Translations under genes and position numbers: made by a program | Notes under the pieces: generated by a model | Seen by the model: the letters and a program-made list of their open reading frames with translations, nothing else | Told to the model about the DNA's origin: nothing | Database searches by the model: none | Part shown: piece after piece, positions 1 through 43,881 of the stretch | Layout of the letters: the number at the start of each line of letters is the position of its first letter | How positions within the stretch are numbered: the first letter of the stretch is position 1 | DNA from: Candidatus Shapirobacteria bacterium | GTDB lineage: Bacteria > Patescibacteriota > Microgenomatia > UBA12405 > UBA6130 | Reading direction: 5' to 3' | DNA length: 43,881 nucleotides | NCBI GenBank assembly: GCA_027039485.1 | Contig: JALWDZ010000009.1 | Span: 1 to 43,881 of the forward strand

Positions 1-370
1 TGTGGGGAATGGGGGTGACATCGGAAATAGAAAGGATATCCAAATCCCGCTTAGCCCGCAAAACTTTTAACGCTGCTTCCCGACCCGGCCCCGGGCCCTT
101 GATATAAACCCGAGCCTTTTTTAGACCCAGCTGGGTAGCTTTTTCCAAGCCCTGGGTAACGGTGGTAATCGCTGCATAAGGAGTCGACTTGCGCGTTCCC
201 TTAAAACCTAGACTTCCCGACGAAACCCAGGCCACCGTTTTGCCTCCCAAATCGGTTATTGTCACCAAAGTATTATTAAAAGTGGCGTTAATATAAATCC
301 GCCCCTCGTTAAGAACAATTTTTTCTTTTTTAACCTTCTTTTTGGTTTTTATTTTTTTTGTTTTAGCCAT
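1..370 (-). CDS. rpsK: 30S ribosomal protein S11 (uS11), 3' end outside window
   Basis: Partial gene. It starts at the ATG complementary to 368-370, behind a strong AGGAGG Shine-Dalgarno about 5 nt upstream, and runs off the window edge after about 123 codons. The visible protein has a lysine-rich N-terminus, then the S11 core (EGRIYINATFNNT, ITDLGGKTVAWVSSG, GFKGTRKSTPYAA, IKGPGPGRE, DVTPIPH). S11 sits on the 30S platform near the Shine-Dalgarno helix. It follows rpsM by 8 nt, as in bacterial alpha operons. The missing C-terminus should carry the basic tail. Confidence 0.97.
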   Translation of the reverse strand, partial: MAKTKKIKTKKKVKKEKIVLNEGRIYINATFNNTLVTITDLGGKTVAWVSSGSLGFKGTRKSTPYAAITTVTQGLEKATQLGLKKARVYIKGPGPGREAALKVLRAKRDLDILSISDVTPIPH

Positions 371-378
371 TTTACCTC

Positions 379-786
379 CTATTTCTGACGCGCTTTTTGT
401 TGCGCTTCTAACTTAGCCCACATTTCTTTCGTCAAAGCGCCCACTGTCTTGCGCTTTCCCTTCCGGGTCCGGGCGTTGCTGCGGGTCCGCTGGCCCCGCA
501 CCGGCAAACCGGCAAGATGGCGTAAGCCCCGGTAGGCTTTAATCGCCTTAAGGCGGTTAATGTTGGCCCGAATTTCCTGTCGCAACTCCCCCTCAATTTT
601 ATATTTTTCCAAAGCAGCTAAGATTTTTGCTTTTTCTTCACCGGTCAACTTGGCAACCCGCTTGGTAGCATCCAAGTGGGCCGCATTAATGATTTCTTGA
701 GCCCGCGTTCGGCCAATCCCATAAATCCGGGTCAGGCCGATGAGCAACCGTTCTTTATCGGGAATTTCAATGCCTCCCAAACGCAT
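379..786 (-). CDS. rpsM: 30S ribosomal protein S13 (uS13)
   Basis: 135 aa. The N-terminal half has the S13 helix-two-turn-helix region (GIEIPDKERLLIGLTRIYGIG, near residues 5-25), and the C-terminus has the conserved GLRHLAGLPVRGQRTRSNARTRKGK tract that contacts 16S rRNA and P-site tRNA. S13 forms head bridges to the 50S. It is about 15 residues longer than the E. coli protein, the excess being a lysine/glutamine-rich tail. It lies between rpmJ and rpsK, the standard order. Confidence 0.97.
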   Translation of the reverse strand: MRLGGIEIPDKERLLIGLTRIYGIGRTRAQEIINAAHLDATKRVAKLTGEEKAKILAALEKYKIEGELRQEIRANINRLKAIKAYRGLRHLAGLPVRGQRTRSNARTRKGKRKTVGALTKEMWAKLEAQQKARQK

Positions 787-788
787 CG

Positions 789-902
789 TTAACCCTGCCT
801 CTGCTTATGGCGGGGATTTTTGCAAATAACATAAAGCCGCCCCCGCCGGCGGACAATCCGACAATCACGACATCGCTTTTTAATGCTTGATTGCACTTTC
901 AT
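789..902 (-). CDS. rpmJ: 50S ribosomal protein L36 (bL36)
   Basis: 37 aa, read directly from the sequence. The start codon overlaps the infA stop by one base (TAATG), so translation is probably coupled. The zinc site is complete: Cys11, Cys14, Cys27 and His32, so this is the zinc-binding C+ form. The length and the N-terminal [11 protein letters not shown] are typical of L36, a small 23S rRNA-binding protein of the mature 50S subunit. Confidence 0.96.
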
Positions 903-1123
903 TATTTTTCGCGATAAACAATTCGCCCTTTGCTCAGGTCATAGGCCGAAATTTCCACTTTCACCCGGTCGCCAGGAATTACCCGGACGTAATGCACTTT
1001 CATTCTTCCGGCCAGATAGGCAAAAATTTCCTTGCCGCTATCTAGTTTAACCCGAAAAGTGGTATCTGGCAATGCCTTAACAACCGTGCCGCTAACAACG
1101 ACTTTATTTTCCTGCTTTTTCAT
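902..1123 (-). CDS. infA: Translation initiation factor IF-1
   Basis: 73 aa, the usual IF-1 length. It is a single S1/OB-fold with the family signatures [21 protein letters not shown], the basic [17 protein letters not shown] stretch and the [11 protein letters not shown] end. IF-1 binds the 30S A site and assists IF-2 and IF-3. It overlaps the end of map by 20 nt and rpmJ by 1 nt, so all three are likely translated from one message. Confidence 0.97.
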
Positions 1124-1868
1124 GAGTTTCCTTCCACAAATAAGGGGTTAACACCTGGCCGCCAGTTTTTCCGACCACCACCGTTTTCTCAAAAAGCGCT
1201 GCTATTTTACCATCTCGGGTAGCAATTGTCCAGCCGTCATCGGCGACAACTAAATCTGGCCGGCCGGCACTATAAATAACCTCGATGGCAATTGTTTCTC
1301 CAGCCTGAAAAACATACTGGCCCATTTGGGACTCTTCGAAGCCGGGAATAAAAGGCTCCTGGTGAAGTTCGCGGCCTACTCCATGGCCGGTTAAATCGCG
1401 AGAGACGCTGCCAATGCCCTGCCCTTCAATTGTCTCTTGAATTGCCCGGGAAACATCCCTAACCCGGCGGCCGGGCCGGGCAGCCTTAATGGCTCGGTTT
1501 AATGCCTCCTCGCCCGCCTGGAGAAATTTTTGGTAGCGGTTAGTTTCTAGTTCCCAACTATAGGCCATATCGGTGTTGTAGCCTTGATAATAAGCCCCCA
1601 TATCGAGGCTTACTAAATCGCCTTTTTGAAATTGCCGCTGGTTGGGAATGCCGTGGACAATGCCCTCATTAAGGTTAATGCATGTTGCCCAACGGTAACC
1701 CGGTACCCGGGCAAAAGCTGCCTCGGCCCCTCTCGCTTCCAAAAAATGACGGGCAAAATTTTCAGCTTCGATTAATTTCCGGCCCGGACGGATAAATTCT
1801 CGGGTGGCTGCCAGCGCCTGGGCTAAAATCAGCCCCCCGGCCCGCATGGCTGCTAACTTATCGGCCAT
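1104..1868 (-). CDS. map: Type I methionine aminopeptidase
   Basis: 254 aa from the ATG at 1868; a TTG two codons earlier is possible but less likely. The two-metal site is intact with family spacing: Asp89, Asp100, His162, Glu196 and Glu227, plus substrate-side His72 and His169 (motifs VSLDMGAYY, NTDMAYS, LTGHGVGRELHQEP, IAIEVIYSAG, LFEKTVVV). It removes the initiator Met from nascent chains in the cytoplasm. It overlaps adk by 11 nt. The secY-adk-map-infA order is classical for Gram-positives and CPR. Confidence 0.96.
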   Translation of the reverse strand: MADKLAAMRAGGLILAQALAATREFIRPGRKLIEAENFARHFLEARGAEAAFARVPGYRWATCINLNEGIVHGIPNQRQFQKGDLVSLDMGAYYQGYNTDMAYSWELETNRYQKFLQAGEEALNRAIKAARPGRRVRDVSRAIQETIEGQGIGSVSRDLTGHGVGRELHQEPFIPGFEESQMGQYVFQAGETIAIEVIYSAGRPDLVVADDGWTIATRDGKIAALFEKTVVVGKTGGQVLTPYLWKETHEKAGK

Positions 1869-2463
1869 TTTCAATCAACTGCCGCAAATCCGCCTGGATA
1901 GCAGCTATGGGGCGATTGCCGTCCACAACTACCAGGATCCCTTGGCGACGGTAGAAATCTTTAATTGGCTGAATATTCTGGTGGTATTCTTTAAGGCGGC
2001 GGCGGAGGACTTCTTCGTGGTCATCGGCTCGGCCCGGCTGAAATTGGCGCCCGGCAGCAATAGCCCGGCGGCGGCGCTCAACAATTACCTCATCGGGCAC
2101 CTCCAAAAGAATAACCAGCTCGAGGCGAATCTTTAACGAAGCCAAAAAATCATCCAAAAGTTCGGCCTGGGCAAACGTCCGCGGAAAGCCATCAAGGATA
2201 AACCCTGATTTCACCGCCGGCCGCAATTGGCGAAAAAGGATGGCCGCCACTAGCTCGTCAGGGGCCAAGAGGCCTCGGTTGACATAACGGGCTAACTTTT
2301 GGCCGTTGGCTGTTTTTTGGGCAATCTCCTGGCGCAAAATTGCCCCGATAGAAAGGTGTCGGTAGCGGAAATGCTTTGCCAACAAGGCCGCTTGGGTACC
2401 CTTACCTCCCCCAGAAGGCCCTAAAATAGCCAAATAGCGGACAGGTTTAGAAATAGTGGTCAT
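1858..2463 (-). CDS. adk: Adenylate kinase, short-LID type
   Basis: About 201 aa from the ATG at 2463; a start seven codons upstream (2484) is also open, and neither has a clear Shine-Dalgarno. It interconverts ATP + AMP with 2 ADP. The P-loop GPSGGGKGTQ is at residues 15-24, the NMP-binding region follows (LSIGAILRQE, ILDGFPRT near 81-88), and the LID is short: the usual roughly 30-residue zinc/beta LID is replaced by a brief loop ending GRADDHEEVLRRRL. It overlaps both secY and map, so it is embedded in the operon. Confidence 0.95.
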   Translation of the reverse strand: MTTISKPVRYLAILGPSGGGKGTQAALLAKHFRYRHLSIGAILRQEIAQKTANGQKLARYVNRGLLAPDELVAAILFRQLRPAVKSGFILDGFPRTFAQAELLDDFLASLKIRLELVILLEVPDEVIVERRRRAIAAGRQFQPGRADDHEEVLRRRLKEYHQNIQPIKDFYRRQGILVVVDGNRPIAAIQADLRQLIENGR

Positions 2464-3739
2464 AATCCCAGGTTTGGACGACATTTTCTAACAGGCGGTG
2501 GATTTCCAACAAAACCGAAACAACAATCAAAATGCCGGTTCCCCCTAAAGCCAAGCTGGTAACATGGGTTAATTTTTGGGCAATTGACGGCAAAACGGCC
2601 ACCAAACCCAAAAAAATTGCCCCAATAAAGGTCACCCGGGAAAGAAGGAAAGAAAGCCGCTCTTGGGTTGCTTTACCAGGACGGACGCCGGGAATAAAGC
2701 CACCCGACTTCCGCAATTGGTCGGCCACCTCTTCAGGATTAAAAACCACGGTGGTGTAAAAGTAAGTAAAGACAACCACCAAGAGGAAATAACTGACAAT
2801 ATAAAAAAGGCTGCCCGGTTGCAGCTGGCGGCTGAGAATATCGCCCCAGGTTGCCAGCTGGGGATTGGGCAAGTGGCGCAAAACGCCGCTAATCATCGAA
2901 GGAATCGTCACCAGCGAGAGGGCAAAAATGATTGGCATCACCCCAGCTGTATTCACCTTGAGAGGCAAATAACTTAGCTGGCCACCATAAACTTGGCCTC
3001 CAGAAATGCGCCGGGCATAATTCACCGGCACCCGCAAAAACGCTTCGTCAACCATGACAATTGCTGCCATCAGCAAAATTAGCAAAGCAAAAAAGAAAAT
3101 CAGAGGGAAGGGGTTATCGCCGCTAAAAGTAGTCAAAGTTTGGAAAATGGAAACCGGGTAACGGGCCAAAATTCCTACCAAAATAATCAGAGAAACACCA
3201 TGGCCAATGCCAAACTCATTGATTAGCTCGCCCAGAAAAACCAGGATAATTGTCCCCGCTGTCATCGTAAATGCCAGCAAAATAATTTCCAGCAGGCCGA
3301 TCTGGCCCAGTAAATGCTGGCTGCGCAAAAGGAAAGCCATTCCCATTCCCTGCAAAAACGCCAACGGCACCGTCAAGAGGCGGGTATACTGGTTTAATTT
3401 GCGCTGGCCATATTCCCCCTCCTTGCGCAACTCCTCAATTTGGGGCATAACAAAAGCTAAAAGTTGAAAAATAACCGAGGCATTAATATAAGGGTTCAAA
3501 CCTAAAGCGATAATGGAAAAATTAACCAGCGTCCCGCCGGAAAAAATATCCAAAAGGGCAAAAAATTGGTTCTGGGCAAAATAATTTTTAAGCAACGAGG
3601 TATCAACGCCCGGTGCCGGCAGGTGGGCCAAGAGGCGAAACCAAAATAAAATTAGAAGGGTAAAAACAATTTTGCGGCGCACCTGGGGAATCCGCAAAGC
3701 TTGCCAATAAACAGCCAGCGACTGTTTAATTTTTTTCAT
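2447..3739 (-). CDS. secY: Preprotein translocase subunit SecY
   Basis: 430 aa polytopic membrane protein with about ten hydrophobic segments, the expected SecY topology. Family motifs include the plug/TM2 region with LDIFSGGTLVNFSIIALGLNPYI, the FGIGHGVSLII segment, and the cytoplasmic loop carrying YARRISGGQVYGG. It forms the SecYEG channel that exports envelope proteins such as the sortase and MltG encoded in this window. It overlaps rplO by 14 nt and adk by 17 nt. Confidence 0.97.
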   Translation of the reverse strand: MKKIKQSLAVYWQALRIPQVRRKIVFTLLILFWFRLLAHLPAPGVDTSLLKNYFAQNQFFALLDIFSGGTLVNFSIIALGLNPYINASVIFQLLAFVMPQIEELRKEGEYGQRKLNQYTRLLTVPLAFLQGMGMAFLLRSQHLLGQIGLLEIILLAFTMTAGTIILVFLGELINEFGIGHGVSLIILVGILARYPVSIFQTLTTFSGDNPFPLIFFFALLILLMAAIVMVDEAFLRVPVNYARRISGGQVYGGQLSYLPLKVNTAGVMPIIFALSLVTIPSMISGVLRHLPNPQLATWGDILSRQLQPGSLFYIVSYFLLVVVFTYFYTTVVFNPEEVADQLRKSGGFIPGVRPGKATQERLSFLLSRVTFIGAIFLGLVAVLPSIAQKLTHVTSLALGGTGILIVVSVLLEIHRLLENVVQTWDYDHYF

Positions 3740-4196
3740 CTTTACCCGCGGGGGTAATAATTTTTCCCTTGACTGCTTTGATGGCTTCGGCTGCCCCTTT
3801 GGTCACCGGGAGAGCTATCCGGAGAGCTTTTTGCAATTTACCTTTTTTAACTACTTTTACCTTGTACCGGCTGAAAGTCTGGCCAATTTTGCCTTTCTTT
3901 TGGAGAAAACGAAAATCAACTATTTGCTTTGGGTCGCCGTTTTTTTCCAGCCAATCTAGAGTGATCGTCACTTTCTGGAAACGGCTTCGGTGACCTTTGC
4001 CCCGCCAAACTGGCAAACGTTTAATAAGCGATTTCTTGCTTTTGGTTCCTTCGAAAAGAAAGCTGACTTTACCGCGGGAAAGTTGCCCCTTAGTCCCCCG
4101 GCCCACCGTGTGACCCCCTTTGCCCGAGCCATAGCCGCGCCCCCGGCGTTTTGCCGGCCGCTTGGTAATCGCTTTTAGCTGGTGCAATTTGATCAT
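3726..4196 (-). CDS. rplO: 50S ribosomal protein L15 (uL15)
   Basis: 156 aa. The N-terminal glycine- and basic-rich extension that threads into the 50S is clear (KRRGRGYGSGKGGHTVGRGTKGQ, residues about 17-39), followed by the L15 globular domain with VTKGAAEAIKAVKGKII near the C-terminus. The gene follows rpsE directly with a 4-nt ATGA overlap. In most bacteria rpmD (uL30) lies between rpsE and rplO; it is absent here. Confidence 0.96.
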   Translation of the reverse strand: MIKLHQLKAITKRPAKRRGRGYGSGKGGHTVGRGTKGQLSRGKVSFLFEGTKSKKSLIKRLPVWRGKGHRSRFQKVTITLDWLEKNGDPKQIVDFRFLQKKGKIGQTFSRYKVKVVKKGKLQKALRIALPVTKGAAEAIKAVKGKIITPAGKDEKN

Positions 4197-4654
4197 TTGG
4201 CTAACTCCTGAAAAGCTTTAAAAACGGCGTAGGCCACCGCGGTGCGGTTTCGGGAGCCAAAAATTTTAGCCACCATATTTTCTACCCCGCTAACTTCCAG
4301 GGTTGTCCGGACGGCACCGCCGGCAATAATCCCCGTTCCGGCCGGAGCCGGCTTCAAAAGCAAACGGGTAGCCTTATATTTTATTTCTAGGGCATGGGGG
4401 ATTGTTTTTTCTTCGCCTTGCAAAGGGAGATGGACCAAGAGCTTCTCCGCCCGGCGGACAGCTTTGCGGATGGCTGAGCTAACATCCTTGGCCTTTGCCA
4501 AAGCCACTCCCAGGCCTCCGTTTTCATCGCCAACGGCCACTAAAGCGGTAAAGCCAATCTGGTTGCCCCCCTTGGTTTTCTTGGAAACCCGCTTAATTTC
4601 AATTACCTTGGTTTTCAAACCAGATTCGGTGGTTCTTTCCCTCTTCTTTTCCAT
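4193..4654 (-). CDS. rpsE: 30S ribosomal protein S5 (uS5)
   Basis: 153 aa. The N-terminal dsRNA-binding-like domain contains KTKGGNQIGFTALVAVGDENGGLGVALAKAKDV, and the C-terminal domain contains the S5 signature PAPAGTGIIAGGAVRTTLEVSGVENMVAK. S5 contributes to decoding fidelity and mRNA entry. It lies 2 nt after rplR and overlaps rplO by 4 nt, with no room for rpmD. Confidence 0.97.
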   Translation of the reverse strand: MEKKRERTTESGLKTKVIEIKRVSKKTKGGNQIGFTALVAVGDENGGLGVALAKAKDVSSAIRKAVRRAEKLLVHLPLQGEEKTIPHALEIKYKATRLLLKPAPAGTGIIAGGAVRTTLEVSGVENMVAKIFGSRNRTAVAYAVFKAFQELAK

Positions 4655-4656
4655 CT

Positions 4657-5013
4657 TTAAAATTTCAACCCTCCCGCCCGGGCGCCTTCGGCCAAGGCTT
4701 TTACCCGACCGTGATAAACATAACCGCTGCGGTCAAAGGCTACTCTTTTAATGCCCTTTTTGAGGGCCAAACGGGCCAACTCCTGCCCTACCAACCGGGC
4801 CTGAGTCACCCGGGACATCTTTTCTTTTTGGTACTTTTTCATCTTTAAAAGCGCTTTGCTGGAAAAGGCGACCAATGTTTGGCCACTGACAATATCAACA
4901 ATTTGCGCCCAAATATGGCGATTGGAGCGAAAAACAGTTATCTTCCGCTTCCGCCCTTGTTGGCGCAATTTTTGTCGAACCCGCTGCTGGCGCTTCTTAA
5001 GATTAGGCTTCAT
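4657..5013 (-). CDS. rplR: 50S ribosomal protein L18 (uL18)
   Basis: 118 aa, normal L18 length. The basic N-terminus (KKRQQRVRQKLRQQGRKRK) is followed by the 5S rRNA-binding core with VFRSNRHIWAQIVD and the C-terminal FDRSGYVYHGRVKALAEGAR signature. L18 forms the 5S RNP with L5 and 5S rRNA. It sits between rplF and rpsE with 1-2 nt spacers. Confidence 0.96.
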   Translation of the reverse strand: MKPNLKKRQQRVRQKLRQQGRKRKITVFRSNRHIWAQIVDIVSGQTLVAFSSKALLKMKKYQKEKMSRVTQARLVGQELARLALKKGIKRVAFDRSGYVYHGRVKALAEGARAGGLKF

Positions 5014-5014
5014 T

Positions 5015-5557
5015 TTACGCTCCCGTTTTAGCCACCTTTCCTGGCTTTAATTTTATCACTTCATTTTGATAGCGAATCCCCTTGCCTTTATAGGCGTCCG
5101 GAGGGTGAATGCGGCGGATTTGGGCGGCGATTTCCCCTACCAATTGGCGGTCAGGGCCGCGGACGGTAATTAGATCGCCGTCAACCACAAATTTGATTCC
5201 TGGCGGCGGCTCAACCTTTACCGGATGGGAAAAGCCAACTTGAAAAACGGCCGCTTGGCCTTCCAATTGGACTTTATAGCCGGTTCCCACTACCTGGAGA
5301 GTTTTCTGCCAGCCTTCGCTCACGCCGCGGACCGCATTGGCCAAAAGGCTGCGCCAGGTACCCCAAAGAGCTCGTGTTTGCCGGCTCTGGTCGCGGGGCG
5401 ACAAGCTAATCTTTTTCTCTTCCATTTTTATGTCCAAACTAGCCGGGATAGTAAAAGCTAATTCGCCTTCTTTGCCCTGAAAGCTAACCCGGCGCCCTTC
5501 CAGCTTTACCGTCACCCCAGCGGGAATCGTTACCGGTTGGCGGCCAATTTTAGACAT
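5015..5557 (-). CDS. rplF: 50S ribosomal protein L6 (uL6)
   Basis: 180 aa. The two tandem L6 folds are complete: MSKIGRQPVTIPAGVTV at the N-terminus, and in the second half the VVGTGYKVQLEG strand and the conserved VRGPDRQLVGEIAAQIRRIHPPDAYKGKGIRY block. L6 lies at the base of the 50S stalk near the sarcin-ricin loop. It is packed 1 nt from rpsH and rplR. Confidence 0.97.
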   Translation of the reverse strand: MSKIGRQPVTIPAGVTVKLEGRRVSFQGKEGELAFTIPASLDIKMEEKKISLSPRDQSRQTRALWGTWRSLLANAVRGVSEGWQKTLQVVGTGYKVQLEGQAAVFQVGFSHPVKVEPPPGIKFVVDGDLITVRGPDRQLVGEIAAQIRRIHPPDAYKGKGIRYQNEVIKLKPGKVAKTGA

Positions 5558-5558
5558 T

Positions 5559-5948
5559 TTAGTTCAGCAAAACAGCGGCAATGACTTCCCCGCCAATTTT
5601 TAACTTTTTGGCTTCAGCAGCCGTCATAACCCCTTGTGAGGTAGAAACGATGACCATGCCCTTACCGGTCGGAAACGGCAGCTCATTAGCGCCACTATAG
5701 TAGCGCCGGCCAGGTTTAGAAAAAAGCTGGACATCGCGCAAAACTGGCCGTTGGTTAACAAAATTAAGGTCCACCTGGAAAGTCTTATAATTACTTTTCG
5801 GTGCCACCACCTTAGCCAGAACGCCACGCTGGGCTAAGAGCTTGGCCACCGCCAAGTTTAATCCCGACCGCGGCACCACAACTTCCCGCCGCCCAGCACG
5901 GGCAGCATTCTTTAAGCGGATCAGAAAATCTCCCACTAAGTATTCCAT
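5559..5948 (-). CDS. rpsH: 30S ribosomal protein S8 (uS8)
   Basis: 129 aa, typical length. The N-terminal domain has the IRLKNAARAGRREVVVPRSGLN region, and the C-terminal domain has RRYYSGANELPFPTGKGMVIVSTSQGVMTAAEAKK, where the STSxGxMT motif binds 16S rRNA helix 21. In E. coli S8 is also the spc-operon repressor; I did not identify an S8-like mRNA target here. It is 1 nt from rpsN. Confidence 0.96.
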   Translation of the reverse strand: MEYLVGDFLIRLKNAARAGRREVVVPRSGLNLAVAKLLAQRGVLAKVVAPKSNYKTFQVDLNFVNQRPVLRDVQLFSKPGRRYYSGANELPFPTGKGMVIVSTSQGVMTAAEAKKLKIGGEVIAAVLLN

Positions 5949-5949
5949 A

Positions 5950-6135
5950 TTACCAGCTTGCCTTTTTAACTCCCGGCAGCTCCCCTTTCAGCGCCAATTC
6001 CCGGAAGCAAAGCCGGCAAAGGCCAAAATAACGAATATAACCGCGGGGTCGGCCGCAAAGCCGACAGCGGTTGCGGTAACGATCTTTATACTTTAAATTT
6101 TTCTTTTCGCGGACAATTTTTGCTTTGTTAGCCAT
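5950..6135 (-). CDS. rpsN: 30S ribosomal protein S14, type Z (uS14)
   Basis: 61 aa, the short zinc-binding form. The C-x2-C-x12-C-x2-C ligands are Cys24, Cys27, Cys40 and Cys43, within [13 protein letters not shown] and [11 protein letters not shown]. The long zinc-free form is about 100 aa. S14 assembles late into the 30S head. It overlaps the end of rplE by 8 nt. Confidence 0.96.
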
Positions 6136-6673
6136 TTTCGCTCCTTTCGAAAACTGCCCCTAAGCTCTCTAATAAAATTTTGGCTTCTTGAGGGTCCTTA
6201 GTAGTGGTAACGATGGTTATCGCCAAACCTTTTATCCGGTGAACTTGGTCAGGGGCAATTTCCGGAAAAACCACCTGCTCGCTAATCCCCAACGTATAAT
6301 TACCATATTTATCAAAACTTTGCAACGATAAACCGCGAAAATCGCGCAAACGGGGCAAAACTAAACGAAACAGTTTTTCCAAAAAATCCCACATTCGCCG
6401 CCGGCGTAAAGTCACCCGCAAAGCAATAGGCTCATTTTTGCGCAAATGAAAACCGGAAATTGCTTTTCGGGCCCGGCGTACCTGGGGCCACTGACCGGTA
6501 ATAGCCGCCAGCTCCTTTTTTGCTTCTTCAACCGCGTTTTTATCATCGCGAAAATCGGCAATTCCCATGTTAATAACCACTTTTTCCACCCGCGGCACCG
6601 CGAGGGGATTTTTCTTCCCCAATTTCTTCTGTAACTCGGGCACGATTTTTTCCGCAAAGTCCTTAGCGAGCAT
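6128..6673 (-). CDS. rplE: 50S ribosomal protein L5 (uL5)
   Basis: 181 aa. The start is placed at the second available ATG (6673) because a perfect GGAGG (complement of 6679-6683) lies 5 nt upstream of it; an ATG four codons earlier has no such site. L5 signatures are [35 protein letters not shown] and [23 protein letters not shown]5 binds 5S rRNA and P-site tRNA and forms the central bridge. It overlaps rplX by 11 nt. Confidence 0.95.
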
Positions 6674-6986
6674 CTTTGCCTCCATCTAACAGGCTGCCAC
6701 AGCGACGGCAAACGCGTAACTTCTGCCCTTTCTCAACCCGATAGGCTACCCTGGTCGGCTGGTGGCAATGGGGACAAACTACCATCACCTTAGAGGCCAA
6801 CAAGGGCTTTTCAATTTCTAAAATGCCGCCCGGTTGTTTGCCTTGGGCTTTGACATGCTTCTTAACAATGTTTATTCCTTCGACAACCACCATCTGCTTC
6901 TTGGGCAAAACCTTTTTTACCTTCCCCCGCCGGCCGCGGTCTTTGCCCAACAAAACAACAACCTCGTCGCCGCGATGAATTTTCAT
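6663..6986 (-). CDS. rplX: 50S ribosomal protein L24 (uL24)
   Basis: 107 aa. The N-terminal KOW motif (GDEVVVLLGKDRGRRGKVKKVLPKK) is followed by the VVEGINIVKKHVK segment and a C-terminal zinc knuckle with Cys71, Cys74, Cys93 and Cys96. L24 initiates 50S assembly at the 5' end of 23S rRNA. A GGAGG Shine-Dalgarno lies 8 nt before the start. It abuts rplN directly. Confidence 0.96.
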   Translation of the reverse strand: MKIHRGDEVVVLLGKDRGRRGKVKKVLPKKQMVVVEGINIVKKHVKAQGKQPGGILEIEKPLLASKVMVVCPHCHQPTRVAYRVEKGQKLRVCRRCGSLLDGGKDAR

Positions 6987-7355
6987 TTAAAAAACCTCCT
7001 TGGCCAGAGAAACGATTTTATTGTAACCCCGGTCGCGAATTTCCCGGGCAATCGGGCCAAAAACCCGGCTGCCGCGAGGATTGCCATGGTCATCGATAAT
7101 CACGGCAGCATTATCATCAAAACGAATATAAGAGCCATCGGGGCGGCGGATTTCCTTCCGGGTCCGGACCACAACGGCTTTTACCTTTTCCTTCTTTTTC
7201 ACTACTCCCTCCGGCGTGGCGTCTTTTACTACCGCCAAAATTTTATCGCCAATACGGGCATAATAACGGCGGCTGCCGCCATAAATATGGATCAGCATCA
7301 ACTTTTTCGCCCCGGTATTGTCAGCAGCGGCAAGGATTGATCTTAGTTGCAACAT
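6987..7355 (-). CDS. rplN: 50S ribosomal protein L14 (uL14)
   Basis: 122 aa, exactly the usual length. Conserved features are [24 protein letters not shown] at the N-terminus (read as two halves), [25 protein letters not shown] and [27 protein letters not shown] at the C-terminus. L14 takes part in intersubunit bridges B5 and B8. It lies 2 nt after rpsQ. Confidence 0.97.
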
Positions 7356-7357
7356 CT

Positions 7358-7627
7358 TTAGGCAGATCGCAAAATTTTAACAATTCGGAAACGCTTTAAC
7401 TTACTCAGCGGGCGGGTTTCTTTAATTTCTACCCAGTCTCCTTCTTTAGCTCCCAACTGATTATCGGCATAAAATTTCTTGCGGCGAACCATAATCCGCC
7501 GGTAGAGGGGATGGGGGCGGCGTTCCTCTCGCAGAACAACCGCTGTTTTTTCCATTTTAGTCGAGATAACCCGCCCCTGGAAAAATTTCCCGGCTGGTTT
7601 TTCTTTCTGTTTTTTTACTGCTTTCAT
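7358..7627 (-). CDS. rpsQ: 30S ribosomal protein S17 (uS17)
   Basis: 89 aa. After a short lysine-rich N-terminal extension comes the OB-fold with [33 protein letters not shown] and the [21 protein letters not shown] signature. S17 is a primary 16S rRNA-binding protein. It overlaps rpmC by 4 nt. Confidence 0.95.
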
Positions 7628-7845
7628 TTTTTCTCCTTTCTGGCCGCGGCAAGTTCCTTTTCGTGGCGCAAAGTTTTTAAAACCGCAATTGCATGCCGCA
7701 GCTGGCGGGGCTGGCGGACATTTTTCAGCTGACCCCGGGCCAGCTTCATTTTAGCCAAGAGCAATTCTTTTTCTTTTTTGGCAATTTCCAGGCTCAAAGC
7801 CTTTATGGATTTTGCCCGCCAGTCTTGTTTTTCTTGCTTTTTCAT
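7624..7845 (-). CDS. rpmC: 50S ribosomal protein L29 (uL29)
   Basis: 73 aa, two predicted helices. The first carries LEIAKKEKELLLAKMKLARGQLKN, the second the RQLRHAIAVLKTLRHEKE region that matches the R-x-I-A-R-x-x-T signature loosely. L29 lies at the nascent-chain exit near L23. Its place between rplP and rpsQ, with 4-nt overlaps on both sides, supports the call, since the sequence alone is weakly conserved. Confidence 0.9.
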   Translation of the reverse strand: MKKQEKQDWRAKSIKALSLEIAKKEKELLLAKMKLARGQLKNVRQPRQLRHAIAVLKTLRHEKELAAARKEKK

Positions 7846-8249
7846 TTTCGTTCGACAATTTTAGTTGCTAACGGTAACTTAGTAGCTGCCCGCCGTAACG
7901 CTTCCCGGGCCAACTTATCCTCTACTCCGCTTAATTCAAAAATAATCTTACCCGGCCGGATCACGGCCACATAGGTATCAATGTCGCCTTTACCGCCACC
8001 CATCGGAGCTCCGGCCGGTTTCTTAGTAACCGGCTTATCAGGGAAAATTCTAATCCACATTTTACCACTTCTTTTGGTAAAATTCGTGATTGCCCGCCGG
8101 GCCGCTTCAATTTGGGCCGCCGTCAGCCAACCTCCTTGCAAACTCTTTAAGCCAATTTCGCCAAAGGCAACCGTATAACCCGACTGGGCTTTGCCGCCAA
8201 TCCGGCCCCGAAACTGCTTGCGATATTTAGTTTTGCGTGGCTGCAACAT
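7842..8249 (-). CDS. rplP: 50S ribosomal protein L16 (uL16)
   Basis: 135 aa. Strong matches to L16: MLQPRKTKYRKQFRGRIGGKA, VAFGEIGLKSLQGGWLTAAQIEAARRAI, and the 23S/A-site tRNA-facing segment IRIFPDKPVTKKPAGAPMGGGKG. Arg and basic residues that organise the A site are retained. It overlaps rpmC by 4 nt and rpsC by 1 nt. Confidence 0.97.
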   Translation of the reverse strand: MLQPRKTKYRKQFRGRIGGKAQSGYTVAFGEIGLKSLQGGWLTAAQIEAARRAITNFTKRSGKMWIRIFPDKPVTKKPAGAPMGGGKGDIDTYVAVIRPGKIIFELSGVEDKLAREALRRAATKLPLATKIVERK

Positions 8250-8899
8250 TAACGTTCCCCCCGATTAATGTAAACCTTAAGGCCAATATAACCCGATCGG
8301 GTCAAAATCGGGCGTTGAGCATAATCAATTTGGCTGCGCAGGGTGCTTAAAGAAACTTGGCCGCGGTAAAATTTTTCCTGACGGGCAATTTCAATTCCGT
8401 TGATTCGTCCTTTCAGAACAATTTTTACCCCCCGGGCCCCGGCAGCCATAATCCGGTCCATAGCCTGGTTGACAACCCGCCGGTAAGGCATCCGGCGCAG
8501 CAATTGGCTGGCAATACGCTCGGCTACTACTTTTGCCGAAAGATCGGGAGTTTTATATTCCTCCACCTCGAGTTCTAAATTCTTTTCTGGCTGGTTAATC
8601 GTCTTGATCATCGCCACCAATTGTTTCTTCAATTCCTCAAGCCCCTTACCACCGCGGCCGATAACCAAACCCGGGCGGGTAACCACCAAAGTGATTTTAA
8701 TCTTGCGGTTAAACCTCTCAATTTCCACCGCCGCTAGGCCAGCCGAGCGTAACTTCTCTTCCAAAAAGCGTCGTAGTTGATAATCTTCCTGCCAAAGATC
8801 GGGATAATTTTTCTTATTAGCAAACCAGCGGGATACCCAATCAATGCCAATTTTGGGATTGCCTAAACGAAAAGCAACTGGATTAACTTTTTGCCCCAT
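8249..8899 (-). CDS. rpsC: 30S ribosomal protein S3 (uS3)
   Basis: 216 aa. The N-terminal MGQKVNPVAFRLG is followed by a type II KH domain with the GxxG loop (LVIGRGGKGLEELKKQL, near residues 77-93). The C-terminal domain has RRMPYRRVVNQAMDRIMAAGARGVKIVLKGRINGIEIAR. S3 lines the mRNA entry channel with S4 and S5. It overlaps rplV by 17 nt. Confidence 0.97.
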   Translation of the reverse strand: MGQKVNPVAFRLGNPKIGIDWVSRWFANKKNYPDLWQEDYQLRRFLEEKLRSAGLAAVEIERFNRKIKITLVVTRPGLVIGRGGKGLEELKKQLVAMIKTINQPEKNLELEVEEYKTPDLSAKVVAERIASQLLRRMPYRRVVNQAMDRIMAAGARGVKIVLKGRINGIEIARQEKFYRGQVSLSTLRSQIDYAQRPILTRSGYIGLKVYINRGER

Positions 8900-9269
8900 T
8901 TTGCTTGACTCCCTCCAAACTAACCACTAAATGGCTACGGCGTTTTTGGATTTGCCCCTGGCGAAAACGGGCGCTGCGCGATTTGTCCAATCGCTTAAGC
9001 CGCATCCCTTCGTTAACCAAAATTTGCCGAAAACGCAAACTTTGGGGATCCAATTCAAAATTATGCTCGGCGTCAGCCAAGGCTGTTTTTATAGCCTTTT
9101 GCAAATAGCGAGCCCCTTTTTGCGGCAAGAAAGGCAAAATTTCTAATGCTTCTTGGGGTAGCTTATGCTTAATTGCCGCCGCTACCAACCGCAATTTGCG
9201 CGGCGAGATAGGCAGCGACTTGGCTGTCGTGGTAACGGTGACCAGTTTAGGTTGAGTCTTTTTCTTCAT
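8883..9269 (-). CDS. rplV: 50S ribosomal protein L22 (uL22)
   Basis: 128 aa. The L22 helical core (TTTAKSLPISPRKLRLVAAAIKHK, YLQKAIKTALADAEHNFELD) is followed by the long beta hairpin that reaches into the exit tunnel (RLKRLDKSRSARFRQGQIQKRRSHLVVSL). The N-terminus is extended by about ten residues relative to E. coli. It overlaps rpsS by 1 nt and rpsC by 17 nt. Confidence 0.95.
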   Translation of the reverse strand: MKKKTQPKLVTVTTTAKSLPISPRKLRLVAAAIKHKLPQEALEILPFLPQKGARYLQKAIKTALADAEHNFELDPQSLRFRQILVNEGMRLKRLDKSRSARFRQGQIQKRRSHLVVSLEGVKQNGAKS

Positions 9270-9553
9270 TATGTCTTTTCAATTACCCGTTTAACTACCC
9301 GCCCATGGCCTCGGAAAGTTCGCGTTGGGGCAAATTCTCCCAGGCGATGGCCGACCATATCTTCGACAACAAAAACTTCTAGAAACTTGCGCCCATTGTG
9401 GACTAAAAAAGTATGGCCCACAAACTCTGGCGGGATTTGGCTAGCCCGAGCCCAAGTTTTTATCGGCTCTTTTTTACCCGCCTTTTTTTGGGCTAAAACC
9501 TTTTTCAGCAATTTCTGGTCAACGTAGGGCCCCTTACGGGCACTGCGACTCAT
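9269..9553 (-). CDS. rpsS: 30S ribosomal protein S19 (uS19)
   Basis: 94 aa. The conserved [16 protein letters not shown] start, the [27 protein letters not shown] core and the [17 protein letters not shown] end are all present. S19 contacts S13 in the 30S head and bridges to the 50S. It overlaps rplB by 4 nt and rplV by 1 nt. Confidence 0.97.
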
Positions 9554-10311
9554 TTTCGACTACGCCGTTTAATAATTAACCGGTCGGAATACTTATGGCG
9601 GCGCCGGGTCCGCTTGCCCAAAGTTTTCTTTCCCCAGGGTGTTTTGGGCGACTTCAAGCCAATACCTGAGCGCCCTTCACCACCGCCGTGGGGATGGGAG
9701 GCAGGATGCTGGGCCACGCCCCGAACTGTGGGGCGAATTCCCCGGTGCCGACTATCGCCGGCCTTCCTTAATTTTACCTTATTCCAGCCACTATTGCTAA
9801 CTTGGCCGATGGTTGCCCGAGCTTGCGGAGAGAAAAGGCGCAATTCGCCTGAAGGCATTTTGACAATTACCTTATCTTTTTCATGGCTTTGGATGTAGGC
9901 GGCCGCCCCGGCACTGCGGACAATTTGGCCACCCTTGCCGGGACGAATTTCCAAATTATGAATTGGCACTCCGGCCGGAATGTTAGCCAGAGGCAAATTA
10001 TTGCCCAGTTCAATAGGGGCCTTATCGGCAGCAATCACTTTAGCGCCTACTTCTAAACCTTCAGGGGCCAAAATATAACGGCGTTCTCCATCGGGGTAAA
10101 CTAGCAGAGCAATTCGGGCCGTCCGGTTGGGGTCGTATTCAATCGCTTCTACCCGAGCTGCCATATCCCGCTTGTCCCGGCGCCAATCGATACGCCGCAA
10201 ATAACGCTTATGCTCACCGCCATGGTGGCGGACAGAAACATGGCCCTGGCTGTCTCGGCCACCATGCTTCTTGCGAATGGTCAAAAGATGGCGAATGTTT
10301 TTCTTTTTCAT
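9550..10311 (-). CDS. rplB: 50S ribosomal protein L2 (uL2), shortened N-terminus
   Basis: 253 aa, against roughly 273-277 in most bacteria. The OB/SH3 core is intact ([68 protein letters not shown]), as is the C-terminal peptidyl-transferase-proximal block [24 protein letters not shown], including the functionally important His. About 20-25 residues normally preceding the SGGRN-like segment are missing. The 4-nt overlap with rplW leaves no upstream in-frame room, so this is a true short form and not a start-site error. Confidence 0.96.
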
Positions 10312-10595
10312 TTTTTAATGGCCAACTCTTTAATAACTTCGCCGCTGGCAATTTGGACCAAAAAGCGTTTCCGGTTTGGCCGGCGGTAAGGGCGGCGCTG
10401 GCGCCAATTCATTTTCACCTTGCCGCGCCGGCGTAAAGAACGGACTTTGGCCACTTTAACCCCAAAAAGCTTTTCCACCCAATGGGCAACTTCCTGCTTA
10501 GTGGCTTGGGGTTGGGCCCAAAAATGATAGACACCCCGTTCCTGATCCTGGACTGCTTTTTCGCTCAAGATTGGTTCCAAAAGAGGTCTGGTCAT
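10308..10595 (-). CDS. rplW: 50S ribosomal protein L23 (uL23)
   Basis: 95 aa. Conserved elements are PILSEKAVQDQERGVYHFWAQ, the helix KQEVAHWVEKLFGVKVAKVRSL and the rRNA-binding RRGKVKMNWRQRRPYRRPNRK loop. L23 docks trigger factor and SRP at the tunnel exit. It overlaps rplD and rplB by 4 nt each. Confidence 0.95.
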   Translation of the reverse strand: MTRPLLEPILSEKAVQDQERGVYHFWAQPQATKQEVAHWVEKLFGVKVAKVRSLRRRGKVKMNWRQRRPYRRPNRKRFLVQIASGEVIKELAIKK

Positions 10596-11266
10596 TTGGT
10601 CTGGCTATTTAAACTTTTAACCGCAGCGGGGTTCAAAAAAAGATAATCTTGCTGCAAAAGCCAATGAATATTAATGTTTTCCAAGCGGCGGAAAGAAACT
10701 GGCCATTGGGCCACCATTTGCAAATTACGCCACCCGCGCCATTGTTCTGCCGGAATATCAGCCAGAATAATTCCCAATTTAGCGGCGGCTATTTTGCGCG
10801 CTTCTAAAAAACTCGCCAGTTTTTTTTCAACCTGGCGAGTCTTCTGGGGGAGCTTTTGCCAACCGGTGACCACAAGCATCTTCTGGTCGGCAAAATAAGA
10901 GCTAAAAACAGAAAAATAGGCTAATTTTTTCATTTTTTTGGGAAGGCGTAATTGCCAGTGCCGGTCGCCGCGGGGCCCATGGGCAACGCCGCCGCCGACA
11001 AAAATAGGGGCGTAACGATCGCCATGGCGGGCCCGGCCAGTCCCTTTTTGGGGCCAAATTTTTCGCCGCGACCCTTGGATTTCACCCCGGCTTTTAGTTT
11101 TAGGGTGGGCATTGCGCTGCCGGGACAAATAAACCCGCACCGCTTGGGCCACCAGTTTTTCGTTGGGATTAATGCCAAAAACTTCCGGGTTAAGCTCGAG
11201 TTTTTTTGCCAAAGGCCGCCCGCTAAGAGAATAAACCGGTACCAAAAAAGGATTATTTTTCTTCAT
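10592..11266 (-). CDS. rplD: 50S ribosomal protein L4 (uL4)
   Basis: 224 aa. The N-terminal strand and the PNEKLVAQAVRVYLSRQRNAHPKTKSRGEIQGS region lead into the tunnel-lining loop RRKIWPQKGTGRARHGDRYAPIFVGGGVAHGPRGD, then the Rossmann-like body with the ENINIHWLLQQDYLFL end. In E. coli L4 autoregulates the S10 operon. Here a terminator-like hairpin lies between rpsJ and rplC, which might serve a similar role (inference). It overlaps rplC by 14 nt. Confidence 0.95.
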   Translation of the reverse strand: MKKNNPFLVPVYSLSGRPLAKKLELNPEVFGINPNEKLVAQAVRVYLSRQRNAHPKTKSRGEIQGSRRKIWPQKGTGRARHGDRYAPIFVGGGVAHGPRGDRHWQLRLPKKMKKLAYFSVFSSYFADQKMLVVTGWQKLPQKTRQVEKKLASFLEARKIAAAKLGIILADIPAEQWRGWRNLQMVAQWPVSFRRLENINIHWLLQQDYLFLNPAAVKSLNSQTK

Positions 11267-11930
11267 TTTCTTTCTCCTTCTTTTCCTCTCCGGCTAGAGG
11301 GACGAATTTTTTGGCCTGGCCCTCCACCTCAAGATAAAGCCAGCTGCCATAATGGCCAGGTACCGCTCCCCGCAGCCAAAGCTCATTTTTTTTCTCATCC
11401 ACCTTAACTACCAAAAGATTTTTGACGGTCACCCGCTGGTGGCCATAGTGGCCGGGCATCTTTTTACCCTTCAAAACCCGACCCGGCGTCTGGGCTCCAA
11501 TCGACCCCGGCGCCCGTTCCCGGTCGGACTGGCCGTGAGTTTTTGGCTGGCTGTGAAAACCCCAGCGCTTGATAACTCCGGCGAAGCCGCGGCCCTTACT
11601 CGTGCCGCTTACTTTGACCAATTGTCCCGGCTGGAAGACCATTGCCGCCTTAATTTCTGTTCCCAATTTTTCCGGCATTTCCGGAGCCGGGAGATTGGCA
11701 AATTTCCGCCCGCCTGTTTTCAAACCTGCTTTCTTCAAAATTCCTGCCAAGGCGCGTGAGAGATGTTTTTTGCTCTGACTAGTAGCAACCTGAATTTGCT
11801 TGCGGTCAGGATAGATATTGGTAACATAAAGCGCCGGAGTTGCCACCACCGTAACCGGCACTAGCCGCCCTTCCTGGTCAAAAACCTGGCGCATTCCTTT
11901 TTTCTGGGCTAGAAAACCAGTTACCTTCAT
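11253..11930 (-). CDS. rplC: 50S ribosomal protein L3 (uL3)
   Basis: 225 aa. Family signatures are FLAQKKGMRQVFDQEGRLVPVTVV at the N-terminus and the peptidyl-transferase-reaching loop GFAGVIKRWGFHSQPKTHGQSDRERAPGSIG, followed by PGRVLKGKKMPGHYGHQRVTVKNL. The Gln methylated in E. coli L3 lies in this loop; the residue is present, but its modification is unknown. The start at 11930 has only a weak Shine-Dalgarno, and a hairpin with a T-tract precedes it. Confidence 0.96.
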   Translation of the reverse strand: MKVTGFLAQKKGMRQVFDQEGRLVPVTVVATPALYVTNIYPDRKQIQVATSQSKKHLSRALAGILKKAGLKTGGRKFANLPAPEMPEKLGTEIKAAMVFQPGQLVKVSGTSKGRGFAGVIKRWGFHSQPKTHGQSDRERAPGSIGAQTPGRVLKGKKMPGHYGHQRVTVKNLLVVKVDEKKNELWLRGAVPGHYGSWLYLEVEGQAKKFVPLAGEEKKEKENEEK

Positions 11931-11940
11931 TGTCTTTTGC

Positions 11941-11968
11941 CATTAAAAAAGGGGCTCACGGCCCCCTT
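11941..11968 (-). terminator. Terminator-like hairpin between rpsJ and rplC
   Basis: On the transcribed strand a stem AAGGGG/CCCCTT (alternative register GGGGC/GCCCC) with a small loop is followed at once by a run of six T. It lies in the only sizeable gap (61 nt) inside the S10 cluster, after rpsJ and just before rplC. It has the form of an intrinsic terminator, but genes on both sides are essential and co-directional. A partial terminator or attenuator is therefore more likely than a full stop. Confidence 0.7.
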
Positions 11969-11991
11969 CTGTTACTTTTTTAAGGACCAAC

Positions 11992-12300
11992 CTAGGTTTT
12001 AATTTCTACCTGAACCCCGGCTGGCAACTCTAAATGCTGGAGGCTATCCAAAACTCGGGCATTAACATCATAAATATCAATAACCCGCTTGTGGGTTAAA
12101 AGTTCAAAATGATCCCGGGCATCCTTATCGGTATGGGGACTTTTGGTCACCACAAAAAGGCGGCGGCGGGTTGGCAAAGGCACCGGACCCACAATCCGGG
12201 CCCCGCTGGTCACCACCGCTTCGATAATTTTCCCGGCCGCCTCATCAATGAGACGGTGATCGTATGATTTTAAACGTACGCGCAATTTTTGCCTAGCCAT
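11992..12300 (-). CDS. rpsJ: 30S ribosomal protein S10 (uS10)
   Basis: 102 aa, standard length. Signatures: RVRLKSYDHRLIDEAAGKIIEAVVTSGARIVGPVPLPTR, then KSPHTDKDARDHFELLTHKRVIDIYD. S10 is also the NusE antitermination partner. The gene sits 10 nt after tuf and 61 nt before rplC. Confidence 0.97.
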   Translation of the reverse strand: MARQKLRVRLKSYDHRLIDEAAGKIIEAVVTSGARIVGPVPLPTRRRLFVVTKSPHTDKDARDHFELLTHKRVIDIYDVNARVLDSLQHLELPAGVQVEIKT

Positions 12301-12310
12301 CGGCTAGTTT

Positions 12311-13507
12311 TTACTCGATAATATCGGTAATAACCCCAGCACCGACAGTTAAACCTCCTTCACGGATAGCAAAACGGTCGCCTTTTTCCAGGGCCACCGG
12401 CTTAATAAGCTCAACCTCAAGGTTGGCATTGTCGCCCGGCATTACCATCTCTGTCCCCTCGGGGAGCTTGATGTTGCCGGTCACATCGGTTGTCTTAATA
12501 TAAATCTGGGGCCGGTAACCGCTAAAGAACGGCGTGTGGCGGCCGCCCTCTTCTTTCTTCAAGACATAAACTTCGGCCTTAAATTTAGTGTGCGGAGTGA
12601 TCGAACCGGGTGCCGCCAAAACCATGCCCCGCTCGACATCTTTCTTTTCAATGCCCCGCAAAAGAATACCGATGTTGTCACCGGCTTGGCCTTCGTCCAA
12701 AATCTTGCGGAACATTTCAATGCCGGTAACCACTGTCTTCCGGGTATCCCGCAAGCCGACGATTTCCACTTCGTCGTTAAGCTTAACTTTACCCCGGGCC
12801 ACCCGGCCAGTAACTACCGTACCCCGACCCTTGATCGAAAAGACATCCTCGATCGGCATCAAGAAAGGCTTGTCGAGATCCCGCTTGGGGGTCGGAATAT
12901 AATCGTCAACGGCCTTCATCAGGTCGAGAATCGATTTCTCTGCCTCGGCATCGCCCTCTAAAGCCTTCAGGGCCGAACCGCGAATGATGGGGACATTATC
13001 GCCATCATATTGGTACTTTTTCAACAATTCCCGAATTTCGCCTTCGACCAAGTCTAAAAATTCGGGGTCGTCGACCAAGTCAATTTTGTTCAAAAAGACA
13101 ACAATGGCCGGCACATTTACCTGGCGGGCCAAAAGAACGTGTTCGCGGGTTTGGGGCATGGGCCCGTCAGCCGCAGAAACTACCAAAATGGCCCCATCCA
13201 TTTGAGCCGCGCCGGTAATCATATTCTTGACATAATCGGCGTGTCCCGGACAGTCAATGTGGGCATAATGACGCTTATCGGTCTCATACTCCACATGGGC
13301 AATAGAAATCGTCAAAATTTTGTTAGCATCACGAACCGCCCCTCCCTTGGCAATATCGGCATATTTCATTTCCTTGGCTTTGCCCTGTTTAGACAAAACC
13401 TTGGTAATTGCCGCCGTGAGGGTTGTTTTCCCATGGTCGACATGGCCAATGGTTCCAATATTAACGTGCGGTTTAGTCCGCTCAAATTTTTGTTTTGCGT
13501 CAGCCAC
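12311..13507 (-). CDS. tuf: Elongation factor Tu
   Basis: 398 aa GTPase that delivers aminoacyl-tRNA to the ribosome. It starts at GTG, with AGGAGG (complement of 13513-13518) 5 nt upstream fixing the start. G1 is GHVDHGKT (21-28), G3 is DCPGH with His89, and G4 is NKID; domains 2 and 3 follow and the C-terminus is complete ([14 protein letters not shown]). Odd feature: the switch I segment reads [20 protein letters not shown], lacking the RGITI motif found in most bacterial EF-Tu. It has its own promoter between it and fusA. Confidence 0.97.
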
Positions 13508-13538
13508 TTTGACCTCCTTTGCAAATTTTAACTTTGAA

Positions 13539-13567
13539 ATTGTAACATTAGCTTAGCCAAATTGCAA
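13539..13567 (-). promoter_or_regulatory. tuf promoter (extended -10)
   Basis: On the minus strand TTGCAA (13562-13567) and TACAAT (13539-13544) are separated by exactly 17 nt, and the -10 is preceded by TG-T, making an extended -10. The predicted start near 13532 gives a leader of about 25 nt with the AGGAGG site. It lies in the 62-nt gap after the fusA stop, so tuf and the S10 cluster can be transcribed separately from fusA. Confidence 0.65.
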
Positions 13568-13569
13568 AC

Positions 13570-15684
13570 TTATTTTTCTTCGCCGCCAGTTTTTGCTTTA
13601 ATAATTTCTTCCTGAATGTTCTTCGGCACCTCGGCATAATGCGACGGCTCGGCATAAAATGAGCCTCGCCCTTGGGTTAAGCTTCTAATAATTGTAGCAT
13701 AGCCGCTAATATTTGCAAGCGGCACCAGGGCTTTAATAATCCGCATCTGGCCACGGCTTTCACTGCCTAAAATTTGCGCCCGGCGTGAAGAAAGGTCGCC
13801 GATAACCTGGCCCATAAATTCCTCTGGAACGCTCACTTCTAGTTTCATTATCGGCTCCAAAAGGGTCGGTTGGGCTTGCTTGACTGCTTCCTGGAGAGCA
13901 ATGGAACCGGCAATCTTAAAGGCCATATCCGAGGAGTCCACTTCGTGGTAAGAACCATCGTAAACCACCACTTCCAAATCGGTAAGAGGATAACCGGCCA
14001 AAACCCCTTTTTCGGCCGCTTCGCGGACCCCTTTTTCAATGGCGGGAATAAAGTTGGCCGGAATGGTGGCTCCCTTAATTTCTGAAGCAAATTTAATTCC
14101 TGACCCTAACTTGCCCGGAGTGACCCGCAGCCAGCAGTGGCCGTATTGGCCCCGACCGCCGGTTTGGCGGATATACTTCCCCTCAGCCTTTGCCTCATTT
14201 TTGATTGTCTCCCGATAGGCTACCTGGGGGCGCCCGGTGCGCAGCTTAACGCCAAATTCCCGCTGCATCCGGTCGACAATAATTTCTAGGTGGAGCTCGC
14301 CCATGCCCGAAAGAATTGTCTGTCCCGTTTCTTGATCGACTTTAACCCGCAAAGTCGGGTCTTCTTCCAAAAGCCGATTAAGGGCCTGGCCCATCTTCTC
14401 TTGGTCGCTCTTACTTTCCGGTTCAATAGCCAAGGAAATGACTGGCTCGGCAAATTCGATCGATTCGAAGGCAATCGGATGCTGGGGATCGCAAAGAGTA
14501 TCGCCGGTTTTGGAAACCTTCAGGCCAATCGCGGCCACAATTTCCCCAGCAAAAGCTTCTTCAATACCCTCCCGCTTGTTAGCGTGCATTAGAAGCAGCC
14601 GGCCAATACGCTCACTTTTATTTTTATTGCTATTCAAAACCGTACTCCCAGTTTTTAAAACCCCAGAATAAACCCGCAAATAAGATAAACGGCCAACATG
14701 GGGGTCGGTTTGAACCTTGAAAAGCAAGGCTGCCAACGGCTCCTGATTATTGGGATGGCGCTCTTCTTCCTGCCCGGTTTTGGGATTAACCCCTTTGGCC
14801 GGCGGAATGTCGGCCGGAGAAGGCAGATAATCAATGACTCCATCCAGCAAAGGCTGGACCCCTTTATTGCGCAGGGAAGAACCGCAATAGATAGGAATAA
14901 GTTTGCCGGCGATCGTCGCCCGCCGCAAGCCTTTTTTCAAATCTTCAACCGGAATTTCTTCGCCGTTGAGATAGCGCTCCATCAGCTTATCATCATAGGT
15001 GCAAATATTTTCAATCAATTCCTGACGATATTTTTCGGCTTCTTCCTTTAATTCATCGGGGATGGGGTGCTCGGAATACTTAGTCCCCAATTCGTCTTGG
15101 TCCCACAAAAGCATCTTTTGCTCGAGAACCAAAACCACCCCCCGAAAATCATGTTCGGCACCAACCGGAATTGTCAAAACAGCCAACTTTTTGCCAAAAC
15201 GGTCGGCAATCATCTTTAAGGAGCCCGAGAAATCGGCGCCAACTTTGTCCATTTTGTTAAGGAAAACTAGGCGGGGAACCCCATATTTGTCGGCCTGGTG
15301 CCAAACAGTTTCCGATTGGGCCTGGACACCCTCTTCGGCATCAAAAACCATAATCGCCCCGTCCAAAACCCGCAAAGCCCGCTCCACTTCGGCGGTAAAA
15401 TCAACATGGCCCGGAGTATCGATAATGTTAATCCGCACTCCCCGCCAGAAAGTGGTTACTGCTGCCGAGACGATAGTAATCCCCCGCTCCCGCTCTTGTT
15501 CCATCCAGTCGGTTACCGTATTGCCATCATCAATATTACCCATTTTGTAGGTCCGGCCGGTGTAAAAAAGAATTCTCTCCGTCGTCGTTGTTTTGCCGGC
15601 ATCAATATGGGCAATAATCCCAATATTGCGGACTTTTTCGATGGAAACCAACCGATTTTTGGTTACCTCAATTGCTTCGGCCAT
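13570..15684 (-). CDS. fusA: Elongation factor G
   Basis: 704 aa from the ATG at 15684; a TTG five codons upstream (15699) is also open. It is the translocase GTPase: G1 AHIDAGKTTT, switch I with the normal ERERGITI, G3 DTPGHVDF and G4 NKMDKVGAD. The five EF-G domains run through GQYGHCWLRVTPG (domain IV) and EPIMKLEVSVPEEFMGQVIGDLSSRRAQI (domain V). It belongs to the str operon but is separated from rpsG by an inserted phosphatase gene, and so probably has its own upstream promoter. Confidence 0.97.
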   Translation of the reverse strand: MAEAIEVTKNRLVSIEKVRNIGIIAHIDAGKTTTTERILFYTGRTYKMGNIDDGNTVTDWMEQERERGITIVSAAVTTFWRGVRINIIDTPGHVDFTAEVERALRVLDGAIMVFDAEEGVQAQSETVWHQADKYGVPRLVFLNKMDKVGADFSGSLKMIADRFGKKLAVLTIPVGAEHDFRGVVLVLEQKMLLWDQDELGTKYSEHPIPDELKEEAEKYRQELIENICTYDDKLMERYLNGEEIPVEDLKKGLRRATIAGKLIPIYCGSSLRNKGVQPLLDGVIDYLPSPADIPPAKGVNPKTGQEEERHPNNQEPLAALLFKVQTDPHVGRLSYLRVYSGVLKTGSTVLNSNKNKSERIGRLLLMHANKREGIEEAFAGEIVAAIGLKVSKTGDTLCDPQHPIAFESIEFAEPVISLAIEPESKSDQEKMGQALNRLLEEDPTLRVKVDQETGQTILSGMGELHLEIIVDRMQREFGVKLRTGRPQVAYRETIKNEAKAEGKYIRQTGGRGQYGHCWLRVTPGKLGSGIKFASEIKGATIPANFIPAIEKGVREAAEKGVLAGYPLTDLEVVVYDGSYHEVDSSDMAFKIAGSIALQEAVKQAQPTLLEPIMKLEVSVPEEFMGQVIGDLSSRRAQILGSESRGQMRIIKALVPLANISGYATIIRSLTQGRGSFYAEPSHYAEVPKNIQEEIIKAKTGGEEK

Positions 15685-15699
15685 AAAATTTGTCGCCAA

Positions 15700-15760
15700 A
15701 AAATGCGCTAAAAAGCGCTAAAAAATAACGCCCCTCATCGGGCTGGTGCTTTTAATATAC
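15700..15760 (-). promoter_or_regulatory. fusA leader: possible -10, hairpin and repeated TTTTTAGCGC
   Basis: Minus strand. A TATATT (15754-15759) could be a -10, but I see no good -35 at the right distance. A short GCCC/GGGC stem with a 6-nt loop (15730-15743) follows, then a T-rich stretch containing two direct copies of TTTTTAGCGC just before the fusA start. It may be a weak attenuator or just AT-rich leader. Confidence 0.35.
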
Positions 15761-15873
15761 CATAAATTTATCTGGGATGAAAGAAAATTGCCATTCCCGA
15801 CTATATTTATATTACCCACTTAAATAGAAAAATAATAATTTACCCAACGCGACGCCGAAGTAGAATTAAAATT

Positions 15874-16617
15874 CTAAAATTTAAGGATGGCCAAGCTTGC
15901 ATTGTCCTGCGCTCCATGAGCAAAAATTTCTCTCATTAATTTATCGAATACTTCGTCTAAATTCGTTAGTCTCGACAAGTTTGCAATAAAATTAAAGCTG
16001 ATGGTGTCTTTTTCATAGACACATTGATCAACGCCGTCAGTAAACAGAAAAAGAAAATCGCCCTTTGTCATCCTTATTCTTCTAAACTCTATTGCTCTTT
16101 CTACGGGTAGACGCCCCCTTAATCCTAAACGCGAAAATGCCCCCAACCAAGTGGCCTTTGTCGTTAATTTTGTTTTTATTTTCCCAGCTTTTGCTATTAA
16201 CATCCTGCAATCTCCGTAACTAATAACCCCCAGCAAATTATTTACCAGCTGTATGGCAACAAAACTTGCCTCAGGAGTAAAATCCGAATCAGGATCCATC
16301 TTGTTTTTCCCAAATGATCTGAATAACTTTTCCTCTACCCTCTGCACCTCTATAATAGCATCCTTCTTATTAGCAGGGAATTCTAAATTTTCTCCCAACC
16401 AATGGTTAACAATTATTTCGGCTGCTTCTTTACCCCAGTGGCCATCGGCAATACAAAGTCTAATAGTATTATCCTTTAGAAAATACCCAACACTGTCCTC
16501 ATTGGTATTCTTTACTAATCCAATTGTAGTGCCCAAAACCAAGTTTTCCGAAATTTTTATTTTCTCAATAACCCCTTTTCTGGCAACAGCAACAGTTGGG
16601 ATAATGATCTTTTTCAC
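15874..16617 (-). CDS. PP2C-family (PPM) serine/threonine phosphatase
   Basis: 247 aa from a GTG start without a visible Shine-Dalgarno. PPM metal-binding motifs are in order: NEDS (Glu40, Asp41), ADGHWG (Asp58, Gly59), ISYGDCRML (133-140), FTDGVDQC (Asp194) and QDNASL (Asp238). The expected activity is Mn/Mg-dependent dephosphorylation of phospho-Ser/Thr in the cytoplasm; no membrane segment is seen. It is visibly more AT-rich than the ribosomal genes around it and splits the str operon between rpsG and fusA. No kinase gene is in the window, and its substrate is unknown. Confidence 0.85.
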   Translation of the reverse strand: MKKIIIPTVAVARKGVIEKIKISENLVLGTTIGLVKNTNEDSVGYFLKDNTIRLCIADGHWGKEAAEIIVNHWLGENLEFPANKKDAIIEVQRVEEKLFRSFGKNKMDPDSDFTPEASFVAIQLVNNLLGVISYGDCRMLIAKAGKIKTKLTTKATWLGAFSRLGLRGRLPVERAIEFRRIRMTKGDFLFLFTDGVDQCVYEKDTISFNFIANLSRLTNLDEVFDKLMREIFAHGAQDNASLAILKF

Positions 16618-16701
16618 AAGGTTTAGGATTTAGGCGGTAAATTTAACCTAATGCCCAAACCACGAACAATATTAGCAAAATAATGTGTTAGAGACATTTA
16701 T

Positions 16702-17181
16702 CTACCACCGCAAATGGGCAAAGGCGCGGTTGGCTTCGGCTAATTTTTCCACTTCCTGGCGCTTGCCAACAGCACCGCCCTCCCCCTTAGCGGCATCAAT
16801 TATTTCCGCTGCCAATTTTTCGGCAAAAGTATGGTAGGTAGCGTTGGGACGTTTACGAGCGGCTTCCACCAACCAGCGCAAAGCTAGCGATTTTTGCCGC
16901 CGCTCATTTACTGGCATTGGGACCTGGTAGGCAGCGCCACCAACTCGCCGCGGCCGCACCTCAACTTCTGGCTTGATATTGGCCAACGCTTTTTCGAACA
17001 ATTCCACCGGATCCTTTTTGGTTTTCTTTTCCATCAAAGCAAACGCCCGGTAAACTTGCTTTTGGGCCACCGTTTTCTTTCCCGAGCGCATCACTTTATT
17101 AATCAGCCGGCTAACCATCACCCGCTGGTACACCGGATCGGGCGGGATTTGTCGGGGTTGGCTGCGATGCTTTCTAGCCAT
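16702..17181 (-). CDS. rpsG: 30S ribosomal protein S7 (uS7)
   Basis: 159 aa, starting at the ATG at 17181 ([19 protein letters not shown]); a longer in-frame extension back to 17313 lies inside rpsL and is discounted. S7 signatures: [60 protein letters not shown] and [16 protein letters not shown]7 organises the 30S head and the E site. It overlaps rpsL by 8 nt. Confidence 0.96.
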
Positions 17182-17626
17182 TGTTTGCCTCCTCTGCTTT
17201 GGCCGCCTCTTTCTTGGCACCTTCTCGTTTAGTGCCGTATTTGCTCCGTGATTGCTTGCGGCCGGCAACCCCTTCAACATCATATTTGCCGCGGATAATG
17301 TGGTACTTAACACCCGGTAAGTCGCGCACCCGGCCGCCGCGAATCAATGCCACCGCATGTTCGGCAATATTATGGCCAATCCCCGGAATATAAACAGTTA
17401 CTTCACGCTTGTTGGACAGACGGATCTTGGCAATTTTCCGCAAGGCTGAGTGGGGCTTCTTAGGAGTCATCGTCCGCACCAAAGTTACCACCCCCCGCTT
17501 TTGGGGCGACAACACCGGCGTTAACCGGCTGCGGATAGGATTGAGAATCCCCCGCAAGGCCGGCGCTTTTGGTTTGCGCTGGCGCCGCTTCCGGCCACGA
17601 CGAACTAGTTGGCTAAAAGTAGGCAT
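17174..17626 (-). CDS. rpsL: 30S ribosomal protein S12 (uS12) with internal insertion
   Basis: 150 aa from the ATG at 17626, against about 124 in E. coli; a TTG three codons upstream is discounted. The decoding-site loop [11 protein letters not shown] (Lys56, Lys57) and [13 protein letters not shown] are present. Two oddities: about 13 extra residues ([16 protein letters not shown]) between the conserved PAL and PQKRG, and Arg101 in [10 protein letters not shown], where nearly all bacteria have Lys (Lys88 in M. tuberculosis). It directly follows rpoC with 1 nt between them and overlaps rpsG. Confidence 0.95.
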
Positions 17627-17627
17627 T

Positions 17628-20600
17628 TTATTCAAGCCGGGCCCGCTCAGGGTCCGTAGGAATTAACCGCCCTATAATAACATTTTCTTTCAAGCCAATC
17701 AGGTGATCCTCCTTGCCCAAAATTGCCGCTTCTGTTAGAACATTGGTTGTTTCCTGGAAGGAAGCTGCCGACAGCCAAGAACTGGTATGCAAAGCTGCTT
17801 GGGTAATGCCCAACATTGCCTTGCGCCCCCGGGCTGGCCGGCCGCCGCTCTTTTTCACCTGCTTGTTTTCTTCGGCAAAAGTTACTTCATCCACATAAGA
17901 ACCAATCAGGAAAGAGGTATCACCCGGCGAAGTTACCTTAATCTTGCTGCTCATTTCATGGATAATCACCTCAAAATGCTTGTCGTGGATATTAATCCCC
18001 TGGCTTTCGTAAACTTTCTGTACCTCATTCAAGAAAAGTTGGCGGGCTAGCTGCAACCCCTTTAGAGCAGCCAGTTTCTTAAGGTCAATCGAGCCGCCAG
18101 TCAGTTGGTCACCGGCTTCGACCCGCTGCTTATTTTTCACCAGCAAAGGCACTGTTGGCGAGAGATGGTGGGTTACTGTTTTACCTTTTTCACCCTGCAA
18201 GATCAATTCTGTCTGTTTCTTGGTCCGGCGGATAGTTACCTGACCGGCAAAATCCGCCAAAATGGCCGCCGCTTTGGGTGTCCGCATTTCAAACAATTCT
18301 TGGACCCGCGGCAAACCTTGGGTCACATCAAGGCCAATGACTCCCCCAGAGTGTTTAGTCCGCAGGGTCAACTGGGTGCCCGGTTCACCGATGGATTGGG
18401 CAGCAATTACCCCCACCGGCGTGCCCACCTCCACCAACTTGTGGGTGCTCAGGTCAGCCCCATAGCATTTAGCGCAAACGCCACCCTTAGCTTTGCAAGT
18501 CAACGGTGAGCGAACCTTCACCTCTTCAATCTTCTTTTCCTTAATAATTTCAATTTCCTTTTCGCCCAAAAGGGTGCCTTCTTTTAGAATCACCTTCCCC
18601 TGTTTATCCTTCACCGGCTCGGCCAAAACCCGGTCACGAATACGGAAAAGGAAGCGTTCAGCCCGGGGGCCCTGGCGGCGAATAACAATCCCTTCATGGG
18701 TACCACAATCCTCTTCGCGCACCAAACAAGCGTGGGAAACGTCAATTAATTTCCGGGTTAAGTAGCCAGCGTCGGCAGTTTTCAAAGCGGTGTCAGTCAA
18801 ACCTTTTCGCGAGCCGCGGGCGCCGGTAACATACTCAAAGGTCGAAAGCCCCTCGCGGAAGCTTGATTTCGTTGGCAAAGGCACAATATGCCCCAAAGGA
18901 TCGACCACCAAGCCGCGCATTCCCGAGACCTGCTTAATTTGGTTTTGGGAAACCCGCTTGACCCCGGCGCCGGAAATCATTTTGATGGGCGAATCGGGAT
19001 CAAGCCGCTGCCAAGTCTTAGCGGCAATCTCATCGGTTGTTTCCAGCCAAACATCCCGCGAAAGCCGTTCCTTTTCCTCTTGGGTCAACAAACCTTCCTG
19101 GTATGTCTTTTCCAATTCCTGGATGCGCTGTTCCGCGGCGGCAATGATCTTTTTCTTCCCCGGCAAGTCGCCCAGATCAAAAATTCCCAAAGAAATACCC
19201 GAAACCGTCATTCCCCAAAAACCAAAGTCTTTGATAGCATCGGCTAGGCGGACATATTCTTTGCGAGAGGCCGTATTAAAGACATGGGCTAAAATGGCTT
19301 TAATTTGGCGGCTATTCATCGCTTCGTTAATATAGCCAACACTTTCCGGCAAAAATTGGTTGAACATCACCCGGCCAACCGTTGTCAGATAGCGCTCCCC
19401 ATTAACCCGGACGATAACCAACTCCCGCAAGGTAATTTGTCCCATTTGGTAAGCAATAATCGCCTCTTTGGGCGAGGCAAAGGCGGCCACCGCCGGCCAC
19501 TCGCCCTTTTCTTGGTAATCTTGCCAAAGTTTCTGGTCTTCTTGGCGGATTGAGGTGGCGTAATAACAGCCGACCACCATCTCCTTGCCCGGCACAGTAA
19601 CCGGCACCCCATCCGCTGGCTTTAGCAAATTATGGGTCGAAAGAATCAATTTTTTCGCCTCCCGCTGAGCTTCACGGGAAAGAGGCAAGAAGACACCCAT
19701 CTGGTCGCCATCAAAATCGGCATTATAGCCCGAGCAAACCAAAGGATGCAGATGAATGGCCAAACTGTCGATTAAAACCGGCCGAAAAGCTTGGATTGAT
19801 AACTTGTGCAAAGTTGGCGCCCGGTTAAGAAGAACCAGGCGGTTGCGGACTACTTCTTCCAAAATATCGTAGACTTCGTCAATGCGGTGGTCCAGCAATG
19901 TCTTAGCGCTGCGAATATTAGGCGCCAGGCCACGGAGAATAAGCTCCCGCAAAATAAAAGGCCGGAAAATTTCCAGGGCAATTTCCTTTGGCAAACCGCA
20001 CTGGTCGAGGCGCAATTCTGGCCCGACAACAATCACACTCCGGCCCGAATAATCCACTCGCTTACCCAACAAATTCTTGCGGAAACGGCCTTTTTTGCCC
20101 CGCAAAAGATCCGAAAGGGATCGGGGTGGCGTCCGCCGCCGGGTTAACCGCCCCCGGCTTTTGGTAGCATCAATCAACATATCAACGCTTTCTTGGAGCA
20201 TCCGCTTTTCGTTGCGCAAAATAATGTCCGGGGCGCCGACGGCAATCAATTTCTTTAGCCGGTTGTTGCGGTTAATAACCCGCCGGTAGAGGTCGTTTAA
20301 ATCAGAGGTAGCAAAACGGCCGCCCGTCAGCTGGACCATCGGCCGCAAATCAGGCGGGATAACCGGCAAAACCCGAAGCACCATCCAGGTGGGGTCAATG
20401 TTGGCCTTGAGCATGCCGTTAACCACCCGAATCCGCTGCATAATCTTATTCTTCTTAGCCAAACTGGTGGTTTTTTCCATGGCCTGGCGCAATTCTTTAA
20501 GAGTCTTCTTGAGGTCAACTGCCGCCAGGGCATCCAAAATAGCCTCGGCGCCCATTTTTACTTCAAAGAAATCGGCTGCCCCAAACCGGGAAAGGTGATA

Positions 20601-21362
20601 ATATTCCTCTTCGGAAAGGGTGGTAAACAAGTTAACCGTTTTCACCCGCGCCAAGAGAGTGCTTTCTAAATTCTTGAGATGGTCTTTTTCCAGCAAAAAG
20701 CGCTCTTTCTCCCGTTGGATCTTTTGGTTATAGTTAACCGTCAGTTCCATTTGCGCCAAGCGCCGCTGTTCTTTATTTTTAATCTTCTCTTCAAGCCGAT
20801 GCTTATCACTCTGCAAATGCTCCCGGAGGGACTTAACTTCCTGGCGGCTAATTTCCCGCTGGCGCTCAATTTCTGCCTTAATGCCTTCTTTCAAATTTTC
20901 CACCGCCTTGGCCCGCCCGCCTTCATCAAGGCTAATAACCAAATAGCGGGCAAAATAAACCACCGATTCAATTTCCTTTTGGGAAATGCGCAACAAAAGG
21001 GAAATTGGCGAGGGGTAATTTTTCAAAAACCAAAGATGGACTACCGGGACGGCCAAAGAAATGTGGCCCATCCGCTCCCGGCGCACCCGGGAAGTGGTTA
21101 CTTCCACACCACATTTGTCGCAAATAACCCCTTTAAAGCGGATTCCCTTGTATTTGCCGCAATAGCATTCGTAGTCTTTGGTAGGGCCAAAAATGCGCTC
21201 GCAAAAAAGGCCGTCTTTTTCCGGCCGCCAAGTCCGGTAATTAATTGTTTCCGGCTTGGTAACCTCGCCATAGGACCACTGGCGGATTTCTTCCGGCGAA
21301 GCGAGACGGATTTTCAATCCTTTAAAGTCGATGATGTTTTTATCGAAAAAGTCTTTACTCAT
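17628..21362 (-). CDS. rpoC: RNA polymerase subunit beta'
   Basis: 1244 aa. The catalytic magnesium motif NADFDGDQM is at 547-555 (Asp549, Asp551, Asp553). The N-terminal zinc site uses Cys66, Cys68, Cys81 and Cys84, and a second Cys cluster lies in the EEDCGTHEG to [10 protein letters not shown] region. The clamp, bridge helix and trigger loop ([22 protein letters not shown]) are present. It overlaps rpoB by 8 nt, so the two largest RNAP subunits are translationally linked. Confidence 0.97.
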
Positions 21363-24300
21363 CTTTAGCCTTGACCGCTTCCGGCTGGCGGCGGACTGCC
21401 CCCACCGGGGAAACTTCTAACGCCAAACCTGCTAACTCGCGGACCAAAACCCGGAACGATTCCGGCAAAGTCGGATGGGGAGTGTCCTCACCCTTAATGA
21501 TGTTGCGGAAGGCCTGGGTACGGCCGGCGGTATCGTCTGATTTGATCGTCAGCATTTCTTGCAAAGTATAAGCCGCCCGGTGCGCTTCTAAAGCCCAAAC
21601 CTCCATTTCGCCAAACCGCTGGCCGCCCATCCGTGCCTTGCCTCCCAATGGCTGCTGGGTCACCAGTGAATAAGGTCCCGTTGACCGGGCATGAATTTTA
21701 TCCTCCACCATATGGTGCAATTTATTGATGTAACCAACGCCGACCATCACCTTTTGGTCAAAAGGCTGGCCAGTTTTGCCATCAAAAAGGGTCATCCGCC
21801 CGTCAGCCGGATAGCCGGCCTTTTGCAAAAGCTCCCGGATAACTTCCTCCGGCAATTTGTTAAAGCTGGCCACAGCATATTTTTGGCCTAATTTCTTGGC
21901 GGCCAATCCCAGGTGGGCTTCCAAAAGCTGGCCCAAATTCATTCGGGCAATTACCGAAAGCGGAGAAATTAAAATATCCACCGGCGTGCCGTCGGCTAAA
22001 TAAGGCATATCTTGGACCGGCATGACCCGGGCAATAACCCCCTTGTTGCCGTGGCGGCCGGCAACTTTATCACCCTCTTGAATCTTGCGCAATTGAGCCA
22101 CGGCCACCCGGACAACTTTATTGACGCCCACTTCTAGTTCATCACCCTTGGCCCGGTCGAGAATGCTGATACCGATGACAATTCCTCCTTCGCCGTTGGG
22201 CACCCGGAGGCTAGTATCGCGAACCTCCTTAGCTTTTTCGCCAAAAATGGCCCGCAGCAATCGTTCCTCGGCGGTTAGCTCTTTTTGCCCCTTAGGTTCA
22301 ACTTTGCCCACCAAAATGTCATTTGGGCCAACTTCAGCGCCGATCATCACAATTCCGTCTTCGGTTAACCGGGCCAAATCGGCCTCGCTTACCCCGGGAA
22401 TATCCCGCGTTAACTCTTCCGGCCCCAGCTTGGTATCAACCACTTTAGCCTCATATTCGTTAATTTTTATCGACGTAAGAGTGTCATCCTTGACCAGCCG
22501 GTCAGAAATTACAATGGCATCTTCGTAGCCCAGGCCCTCAATGCAGGCATAGGCAATCAAAAGGTTGCGGCCTAAAGCCAACTCACCGTTATCAGTCGCC
22601 GGGCCATCGGCCAAAAGGTCGCCTTTCTTAACCCGATCGCCAACCACTACCCGCGGCCGCTGAGAATAGCAAGTGCCGTTGGGGCTGGTAATCTGGTGGC
22701 GGAAAAGCCGATAAACATGCTGGCCATTTTCGATTTTGAAGCTGTCGTCTTGAGGCAATTCCTGCCGGCGCGTGGGCTTAACCACAATTTTTTCGGCGTC
22801 AACATAGGTCACCCGGCCGTCGGCCCGGGCGGTAATGACCCGGCGCATTGCCTGGGGAACAATTGCCTCCATGCCGGTGCCCACTACCGGCGCTTCCGGC
22901 TTAACCAAAGGCACTGCCTGGCACTGCATATTCGAGCCCATCAAAGCCCGGTTTGCTTCATCGTGGGCAATAAAGGGAATCAACGAAGCCGACAAGCCCA
23001 AAATTTGCTGGCTGCAATAATCAATGAGCTGAATTTTTTCGGCCTCAACCTCTAAAAAACGCCCCTGATAGCGGGCCGGAACAATTTTATCCTGGATAAA
23101 GCCTTTTTCGTCAATTTTAACCCCGGCCAAGGTGATGTAATAATTCATTTCGTCATCAGCCTGCAAATAAACCACTTCCGAGGTCACTTGGGGCACCTTT
23201 TTATTACCTACTCTCACCAGCTTGACCCGCCGGTAGGGAGTTTCCAAAAAGCCATATTTGTTGACCCGGGCAAAAAGGGCTAAATAAGTCACCAGGCCAA
23301 TATTCATCCCTTCTGGCGACCGGACCGGGCAAATCCGCCCGTATTGGGAACTGTGAATATCGCGCACCGAAAAAGTGGCCCGCTCGCGGGTAATGCCCTC
23401 CGGACCGGTTACCGTCACCTTGCGCAAAAGGTCAAGCTCAGAAAGAGGGTTTGTTTGGTCTAAAATTGACGAAAGCTGGTTGGTCTTGAAAAAGGCGTTG
23501 ACGGCATTAATCAAAGGCTGGCCGTTGACAATTTGGACCGGGCGCACTTTTTCTTTGACGCTTACCAAACTCATCCGCTCGCGAATAACCCGTTCAAAGC
23601 GGAGCATGGCCCGGCGCAGAATCGACTGGGTCAAAATTTCCCCCACCCGGCGGAGACGGCGGTTAGCCAAATGGTCAATGTCATCCAGTTGCAAATCTTG
23701 GCCACTGGCTAAACCCAAGAGATATTTTACCGTCGCCTTAATATCTTCCGGCTGCAAAACCCAATACTTAGGATTATCCTCGGCAAACTTGAGGCCCAGC
23801 CGCTTGTTAATTTTATAGCGGCCGACAACTCCCAGGCTGTAGGTGCGGTTATCAAAAAACAAAGTCTTCAGCAAATTGCGGGCATTTTCCACCACCAGCG
23901 GCTCCCCGGGGCGGAGGCGGCGGTAAAATTCCAGCCAGGCTTCAACCTGGGTCCGGCTAGTATCTAAAGCCAAAGTAGGCTCAATTTCCTTGCCAAAAAT
24001 TTTCTCTAGTTCTTTCTCATCACCCAAGCCAATGGCCTTGAGAAGAATCGTGACCGGAAATTTGCGGCGACGGTCAATTCGGGCATACACCACTCCTCGG
24101 CTACCAACAAGAAATTCCAGCCAAGAACCGTGAAGGGGGCGAATTTCGGCTCGAAAAAGGTCTTGGTGGCTGGCCGGATCAGTCTCGGAGACAAAATAAA
24201 CCCCCGGCGAACGGACCAATTGGTTGTTAACTGCCCTTTCTACCCCGGCAATAACAAAAGTGCCGTTTTGGGTCATCCAGGGAAAATCCATCAAAAAAAC

Positions 24301-24612
24301 TGTCCCCCGAGTTTCCTGATTGGTCCGCTTATTTAAAAGGCGCACCTTAGCCCGCAAACCCGCCGCATAAGTAAGGCCCTTTTCTCGGGCCCGCCGGGGA
24401 GTAATCCGGGGCTGGTCAAAAAAGACATCATCAAAAAAGAGAGCCCAATTTTTCCCGGTATAATCTTCAATTGGGCTTGCTTGGCGAAAGAGTTCTTTAA
24501 TGCCCTTTTCGGCAAATTCCCGCCAAGAAGATAATTGAAAATCAATCAGTGCTTCTGGTTTGGGCAGAATTGGTTTAGTGCCTAAAAAAGACCGTTTTTG
24601 TTGCCCCGTCAT
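21355..24612 (-). CDS. rpoB: RNA polymerase subunit beta
   Basis: 1085 aa, compact because the large lineage-specific insertions of Proteobacteria are absent. Core blocks present include YGRICPVRSPEGMNIGLV, GSNMQCQAVPL, AYACIEGLGYEDAIVIS, GDKVAGRHGNKGVIARV and GGKARMGGQRFGEMEVWALEAHRAAYTLQEML. The fork-loop/rifampicin pocket (378-402) carries Ser382, Leu395, Lys398 and Thr400 where E. coli has Gln513, His526, Arg529 and Ser531. It heads the whole minus-strand block from a consensus promoter; rplKAJL does not lie upstream. Confidence 0.97.
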   Translation of the reverse strand: MTGQQKRSFLGTKPILPKPEALIDFQLSSWREFAEKGIKELFRQASPIEDYTGKNWALFFDDVFFDQPRITPRRAREKGLTYAAGLRAKVRLLNKRTNQETRGTVFLMDFPWMTQNGTFVIAGVERAVNNQLVRSPGVYFVSETDPASHQDLFRAEIRPLHGSWLEFLVGSRGVVYARIDRRRKFPVTILLKAIGLGDEKELEKIFGKEIEPTLALDTSRTQVEAWLEFYRRLRPGEPLVVENARNLLKTLFFDNRTYSLGVVGRYKINKRLGLKFAEDNPKYWVLQPEDIKATVKYLLGLASGQDLQLDDIDHLANRRLRRVGEILTQSILRRAMLRFERVIRERMSLVSVKEKVRPVQIVNGQPLINAVNAFFKTNQLSSILDQTNPLSELDLLRKVTVTGPEGITRERATFSVRDIHSSQYGRICPVRSPEGMNIGLVTYLALFARVNKYGFLETPYRRVKLVRVGNKKVPQVTSEVVYLQADDEMNYYITLAGVKIDEKGFIQDKIVPARYQGRFLEVEAEKIQLIDYCSQQILGLSASLIPFIAHDEANRALMGSNMQCQAVPLVKPEAPVVGTGMEAIVPQAMRRVITARADGRVTYVDAEKIVVKPTRRQELPQDDSFKIENGQHVYRLFRHQITSPNGTCYSQRPRVVVGDRVKKGDLLADGPATDNGELALGRNLLIAYACIEGLGYEDAIVISDRLVKDDTLTSIKINEYEAKVVDTKLGPEELTRDIPGVSEADLARLTEDGIVMIGAEVGPNDILVGKVEPKGQKELTAEERLLRAIFGEKAKEVRDTSLRVPNGEGGIVIGISILDRAKGDELEVGVNKVVRVAVAQLRKIQEGDKVAGRHGNKGVIARVMPVQDMPYLADGTPVDILISPLSVIARMNLGQLLEAHLGLAAKKLGQKYAVASFNKLPEEVIRELLQKAGYPADGRMTLFDGKTGQPFDQKVMVGVGYINKLHHMVEDKIHARSTGPYSLVTQQPLGGKARMGGQRFGEMEVWALEAHRAAYTLQEMLTIKSDDTAGRTQAFRNIIKGEDTPHPTLPESFRVLVRELAGLALEVSPVGAVRRQPEAVKAKDE

Positions 24613-24647
24613 TCTTTGGGGGATCTCCCTTTAAAATTTTTAATCAC

Positions 24648-24678
24648 AAAAAGAGGGCGACCTACCGCCCCGCTAGGT
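24648..24678 (-). promoter_or_regulatory. rpoB leader attenuator-like hairpins
   Basis: Minus-strand leader. Stem ACCTA/TAGGT (24674-24678 with 24660-24664) and stem GGGCG/CGCCC (24666-24670 with 24655-24659) interleave, and the second is followed by TC and five T (24648-24652). The second stem has intrinsic-terminator form. Loops of 0-3 nt make a simultaneous pseudoknot unlikely, so the stems look mutually exclusive. The arrangement lies between the rpoB promoter and start codon. Confidence 0.6.
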
Positions 24679-24702
24679 TGTAATCAAGCCAAATTTGTTC
24701 CG

Positions 24703-24731
24703 ATTATAACCCCCTCTCCCGCCAATGTCAA
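24703..24731 (-). promoter_or_regulatory. Consensus sigma70-type promoter for rpoBC and the ribosomal block
   Basis: On the minus strand TTGACA (24726-24731) and TATAAT (24703-24708) match consensus perfectly, with an exact 17-nt spacer. The predicted start near 24696 gives a leader of about 85 nt that includes the hairpins at 24648-24678. A second TATAAT lies upstream (24797-24802) but has no fitting -35. Confidence 0.88.
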
Positions 24732-24870
24732 ATCGAATTGAAATCTAAGAAGCGTGAGGCGCTTTATACCTTTCGCTTCGTAAATTTCATACAACCATTA
24801 TACTCTAGCAAAATGATAACTACTTACTTCAGGCTAGTTTTCAACTATGCAAATCTCACCGCTTACAAGC

Positions 24871-25680
24871 TTAAGGAATAGGATAATAGATTTTGGTCAG
24901 GTAGTTGTAATCTATAGACGTATTAGATGGCCCCCGGATATACATTTCAAAAACCGGTAAATGGACGGGAACATTATGCTTGACAAAATACCAATCTATT
25001 TTGCGAAAGAACATCGTTAAAAAACGATAAGGGCCCAAAAACTCGAACTCGTAAGCTCGACGGCGAGCATAATATTCTACTTGAAAGCCAACCGGTAAAC
25101 GGCAGCCAATTTTCCCTTTTTTAATTATCAAGCCAATCTTTAAATCCGATGCTAGAGGATCAAAACGGGGCGTTTCGTAAAAGGTTAGCTCGACCGGAGC
25201 AAAAGTAGCCCCACAACGGCGGGCCACCCGCCATGTGTGTTGGACATAATCATTAATGCGAGCATAGCTGCCCCTTTTTATTCGGTGGGTTAACAACTGC
25301 CAGTCGCCTATTCGCACCTTCTTTAAAGCCGGCTTTTTTCTTTTCAAAAATTTATGCAAAGAAAGCAAAAATTGTTTTTTAGCTCTAAGAAAAGCCAATT
25401 CCTGATCTAATTTCTCTATTCTCGTTTTAAATTCGCTTTCTTGTTTTCCCTGTAGAGGAATATCCTTTAATTTCACCCCCAACTCTTGCCACCATTTAAT
25501 CGCCAGCACCCGATCCACTTGGTCAAGATGATAGTAGCGATAATGGGTCCACTTATCCTGACGATAGGGCTTCAACAGTCCGTGTTTCTGCCAAAGACGC
25601 AAAGCTCGCGGCGTGGTCGAAGAGGCTTTGGCAAATTCAGAAATAGATAAAAGTTTGCCTTGACTTTGACGCTGGGTCAT
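24871..25680 (-). CDS. MerR-family regulator with GyrI-like effector domain
   Basis: 269 aa. The N-terminal winged HTH (LLSISEFAKASSTTPRALRLWQKHGLLKPYR, then HYRYYHLDQVDRVLAI, residues about 9-62) is MerR type. A predicted coiled coil (about 80-112) leads to a C-terminal domain (about 120-269) resembling the GyrI/BmrR ligand-binding fold. BmrR-like proteins sense small hydrophobic or cationic compounds; the ligand here is unknown. It is divergent from the ATPase gene at 25700 with only 19 nt between start codons, and is likely its regulator. The transcript appears leaderless. Confidence 0.8.
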   Translation of the reverse strand: MTQRQSQGKLLSISEFAKASSTTPRALRLWQKHGLLKPYRQDKWTHYRYYHLDQVDRVLAIKWWQELGVKLKDIPLQGKQESEFKTRIEKLDQELAFLRAKKQFLLSLHKFLKRKKPALKKVRIGDWQLLTHRIKRGSYARINDYVQHTWRVARRCGATFAPVELTFYETPRFDPLASDLKIGLIIKKGKIGCRLPVGFQVEYYARRRAYEFEFLGPYRFLTMFFRKIDWYFVKHNVPVHLPVFEMYIRGPSNTSIDYNYLTKIYYPIP

Positions 25681-25714
25681 AGTTTATGATACCGTCACCA
25701 TGGCTACTTATCAA
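25660..25714. promoter_or_regulatory. Bidirectional promoter between merR-like gene and ATPase gene
   Basis: Plus strand: TTGACT (25660-25665), 19-nt spacer, TATGAT (25685-25690). Minus strand: TTGATA (25709-25714), 17-nt spacer, TATCAT (25686-25691). The two -10 boxes share the same base pairs. The plus promoter's spacer holds a dyad TGAC-N5-GTCA (25666-25678), the layout of MerR-activated promoters with 19-20 bp spacers. The predicted starts fall at or within a few nt of each ATG, so both mRNAs would be leaderless. Confidence 0.65.
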
Positions 25715-27406
25715 ATTTTAAGCAAAACTAAAAGGTTTTTATCATCAGATTGGCAGAAGCTAGAAAGCCAAATTAGGCCATTCGTGTCTAGTTTTTCCCT
25801 AACCCTCGTTCTTAAGAACCAAACCTTTTCTTTCTACCTAACCACCCCCCGAGATATTACCCCTCTCCTGTCTAACCAGCACAAGCTCTTCTTTAAAAGA
25901 GCAATTTTACCTTCCTGCCACCCCTCTCGTCTTCGGCCCATGTTCACCCTGCCTAACAACCTTTTTGACTTTATCGCCAACCGCCAACTCAAAAAAGCAC
26001 AAGCTTTCTCTTGTCTTACCATCAAACGTTTACATTTCCCCCTTCCTCTGTACTTAACTTTGGTCACTTTCAGCAGCTTCGATAAGCAAAAGCAAAGCTA
26101 TTTCCATCTTAGCTTCCGTTCTCCCTACCGCCTTCTCGCCTTGAATTTTACTCAGCACCACACCTTTCATATTAAAACTCTTCCCAAATTTACCAACCCA
26201 CGCAAGATTAAACCCCTTCTCGCCCCGTCTTCCCAACAAGCAATTGCTAAAGTGGACCTTTTTCCTCACCATCTCAGCCCTTTTTACCTCCCTGTTAGAA
26301 GTGTTAATTGGACTAAACACTCGCTGGTTATCGGTCAAACTGGTACCGGGAAATCTAAACTTATCCAACTTATTCTCGGCCGCCTTAATCAGCAAAACGA
26401 GATTCCTGTTAGAATAATCTTGATTGACCCCCATGTTAACTTGGCCACTTCACTCCAACAACTTTTCCCCCAGCGATCCACCCTGGTTGACTTTTCCCAT
26501 AATTCAGTGGCTCTTTTTGCCCCCACTGCTAACCCCAATACCGCTACCGAGTTAACTTTTCTCCTCTTTAAAACTCTCCTTGGCGATCAATTTAATTCTT
26601 TCCTAGCCCGCCTTCTTCGCTACACCCTCTTTGCCCTCTACGCAACCAATAACGCTTCCCTCATTAAAATCAAAAAGCTACTAACCGACGAAAAGTTCAA
26701 AAATAGAGTCGTCCAAAGTTTGCCCCCTTCATATGTCACTTTAAAACATTTTTTTGAGACTGACTTCATCAAATACCAAACTACCTATTATGAGACTACC
26801 TTTATTCCCCTTATCTCCCTTTTAGAAGAGCTTGACTTCCTACCCCAATTGGCTCGCCCAGAAAAATCGCTGGCCCAGGCCATTAACCAGCAACCACTAA
26901 CAATCTTTTCCCTTAACCGTCTTCAACTCGGTGACACTAATACCAAACTCATCTCTGGTCTTCTGATTCAACAAATCTTTCTCCTGGCCCAAGCCCATAT
27001 TTTTCGAGAACCCATTATTTTAGCCATTGATGAAGCACCTCTTATCGAAAATGCTGCTTTTGCCACTATTCTTTCCCAATCTCGCAAGTTCCATCTTTCC
27101 CTTTTGCTTTCCTATCAGTATCTTAACCAAACAAACACCCAGCTTTTGGAATCATTGAAAGCCAATATCTATAATTATTTCGTTTTCAAAACTTCTAGCG
27201 ACGATGCCGCCCTTTTGGCCAATTTTATCGATCTCAAAATCTCGCCCCAACTGCAAGAAAATCTCCCAGGCAACTTTTCCAAAACCCAAATTTTTACCGA
27301 TCTCAACCCCCGCCAGTTTATTGGCCGCCTCTTCCATAAAAATAAATTTTATCCAGCATTTAAAGCTAAAACTATCGATGTTAATTATTTGACTTCATCC
27401 CTATGA
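25700..27406 (+). CDS. HerA/VirD4-like P-loop ATPase
   Basis: 568 aa. Residues 1-200 are an unrecognised N-terminal domain without clear membrane segments. The ATPase core has Walker A GQTGTGKS (212-219), a LIDPH motif near 242-246, Walker B ILAIDEA (441-447) and a sensor-like SQSRKFHLSLLLSYQYLNQ. This layout fits the FtsK/HerA/VirD4-VirB4 superfamily, whose members pump DNA or protein. It overlaps the next gene by 4 nt (ATGA). The coding strand is unusually pyrimidine-rich. No other conjugation genes are nearby, so a stand-alone role is likely. Confidence 0.8.
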   Translation: MATYQILSKTKRFLSSDWQKLESQIRPFVSSFSLTLVLKNQTFSFYLTTPRDITPLLSNQHKLFFKRAILPSCHPSRLRPMFTLPNNLFDFIANRQLKKAQAFSCLTIKRLHFPLPLYLTLVTFSSFDKQKQSYFHLSFRSPYRLLALNFTQHHTFHIKTLPKFTNPRKIKPLLAPSSQQAIAKVDLFPHHLSPFYLPVRSVNWTKHSLVIGQTGTGKSKLIQLILGRLNQQNEIPVRIILIDPHVNLATSLQQLFPQRSTLVDFSHNSVALFAPTANPNTATELTFLLFKTLLGDQFNSFLARLLRYTLFALYATNNASLIKIKKLLTDEKFKNRVVQSLPPSYVTLKHFFETDFIKYQTTYYETTFIPLISLLEELDFLPQLARPEKSLAQAINQQPLTIFSLNRLQLGDTNTKLISGLLIQQIFLLAQAHIFREPIILAIDEAPLIENAAFATILSQSRKFHLSLLLSYQYLNQTNTQLLESLKANIYNYFVFKTSSDDAALLANFIDLKISPQLQENLPGNFSKTQIFTDLNPRQFIGRLFHKNKFYPAFKAKTIDVNYLTSSL

Positions 27407-28143
27407 AAGAGTCCGTCGCTCTTGAGATTACCCGCCAAACCTGGTTGGCTATTTTCGGTAAGCCCTCCCCTTTCCAAAATCTACCATCGGTAAAAGTAAC
27501 ACTCGCCCGGGGTATTCCTCTCCCCAAAAAAGTAATCACCGGCCAGGGCCCCGCTTATACCACCCCTACCTATTTTCCCACCCCAAACAAGTACCTCAAC
27601 TTCTCAACTTTTCAGGCAGCCGTCCCCACCCCAGCACCACCAGCCTCTCCTTCCATTGCTCACCTTATTAACCTCTGGCTAAAAAACACAACCTGGGCGG
27701 CCAACAAGAACTTGAATTCTGTCGATGTCGCTAAATCCGATAATGTTTACCGCAGCCAAGGTGTTTATAATTCCAGTTACATCTTTAATTCCCGCAACAT
27801 TGTCTTTTCCCAACAGCTCCTTGCCTGTCAGAACCTAATCGCCAGCCACCACAACGATGCCTGTTCTAATAGCATTCGCATCAGCGATAGCGTGAATTCT
27901 TCCTACTGCTTTAATGTTTCCTGGTCTAGCAAAATCGCTCGTTCTCTGTTTATCCACAATAGCAGCAACCTCTATGAATGTATGTTTTGCCAAAATTTGC
28001 GTTCCCGGCGTTACTGCATTGCCAACATCCAATTCTCGCCCGAACAATATTTTACCCTTAAGAAACAAATCATCGGCTACCTTTCGCAAGACAATTGGAC
28101 CCCGCTTTTCCAGCTCCTTGGGTATAAAATACCTCAAAATTAA
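27403..28143 (+). CDS. Beta-helix-like repeat protein, CPR-type family
   Basis: 246 aa, coupled to the ATPase by a 4-nt overlap. Residues about 1-95 are proline- and threonine-rich with no recognised fold. Residues about 100-215 show imperfect 10-12 residue repeats of the form S-x-x-I/V-x-x-S/C/N, suggesting a right-handed beta-helix. The end RRYCIANIQFSPEQYFTLKKQII resembles the 'YCIxNKQYSKEEY' ending I remember from a large CPR protein family that usually also has N-terminal CxxC ribbons; those are missing here. Function unknown. No signal peptide is visible. Confidence 0.6.
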   Translation: MKESVALEITRQTWLAIFGKPSPFQNLPSVKVTLARGIPLPKKVITGQGPAYTTPTYFPTPNKYLNFSTFQAAVPTPAPPASPSIAHLINLWLKNTTWAANKNLNSVDVAKSDNVYRSQGVYNSSYIFNSRNIVFSQQLLACQNLIASHHNDACSNSIRISDSVNSSYCFNVSWSSKIARSLFIHNSSNLYECMFCQNLRSRRYCIANIQFSPEQYFTLKKQIIGYLSQDNWTPLFQLLGYKIPQN

Positions 28144-28202
28144 TACGCTATCTCACAGTTTTCTAATTATTTACTTTATACCCAATAGCAACAGCGTGTC
28201 TT

Positions 28203-28940
28203 TTAATTTTTCGGCTGCCAGGGAATGAAATCGTAAAAAGCTTTCTGGTTGCCAACTGCCTGTCTAATTTTAAACTTTAAGTCCTTAGATAAAGTTTCAT
28301 TATTCCAAAAGGTTAAGCTGTAGTTTTCTTTCTCCAACAAGTTGTCCAAAACACTTTGGCTGGGAAAATAATAAATTGCCCTAACAGGGAAAGTGACCAG
28401 CTGACAGTTATCACCCAACATGTTTTCCATCGTTTGGGTCATAGCCCTGGTGTATCCCTCAGCAGCGTCGGGGGTGGTTGTCCAGCCAAGGGAAAGGATC
28501 GCCGCCGGACAATAATGGCATGCTAAAGTTACAAATTTCTCAGGCTGAAACGCCGAAGGCTTACCTCCCGGACCGGGCAAAATATCAGCATTGAGCATTA
28601 AGGGTGCTTTCTCGGCCGCCTGTTCGCTTTGCAACCGTTGCAAAACTGGCTCCACTATTTCAGGAACCTTGAAATCCAGCTTTATCCCCCGCCGGGAAGC
28701 GATCACTGTCTCCAGCCACTCATCCAAAGTCAAATCGCTTTCTCTTGCTGGGGGATGGGCCATTATAATCTGGCTGTTTTCTCCCAAAGAAACATCGCCT
28801 TCTAGAAACATCTTTTCTGAAGAAGCTAAGACCTTCTCTAAATAACGCCGATTATTAACGGCGTGGGCCCAAGTGATATCGCCAATGGCTGCCACCCCAA
28901 AATACTCCGCCACTTGATGCCAAGACCTAAACCCTCCCAT
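28203..28940 (-). CDS. FAM151/menorin-like (DUF2181) domain protein
   Basis: 245 aa, essentially one domain. It matches the FAM151/menorin family along its length: ITWAHAVNN (His26), EGDVSL (Glu47, Asp49), IMAHPPARESDLTLDEWL (His62), GIKLDFK (Lys87, Asp89), NADILPGPGG (Asp119), LGWTT, EGY, VTFPVRA and YSLTFW. The fold belongs to the PLC-like/GDPD phosphodiesterase TIM barrels, and the acidic and His residues expected of a metal site are kept. Substrate unknown. No signal peptide is seen, so it is probably cytoplasmic. It is convergent with the beta-helix gene. Upstream, TTGGCA-16-TAGGAT is a weak promoter candidate. Confidence 0.85.
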   Translation of the reverse strand: MGGFRSWHQVAEYFGVAAIGDITWAHAVNNRRYLEKVLASSEKMFLEGDVSLGENSQIIMAHPPARESDLTLDEWLETVIASRRGIKLDFKVPEIVEPVLQRLQSEQAAEKAPLMLNADILPGPGGKPSAFQPEKFVTLACHYCPAAILSLGWTTTPDAAEGYTRAMTQTMENMLGDNCQLVTFPVRAIYYFPSQSVLDNLLEKENYSLTFWNNETLSKDLKFKIRQAVGNQKAFYDFIPWQPKN

Positions 28941-29043
28941 TTCCCAATCCTAGCATATTCAACCCTCCTGCCAAAACAGCGGCCCGCAAGAAAGAATAAT
29001 ATGGAGTCTCTAGAGGGCGGTAAACTGACAATGTAAATCAGAT

Positions 29044-29064
29044 ACCCAGTTGAAGAAGCTGGGT
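29044..29064. repeat. Small hairpin ACCCAG-N9-CTGGGT
   Basis: Six-base arms with a TTGAAGAAG loop in the gap between the FAM151-like gene and the antitoxin. The same word family (CCCAGCTGAAGAT, CCAACTGAAGAT) recurs at 37280-37332, so this is probably a degenerate copy of a dispersed element. Confidence 0.5.
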
Positions 29065-29146
29065 GTAAAACTCAGCATAACAGCAATAGGAAGGAAAAGC
29101 GTTTCTGTGACTAAGCATTGCAAGAGTGGTAAAGCGCTACAGGGCC

Positions 29147-29185
29147 TTGACAAAGGTCCAAAAAAGGACTAATATAGTACTATAT
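29147..29185 (+). promoter_or_regulatory. Toxin-antitoxin promoter with nested dyads
   Basis: TTGACA (29147-29152), 17-nt spacer, TAATAT (29170-29175). The spacer is filled by GTCC-A6-GGAC (29156-29169), and a perfect 14-bp palindrome ATATAGTACTATAT (29172-29185) covers the -10 and reaches the start codon. These are natural operator sites for the ribbon-helix-helix antitoxin. Transcription would begin at about the ATG, giving a leaderless message. Confidence 0.7.
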
Positions 29186-29438
29186 GAACTCAATGCAAGT
29201 AAAAGTCACTTTACCGGCCCCGCTTTATGATTATGTTCGGACTAAAGCTCAGCGTTTTGGTTTAACAATGTCAGCCTACCTGAAATACTTAATTTTTGAG
29301 GACGCCAAAGATACGGCAATCCCTGAATTCACCATGAGTCCGACAACAGAAAAAGTAGCCATTGACGCTCTCAAGCAGTTCCGATCAGGCAAAACCAAAA
29401 GGGTTCGCTCTCTCGATAAATTTATTAACTCCTTATGA
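29184..29438 (+). CDS. Ribbon-helix-helix antitoxin
   Basis: 84 aa; an ATG three codons downstream is also possible. Residues about 4-40 (VKVTLPAPLYDYVRTKAQRFGLTMSAYLKYLIFED) have the strand-helix-helix pattern of Arc/MetJ-type DNA-binding antitoxins. The C-terminal half (TEKVAIDALKQFRSGKTKRVRSLDKFI) would wrap the toxin. It overlaps the toxin gene by 4 nt (ATGA). Promoter palindromes suggest autoregulation. Confidence 0.8.
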   Translation: MNSMQVKVTLPAPLYDYVRTKAQRFGLTMSAYLKYLIFEDAKDTAIPEFTMSPTTEKVAIDALKQFRSGKTKRVRSLDKFINSL

Positions 29439-29695
29439 ATCTTCACTATACCAACCATTTTAAACGACGTCTTAGACAAAGATTCAAGAAAAAACCAAGC
29501 CTAAAAAAGAAAGTGATCGCCCAACTAAACTTGCTCCTCGAAAACCCTGGAGCTCCCTCTTTAAGGCTTCATAAACTTAAGGGAAAGAGAATTAATCAAT
29601 ACTCTATTTGGATCGAAGCAAACTTGCGAATAACTTTTATAAAGGAAAAGCAAACATATATTCTTACCGATGTGTTGACTCATGACCAGTATTGA
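29435..29695 (+). CDS. RelE/YafQ-type toxin
   Basis: 86 aa basic protein. The RelE-fold pattern is clear: a helical N-terminus (NHFKRRLRQRFKKKPSLKKKVIAQLNLLLENP), then LRLHKLKGKRINQYSIWIEANLRITF and the terminal DVLTHDQY, matching the family's HKLxG, sIxi.xxlRi and THDxxY motifs. Related toxins cleave mRNA on the ribosome. It is translationally coupled to the antitoxin, forming a complete type II module, and is followed by a repeat-rich noncoding patch. Confidence 0.82.
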   Translation: MNLHYTNHFKRRLRQRFKKKPSLKKKVIAQLNLLLENPGAPSLRLHKLKGKRINQYSIWIEANLRITFIKEKQTYILTDVLTHDQY

Positions 29696-30115
29696 AACAC
29701 CAAGAGGGTCTTAATGTTTCGCAATATACGCCACATTCACAATGCATCCCGTGCGGCATATTACCCGAGGTTGCCTGCCCCGACTCCGCCGTCCGCCAGT
29801 TGGCGGAGGCGGAACGTCCTGGAGCTTCACTCCGCCTTCGGCTTCGTTCAGGACGACTTCCTAAGATACTAAGACCTAAGTTCCAAACTCCAAGTTCTAA
29901 CAACCTAGTTCCTCCAACCTAGTTCCTAGCTCCATTTTTTAACTTTCCACTTTTCACTTCTTTTTCACTTTTCATTTTCCACTTTTCACTTCCTTAGTCC
30001 CTAGCCCCTCGCCCTTCGTCCCACAGCGCTAGCTGTACCTCGCCCTTCGCTCTTAGCTCTTAGGCCTTTTCAGCCTAATTCCTAATTCCCGTTGTTTGTT
30101 GTTTGTTGGTAGTTG
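29696..30115. other. Noncoding, repeat-rich gap
   Basis: No gene is supported in these 420 bases. The left part (29778-29855) contains palindromic sequence, including an inverted CGTCCTG/CAGGACG pair (29815-29821, 29849-29855). The right part (about 29880-30000) is a pyrimidine-rich stretch of near-repeated words (CCTAGTTCC, CTTTTCACTT) that recurs in the same orientation at about 37503-37600. No tRNA or CRISPR structure is seen. Confidence 0.75.
29778..29818 (-). repeat. Copy of 42-bp palindromic repeat (inverted relative to 37066-37107)
   Basis: 41 bases that match the reverse complement of 37066-37107 with one C/T change and one missing base. The core is the near-palindrome TCCGCCGTCCGCCA...GGCGGA. 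The change breaks perfect symmetry, so this copy is degenerate. Confidence 0.8.
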
Positions 30116-30703
30116 TTAGCTGGCTGCTGCTTCCCATCGTTTCAAGAGAGCTTGGGGGTGGGGCGGAACTAAGGAAGGGCAATGTCTCTCCCGCTGGCGG
30201 CGCAGCTCGTAGAGGGTAACACCCACGGAAACGGAAAGATTTAGACTGTCAACAAAGCCAAACATGGGGATATAAATTGTCTGGTCGGCTAAATGGCGCC
30301 CCAGCGGGGAAACGCCCCGATGCTCATTGCCAAAAACCAGAGCAATTTTTGGCTGGCAAAAATCAACCTGCCATAATTTCTGGCTTTTCTTATCCACCAC
30401 CGTTGCCCAAATCTGATAGCCTTTATCTTGTAAAGTATCTAAAGCCTGGCGAGTGCTAAACCAAAGATGGAAATCAAGCCACTTATTTACTCCCGCCGCT
30501 GAAGACCGCCCCATCCGCCGCGGGTTAAAAGCCTTTTCTTCTTCAAAAATAAAGTGCACCTCCTGGACACCAAAGGCATCGCAATTTCGCAAAGCAGCCA
30601 AAACATTGTGAGGATCATGAATATCCTCAAAAACAACCGCTACATCGGCATAACGTTGTTTTGCTACCGCCAGCATTCTTTTCTTTCTTCGCGCAGTTGT
30701 CAT
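30116..30703 (-). CDS. trmH: SpoU-class tRNA (guanosine-2'-O)-methyltransferase, TrmH-like
   Basis: 195 aa SPOUT methyltransferase. The three SpoU motifs are clear: motif 1 DIHDPHNVLAALRNCDAFGV (28-47), motif 2 ALVFGNEHRGVSP, and motif 3 IPMFGFVDSLNLSVSVGVTLYELRRQR. The length and the IPMxGxxxSLNVSV form match TrmH, which methylates G18 of tRNA, more than the rRNA-directed RlmB, which carries an extra N-terminal domain. It is last in the alaS operon, overlapping mltG by 4 nt. Confidence 0.85.
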   Translation of the reverse strand: MTTARRKKRMLAVAKQRYADVAVVFEDIHDPHNVLAALRNCDAFGVQEVHFIFEEEKAFNPRRMGRSSAAGVNKWLDFHLWFSTRQALDTLQDKGYQIWATVVDKKSQKLWQVDFCQPKIALVFGNEHRGVSPLGRHLADQTIYIPMFGFVDSLNLSVSVGVTLYELRRQRERHCPSLVPPHPQALLKRWEAAAS

Positions 30704-31683
30704 TGCCCTTGAAGATAACGACGAATATTGGCCTGGTGCTCAGCTAAAGTGGCCGCAAAATGAAGATGGCCCTGCTGATCAGAAACGTAATACCAATCAT
30801 TAGTTTTTGGCGCCGTGGCTACGGCCACCAAAGCGGCCAAAGAAGGGTTGCAAATTGGCCCCGGCGGCAAGCCTGGCCGAAGATAAGTATTGTAAGGAGA
30901 GGCAACTTTTAAATCCTGGTGGCTTACCGGCGGCCACCAATTACACTCCAACCGCTGCTGACAATCCCGGCTGGCTTTGGCATATTGGACGGTAGCATCG
31001 ACTTGCAACGGCCAACCGGCCCGCCAGCGGTTCAAAAGGACGGCCGCCACCCGCGGGCGATCGGCGGCAAATTTTGCTTCCCGCTCGACCAGAGACGCCA
31101 GAACCAGCCACTCCTTTTCCGCAAGCCCCTGTTGCTTTCTTTTTTCTTGCCAGGGCGCCGTTTTTTGGCGAAAAGTTTTTTTCAGTAAAGCCAAAATTTG
31201 GTCTTCATTATAATAAGGAGGAATAAGATAGCTATCGGGGAAAAGGTAACCTTCTTGGCCTTGGCTCAGTTTCAAAAATCGGTAGCCATCAAGGTGCAAT
31301 TGGCGTTGAACTAAAGCGGCAATCTGTTCCCGCCGCCAGCCCTCAGGCACCCGCAGCCAGCGGTCTAAGCGCCCCTGGGCCAAAGCCCGGCCGATTTTTG
31401 CCACCGGCCAACGGCCATCAAGGACAAACTTGCCAGCCTGCAATTTTCCCTGAAGATGGGCATAATAAACCCAAAAACGGAACCCCCACGGAGAACGGAT
31501 TAATTTTTCCCGCGCCAAAAGTTGACTAATATCGGCTAACGACATCCCGGGAGAAATAATGACCACCTTTTGCCCCACCTCACCCCGCGGTTGCCAGGAC
31601 CAATAAAGCCAACTGCCCCCCAGAAGAATAGCTAAAATTAGCGCCGCCAAGACTCCCCGGAGCCAAGGCCAAATGTTTTTCAC
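30700..31683 (-). CDS. mltG: Endolytic murein transglycosylase MltG
   Basis: 327 aa. One N-terminal membrane anchor (residues about 9-28), a LysM-like subdomain (GMSLADISQLLAREKLI, about 46-62), then the YceG catalytic domain with EGYLFPDSY (144-152), VLASLVEREA with catalytic Glu200, LQVDATVQYA and SPYNTYLRPGLPPGPICNPS. It cleaves nascent glycan strands on the outer face of the membrane and sets their length. It lies 2 nt after the zinc-ribbon gene and overlaps trmH, linking wall processing with the sortase upstream. Confidence 0.95.
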   Translation of the reverse strand: MKNIWPWLRGVLAALILAILLGGSWLYWSWQPRGEVGQKVVIISPGMSLADISQLLAREKLIRSPWGFRFWVYYAHLQGKLQAGKFVLDGRWPVAKIGRALAQGRLDRWLRVPEGWRREQIAALVQRQLHLDGYRFLKLSQGQEGYLFPDSYLIPPYYNEDQILALLKKTFRQKTAPWQEKRKQQGLAEKEWLVLASLVEREAKFAADRPRVAAVLLNRWRAGWPLQVDATVQYAKASRDCQQRLECNWWPPVSHQDLKVASPYNTYLRPGLPPGPICNPSLAALVAVATAPKTNDWYYVSDQQGHLHFAATLAEHQANIRRYLQGQ

Positions 31684-31685
31684 CT

Positions 31686-31886
31686 TTAAATCTCCTCAAA
31701 TAAAGCCCGGCGGTATTTTTTCGTCTTGGGGTCGTAAATGTAGATGCGGCCACACTTGCAAGTTACCTTTTCGGTGCCGTCGGGGCGCTTTTCGTGCTTC
31801 GCCCGCGAGAGGGGCATCCCGCAGCCAACACACCGCCCCTGTGAAAGTAGCCAGGCCTGAATTGGTGCAATAATATTTTTAAACAT
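31686..31886 (-). CDS. Small zinc-ribbon-like protein
   Basis: 66 aa, not recognised as a named family. Four cysteines (Cys19, Cys22, Cys43, Cys45; CVGCGMP and TCKCGR) could bind one zinc. An amphipathic N-terminal stretch precedes the ribbon and the C-terminus is basic. Tight packing (1 nt from ruvX, 2 nt from mltG) supports a real gene. A nucleic-acid or protein adaptor role is possible, but nothing in the sequence decides it. Confidence 0.7.
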   Translation of the reverse strand: MFKNIIAPIQAWLLSQGRCVGCGMPLSRAKHEKRPDGTEKVTCKCGRIYIYDPKTKKYRRALFEEI

Positions 31887-31887
31887 T

Positions 31888-32247
31888 TCACCCCCTTTCA
31901 GCTAAAAAATATTCTAAAATGAGAGCCGCGGCAACTGCATCTTCCCGTCCCCGGCGGACCCATTTTTGCGCTTCCTTAGTTGTCAAGGTTTCATCAACAA
32001 ATTCTACCGGTAATTTTACCATTTTAGCAACTTTTCCGGCCAACTTTTTTACCTCCGAATGCAGGGGGCCCTGGGGCAAACCCCACACCAATAATTCTGG
32101 CTGATATTTTTGACACAAGTTGGTTATCGCCGCCAACAATTCTGATTTCTGGCGGTAGTTTATCACCGTGAGGGGCTCAACTATTCCCCGGACGGCCCGG
32201 GCTACTCCCAAATGGCGGCGGCCGTAATCAAAACCTAAAAGCGTCAC
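31888..32247 (-). CDS. ruvX: YqgF/RuvX-type RNase H-like nuclease
   Basis: 119 aa, slightly short for the family (about 135-150). RNase H-fold motifs: GFDYGRRHLGVA (Asp7), LLVWGLPQG, EFVDETLTT (Glu) and the C-terminal EDAVAAALILEYFL (Asp). In other bacteria YqgF works in 16S rRNA 5'-end processing; the older Holliday-junction assignment is less certain. It overlaps the sortase gene by 4 nt. Confidence 0.9.
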   Translation of the reverse strand: MTLLGFDYGRRHLGVARAVRGIVEPLTVINYRQKSELLAAITNLCQKYQPELLVWGLPQGPLHSEVKKLAGKVAKMVKLPVEFVDETLTTKEAQKWVRRGREDAVAAALILEYFLAERG

Positions 32248-32936
32248 GGCTGGGCCACCAAATGGGTTTTAACAATCAGACGGCGCAAAGAAGTACCCGG
32301 CGGGCTGCAGGTAATGAGCGTCAGGGTCCGGCGTTGGAAATCTTGCCGCAAAGGCTGCAAATTTTTAGGAGATACCTCATAAAGGTCATCCACCTGGTAA
32401 ACAAAGCGTTGCCGGCCATAATCAACCAGAATTTGGTCGCCGGGTTTAAGGCGATAAAGCCAGGAAAAAATAGTCAGATAGTTGTCGGGGTTAAAAAATT
32501 GCGGCAAAACCGAATGGCCAAGAATAACCGTGTTGCCTGGCTGGCCCGGCAAGGCTGTACCCGGATACTGGACCAAACTTTTATCCAAACTGCGGGCGCC
32601 GACAATCACATTAGCCTGGTAAATTTTTAGCTTGGGAATAGTCAAAAAATAAGAGACGCCCTCCTGGCTGGGCGCATTGGGCAAGCCTGGTCCGGCTACA
32701 AACCAATTCTCCAAATTGACCAGCCGGTCAGAACCAGCCCGGGCCGAGAGTACTTCACCACCAGCCAGGGGATCAAGAAGGGGAGCAAATTGGCCCCGGT
32801 AAAATTGGTAGTGCAAAAATGGCTCAGCTACCCAAACCAAAAGCAGAAGGCCAAGTCCCACCAAACTGCCAGCCCAAAAGCGCCGCCAAGATTGCCGCCG
32901 GGCCGGAGGTGCTTTGCGATAACCGTAAAGGCTCAT
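32244..32936 (-). CDS. Sortase-family transpeptidase
   Basis: 230 aa from the ATG at 32936, which overlaps the stop of the upstream gene (TAATG); an upstream in-frame extension to 32993 is discounted. It has an N-terminal membrane anchor (about 20-40), then the sortase barrel with catalytic His141 (LGHSVLP), Cys210 (TLITCSPPG) and Arg218/219 (SLRRLIV). It attaches secreted proteins to the wall or to each other. No LPxTG-type substrate is visible in the window. Subclass not decided. Confidence 0.92.
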   Translation of the reverse strand: MSLYGYRKAPPARRQSWRRFWAGSLVGLGLLLLVWVAEPFLHYQFYRGQFAPLLDPLAGGEVLSARAGSDRLVNLENWFVAGPGLPNAPSQEGVSYFLTIPKLKIYQANVIVGARSLDKSLVQYPGTALPGQPGNTVILGHSVLPQFFNPDNYLTIFSWLYRLKPGDQILVDYGRQRFVYQVDDLYEVSPKNLQPLRQDFQRRTLTLITCSPPGTSLRRLIVKTHLVAQP

Positions 32937-35083
32937 TATTCGCTCTGGACCCGAATAATAATCTTTTCCGGCCGCCAGGGCAGCCAGGGCCAAAAATTGA
33001 AAATGCTAATCTGATGGCTAATTTCTAAACGGGCCACCCGCGGATAGTGGTGAACCAGCTTTTGGGCAGCGGCTTTCGTTTTTCCCCGCAATTTTTGCCG
33101 CAACTCGCTCAGATTGAGCCGGGGCAAAACTTTGCCCCGCACGGCCAGAACTAGATGGTCGTCAACCAGGCGGAGGTCGGTTTGGATACTTTCTTCTTCC
33201 AGTTCGCTGGCAGCAGCTCTTTCCCGCAGCAATTTTTGGGCTAAATTAGCCAGCCGTTGGCGAGAAACGGCCTCGGCCTTGATCTTCATGGTTAACTGGC
33301 CCTTGACCACCTCCGCCTCTTCGCCAGCATGGCGTTGGGGGTCAAAATGGACAACCTCGCTGGTTACCTTATCCCCCACCAGTTGGAGGCCGGCGCCCGT
33401 TTGTTGGCGGATAGCTTCTTCCGCTTTGGCAAGAATTTTCTTTTCCAGCTGTTGCTGTAATTGGCGCAAATCTTCCTTGGCCACAGCGGGCACCTGGCGG
33501 TTGCTGCCGCCGCTAAAATCATCCTTCGCCCGGGCCACGCACTCATTCTGGCTATAATCATCAACCTTGAAAATCGTATCCCGGGGCAAATTATATTCCG
33601 GGCCAAACTTTGTGGCCACCACGCTTGCCTCAGCTCGGCCCAATTTGTCCACTCCGGTATTCAAATCGGCAGTTTTTGAGGCAACTTTCACCGATTCCCG
33701 CAGGGCAAAAGTCAGGCCATTAGTCGCTTCCAAATGGGTGCCTGAGGATAAAAGCAAGGGATGGCTCAAGCGATTAAAAATCACCACTGTTCCCAAGGCC
33801 TTTTCGCCCACCGTGGTCTGGCCGGTCGTTGGTACCTGGCCGCTTTCGCTTAGCTCGACGCTAATAGTTTGCCGGGGCAACTCATTAGCTGCCAAGGTTT
33901 TTTCTACAGTAACAACTTGGGGAGTAAGGATAATGGTCAAGGTACGGCGGAAATACCAGCCGTTGGCCGCTAAAAGAAGAAGGAAAAATCCCAAGGTTAT
34001 CAGGAGGGGCGTCAAAAGGCCAAACTGGGCCAAAGTTGCCAAGGCATGATGGCCCCAGCCCAACCATTGCCGGGGAGCTAAGCGGGGCCAAGAAAACTCT
34101 CGCAGGAAAGCCAAGCGGGAAACCGCGGCGGTTGGGACAGCAGCCGGCGGTGATTCCGGCTTTGGTGCCGCCGATGGCAATTCTGCCCCGGCCGCTTCAT
34201 CTACATCTCTAGCAGGTTCGCCCACTTCCTCGGCCGGTTCTTCCGCCAGCGCCGGCTTTTCTTGGAGAGCCAAATCATCGTGGGAAAAACCGGCTGGCAA
34301 CTCTAAAGTTAGCGGCTCGACTGGAGTAACTTCTGCCTGTTTCTCTTCCCCAGCCGGTTCTGACACCTCATCCTGATCAGCCAACCGTTCGGCTAAAACT
34401 GGGGCAAAAGTTTGCAAAAACTGCGGCCAAGTCAGAAAGTCAAATTGGGGAATTTGCAAAAACAGGCTATCGCGGCGGCCCGTCCAGACATATTGTTCGC
34501 ATTCTTGGCGCAAACCAGCAAATTTCTCCTCCTGCCAGCCCCAAAAGACAAAATGGGGCGGAAACATGCCCGGATAGTCAAGCTGGCCCAAAACTTTTTC
34601 CAGCTGTTCGGGCCACTTCTCATCATTGCCCACCTCCAGACGGAGGCGGCTTTTAATTTTGCCCAAGTGAATCAGGGAAATCTCGCTTGGATTGTCTACC
34701 GCCACGCTAATGAAACTTGGCGTCTGGCCCCGCTCTTGTTGATAGTGGCGGATAAGGACTTCATCGGCAAGAAGAAAGCCTAGCGGCTGGAGGTGAAAAC
34801 GGCGGCTTAGGTTTGCCAAAAGGGCTTTTTTGCTTTCTAAGAGATTACCGTCGGCCTTAATCCAAAATGGGGAAACCAGAAAAATGGTTGCTTTTTTGCC
34901 GCTACCAGCTTCCTGGCCGGCTTGCTGCCAAAGCTGACCGGCGGCGGCCAAAATGGCTTCGTCTGTTTCGGCCGGCAAATCCTCCCGCCACCAATCGCCC
35001 AGACTAACTTCGTCACCAGCCTGATAGCGGGCCAGAACCAATTGCTGGTGGCCAAGAGCCAGCAACCAAATTTCCTTTTTCAT
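32936..35083 (-). CDS. Large membrane protein with baseplate J-like extracytoplasmic region
   Basis: 715 aa from the ATG at 35083 (TGATG junction with alaS); an extension to 35128 inside alaS is discounted. Layout: an N-terminal domain (about 1-220) with an actin/PilM-like feel but no firm match, an acidic Pro/Glu/Ala-rich linker (about 235-325), one membrane segment (about 354-378), then a beta-rich region containing GTVVIFNRLSHPLLLSSG and the GPEYNLPRDTIF/DDFSGGSNRQVP segments of the 'baseplate J-like' family common in CPR genomes. Those proteins are probable envelope or appendage components. It sits beside a sortase. Confidence 0.75.
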   Translation of the reverse strand: MKKEIWLLALGHQQLVLARYQAGDEVSLGDWWREDLPAETDEAILAAAGQLWQQAGQEAGSGKKATIFLVSPFWIKADGNLLESKKALLANLSRRFHLQPLGFLLADEVLIRHYQQERGQTPSFISVAVDNPSEISLIHLGKIKSRLRLEVGNDEKWPEQLEKVLGQLDYPGMFPPHFVFWGWQEEKFAGLRQECEQYVWTGRRDSLFLQIPQFDFLTWPQFLQTFAPVLAERLADQDEVSEPAGEEKQAEVTPVEPLTLELPAGFSHDDLALQEKPALAEEPAEEVGEPARDVDEAAGAELPSAAPKPESPPAAVPTAAVSRLAFLREFSWPRLAPRQWLGWGHHALATLAQFGLLTPLLITLGFFLLLLAANGWYFRRTLTIILTPQVVTVEKTLAANELPRQTISVELSESGQVPTTGQTTVGEKALGTVVIFNRLSHPLLLSSGTHLEATNGLTFALRESVKVASKTADLNTGVDKLGRAEASVVATKFGPEYNLPRDTIFKVDDYSQNECVARAKDDFSGGSNRQVPAVAKEDLRQLQQQLEKKILAKAEEAIRQQTGAGLQLVGDKVTSEVVHFDPQRHAGEEAEVVKGQLTMKIKAEAVSRQRLANLAQKLLRERAAASELEEESIQTDLRLVDDHLVLAVRGKVLPRLNLSELRQKLRGKTKAAAQKLVHHYPRVARLEISHQISIFNFWPWLPWRPEKIIIRVQSE

Positions 35084-36879
35084 CAACCCTGAAAACGAGC
35101 ATATAACCGCCGGCAGCCAGTGCCGCAACTTTCCTGTTTATAGAGCACTAAGCGGCCGAATTTAGCCAATTCAGCCGTATTTTTAACATGCGGCCCCCGG
35201 CAAACTTCCAAAGAAAAATCGCCAATCTTATAAACGGTAACCCGCTCTGGATAACGGTCGCGGAAGAAAGCCAGGGCCCCCAATTTTTGGCTTTCGGCAA
35301 AAGGCATTTCCCGCCGCTCCACCTTCAGGCCAGCTTTTATTTGCTGGTTAATTAAATCTTCCACCTGGTGTATTTCTGCCTCGGAAAGGGCCCGCGGGTA
35401 GGAAAAATCAAAACGCAACCGCTCATGGGTAATGTTGCTGCCCATCTGGCGCACCTGATTGCTAAGAATCCGCCGCAGAGCCGCTTGCAAAAGGTGGGTA
35501 GCGGTATGGTAGGCGACCGAACGGGGGTCATGGTCGGCCAACCCGCTTTTAAACCGCCCCCGGGCACTTTGGCGCGAAAGGGCCTGGTGGCGTTCCTTTT
35601 CTTTTTCAAAATCGGCCAAATCTAGCTCAAGTTTGTCTTTGCGCAATTCTTCAGCCACCAGTTCGGGCGGAAAACCAAAAGTCTCGTAAAGGTAAAAAGC
35701 ATCGCGGCCGCTCAATTTTCTTTCTCCCTTCTCTTGCAATTTCTGAGTCATTTTGGCTAGCTCGCGCAAGCCCCGCTGCAAAGTTTGCCGGAAGCGTTCT
35801 TCTTCAGCTGCCAAGGCGGCTAGAATTTCTTCTTTCTGGTCTAATTCTGGATACTCGCCGGCATAATTATCTCGGTTGGCAATTACGGCCGCCCCTACCT
35901 CCCGACTAAAGCCAGCCGGCAAACCCAAAAGCTCACCCTGGCGAATGCTGCGGCGAATCAAGCGGCGGAGGACATAGCCTTGTTCTTTATTACTCGGCCG
36001 GACCCCATCGGCCAGAATAAAAACAGCTGCCCGCAAATGGTCGGCAATAATCCGCATCGGCCGGCGCTTTTCCCCTTGGTAAGGCCGGCCGGCCAGCTGG
36101 CTAATTTTTTTAATAATTTCCTGCCAAATTGAAGTCAGGTAATCGTCTTCCTTGTTTTCCAGGAGTCGGAGCGTCCTTTCAACCCCCATACCGGTATCAA
36201 CATTTTTTTGTTTCAAAGGATAATAACGGCCATCGCTGCGCCGCTCGTATTCCATAAAGACATCATTCCAAACCTCAAGATACTTGCCGCAAGAACAACC
36301 AGGCCGGCAATCAGGGGAACATTTGGGCTTGCCAGTATCAATAAACATTTCGCTGTCCGGCCCGCAAGGCCCTGTTTGGCTCACCGGCCCCCACCAATTA
36401 TCCTCCCGGGGAAGAAAGAAAATCCGCTCTTCGGGGATACCCACCTGGCGCCAAAGCCGGGCCGAAACTTCATCGCGGGGCGCCACTTTATCGCCGGCAA
36501 AAACGGTGACATTTAGCTTCTCGGCCGGAAACTGCAAAACCTTAGTCAAAAATTCAAAGCTCCAGGGAATAGCTTCCTCCTTAAAATAATCGCCCAAAGA
36601 CCAATTGCCCAGCATTTCAAACCAGGTATGGTGGTAACTGTCTCCCACCGCCTCAATATCTTGGGTACGCAGGCATTCTTGAACACTGACTAAACGCTTG
36701 CCCAAAGGATGAGGCTCGCCCATTAGATAGGGAACTAGGGGGTGCATCCCGGCCGAAATAAAAAGGGCCGAGGAATCCCCCTCGGGCACCAGAGAAGCCG
36801 AGGGGACAATTTTATGCCCCCGCTTTTGGAAAAAATCGAAATAGACATCCCGCAGCCAGCGGGCAGTTTTCTTCTCCAT
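35083..36879 (-). CDS. alaS: Alanyl-tRNA synthetase lacking the C-Ala domain
   Basis: 598 aa, against about 875 in E. coli. The class II catalytic domain is complete (MHPLVPYLMGE, RTQDIEAVGDSYHHTWFEMLGNWS, GMGVERTLRLLE), with a Cys-rich insert CSPDCRPGCSCG (187-198). The editing domain has HTATH (His458, His462) and CRGPH (Cys560, His564). The protein ends right after RRLYARFQG, so the C-Ala/oligomerisation module is absent. The stop overlaps the next start (TGATG), so this is not a frameshift. It heads the operon. Confidence 0.95.
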   Translation of the reverse strand: MEKKTARWLRDVYFDFFQKRGHKIVPSASLVPEGDSSALFISAGMHPLVPYLMGEPHPLGKRLVSVQECLRTQDIEAVGDSYHHTWFEMLGNWSLGDYFKEEAIPWSFEFLTKVLQFPAEKLNVTVFAGDKVAPRDEVSARLWRQVGIPEERIFFLPREDNWWGPVSQTGPCGPDSEMFIDTGKPKCSPDCRPGCSCGKYLEVWNDVFMEYERRSDGRYYPLKQKNVDTGMGVERTLRLLENKEDDYLTSIWQEIIKKISQLAGRPYQGEKRRPMRIIADHLRAAVFILADGVRPSNKEQGYVLRRLIRRSIRQGELLGLPAGFSREVGAAVIANRDNYAGEYPELDQKEEILAALAAEEERFRQTLQRGLRELAKMTQKLQEKGERKLSGRDAFYLYETFGFPPELVAEELRKDKLELDLADFEKEKERHQALSRQSARGRFKSGLADHDPRSVAYHTATHLLQAALRRILSNQVRQMGSNITHERLRFDFSYPRALSEAEIHQVEDLINQQIKAGLKVERREMPFAESQKLGALAFFRDRYPERVTVYKIGDFSLEVCRGPHVKNTAELAKFGRLVLYKQESCGTGCRRLYARFQG

Positions 36880-36885
36880 TGCTCC

Positions 36886-36894
36886 ATTATAGCA
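36886..36894 (-). promoter_or_regulatory. Extended -10 promoter of alaS
   Basis: On the minus strand TGC-TATAAT lies 6 nt before the alaS ATG. No convincing -35 is present, which is usual for extended -10 promoters. The predicted start is at or next to the ATG, so the operon message would be leaderless. Confidence 0.7.
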
Positions 36895-37035
36895 GAACCA
36901 AGCCCTAATACTTCACCATTTCTTATATTTTTGTTTCTATCATGTTACATAAATAGGCAAAACCAAAAAAATCCCAAGCACCAAATCCCGAATTTCAAAC
37001 AAATCCAAAATTCAAATGTTCAAAACACTTAAACT

Positions 37036-37242
37036 GTGTCATTCTGAGCGCCAGCGAAGCCCCGAGACGTTCCGCCGTCCGCCAGCTGGCGGACGGCGGA
37101 GTCGGGGTAAAAATCTAGCGAAGCGCAATTCTATAACTTAAACCCTCATGCGCTCGCTCCGCTCGCTAGATCTTTACCCCTACCGAAGGTGGATTTATTC
37201 CACCGAAGGGGGGCTTCGTCGCTTCGCTCCTCAGGATGACAC
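37036..37242. repeat. Nested palindromic element, MITE-like
   Basis: 207 bp. The ends are inverted copies of GTGTCATyCTGAG (left 37036-37048, right ending 37242). Inside, the left GAAGCCCC pairs with GGGGGGCTTC, and the left GGGGTAAAAATCTAGCGAAGCGC pairs with a right arm of related sequence near 37144-37180. The core is a 30-bp perfect palindrome. No coding capacity, so if mobile it depends on a transposase elsewhere. Target-site duplication not evident. Confidence 0.75.
37071..37100. repeat. Perfect 30-bp palindrome
   Basis: TCCGCCGTCCGCCAG in the left arm with its exact complement on the right, centred on AGCT, with no unpaired loop. It lies within a 42-bp unit (37066-37107) that has a degenerate inverted copy at 29778-29818. 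Confidence 0.92.
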
Positions 37243-37254
37243 GGTGTTAAATCC

Positions 37255-37272
37255 CCTGCCTGCGCAGGCAGG
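37255..37272. repeat. 18-bp palindrome CCTGCCTGCGCAGGCAGG
   Basis: Perfect palindrome. A copy with one changed base (CCTGCCTACGCAGGCAGG) is at 37468-37485, inside an AT-rich repeat that lacks it at 43629-43720. Confidence 0.9.
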
Positions 37273-37279
37273 TCTCAGC

Positions 37280-37360
37280 ATCTTCAGCTGGGTGAGCAAC
37301 CACTATTATTGATACAATATCCAACTGAAGATCCCGCTCTTTCTTACGAAAGGGCGGGAT
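37280..37360. repeat. Tandem hairpins
   Basis: Hairpin 1: ATCTTCAGCTGG (37280-37291) with CCAACTGAAGAT (37321-37332), 11 of 12 paired, 29-nt loop. Hairpin 2: 37331-37343 with 37348-37360, a 13-bp stem with one G-T pair and a TTAC loop. Neither strand has a T-tract after hairpin 2, so a terminator is not supported. It could be a structured RNA, a replication-type recognition hairpin or a relic of a repeat. Confidence 0.75.
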
Positions 37361-37373
37361 AGCAAGAGGTGAC

Positions 37374-37498
37374 GTCTTTTGTTTTGGTCATTTAGTCATT
37401 TGAATTTTGAGCATTGTTTAGAATTTAGGATTTTGGTAATTAGAGTTTGTTTGTGATTTGTTATTTGCCTGCCTACGCAGGCAGGGGATTTGGTGCTT
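37374..37498 (-). repeat. AT-rich dispersed repeat, inverted copy
   Basis: Reads like the reverse complement of 43629-43720 (TTTTGTTTTGGTCATTT..., TAGAATTTAGGATTTTGGTA, ending GTGCTT), with the palindrome CCTGCCTACGCAGGCAGG (37468-37485) inserted near one end. Confidence 0.8.
37468..37485. repeat. Second copy of 18-bp palindrome
   Basis: CCTGCCTACGCAGGCAGG, one base different from 37255-37272, which breaks the central symmetry. It interrupts the AT-rich repeat. Confidence 0.88.
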
Positions 37499-37611
37499 AT
37501 TCAACCTAGTTCCTAGCTCCTAGTTCCTAGTTCTATTTTCGCTTTCCACTTTAACTTCTTTTTCACTTTCCACTTAAACTTTTCACTTTCCGAGTTCTAA
37601 GCTCTGAATTC

Positions 37612-37986
37612 CTATTTCTTCTTGAGAAAAAAGCGGCGGGAGGGTTTTTTGCTGACCGGCAAAGCTTTGCTCGCTGCCAAAAGAGGTTTTGCCTTTTCTT
37701 TAATTTTCTTCTTTTTCTCGGGTGTCAGCCATTTTTCGCCCCATCGGGCCAGCCACTGGACTAGCGACAAAATGCGGGCCGAATTTTTCACCTCCTGGAT
37801 TAACCCCGGAAGGCCAGTTACGCTGCTCTCAATAGCCGCCAAACTACGGTCGGCCCGGCCGCTAATTTCTTCCCATTGATGCAACAACCGCCGCAGGTCG
37901 CGGAAAACGAGCATCAGCCAAATGCCGGCAGCGAGAAAAACTAAAGTTAAAACCGTAATGCTGATAATTAATAATGTCTGCACCAT
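37612..37986 (-). CDS. Small membrane protein, DUF948-like
   Basis: 124 aa. A single N-terminal membrane segment (about 3-27) is followed by a helical stretch with spaced hydrophobics (LRRLLHQWEEISGRADRSLAAIESSVTGLPGLIQEV), the general look of DUF948-type proteins, and a very basic C-terminal tail. It lies 17 nt after the RodZ-like gene and is last in the ftsK operon. Function unknown. Confidence 0.6.
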   Translation of the reverse strand: MVQTLLIISITVLTLVFLAAGIWLMLVFRDLRRLLHQWEEISGRADRSLAAIESSVTGLPGLIQEVKNSARILSLVQWLARWGEKWLTPEKKKKIKEKAKPLLAASKALPVSKKPSRRFFLKKK

Positions 37987-38003
37987 TAACCCATTCTACC
38001 AAG

Positions 38004-38621
38004 TCAGGGGCGAAAAACAACCTTTTTCTTTAGCTCCACCTTCTTGCCGGCTGGAGAAATGGCCTCCAAATCCAACCAGTTGTCGCCTTTGAGCAAAACA
38101 GCCTTTTTTTGGAAATGGCCATTCTCATCCAAAATGAGCGGCTGGCCATTGAGGCGGACAATTGCCGCCCGGCGGGCAGTGCCCTCAACCATAACCGTCG
38201 GTTGGTGGCTAACTTGAGGCAAAGGCCGCAAAACTAAAGAAGGCGGCCGCTGGAAACGATAATACTCAAAACCTAAATAGGCAGCCAACAAAAAGATAAA
38301 AGCAATGAGAAAAAGCTGCTGCCAATTAGCCAATAATTTTTCCCACGAAGAAAAGAATTGCTCCCGCAAAAGAGGGCGAACAGTTTTGCTGCCCCGAAAA
38401 TCCCGCCGGTAAAGCGCTAAAGCATGCTCCTCGTTCAGGCCTAGCAAACGGGCATAATCGCGGAGATAAAGGCGACGATAGCCGGCAGGGATTTTTTGAA
38501 AGTCGCCGTTCTCCAAAGCCCGGAGGTAATGTTCGGGAATAGCCAACTCCGCCGCCGCCCGGCCCAGCCCTAAATGACGTTGCCGCCGCCGCTGGCGTAA
38601 AATTACCGCCAAGTTCTCCAT
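38004..38621 (-). CDS. RodZ-like protein: Xre-type HTH, membrane segment, extracytoplasmic beta domain
   Basis: 205 aa. Residues about 3-72 are an HTH_25-type domain (LAVILRQRRRQRHLGLGRAAAELAIPEHYLRALENGDF, then YRRLYLRDYARLLGL), the domain by which RodZ binds MreB. One membrane segment is at about 103-120. The C-terminal domain (about 142-203; VMVEGTARRAAIVRLNGQPL, then LLKGDNWLDLEAI) has an Ig-like, glucodextranase-B-type pattern. The likely role is in cell shape or envelope assembly. The gene overlaps ftsK by 1 nt. Confidence 0.78.
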   Translation of the reverse strand: MENLAVILRQRRRQRHLGLGRAAAELAIPEHYLRALENGDFQKIPAGYRRLYLRDYARLLGLNEEHALALYRRDFRGSKTVRPLLREQFFSSWEKLLANWQQLFLIAFIFLLAAYLGFEYYRFQRPPSLVLRPLPQVSHQPTVMVEGTARRAAIVRLNGQPLILDENGHFQKKAVLLKGDNWLDLEAISPAGKKVELKKKVVFRP

Positions 38622-40744
38622 TATTCGGCTAATTCTGGAGGAAGCTCATTAACCAAAATGTCCCGTGGCTTAGTTCCCTTTTTGGGGCCGACAATGCCGG
38701 CGGCGGCCAATTCGTCCATAATCCGGCCGGCTCGGGCAAAGCCAACATGGAGATGGCGCTGGATCAAGGAAACAGACGCCTCTCGGTTTTCGATAATAAG
38801 CCGGGCGGCGGTGGCAAAAAGCTCGTCCCGCTCTTGGCCATTAACCACCACCCGATTGGGTGTGCTCGACTTTACCGGTTGGCACAAAACCCGCTGGTCA
38901 TACTCCGCTTCCCCTTGCTGGCGCAAAAAGCCCAAAAGCTTTCTTACCTCGCCGTCGGAAACAAAAGGTCCCTGCAAACGCAATGGCTTAGCTTGGTCAG
39001 GCGGCAAGAAGAGCATATCGCCGCGGCCAAGCAATTTTTCGGCCCCAGCAGTATCCAGAATTACCCGAGAATCAACCGCGCTAGCAACGGCAAAAGAAAT
39101 CCGGGCCGGAACATTGGACTTGATCAAACCGGTAATTATGTTAACCGTCGGCCGCTGGGTTGCCAAAATAAGATGAATGCCGGTCGCCCGGGCCATTTGG
39201 GCCAAACGGGCAATGGTATCTTCCATTTCTGCCGGGGCGTAGAGCATCAAATCGGCCATCTCATCAATAACAATAACAATGTATGGCAGGCGCTGGATGC
39301 CGGCCAATTCGTTGTAGGCGTCGATGCTCCGCACTCCCAATTGGGTAAAGGTTTCGTACCGCTCCTCCATCTGTTGGACAGCCCATTTAAGCGCCGAAAT
39401 CACTTCATCTGTCTTGTAAATCACCGGCGTCAACAGGTGGGGGGCGCCTTCATAATGGGCCATTTCCACCCGTTTCGGATCAACCAAAATAAGGCGGACT
39501 TCATCGGGATTAGCCCGGAAAAGGAGAGTTGTAATCCAAGAGCGGAGAAGAACACTTTTTCCTGACCCAGTTTGGCCGGCAATCAAAATATGGGGCATCC
39601 GGGAAATATCGGTTACCACCGGCTGGCCGCTGACGCTTTTGCCAACCGGCACCGCCAGCTTCGACTTCATCTGCTGCATCGCCGGAGAAGCTAAAAGATC
39701 CCGCAAAGGGACAATTTCCGGGCGCCGGTTAGGCACCTCAATCCCCACCAACGACCGGCCGGGAATTGGCGCCTCGATTCGGATTTGGCCCGTCGGCGCC
39801 GCCAAAGCCAAGGCTAAGTTATCCGCCAGGGCTGTCAGCCGCGATAACTTTGTCCCCGAGGCTACTTCTAGGGCATACTGAGTGACCGCCGGGCCAAAAT
39901 TGGTTTCCTTGACTTTGGCAATAATCCCAAAAGAATCGAGGGTTTTTTCAATTTTGTCGGCGTTAGCCCGCACATTGCCCCGGTCGGCTTCTTGGCGCAC
40001 CGTTTCGTCAAAAATTTCCAAAGGAGGATATTGCCAAACTCGTTGCCGCTCTTTTTGAGTCAAAAGTTTATCGGCTGCCGGCAAATTGGATTCTGCCGGC
40101 TTTTTCAACACCGGCGGCGGTCCGGCGGGCACTTCCTCCATTTTGGCCGGCACCTTTTCTTTAGGTTTTTCTAAAGGCAAACTGGGCGGCGCCAACGGCT
40201 GTTGGCTCGTTTCATCCTTGATGAGCTCCGGTTGGCGGCGATGGGGACGGCGGATAAGTTTGAGAGCTGCCTGGACAATCTGCCATCCCCAAAGAAAAAT
40301 ATTTTCCAAAGAAGTGTCAAAAAGGACCAAAAGGCCAACCAAAGCGCCAAAAATGAAGAAAATCAGCGCTCCCGGGCCGGTAAACCAAAAGGCAACCTGC
40401 TGCCAAAGCCAATGGCCGAAAAGGCCGCTCTTGAAAAGCCCGGCCAAGGCCAGCCAGGCAACGCTCGCCCCCAAACTAATGTGCCAAACCGAAAGCAGAG
40501 TTTTGAGGGGCAAAACCCAAAAGCCATAGCAAAGGAGCAAGAAAGGCAAAAGGAGGCTTAAAAAGCCAAAATGCTGCCAGAGCCAAAAATTGACTTCGGC
40601 CAGAAAAGCCCCCCGCTGGAAAAAAGAAAGGGTAATTAAAAGGGCCAGCAAAAACAGGGCGCTACCAACAATAGAAAAGACCGTCTTTTTTTTAAGACCA
40701 AAACTTTTTTTCCGTTTCTGGTGATGTCGTTTGCGGCGGGCCAT
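38621..40744 (-). CDS. ftsK: DNA translocase FtsK/SpoIIIE
   Basis: 707 aa. Four or five N-terminal membrane segments (about 21-160) are followed by a Pro/Lys-rich linker (about 170-235), then the motor: alpha domain (about 240-340) and RecA-like beta domain with Walker A GQTGSGKS (390-397) and Walker B YIVIVIDEMADLM. A winged-helix gamma domain lies at the C-terminus (LIQRHLHVGFARAGRIMDELAAAGIVGP). It pumps chromosomal DNA through the division septum. It lies 1 nt after the RNase J gene. Confidence 0.96.
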   Translation of the reverse strand: MARRKRHHQKRKKSFGLKKKTVFSIVGSALFLLALLITLSFFQRGAFLAEVNFWLWQHFGFLSLLLPFLLLCYGFWVLPLKTLLSVWHISLGASVAWLALAGLFKSGLFGHWLWQQVAFWFTGPGALIFFIFGALVGLLVLFDTSLENIFLWGWQIVQAALKLIRRPHRRQPELIKDETSQQPLAPPSLPLEKPKEKVPAKMEEVPAGPPPVLKKPAESNLPAADKLLTQKERQRVWQYPPLEIFDETVRQEADRGNVRANADKIEKTLDSFGIIAKVKETNFGPAVTQYALEVASGTKLSRLTALADNLALALAAPTGQIRIEAPIPGRSLVGIEVPNRRPEIVPLRDLLASPAMQQMKSKLAVPVGKSVSGQPVVTDISRMPHILIAGQTGSGKSVLLRSWITTLLFRANPDEVRLILVDPKRVEMAHYEGAPHLLTPVIYKTDEVISALKWAVQQMEERYETFTQLGVRSIDAYNELAGIQRLPYIVIVIDEMADLMLYAPAEMEDTIARLAQMARATGIHLILATQRPTVNIITGLIKSNVPARISFAVASAVDSRVILDTAGAEKLLGRGDMLFLPPDQAKPLRLQGPFVSDGEVRKLLGFLRQQGEAEYDQRVLCQPVKSSTPNRVVVNGQERDELFATAARLIIENREASVSLIQRHLHVGFARAGRIMDELAAAGIVGPKKGTKPRDILVNELPPELAE

Positions 40745-40745
40745 T

Positions 40746-42443
40746 TTAGACTTTCATTAATAATGGTAACACCATTGGCTGGCGGCCGGTTTCTTGATAG
40801 ATATACTCTTCCACCGCCCCCTGCACTCGTTGCCGCACTAAGGCAAAGTCTTCCATCGCTTCAGCGTGGTAAACTTGGTGGAAAATTTGGCTGGCTAGAT
40901 TGGCAATCGTCCGCAAAAAGTCTTTGTTTTCTTTTTCGTAGACAAAGCCCCGGCTCATCACGGTAACCGGCTCAACTAACCGCTTCTGGCGGCCGTCATA
41001 AATCATAACCAGAACCAGGACCCCTTCTTTGGCCAAAACGCGCCGATCCCGAAGAACTACCTTGCCAACATCGCCCACTCCCAAACCGTCAACAAAAACC
41101 TGGCGCAACGGTGGCTTTAATTCTTCAGTTGTCAAACCGGTGCGGTTGTAAACCAAAACCGTATTCTCCTGGGGCAAAACCAGCTGATTTTCGCGGTAAC
41201 CCATCTCCCGAGCCAATTGCAAATACTGGCGGGCCTGGCGGAAACTGCCGCCGATGGGAACCGCATACTTTGGCCGGGCTAATTCCAGCAAGAGGGCCAA
41301 CTCGCGGCGGGCCCCGTGGCCGGAAACATGGAGGCGCTCGTTTTCAACCTCATGATAAATCACCTCGGCCCCGGCTTTAATTAGATTATCGATCATTGTA
41401 TAAAGCCCCTGGCTGGTGCCGGGAATGTAATCCGGTGAGGAGAAAATAATCCGGTCGTGGGGTTTGATATGGAGGCGGTGCTGGCCGCTGATCACCTTAT
41501 ACAAAGAAGAGCCAACCTGGCCCAAGCTGCCGCCAATAAGAAAAGTAACCTGGCGGTCGGCTAATTTCTTGGCCCGGCGGAGATCAACAAAGTCTTGGTC
41601 ACGAACTTGCAAATAGCCTAACTTTTGGGCCAATTTAACATTTTTTTCCACCGACATCCCCACCAAGCAAACTTTGCGCCCTACTTCGCGGGAAACGGCA
41701 ATCGCCTGCTGCCAGCGGTAAATGTTAGAAGAAATGGCCGTCACAAAAACCCGCCCCCGAGCTGTCTTTATCTGGGTGGCAAACATCGACGCCAATTCCC
41801 GTTCCGATGGCGAGACGCCTTCCCGCTCCGAACCCAAAGAGTCAGAAAGCAACCCCAAAATGCCTTCGTCACCAAAACGGGCAATCCGGGCCAATTGGCT
41901 CGGCTTATTGTCAGGCGGGTGGGGATCAAACTTGAAATCCGACCCGTGGTAAAAGTTGCCAACCGGCGTCCGGAGAAAATAGTGGTAAGTGTCGGGGATC
42001 GAATGGGTCACCCGCACCGGCTCGGCGGTAAAAACCCCCAGGCGAACCTGATCGCCAGGTTTTATTTCCTGAACCCGAACCCCTTTAACTCCAAAGTCAG
42101 CCATCTTGGTTTCTACTAAGCCTTTAGTCAACCGGCCGGTAAAAATCGGCACCCGGCGCTTAAATTTAGTCAAGAAAAATGGCAAAGCGCCAATGTGGTC
42201 CTCATGGCCGTGAGTTAACAAAATCCCGACCACTTTCTCCTGACGTCGTAAAACATAAGTAAAGTCGGGAATTACCATATCTACCCCTAGGGCATCGCCG
42301 CCGGGAAAGCCAACCCCAACATCAACAATTAAAATTTGGTCATTCTCCTCCCGGCCGCCCGGCAGGTAATGGTAAACAAACATATTTTGGGTGACTTCGC
42401 CGAAGCCGCCCAAACTAACAATCTTTAATAAATCATTCATCAT
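40746..42443 (-). CDS. rnj: RNase J-family beta-CASP ribonuclease, divergent active site
   Basis: 565 aa. Metallo-beta-lactamase ligands are present: HGHEDH (His78, His80, Asp82, His83), His147 (THSIPD) and Asp169 (GSDFKFD). The beta-CASP part has AISSNIYRWQQAI and HVSGHG (His372, His376). Two usual signatures are altered: the GSQGEP loop reads GSLGQV (305-310), and the HGEYR motif, whose His is a metal ligand in Bacillus RNase J1, reads GGSFR (398-402). It is a probable mRNA/rRNA nuclease, but its activity is less certain than usual. It follows the Lon-like gene by 6 nt. Confidence 0.88.
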   Translation of the reverse strand: MMNDLLKIVSLGGFGEVTQNMFVYHYLPGGREENDQILIVDVGVGFPGGDALGVDMVIPDFTYVLRRQEKVVGILLTHGHEDHIGALPFFLTKFKRRVPIFTGRLTKGLVETKMADFGVKGVRVQEIKPGDQVRLGVFTAEPVRVTHSIPDTYHYFLRTPVGNFYHGSDFKFDPHPPDNKPSQLARIARFGDEGILGLLSDSLGSEREGVSPSERELASMFATQIKTARGRVFVTAISSNIYRWQQAIAVSREVGRKVCLVGMSVEKNVKLAQKLGYLQVRDQDFVDLRRAKKLADRQVTFLIGGSLGQVGSSLYKVISGQHRLHIKPHDRIIFSSPDYIPGTSQGLYTMIDNLIKAGAEVIYHEVENERLHVSGHGARRELALLLELARPKYAVPIGGSFRQARQYLQLAREMGYRENQLVLPQENTVLVYNRTGLTTEELKPPLRQVFVDGLGVGDVGKVVLRDRRVLAKEGVLVLVMIYDGRQKRLVEPVTVMSRGFVYEKENKDFLRTIANLASQIFHQVYHAEAMEDFALVRQRVQGAVEEYIYQETGRQPMVLPLLMKV

Positions 42444-42449
42444 TCCTCC

Positions 42450-43583
42450 TTACCAACTTGGTAAAAACTTTTTAATATTTTCCGGGGTAATGACCACTTT
42501 CTTGGCCTGGCCGCTGACAATCAGCATCGCTGTCCGGCGGCAAATCCGCTCAATATTCCGCTTTAGGGTGCGCACCCCGGCATCAAACCCCAACGGACGG
42601 ACAATAAGCGGCCAACAGGCATCGGCAATAGTTAGCTCCCCCAGCCGCAATCCCGATTCTTTCATCGCCTTGGGCAAGAGGTATTTCTTACCGATGATAA
42701 TCTTTTCCTGGTCCGAATAAGAGGGCATAGACAAAGGTTCGATCCGGTCCATAACCGCAGTGGCAATCCGGCTGGTGTTATTGGCCGTGGCCACAAAAAG
42801 GACCTGCGACAAATCAAAAGGGTAATCAATAAAATGGTCCATAAACTGCTGGTTTTGCTCGGGGTCCAAAAGCTCAACCAAAACCCCCATGATTGTATTC
42901 AGAGCATTGTCGGCCACCCGGTCAATTTCATCCAAAAGAATCACCGGATTGCGCACTCCCGCCTGGCGCAAGCCACGGATGATCCGCCCCGGGCCGGCAT
43001 AGGGATAAAAGCGCGATTGGCCCCGGAGATAAAACGGGTCGCCCAGGCCGCCAAAGGGGATACGGATAAATTTGCGCCCCAGAGCCTGGGCAATAGCCGC
43101 CGCCATTGTCGTTTTGCCAGTTCCCACCAAGCCCACAAAACAAAGAATAGGCGCCCGCCGGGTATCGCCGCCCCGCTGCTTTTGGAGAATCAGAACTGCC
43201 AGGTATTCCAAAATCCTTTCTTTTATTTTATCGAGGCCATAATGGCTATCATCCAAAACCTTGCGGGCCCGCTCCAGGTCCAAAATATCCTCACTCTGCC
43301 GATCCCAAGGCAAATTAAGAACCCAATCAAAATACTTGGCCGTTCGCTGGTAATTTAAGAAAAAGCTTTCCGTACCTTGCAGAATAGCCAGCTGGTCCAA
43401 CATTTCGGCTAAACGCTGGTGCAAATCAGCCGGAATTTTTGCCGCTTCCAGCTGATGGCGCAAATTGGCCACCGGCGCTGCTCCGGCTGCTAACCGTTGA
43501 GCGGAAAAGTCACTGTCGTTTTTCCCCGAAGAAGCGGCTGCTCCCTGAGGCATGTCCGTTTTTCCCTTCATCTTTTCTTTCAT
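42450..43583 (-). CDS. Lon-type AAA+ ATPase without the protease domain
   Basis: 377 aa from the ATG at 43583; starts at 43571 or 43553 are also possible, and none has a strong Shine-Dalgarno. Residues about 40-135 match the helical region before the Lon ATPase (YFDWVLNLPWDRQSEDILDLERARKVLDD, HYGLDKIKERILEYLAV). The AAA+ core has Walker A GLVGTGKT (151-158), Walker B ILLDEID (215-221) and a Lon-like lid (GVRTLKRNIERICRRTA). It ends after ITPENIKKFLPSW, where Lon normally enters its Ser-Lys protease domain. The Lon N-domain is also missing. It is probably a remodelling ATPase. Confidence 0.88.
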   Translation of the reverse strand: MKEKMKGKTDMPQGAAASSGKNDSDFSAQRLAAGAAPVANLRHQLEAAKIPADLHQRLAEMLDQLAILQGTESFFLNYQRTAKYFDWVLNLPWDRQSEDILDLERARKVLDDSHYGLDKIKERILEYLAVLILQKQRGGDTRRAPILCFVGLVGTGKTTMAAAIAQALGRKFIRIPFGGLGDPFYLRGQSRFYPYAGPGRIIRGLRQAGVRNPVILLDEIDRVADNALNTIMGVLVELLDPEQNQQFMDHFIDYPFDLSQVLFVATANNTSRIATAVMDRIEPLSMPSYSDQEKIIIGKKYLLPKAMKESGLRLGELTIADACWPLIVRPLGFDAGVRTLKRNIERICRRTAMLIVSGQAKKVVITPENIKKFLPSW

Positions 43584-43598
43584 AATAACATAAATTCG

Positions 43599-43611
43599 GA
43601 GCTTAAAGCTC
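43599..43611. repeat. GAGCTT-A-AAGCTC palindrome
   Basis: Perfect 6-bp arms around a single base, upstream of the Lon-like gene. A related imperfect form (CGAGTTCTAAGCTCTG) is at about 37590-37606. It could be a hairpin in the leader or simply the edge of a dispersed repeat. Confidence 0.5.
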
Positions 43612-43628
43612 AGAAAATTCCAAATACC

Positions 43629-43800
43629 AAGCACCAAATAACAAACAATACCAAAATCCTAAATTCTAAATCCTAAACAAATACAAATTACCAAATGATC
43701 AAATGACCAAAACAAAAGATAAAAAATAAAGAAAAAAAGAAATGTTTTGAACATTTGGATTTTGGTCATTTGAATTTGTTTAGGATTTGGGTCATTGGGC
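43629..43800. repeat. AT-rich dispersed repeat arranged as an inverted pair
   Basis: The left part (43629-43720) is a direct 'AAGCACCAAATAACAAAC...' unit. The right part (about 43741-43800) reads in the opposite sense (GTTTTGAACATTTGGATTTTGGTC). Together they form a large imperfect inverted repeat around an A-rich centre. Related copies are at 36950-37030 and 37374-37498. It fills the divergent gap between the Lon-like gene and the gene at 43862. Confidence 0.75.
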
Positions 43801-43814
43801 TGTACCCCATATAC

Positions 43815-43820
43815 TATAAT
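43815..43820 (+). promoter_or_regulatory. Probable -10 for the gene at 43862
   Basis: TATAAT on the plus strand, about 41 nt before the start codon. No good -35 at 16-18 nt. Downstream, AGGAG lies about 7 nt before the ATG, giving an ordinary leader of about 35 nt. Confidence 0.55.
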
Positions 43821-43861
43821 CACTTTACAAATTTTATTAACCTTTTAGAAAGGAGTTTCTC

Positions 43862-43881
43862 ATGGTTAGAAAATACAAGCG
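43862..43881 (+). CDS. Start of a plus-strand gene (5' end only)
   Basis: An ATG at 43862 with AGGAG upstream opens a frame reading MVRKYK before the window ends. The product cannot be identified from six codons. It is divergent from the Lon-like gene. Confidence 0.6.

Follow-up and report, generated by a model that had tools for sequence, protein, structure and literature searches.

The window, a stretch of 43,881 nucleotides from a Candidatus Shapirobacteria bacterium of the CPR, harbors the gene of a real member of the Menorin/FAM151 family. We consider it likely, with a probability of roughly 0.7, that the 245-amino-acid product is a cytosolic, single-domain enzyme of the GDPD/GDPD-like phospholipase D (PLD) superfamily which converts a phosphodiester to a cyclic phosphate in a metal-assisted reaction. 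The family has been studied almost only in animals, where it has been linked to retinal degeneration in mice and to dendrite patterning in worms.

The gene is an intact open reading frame with an ATG start and no internal stop codons (Table 1). Its product matches the Pfam family PF10223 (Menorin), the former DUF2181, with C. elegans MNR-1 and human FAM151A and FAM151B among its members. At an E-value of 2.2e-60 and 204.6 bits the match is far beyond chance (the curated cut-off being 25 bits), and PF10223 is the sole Pfam family found by hmmscan at E≤0.1. Residues 21–238 of the protein align with positions 4–237 of the 242-position profile and all blocks are present, which bears out the original prediction of a FAM151/menorin protein matched over its full length. 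A profile search of the whole 695-kb genome revealed this single Menorin copy. The protein has the full-length profile and the predicted PLC-like phosphodiesterase active site in common with animal MNR-1 and FAM151A/B. By contrast, it is short, confined to one domain, without a membrane anchor and apparently cytosolic, as neither a signal peptide nor a membrane segment is apparent in it by eye.

Table 1. Coordinates of the menorin gene, its predicted active-site codons and a candidate promoter in the window.
Feature	Position	Strand	Basis
Menorin (PF10223) single-domain protein gene, 245 aa	28203..28940	(-)	ORF list, Pfam, AlphaFold
H26 codon, predicted catalytic histidine after beta1, W-A-H-A-V-N block	28863..28865	(-)	Invariant in 29/29
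E47-G48-D49 codons, predicted metal ligands, end of beta2	28794..28802	(-)	E47 and D49 invariant in 29/29
H62 codon, second predicted catalytic histidine, AHPP block	28755..28757	(-)	Invariant in 29/29
D89-F90-K91 codons, predicted third metal acid and lysine, beta3, KLDFK block	28668..28676	(-)	D89 and K91 invariant in 29/29
Candidate promoter TTGGCA-16-TAGGAT, extended -10	28947..28974	(-)	Pattern scan only, weak

A (beta-alpha)8 barrel was predicted for the 245-amino-acid protein by AlphaFold from an alignment of eight bacterial menorin members (pLDDT 92.1; pTM 0.90). The C-terminal ends of the strands form the catalytic face in this fold, and nearly all conserved residues of the model are located at or just past them. 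H26, E47, D49, H62, D89 and K91 are invariant in all 29 bacterial menorins collected, as are W24, N29, N117, S150 and W153; the last three belong, together with T210, W212, Y236 and D237, to a further set of (nearly) invariant residues at the C-terminal strand ends. The metal site predicted to be intact has kept all of its putative metal-binding and acid/base residues, and no loss of ligands was seen in the bacterial alignment. When the menorin profile was aligned with CPR GDPDs by hhalign (E-value 2.1e-4), E47 and D49 came to lie opposite E35 and D37 of the GDPDs, H62 opposite H50, and D89-F90-K91 opposite an E-I-K motif. H26 is situated outside the aligned block and was equated with the first GDPD/PLD histidine by motif order and spacing.

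The spacing of the six residues is 21/2/13/27/2 in the menorin and 27/2/13/53/2 in a CPR GDPD; for spider phospholipases D it amounts to 20/2/13/44/2, as far as the residue numbers given in PMC6299612 indicate. Judged by its short H–E loop and the absence of a GDPD-I insertion, the menorin arrangement resembles that of GDPD-like PLDs more closely than that of GDPDs, in line with the HHpred result published for FAM151 (PMC6965129). With the GDPD-like SMase D/PLD proteins (sicariid toxins and their bacterial relatives) it shares the H/E/D/H/D/K set, near-identical distances between the first four residues, a short beta-alpha-1 loop and the lack of the GDPD-I domain. Unlike in those proteins, there is no evidence here for a secreted toxin, and none of their chains in the PDB was matched in sequence by either phmmer or an eight-sequence profile, whereas HHpred with a larger FAM151 family profile does detect the link (PMC6965129).

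In the PLC-like superfamily, a neighboring hydroxyl attacks a metal-bound phosphodiester and a cyclic phosphate is formed. FAM151 was placed in this superfamily, with its substrate unknown, by Findlay et al. (2020; PMC6965129), and cyclic-phosphate chemistry has been demonstrated for GDPD-like PLDs (PMC3756997). Based on the GDPD/PLD active-site set, we infer that E47, D49 and D89 may hold a divalent metal that binds the phosphodiester, with H26 and H62 acting as acid and base and K91 steadying the phosphate. A substrate hydroxyl beside the phosphate would then attack phosphorus and expel the alcohol head group. The cyclic phosphate left behind might be hydrolyzed later, which is possible but not certain. 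A plausible substrate would be a small soluble glycerophosphodiester, a lysolipid head group or a sugar phosphodiester. Phosphodiester cleavage, named originally as the likely chemistry, is supported to this extent by the residues present; the superfamily assignment and the conserved active site had, however, already been described in the animal proteins (PMC6965129). The catalytic idea is therefore not new but largely anticipated, and our addition is the bacterial picture: a search of one literature library for DUF2181 and PF10223 yielded no paper on bacterial members, the three that name either term being all concerned with animal proteins. No enzymatic activity of any Menorin protein is reported in the papers found.

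The protein is a real bacterial copy, as originally proposed, yet it is no lone oddity because Chloroflexota carry the family too. Within the CPR it is rare and patchy. PF10223 was detected in two of 44 genomes of the source order, the second menorin (also from Candidatus Shapirobacteria) being 36–38% identical, and of 380 genomes drawn from across the phylum only the window's own exceeded the cut-off. Six of 400 Chloroflexota genomes were above it. Menorins are present in 22 of 46 genomes of the Caldilineales (here the order of G724) and in four of 47 genomes of the chloroflexotal class of G1076; with 33–39% identity and the same invariant residues, these are close counterparts of the CPR protein. 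One of the six Chloroflexota hits is a protein (L014:1111-2589) in which an HAD-phosphatase-like N-terminus is fused to a divergent Menorin-like domain scoring 27 bits against the cut-off of 25 and retaining H-G-V-N, E-V-D and K-L-D-L-K. Another chloroflexotal genome (G996) contains two near-identical copies on different contigs (L011 and L015). A weak PF10223 match in G272 (L003) was discarded as an ordinary GDPD by eye. In a tree restricted to bacterial members the two CPR sequences stand apart. As their placement is weak (66/29) and the branches are long, we claim no direction of transfer.

The Caldilineales loci offer a genomic clue. In 21 of 22 a YbjN-like gene directly precedes the menorin gene, and in 14 of those 21 it is itself immediately preceded by a conserved gene of 92 codons. 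A supported clade of seven loci has genes for an aldehyde dehydrogenase and/or bacterial microcompartment (BMC) shell proteins beside menorin: five contain several BMC/EutN shell genes plus a pyrophosphatase gene, two are short contigs, and DeoC is present in four. In L034, L036, L065, L067 and L068 the menorin gene is found among BMC, EutN, aldehyde dehydrogenase, pyrophosphatase, MBL and YbjN genes, with DeoC in four of them. SPU-type loci are defined by shell proteins together with DeoC (PF01791) and RpiB (PF02502) (PMC8217296). By this comparison the loci of the clade would resemble SPU microcompartments, since BMC, EutN, aldehyde dehydrogenase and DeoC are present, but inspection of about 20 kb by eye revealed no RpiB. 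Because RpiB is unseen and most loci lack a compartment, we regard the microcompartment as a lead in the search for a substrate and not as a function.

These neighborhoods bear on the possibility that the substrate of the CPR protein is a sugar- or nucleic-acid-derived phosphodiester or another non-lipid compound, as might hold for the chloroflexotal relatives beside DeoC, aldehyde dehydrogenase and microcompartment genes. The YbjN-like neighbor at 21 of 22 loci and the clade of seven are compatible with this idea, and so are DeoC near the deepest-branching locus (L064), which has no shell genes, and the view that SPU compartments use DNA breakdown products (PMC8217296). We nevertheless consider it unlikely. 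DeoC and BMC neighbors are missing at the 14 other Caldilineales loci and at all other Chloroflexota and CPR loci, the gene in the window having neither a YbjN-like neighbor nor a BMC locus, so the link is not general; in addition, SPU loci have two signature enzymes, and one of these, RpiB, escaped detection by eye near menorin. A wider scenario can be imagined, albeit with little confidence, in which Menorin is an ancient family of bacterial enzymes that has its root in the Chloroflexota and spread to CPR and animals. Together with a YbjN-type partner it would cleave a phosphodiester of sugar or glycerol, in some Caldilineales feeding a DeoC/aldehyde-dehydrogenase microcompartment, and the neuronal role in animals would have been built on this enzyme. 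In practical terms, the small, soluble single-domain protein and its diverse bacterial relatives are expressible material for finding the substrate, and the YbjN-like neighbor conserved in some of them is a genomic hint at what that substrate is.

In C. elegans, menorin serves an adhesion complex as a ligand (PMC10546877), so that catalysis is perhaps not the function everywhere, and the active site has been lost from the second FAM151A domain (PMC6965129). The CPR protein might be a non-catalytic binding protein that retains the fold in an adhesive or scaffolding role. This is very improbable given that not one of the 29 bacterial members deviates at a catalytic residue, which is not expected under pure binding, and that no export signal is apparent.

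The bacterial menorin can also be compared with GDPDs proper (PF03009; e.g., PDB 3qvq, a GDPD with glycerol-3-phosphate). Common to both are the TIM barrel, the E-x-D and histidine residues and a lysine that follows the third acid. The highest TM-scores (0.57) among the listed PDB matches belong to the GDPDs 3qvq and 3i10. Nine of the 15 best Foldseek matches to viral models (BFVD; E≤0.001) carry GDPD/GP-PDE or phospholipase names; of the other six, five are unnamed and the last is annotated as a putative tail fibre. The barrel alone is not decisive for kinship with GDPDs, since other TIM barrels in the PDB search come close to them in TM-score, in the moderate range of 0.5–0.6, and in E-value. 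The differences from GDPDs are several: H26 and E47 are 21 residues apart versus 27 in the CPR GDPD, reflecting the absence of a long beta-alpha-1 loop; H62 and D89 are 27 apart versus 53, i.e., without the GDPD-I insertion; and the third acid is Asp where true GDPDs have Glu. The Asp and the missing GDPD-I imply that substrate and outcome may differ from those of GDPDs. The shared fold class and active-site residues would fit an ordinary GDPD misread as Menorin and hydrolyzing glycerophosphodiesters to glycerol-3-phosphate, a role that the protein could fill since a genome-wide profile search with PF03009 found no GDPD. This reading is largely refuted by the profile scores (PF03009 unmatched at E≤0.1, nothing relevant in NCBIfam, hence no better GDPD match of the kind that was to speak against the original prediction); the loop, insertion and Asp just described and the presence of all Menorin-specific invariants also speak against it.

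The menorin gene is chromosomal. It is located among housekeeping genes, in the roughly 6 kb between rpoB (21355–24612) and mltG (30700–31683; named by eye), where the GC content is about 0.40–0.50 compared with 0.47–0.56 in the surroundings. In a genome of the same family (G003) only some 200 bases separate rpoB from mltG; the interval (24613–30700 in the window) is occupied in G002 by a different gene, cation exchanger-like by eye. The MerR and ATPase genes described below recur in a genome of the same genus (G001), whose contig ends short of the menorin position. Given this variability between related genomes, a recent gain or loss of the menorin gene is probable. Cargo of a phage or plasmid was rejected as an origin on finding no menorin relative in phage, plasmid or viral-contig collections; PHROGs did not match the protein either, and a defence gene was dismissed as PADLOC gave no match for the menorin itself.

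The promoter pattern scan returned six candidates versus 2.8 expected by chance. Transcription from the candidate upstream of menorin would start at the ATG, making a leaderless transcript possible.

Further features of the interval were noted. A MerR-type regulator and a HerA/DUF87-like ATPase are divergently transcribed at 24871–27406, have weak PADLOC matches (mad1, mad8) and might form a vestigial or minimal defence-like pair. The ATPase gene is directly followed, with overlapping stop and start codons, by a reading frame of 246 codons (27403–28143) for which Pfam, NCBIfam, PADLOC and PHROG gave no confident match. A RelB-like/YafQ-like toxin–antitoxin pair at 29184–29695, below Pfam cut-offs, is divergent and separate from menorin, which was therefore rejected as its partner. 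Finally, a dispersed non-coding repeat family is represented at 29778–30120; dozens of copies are spread over the contigs of two genomes (G000, G001), with a few in G002, and the assembly may break at repeats of this type.
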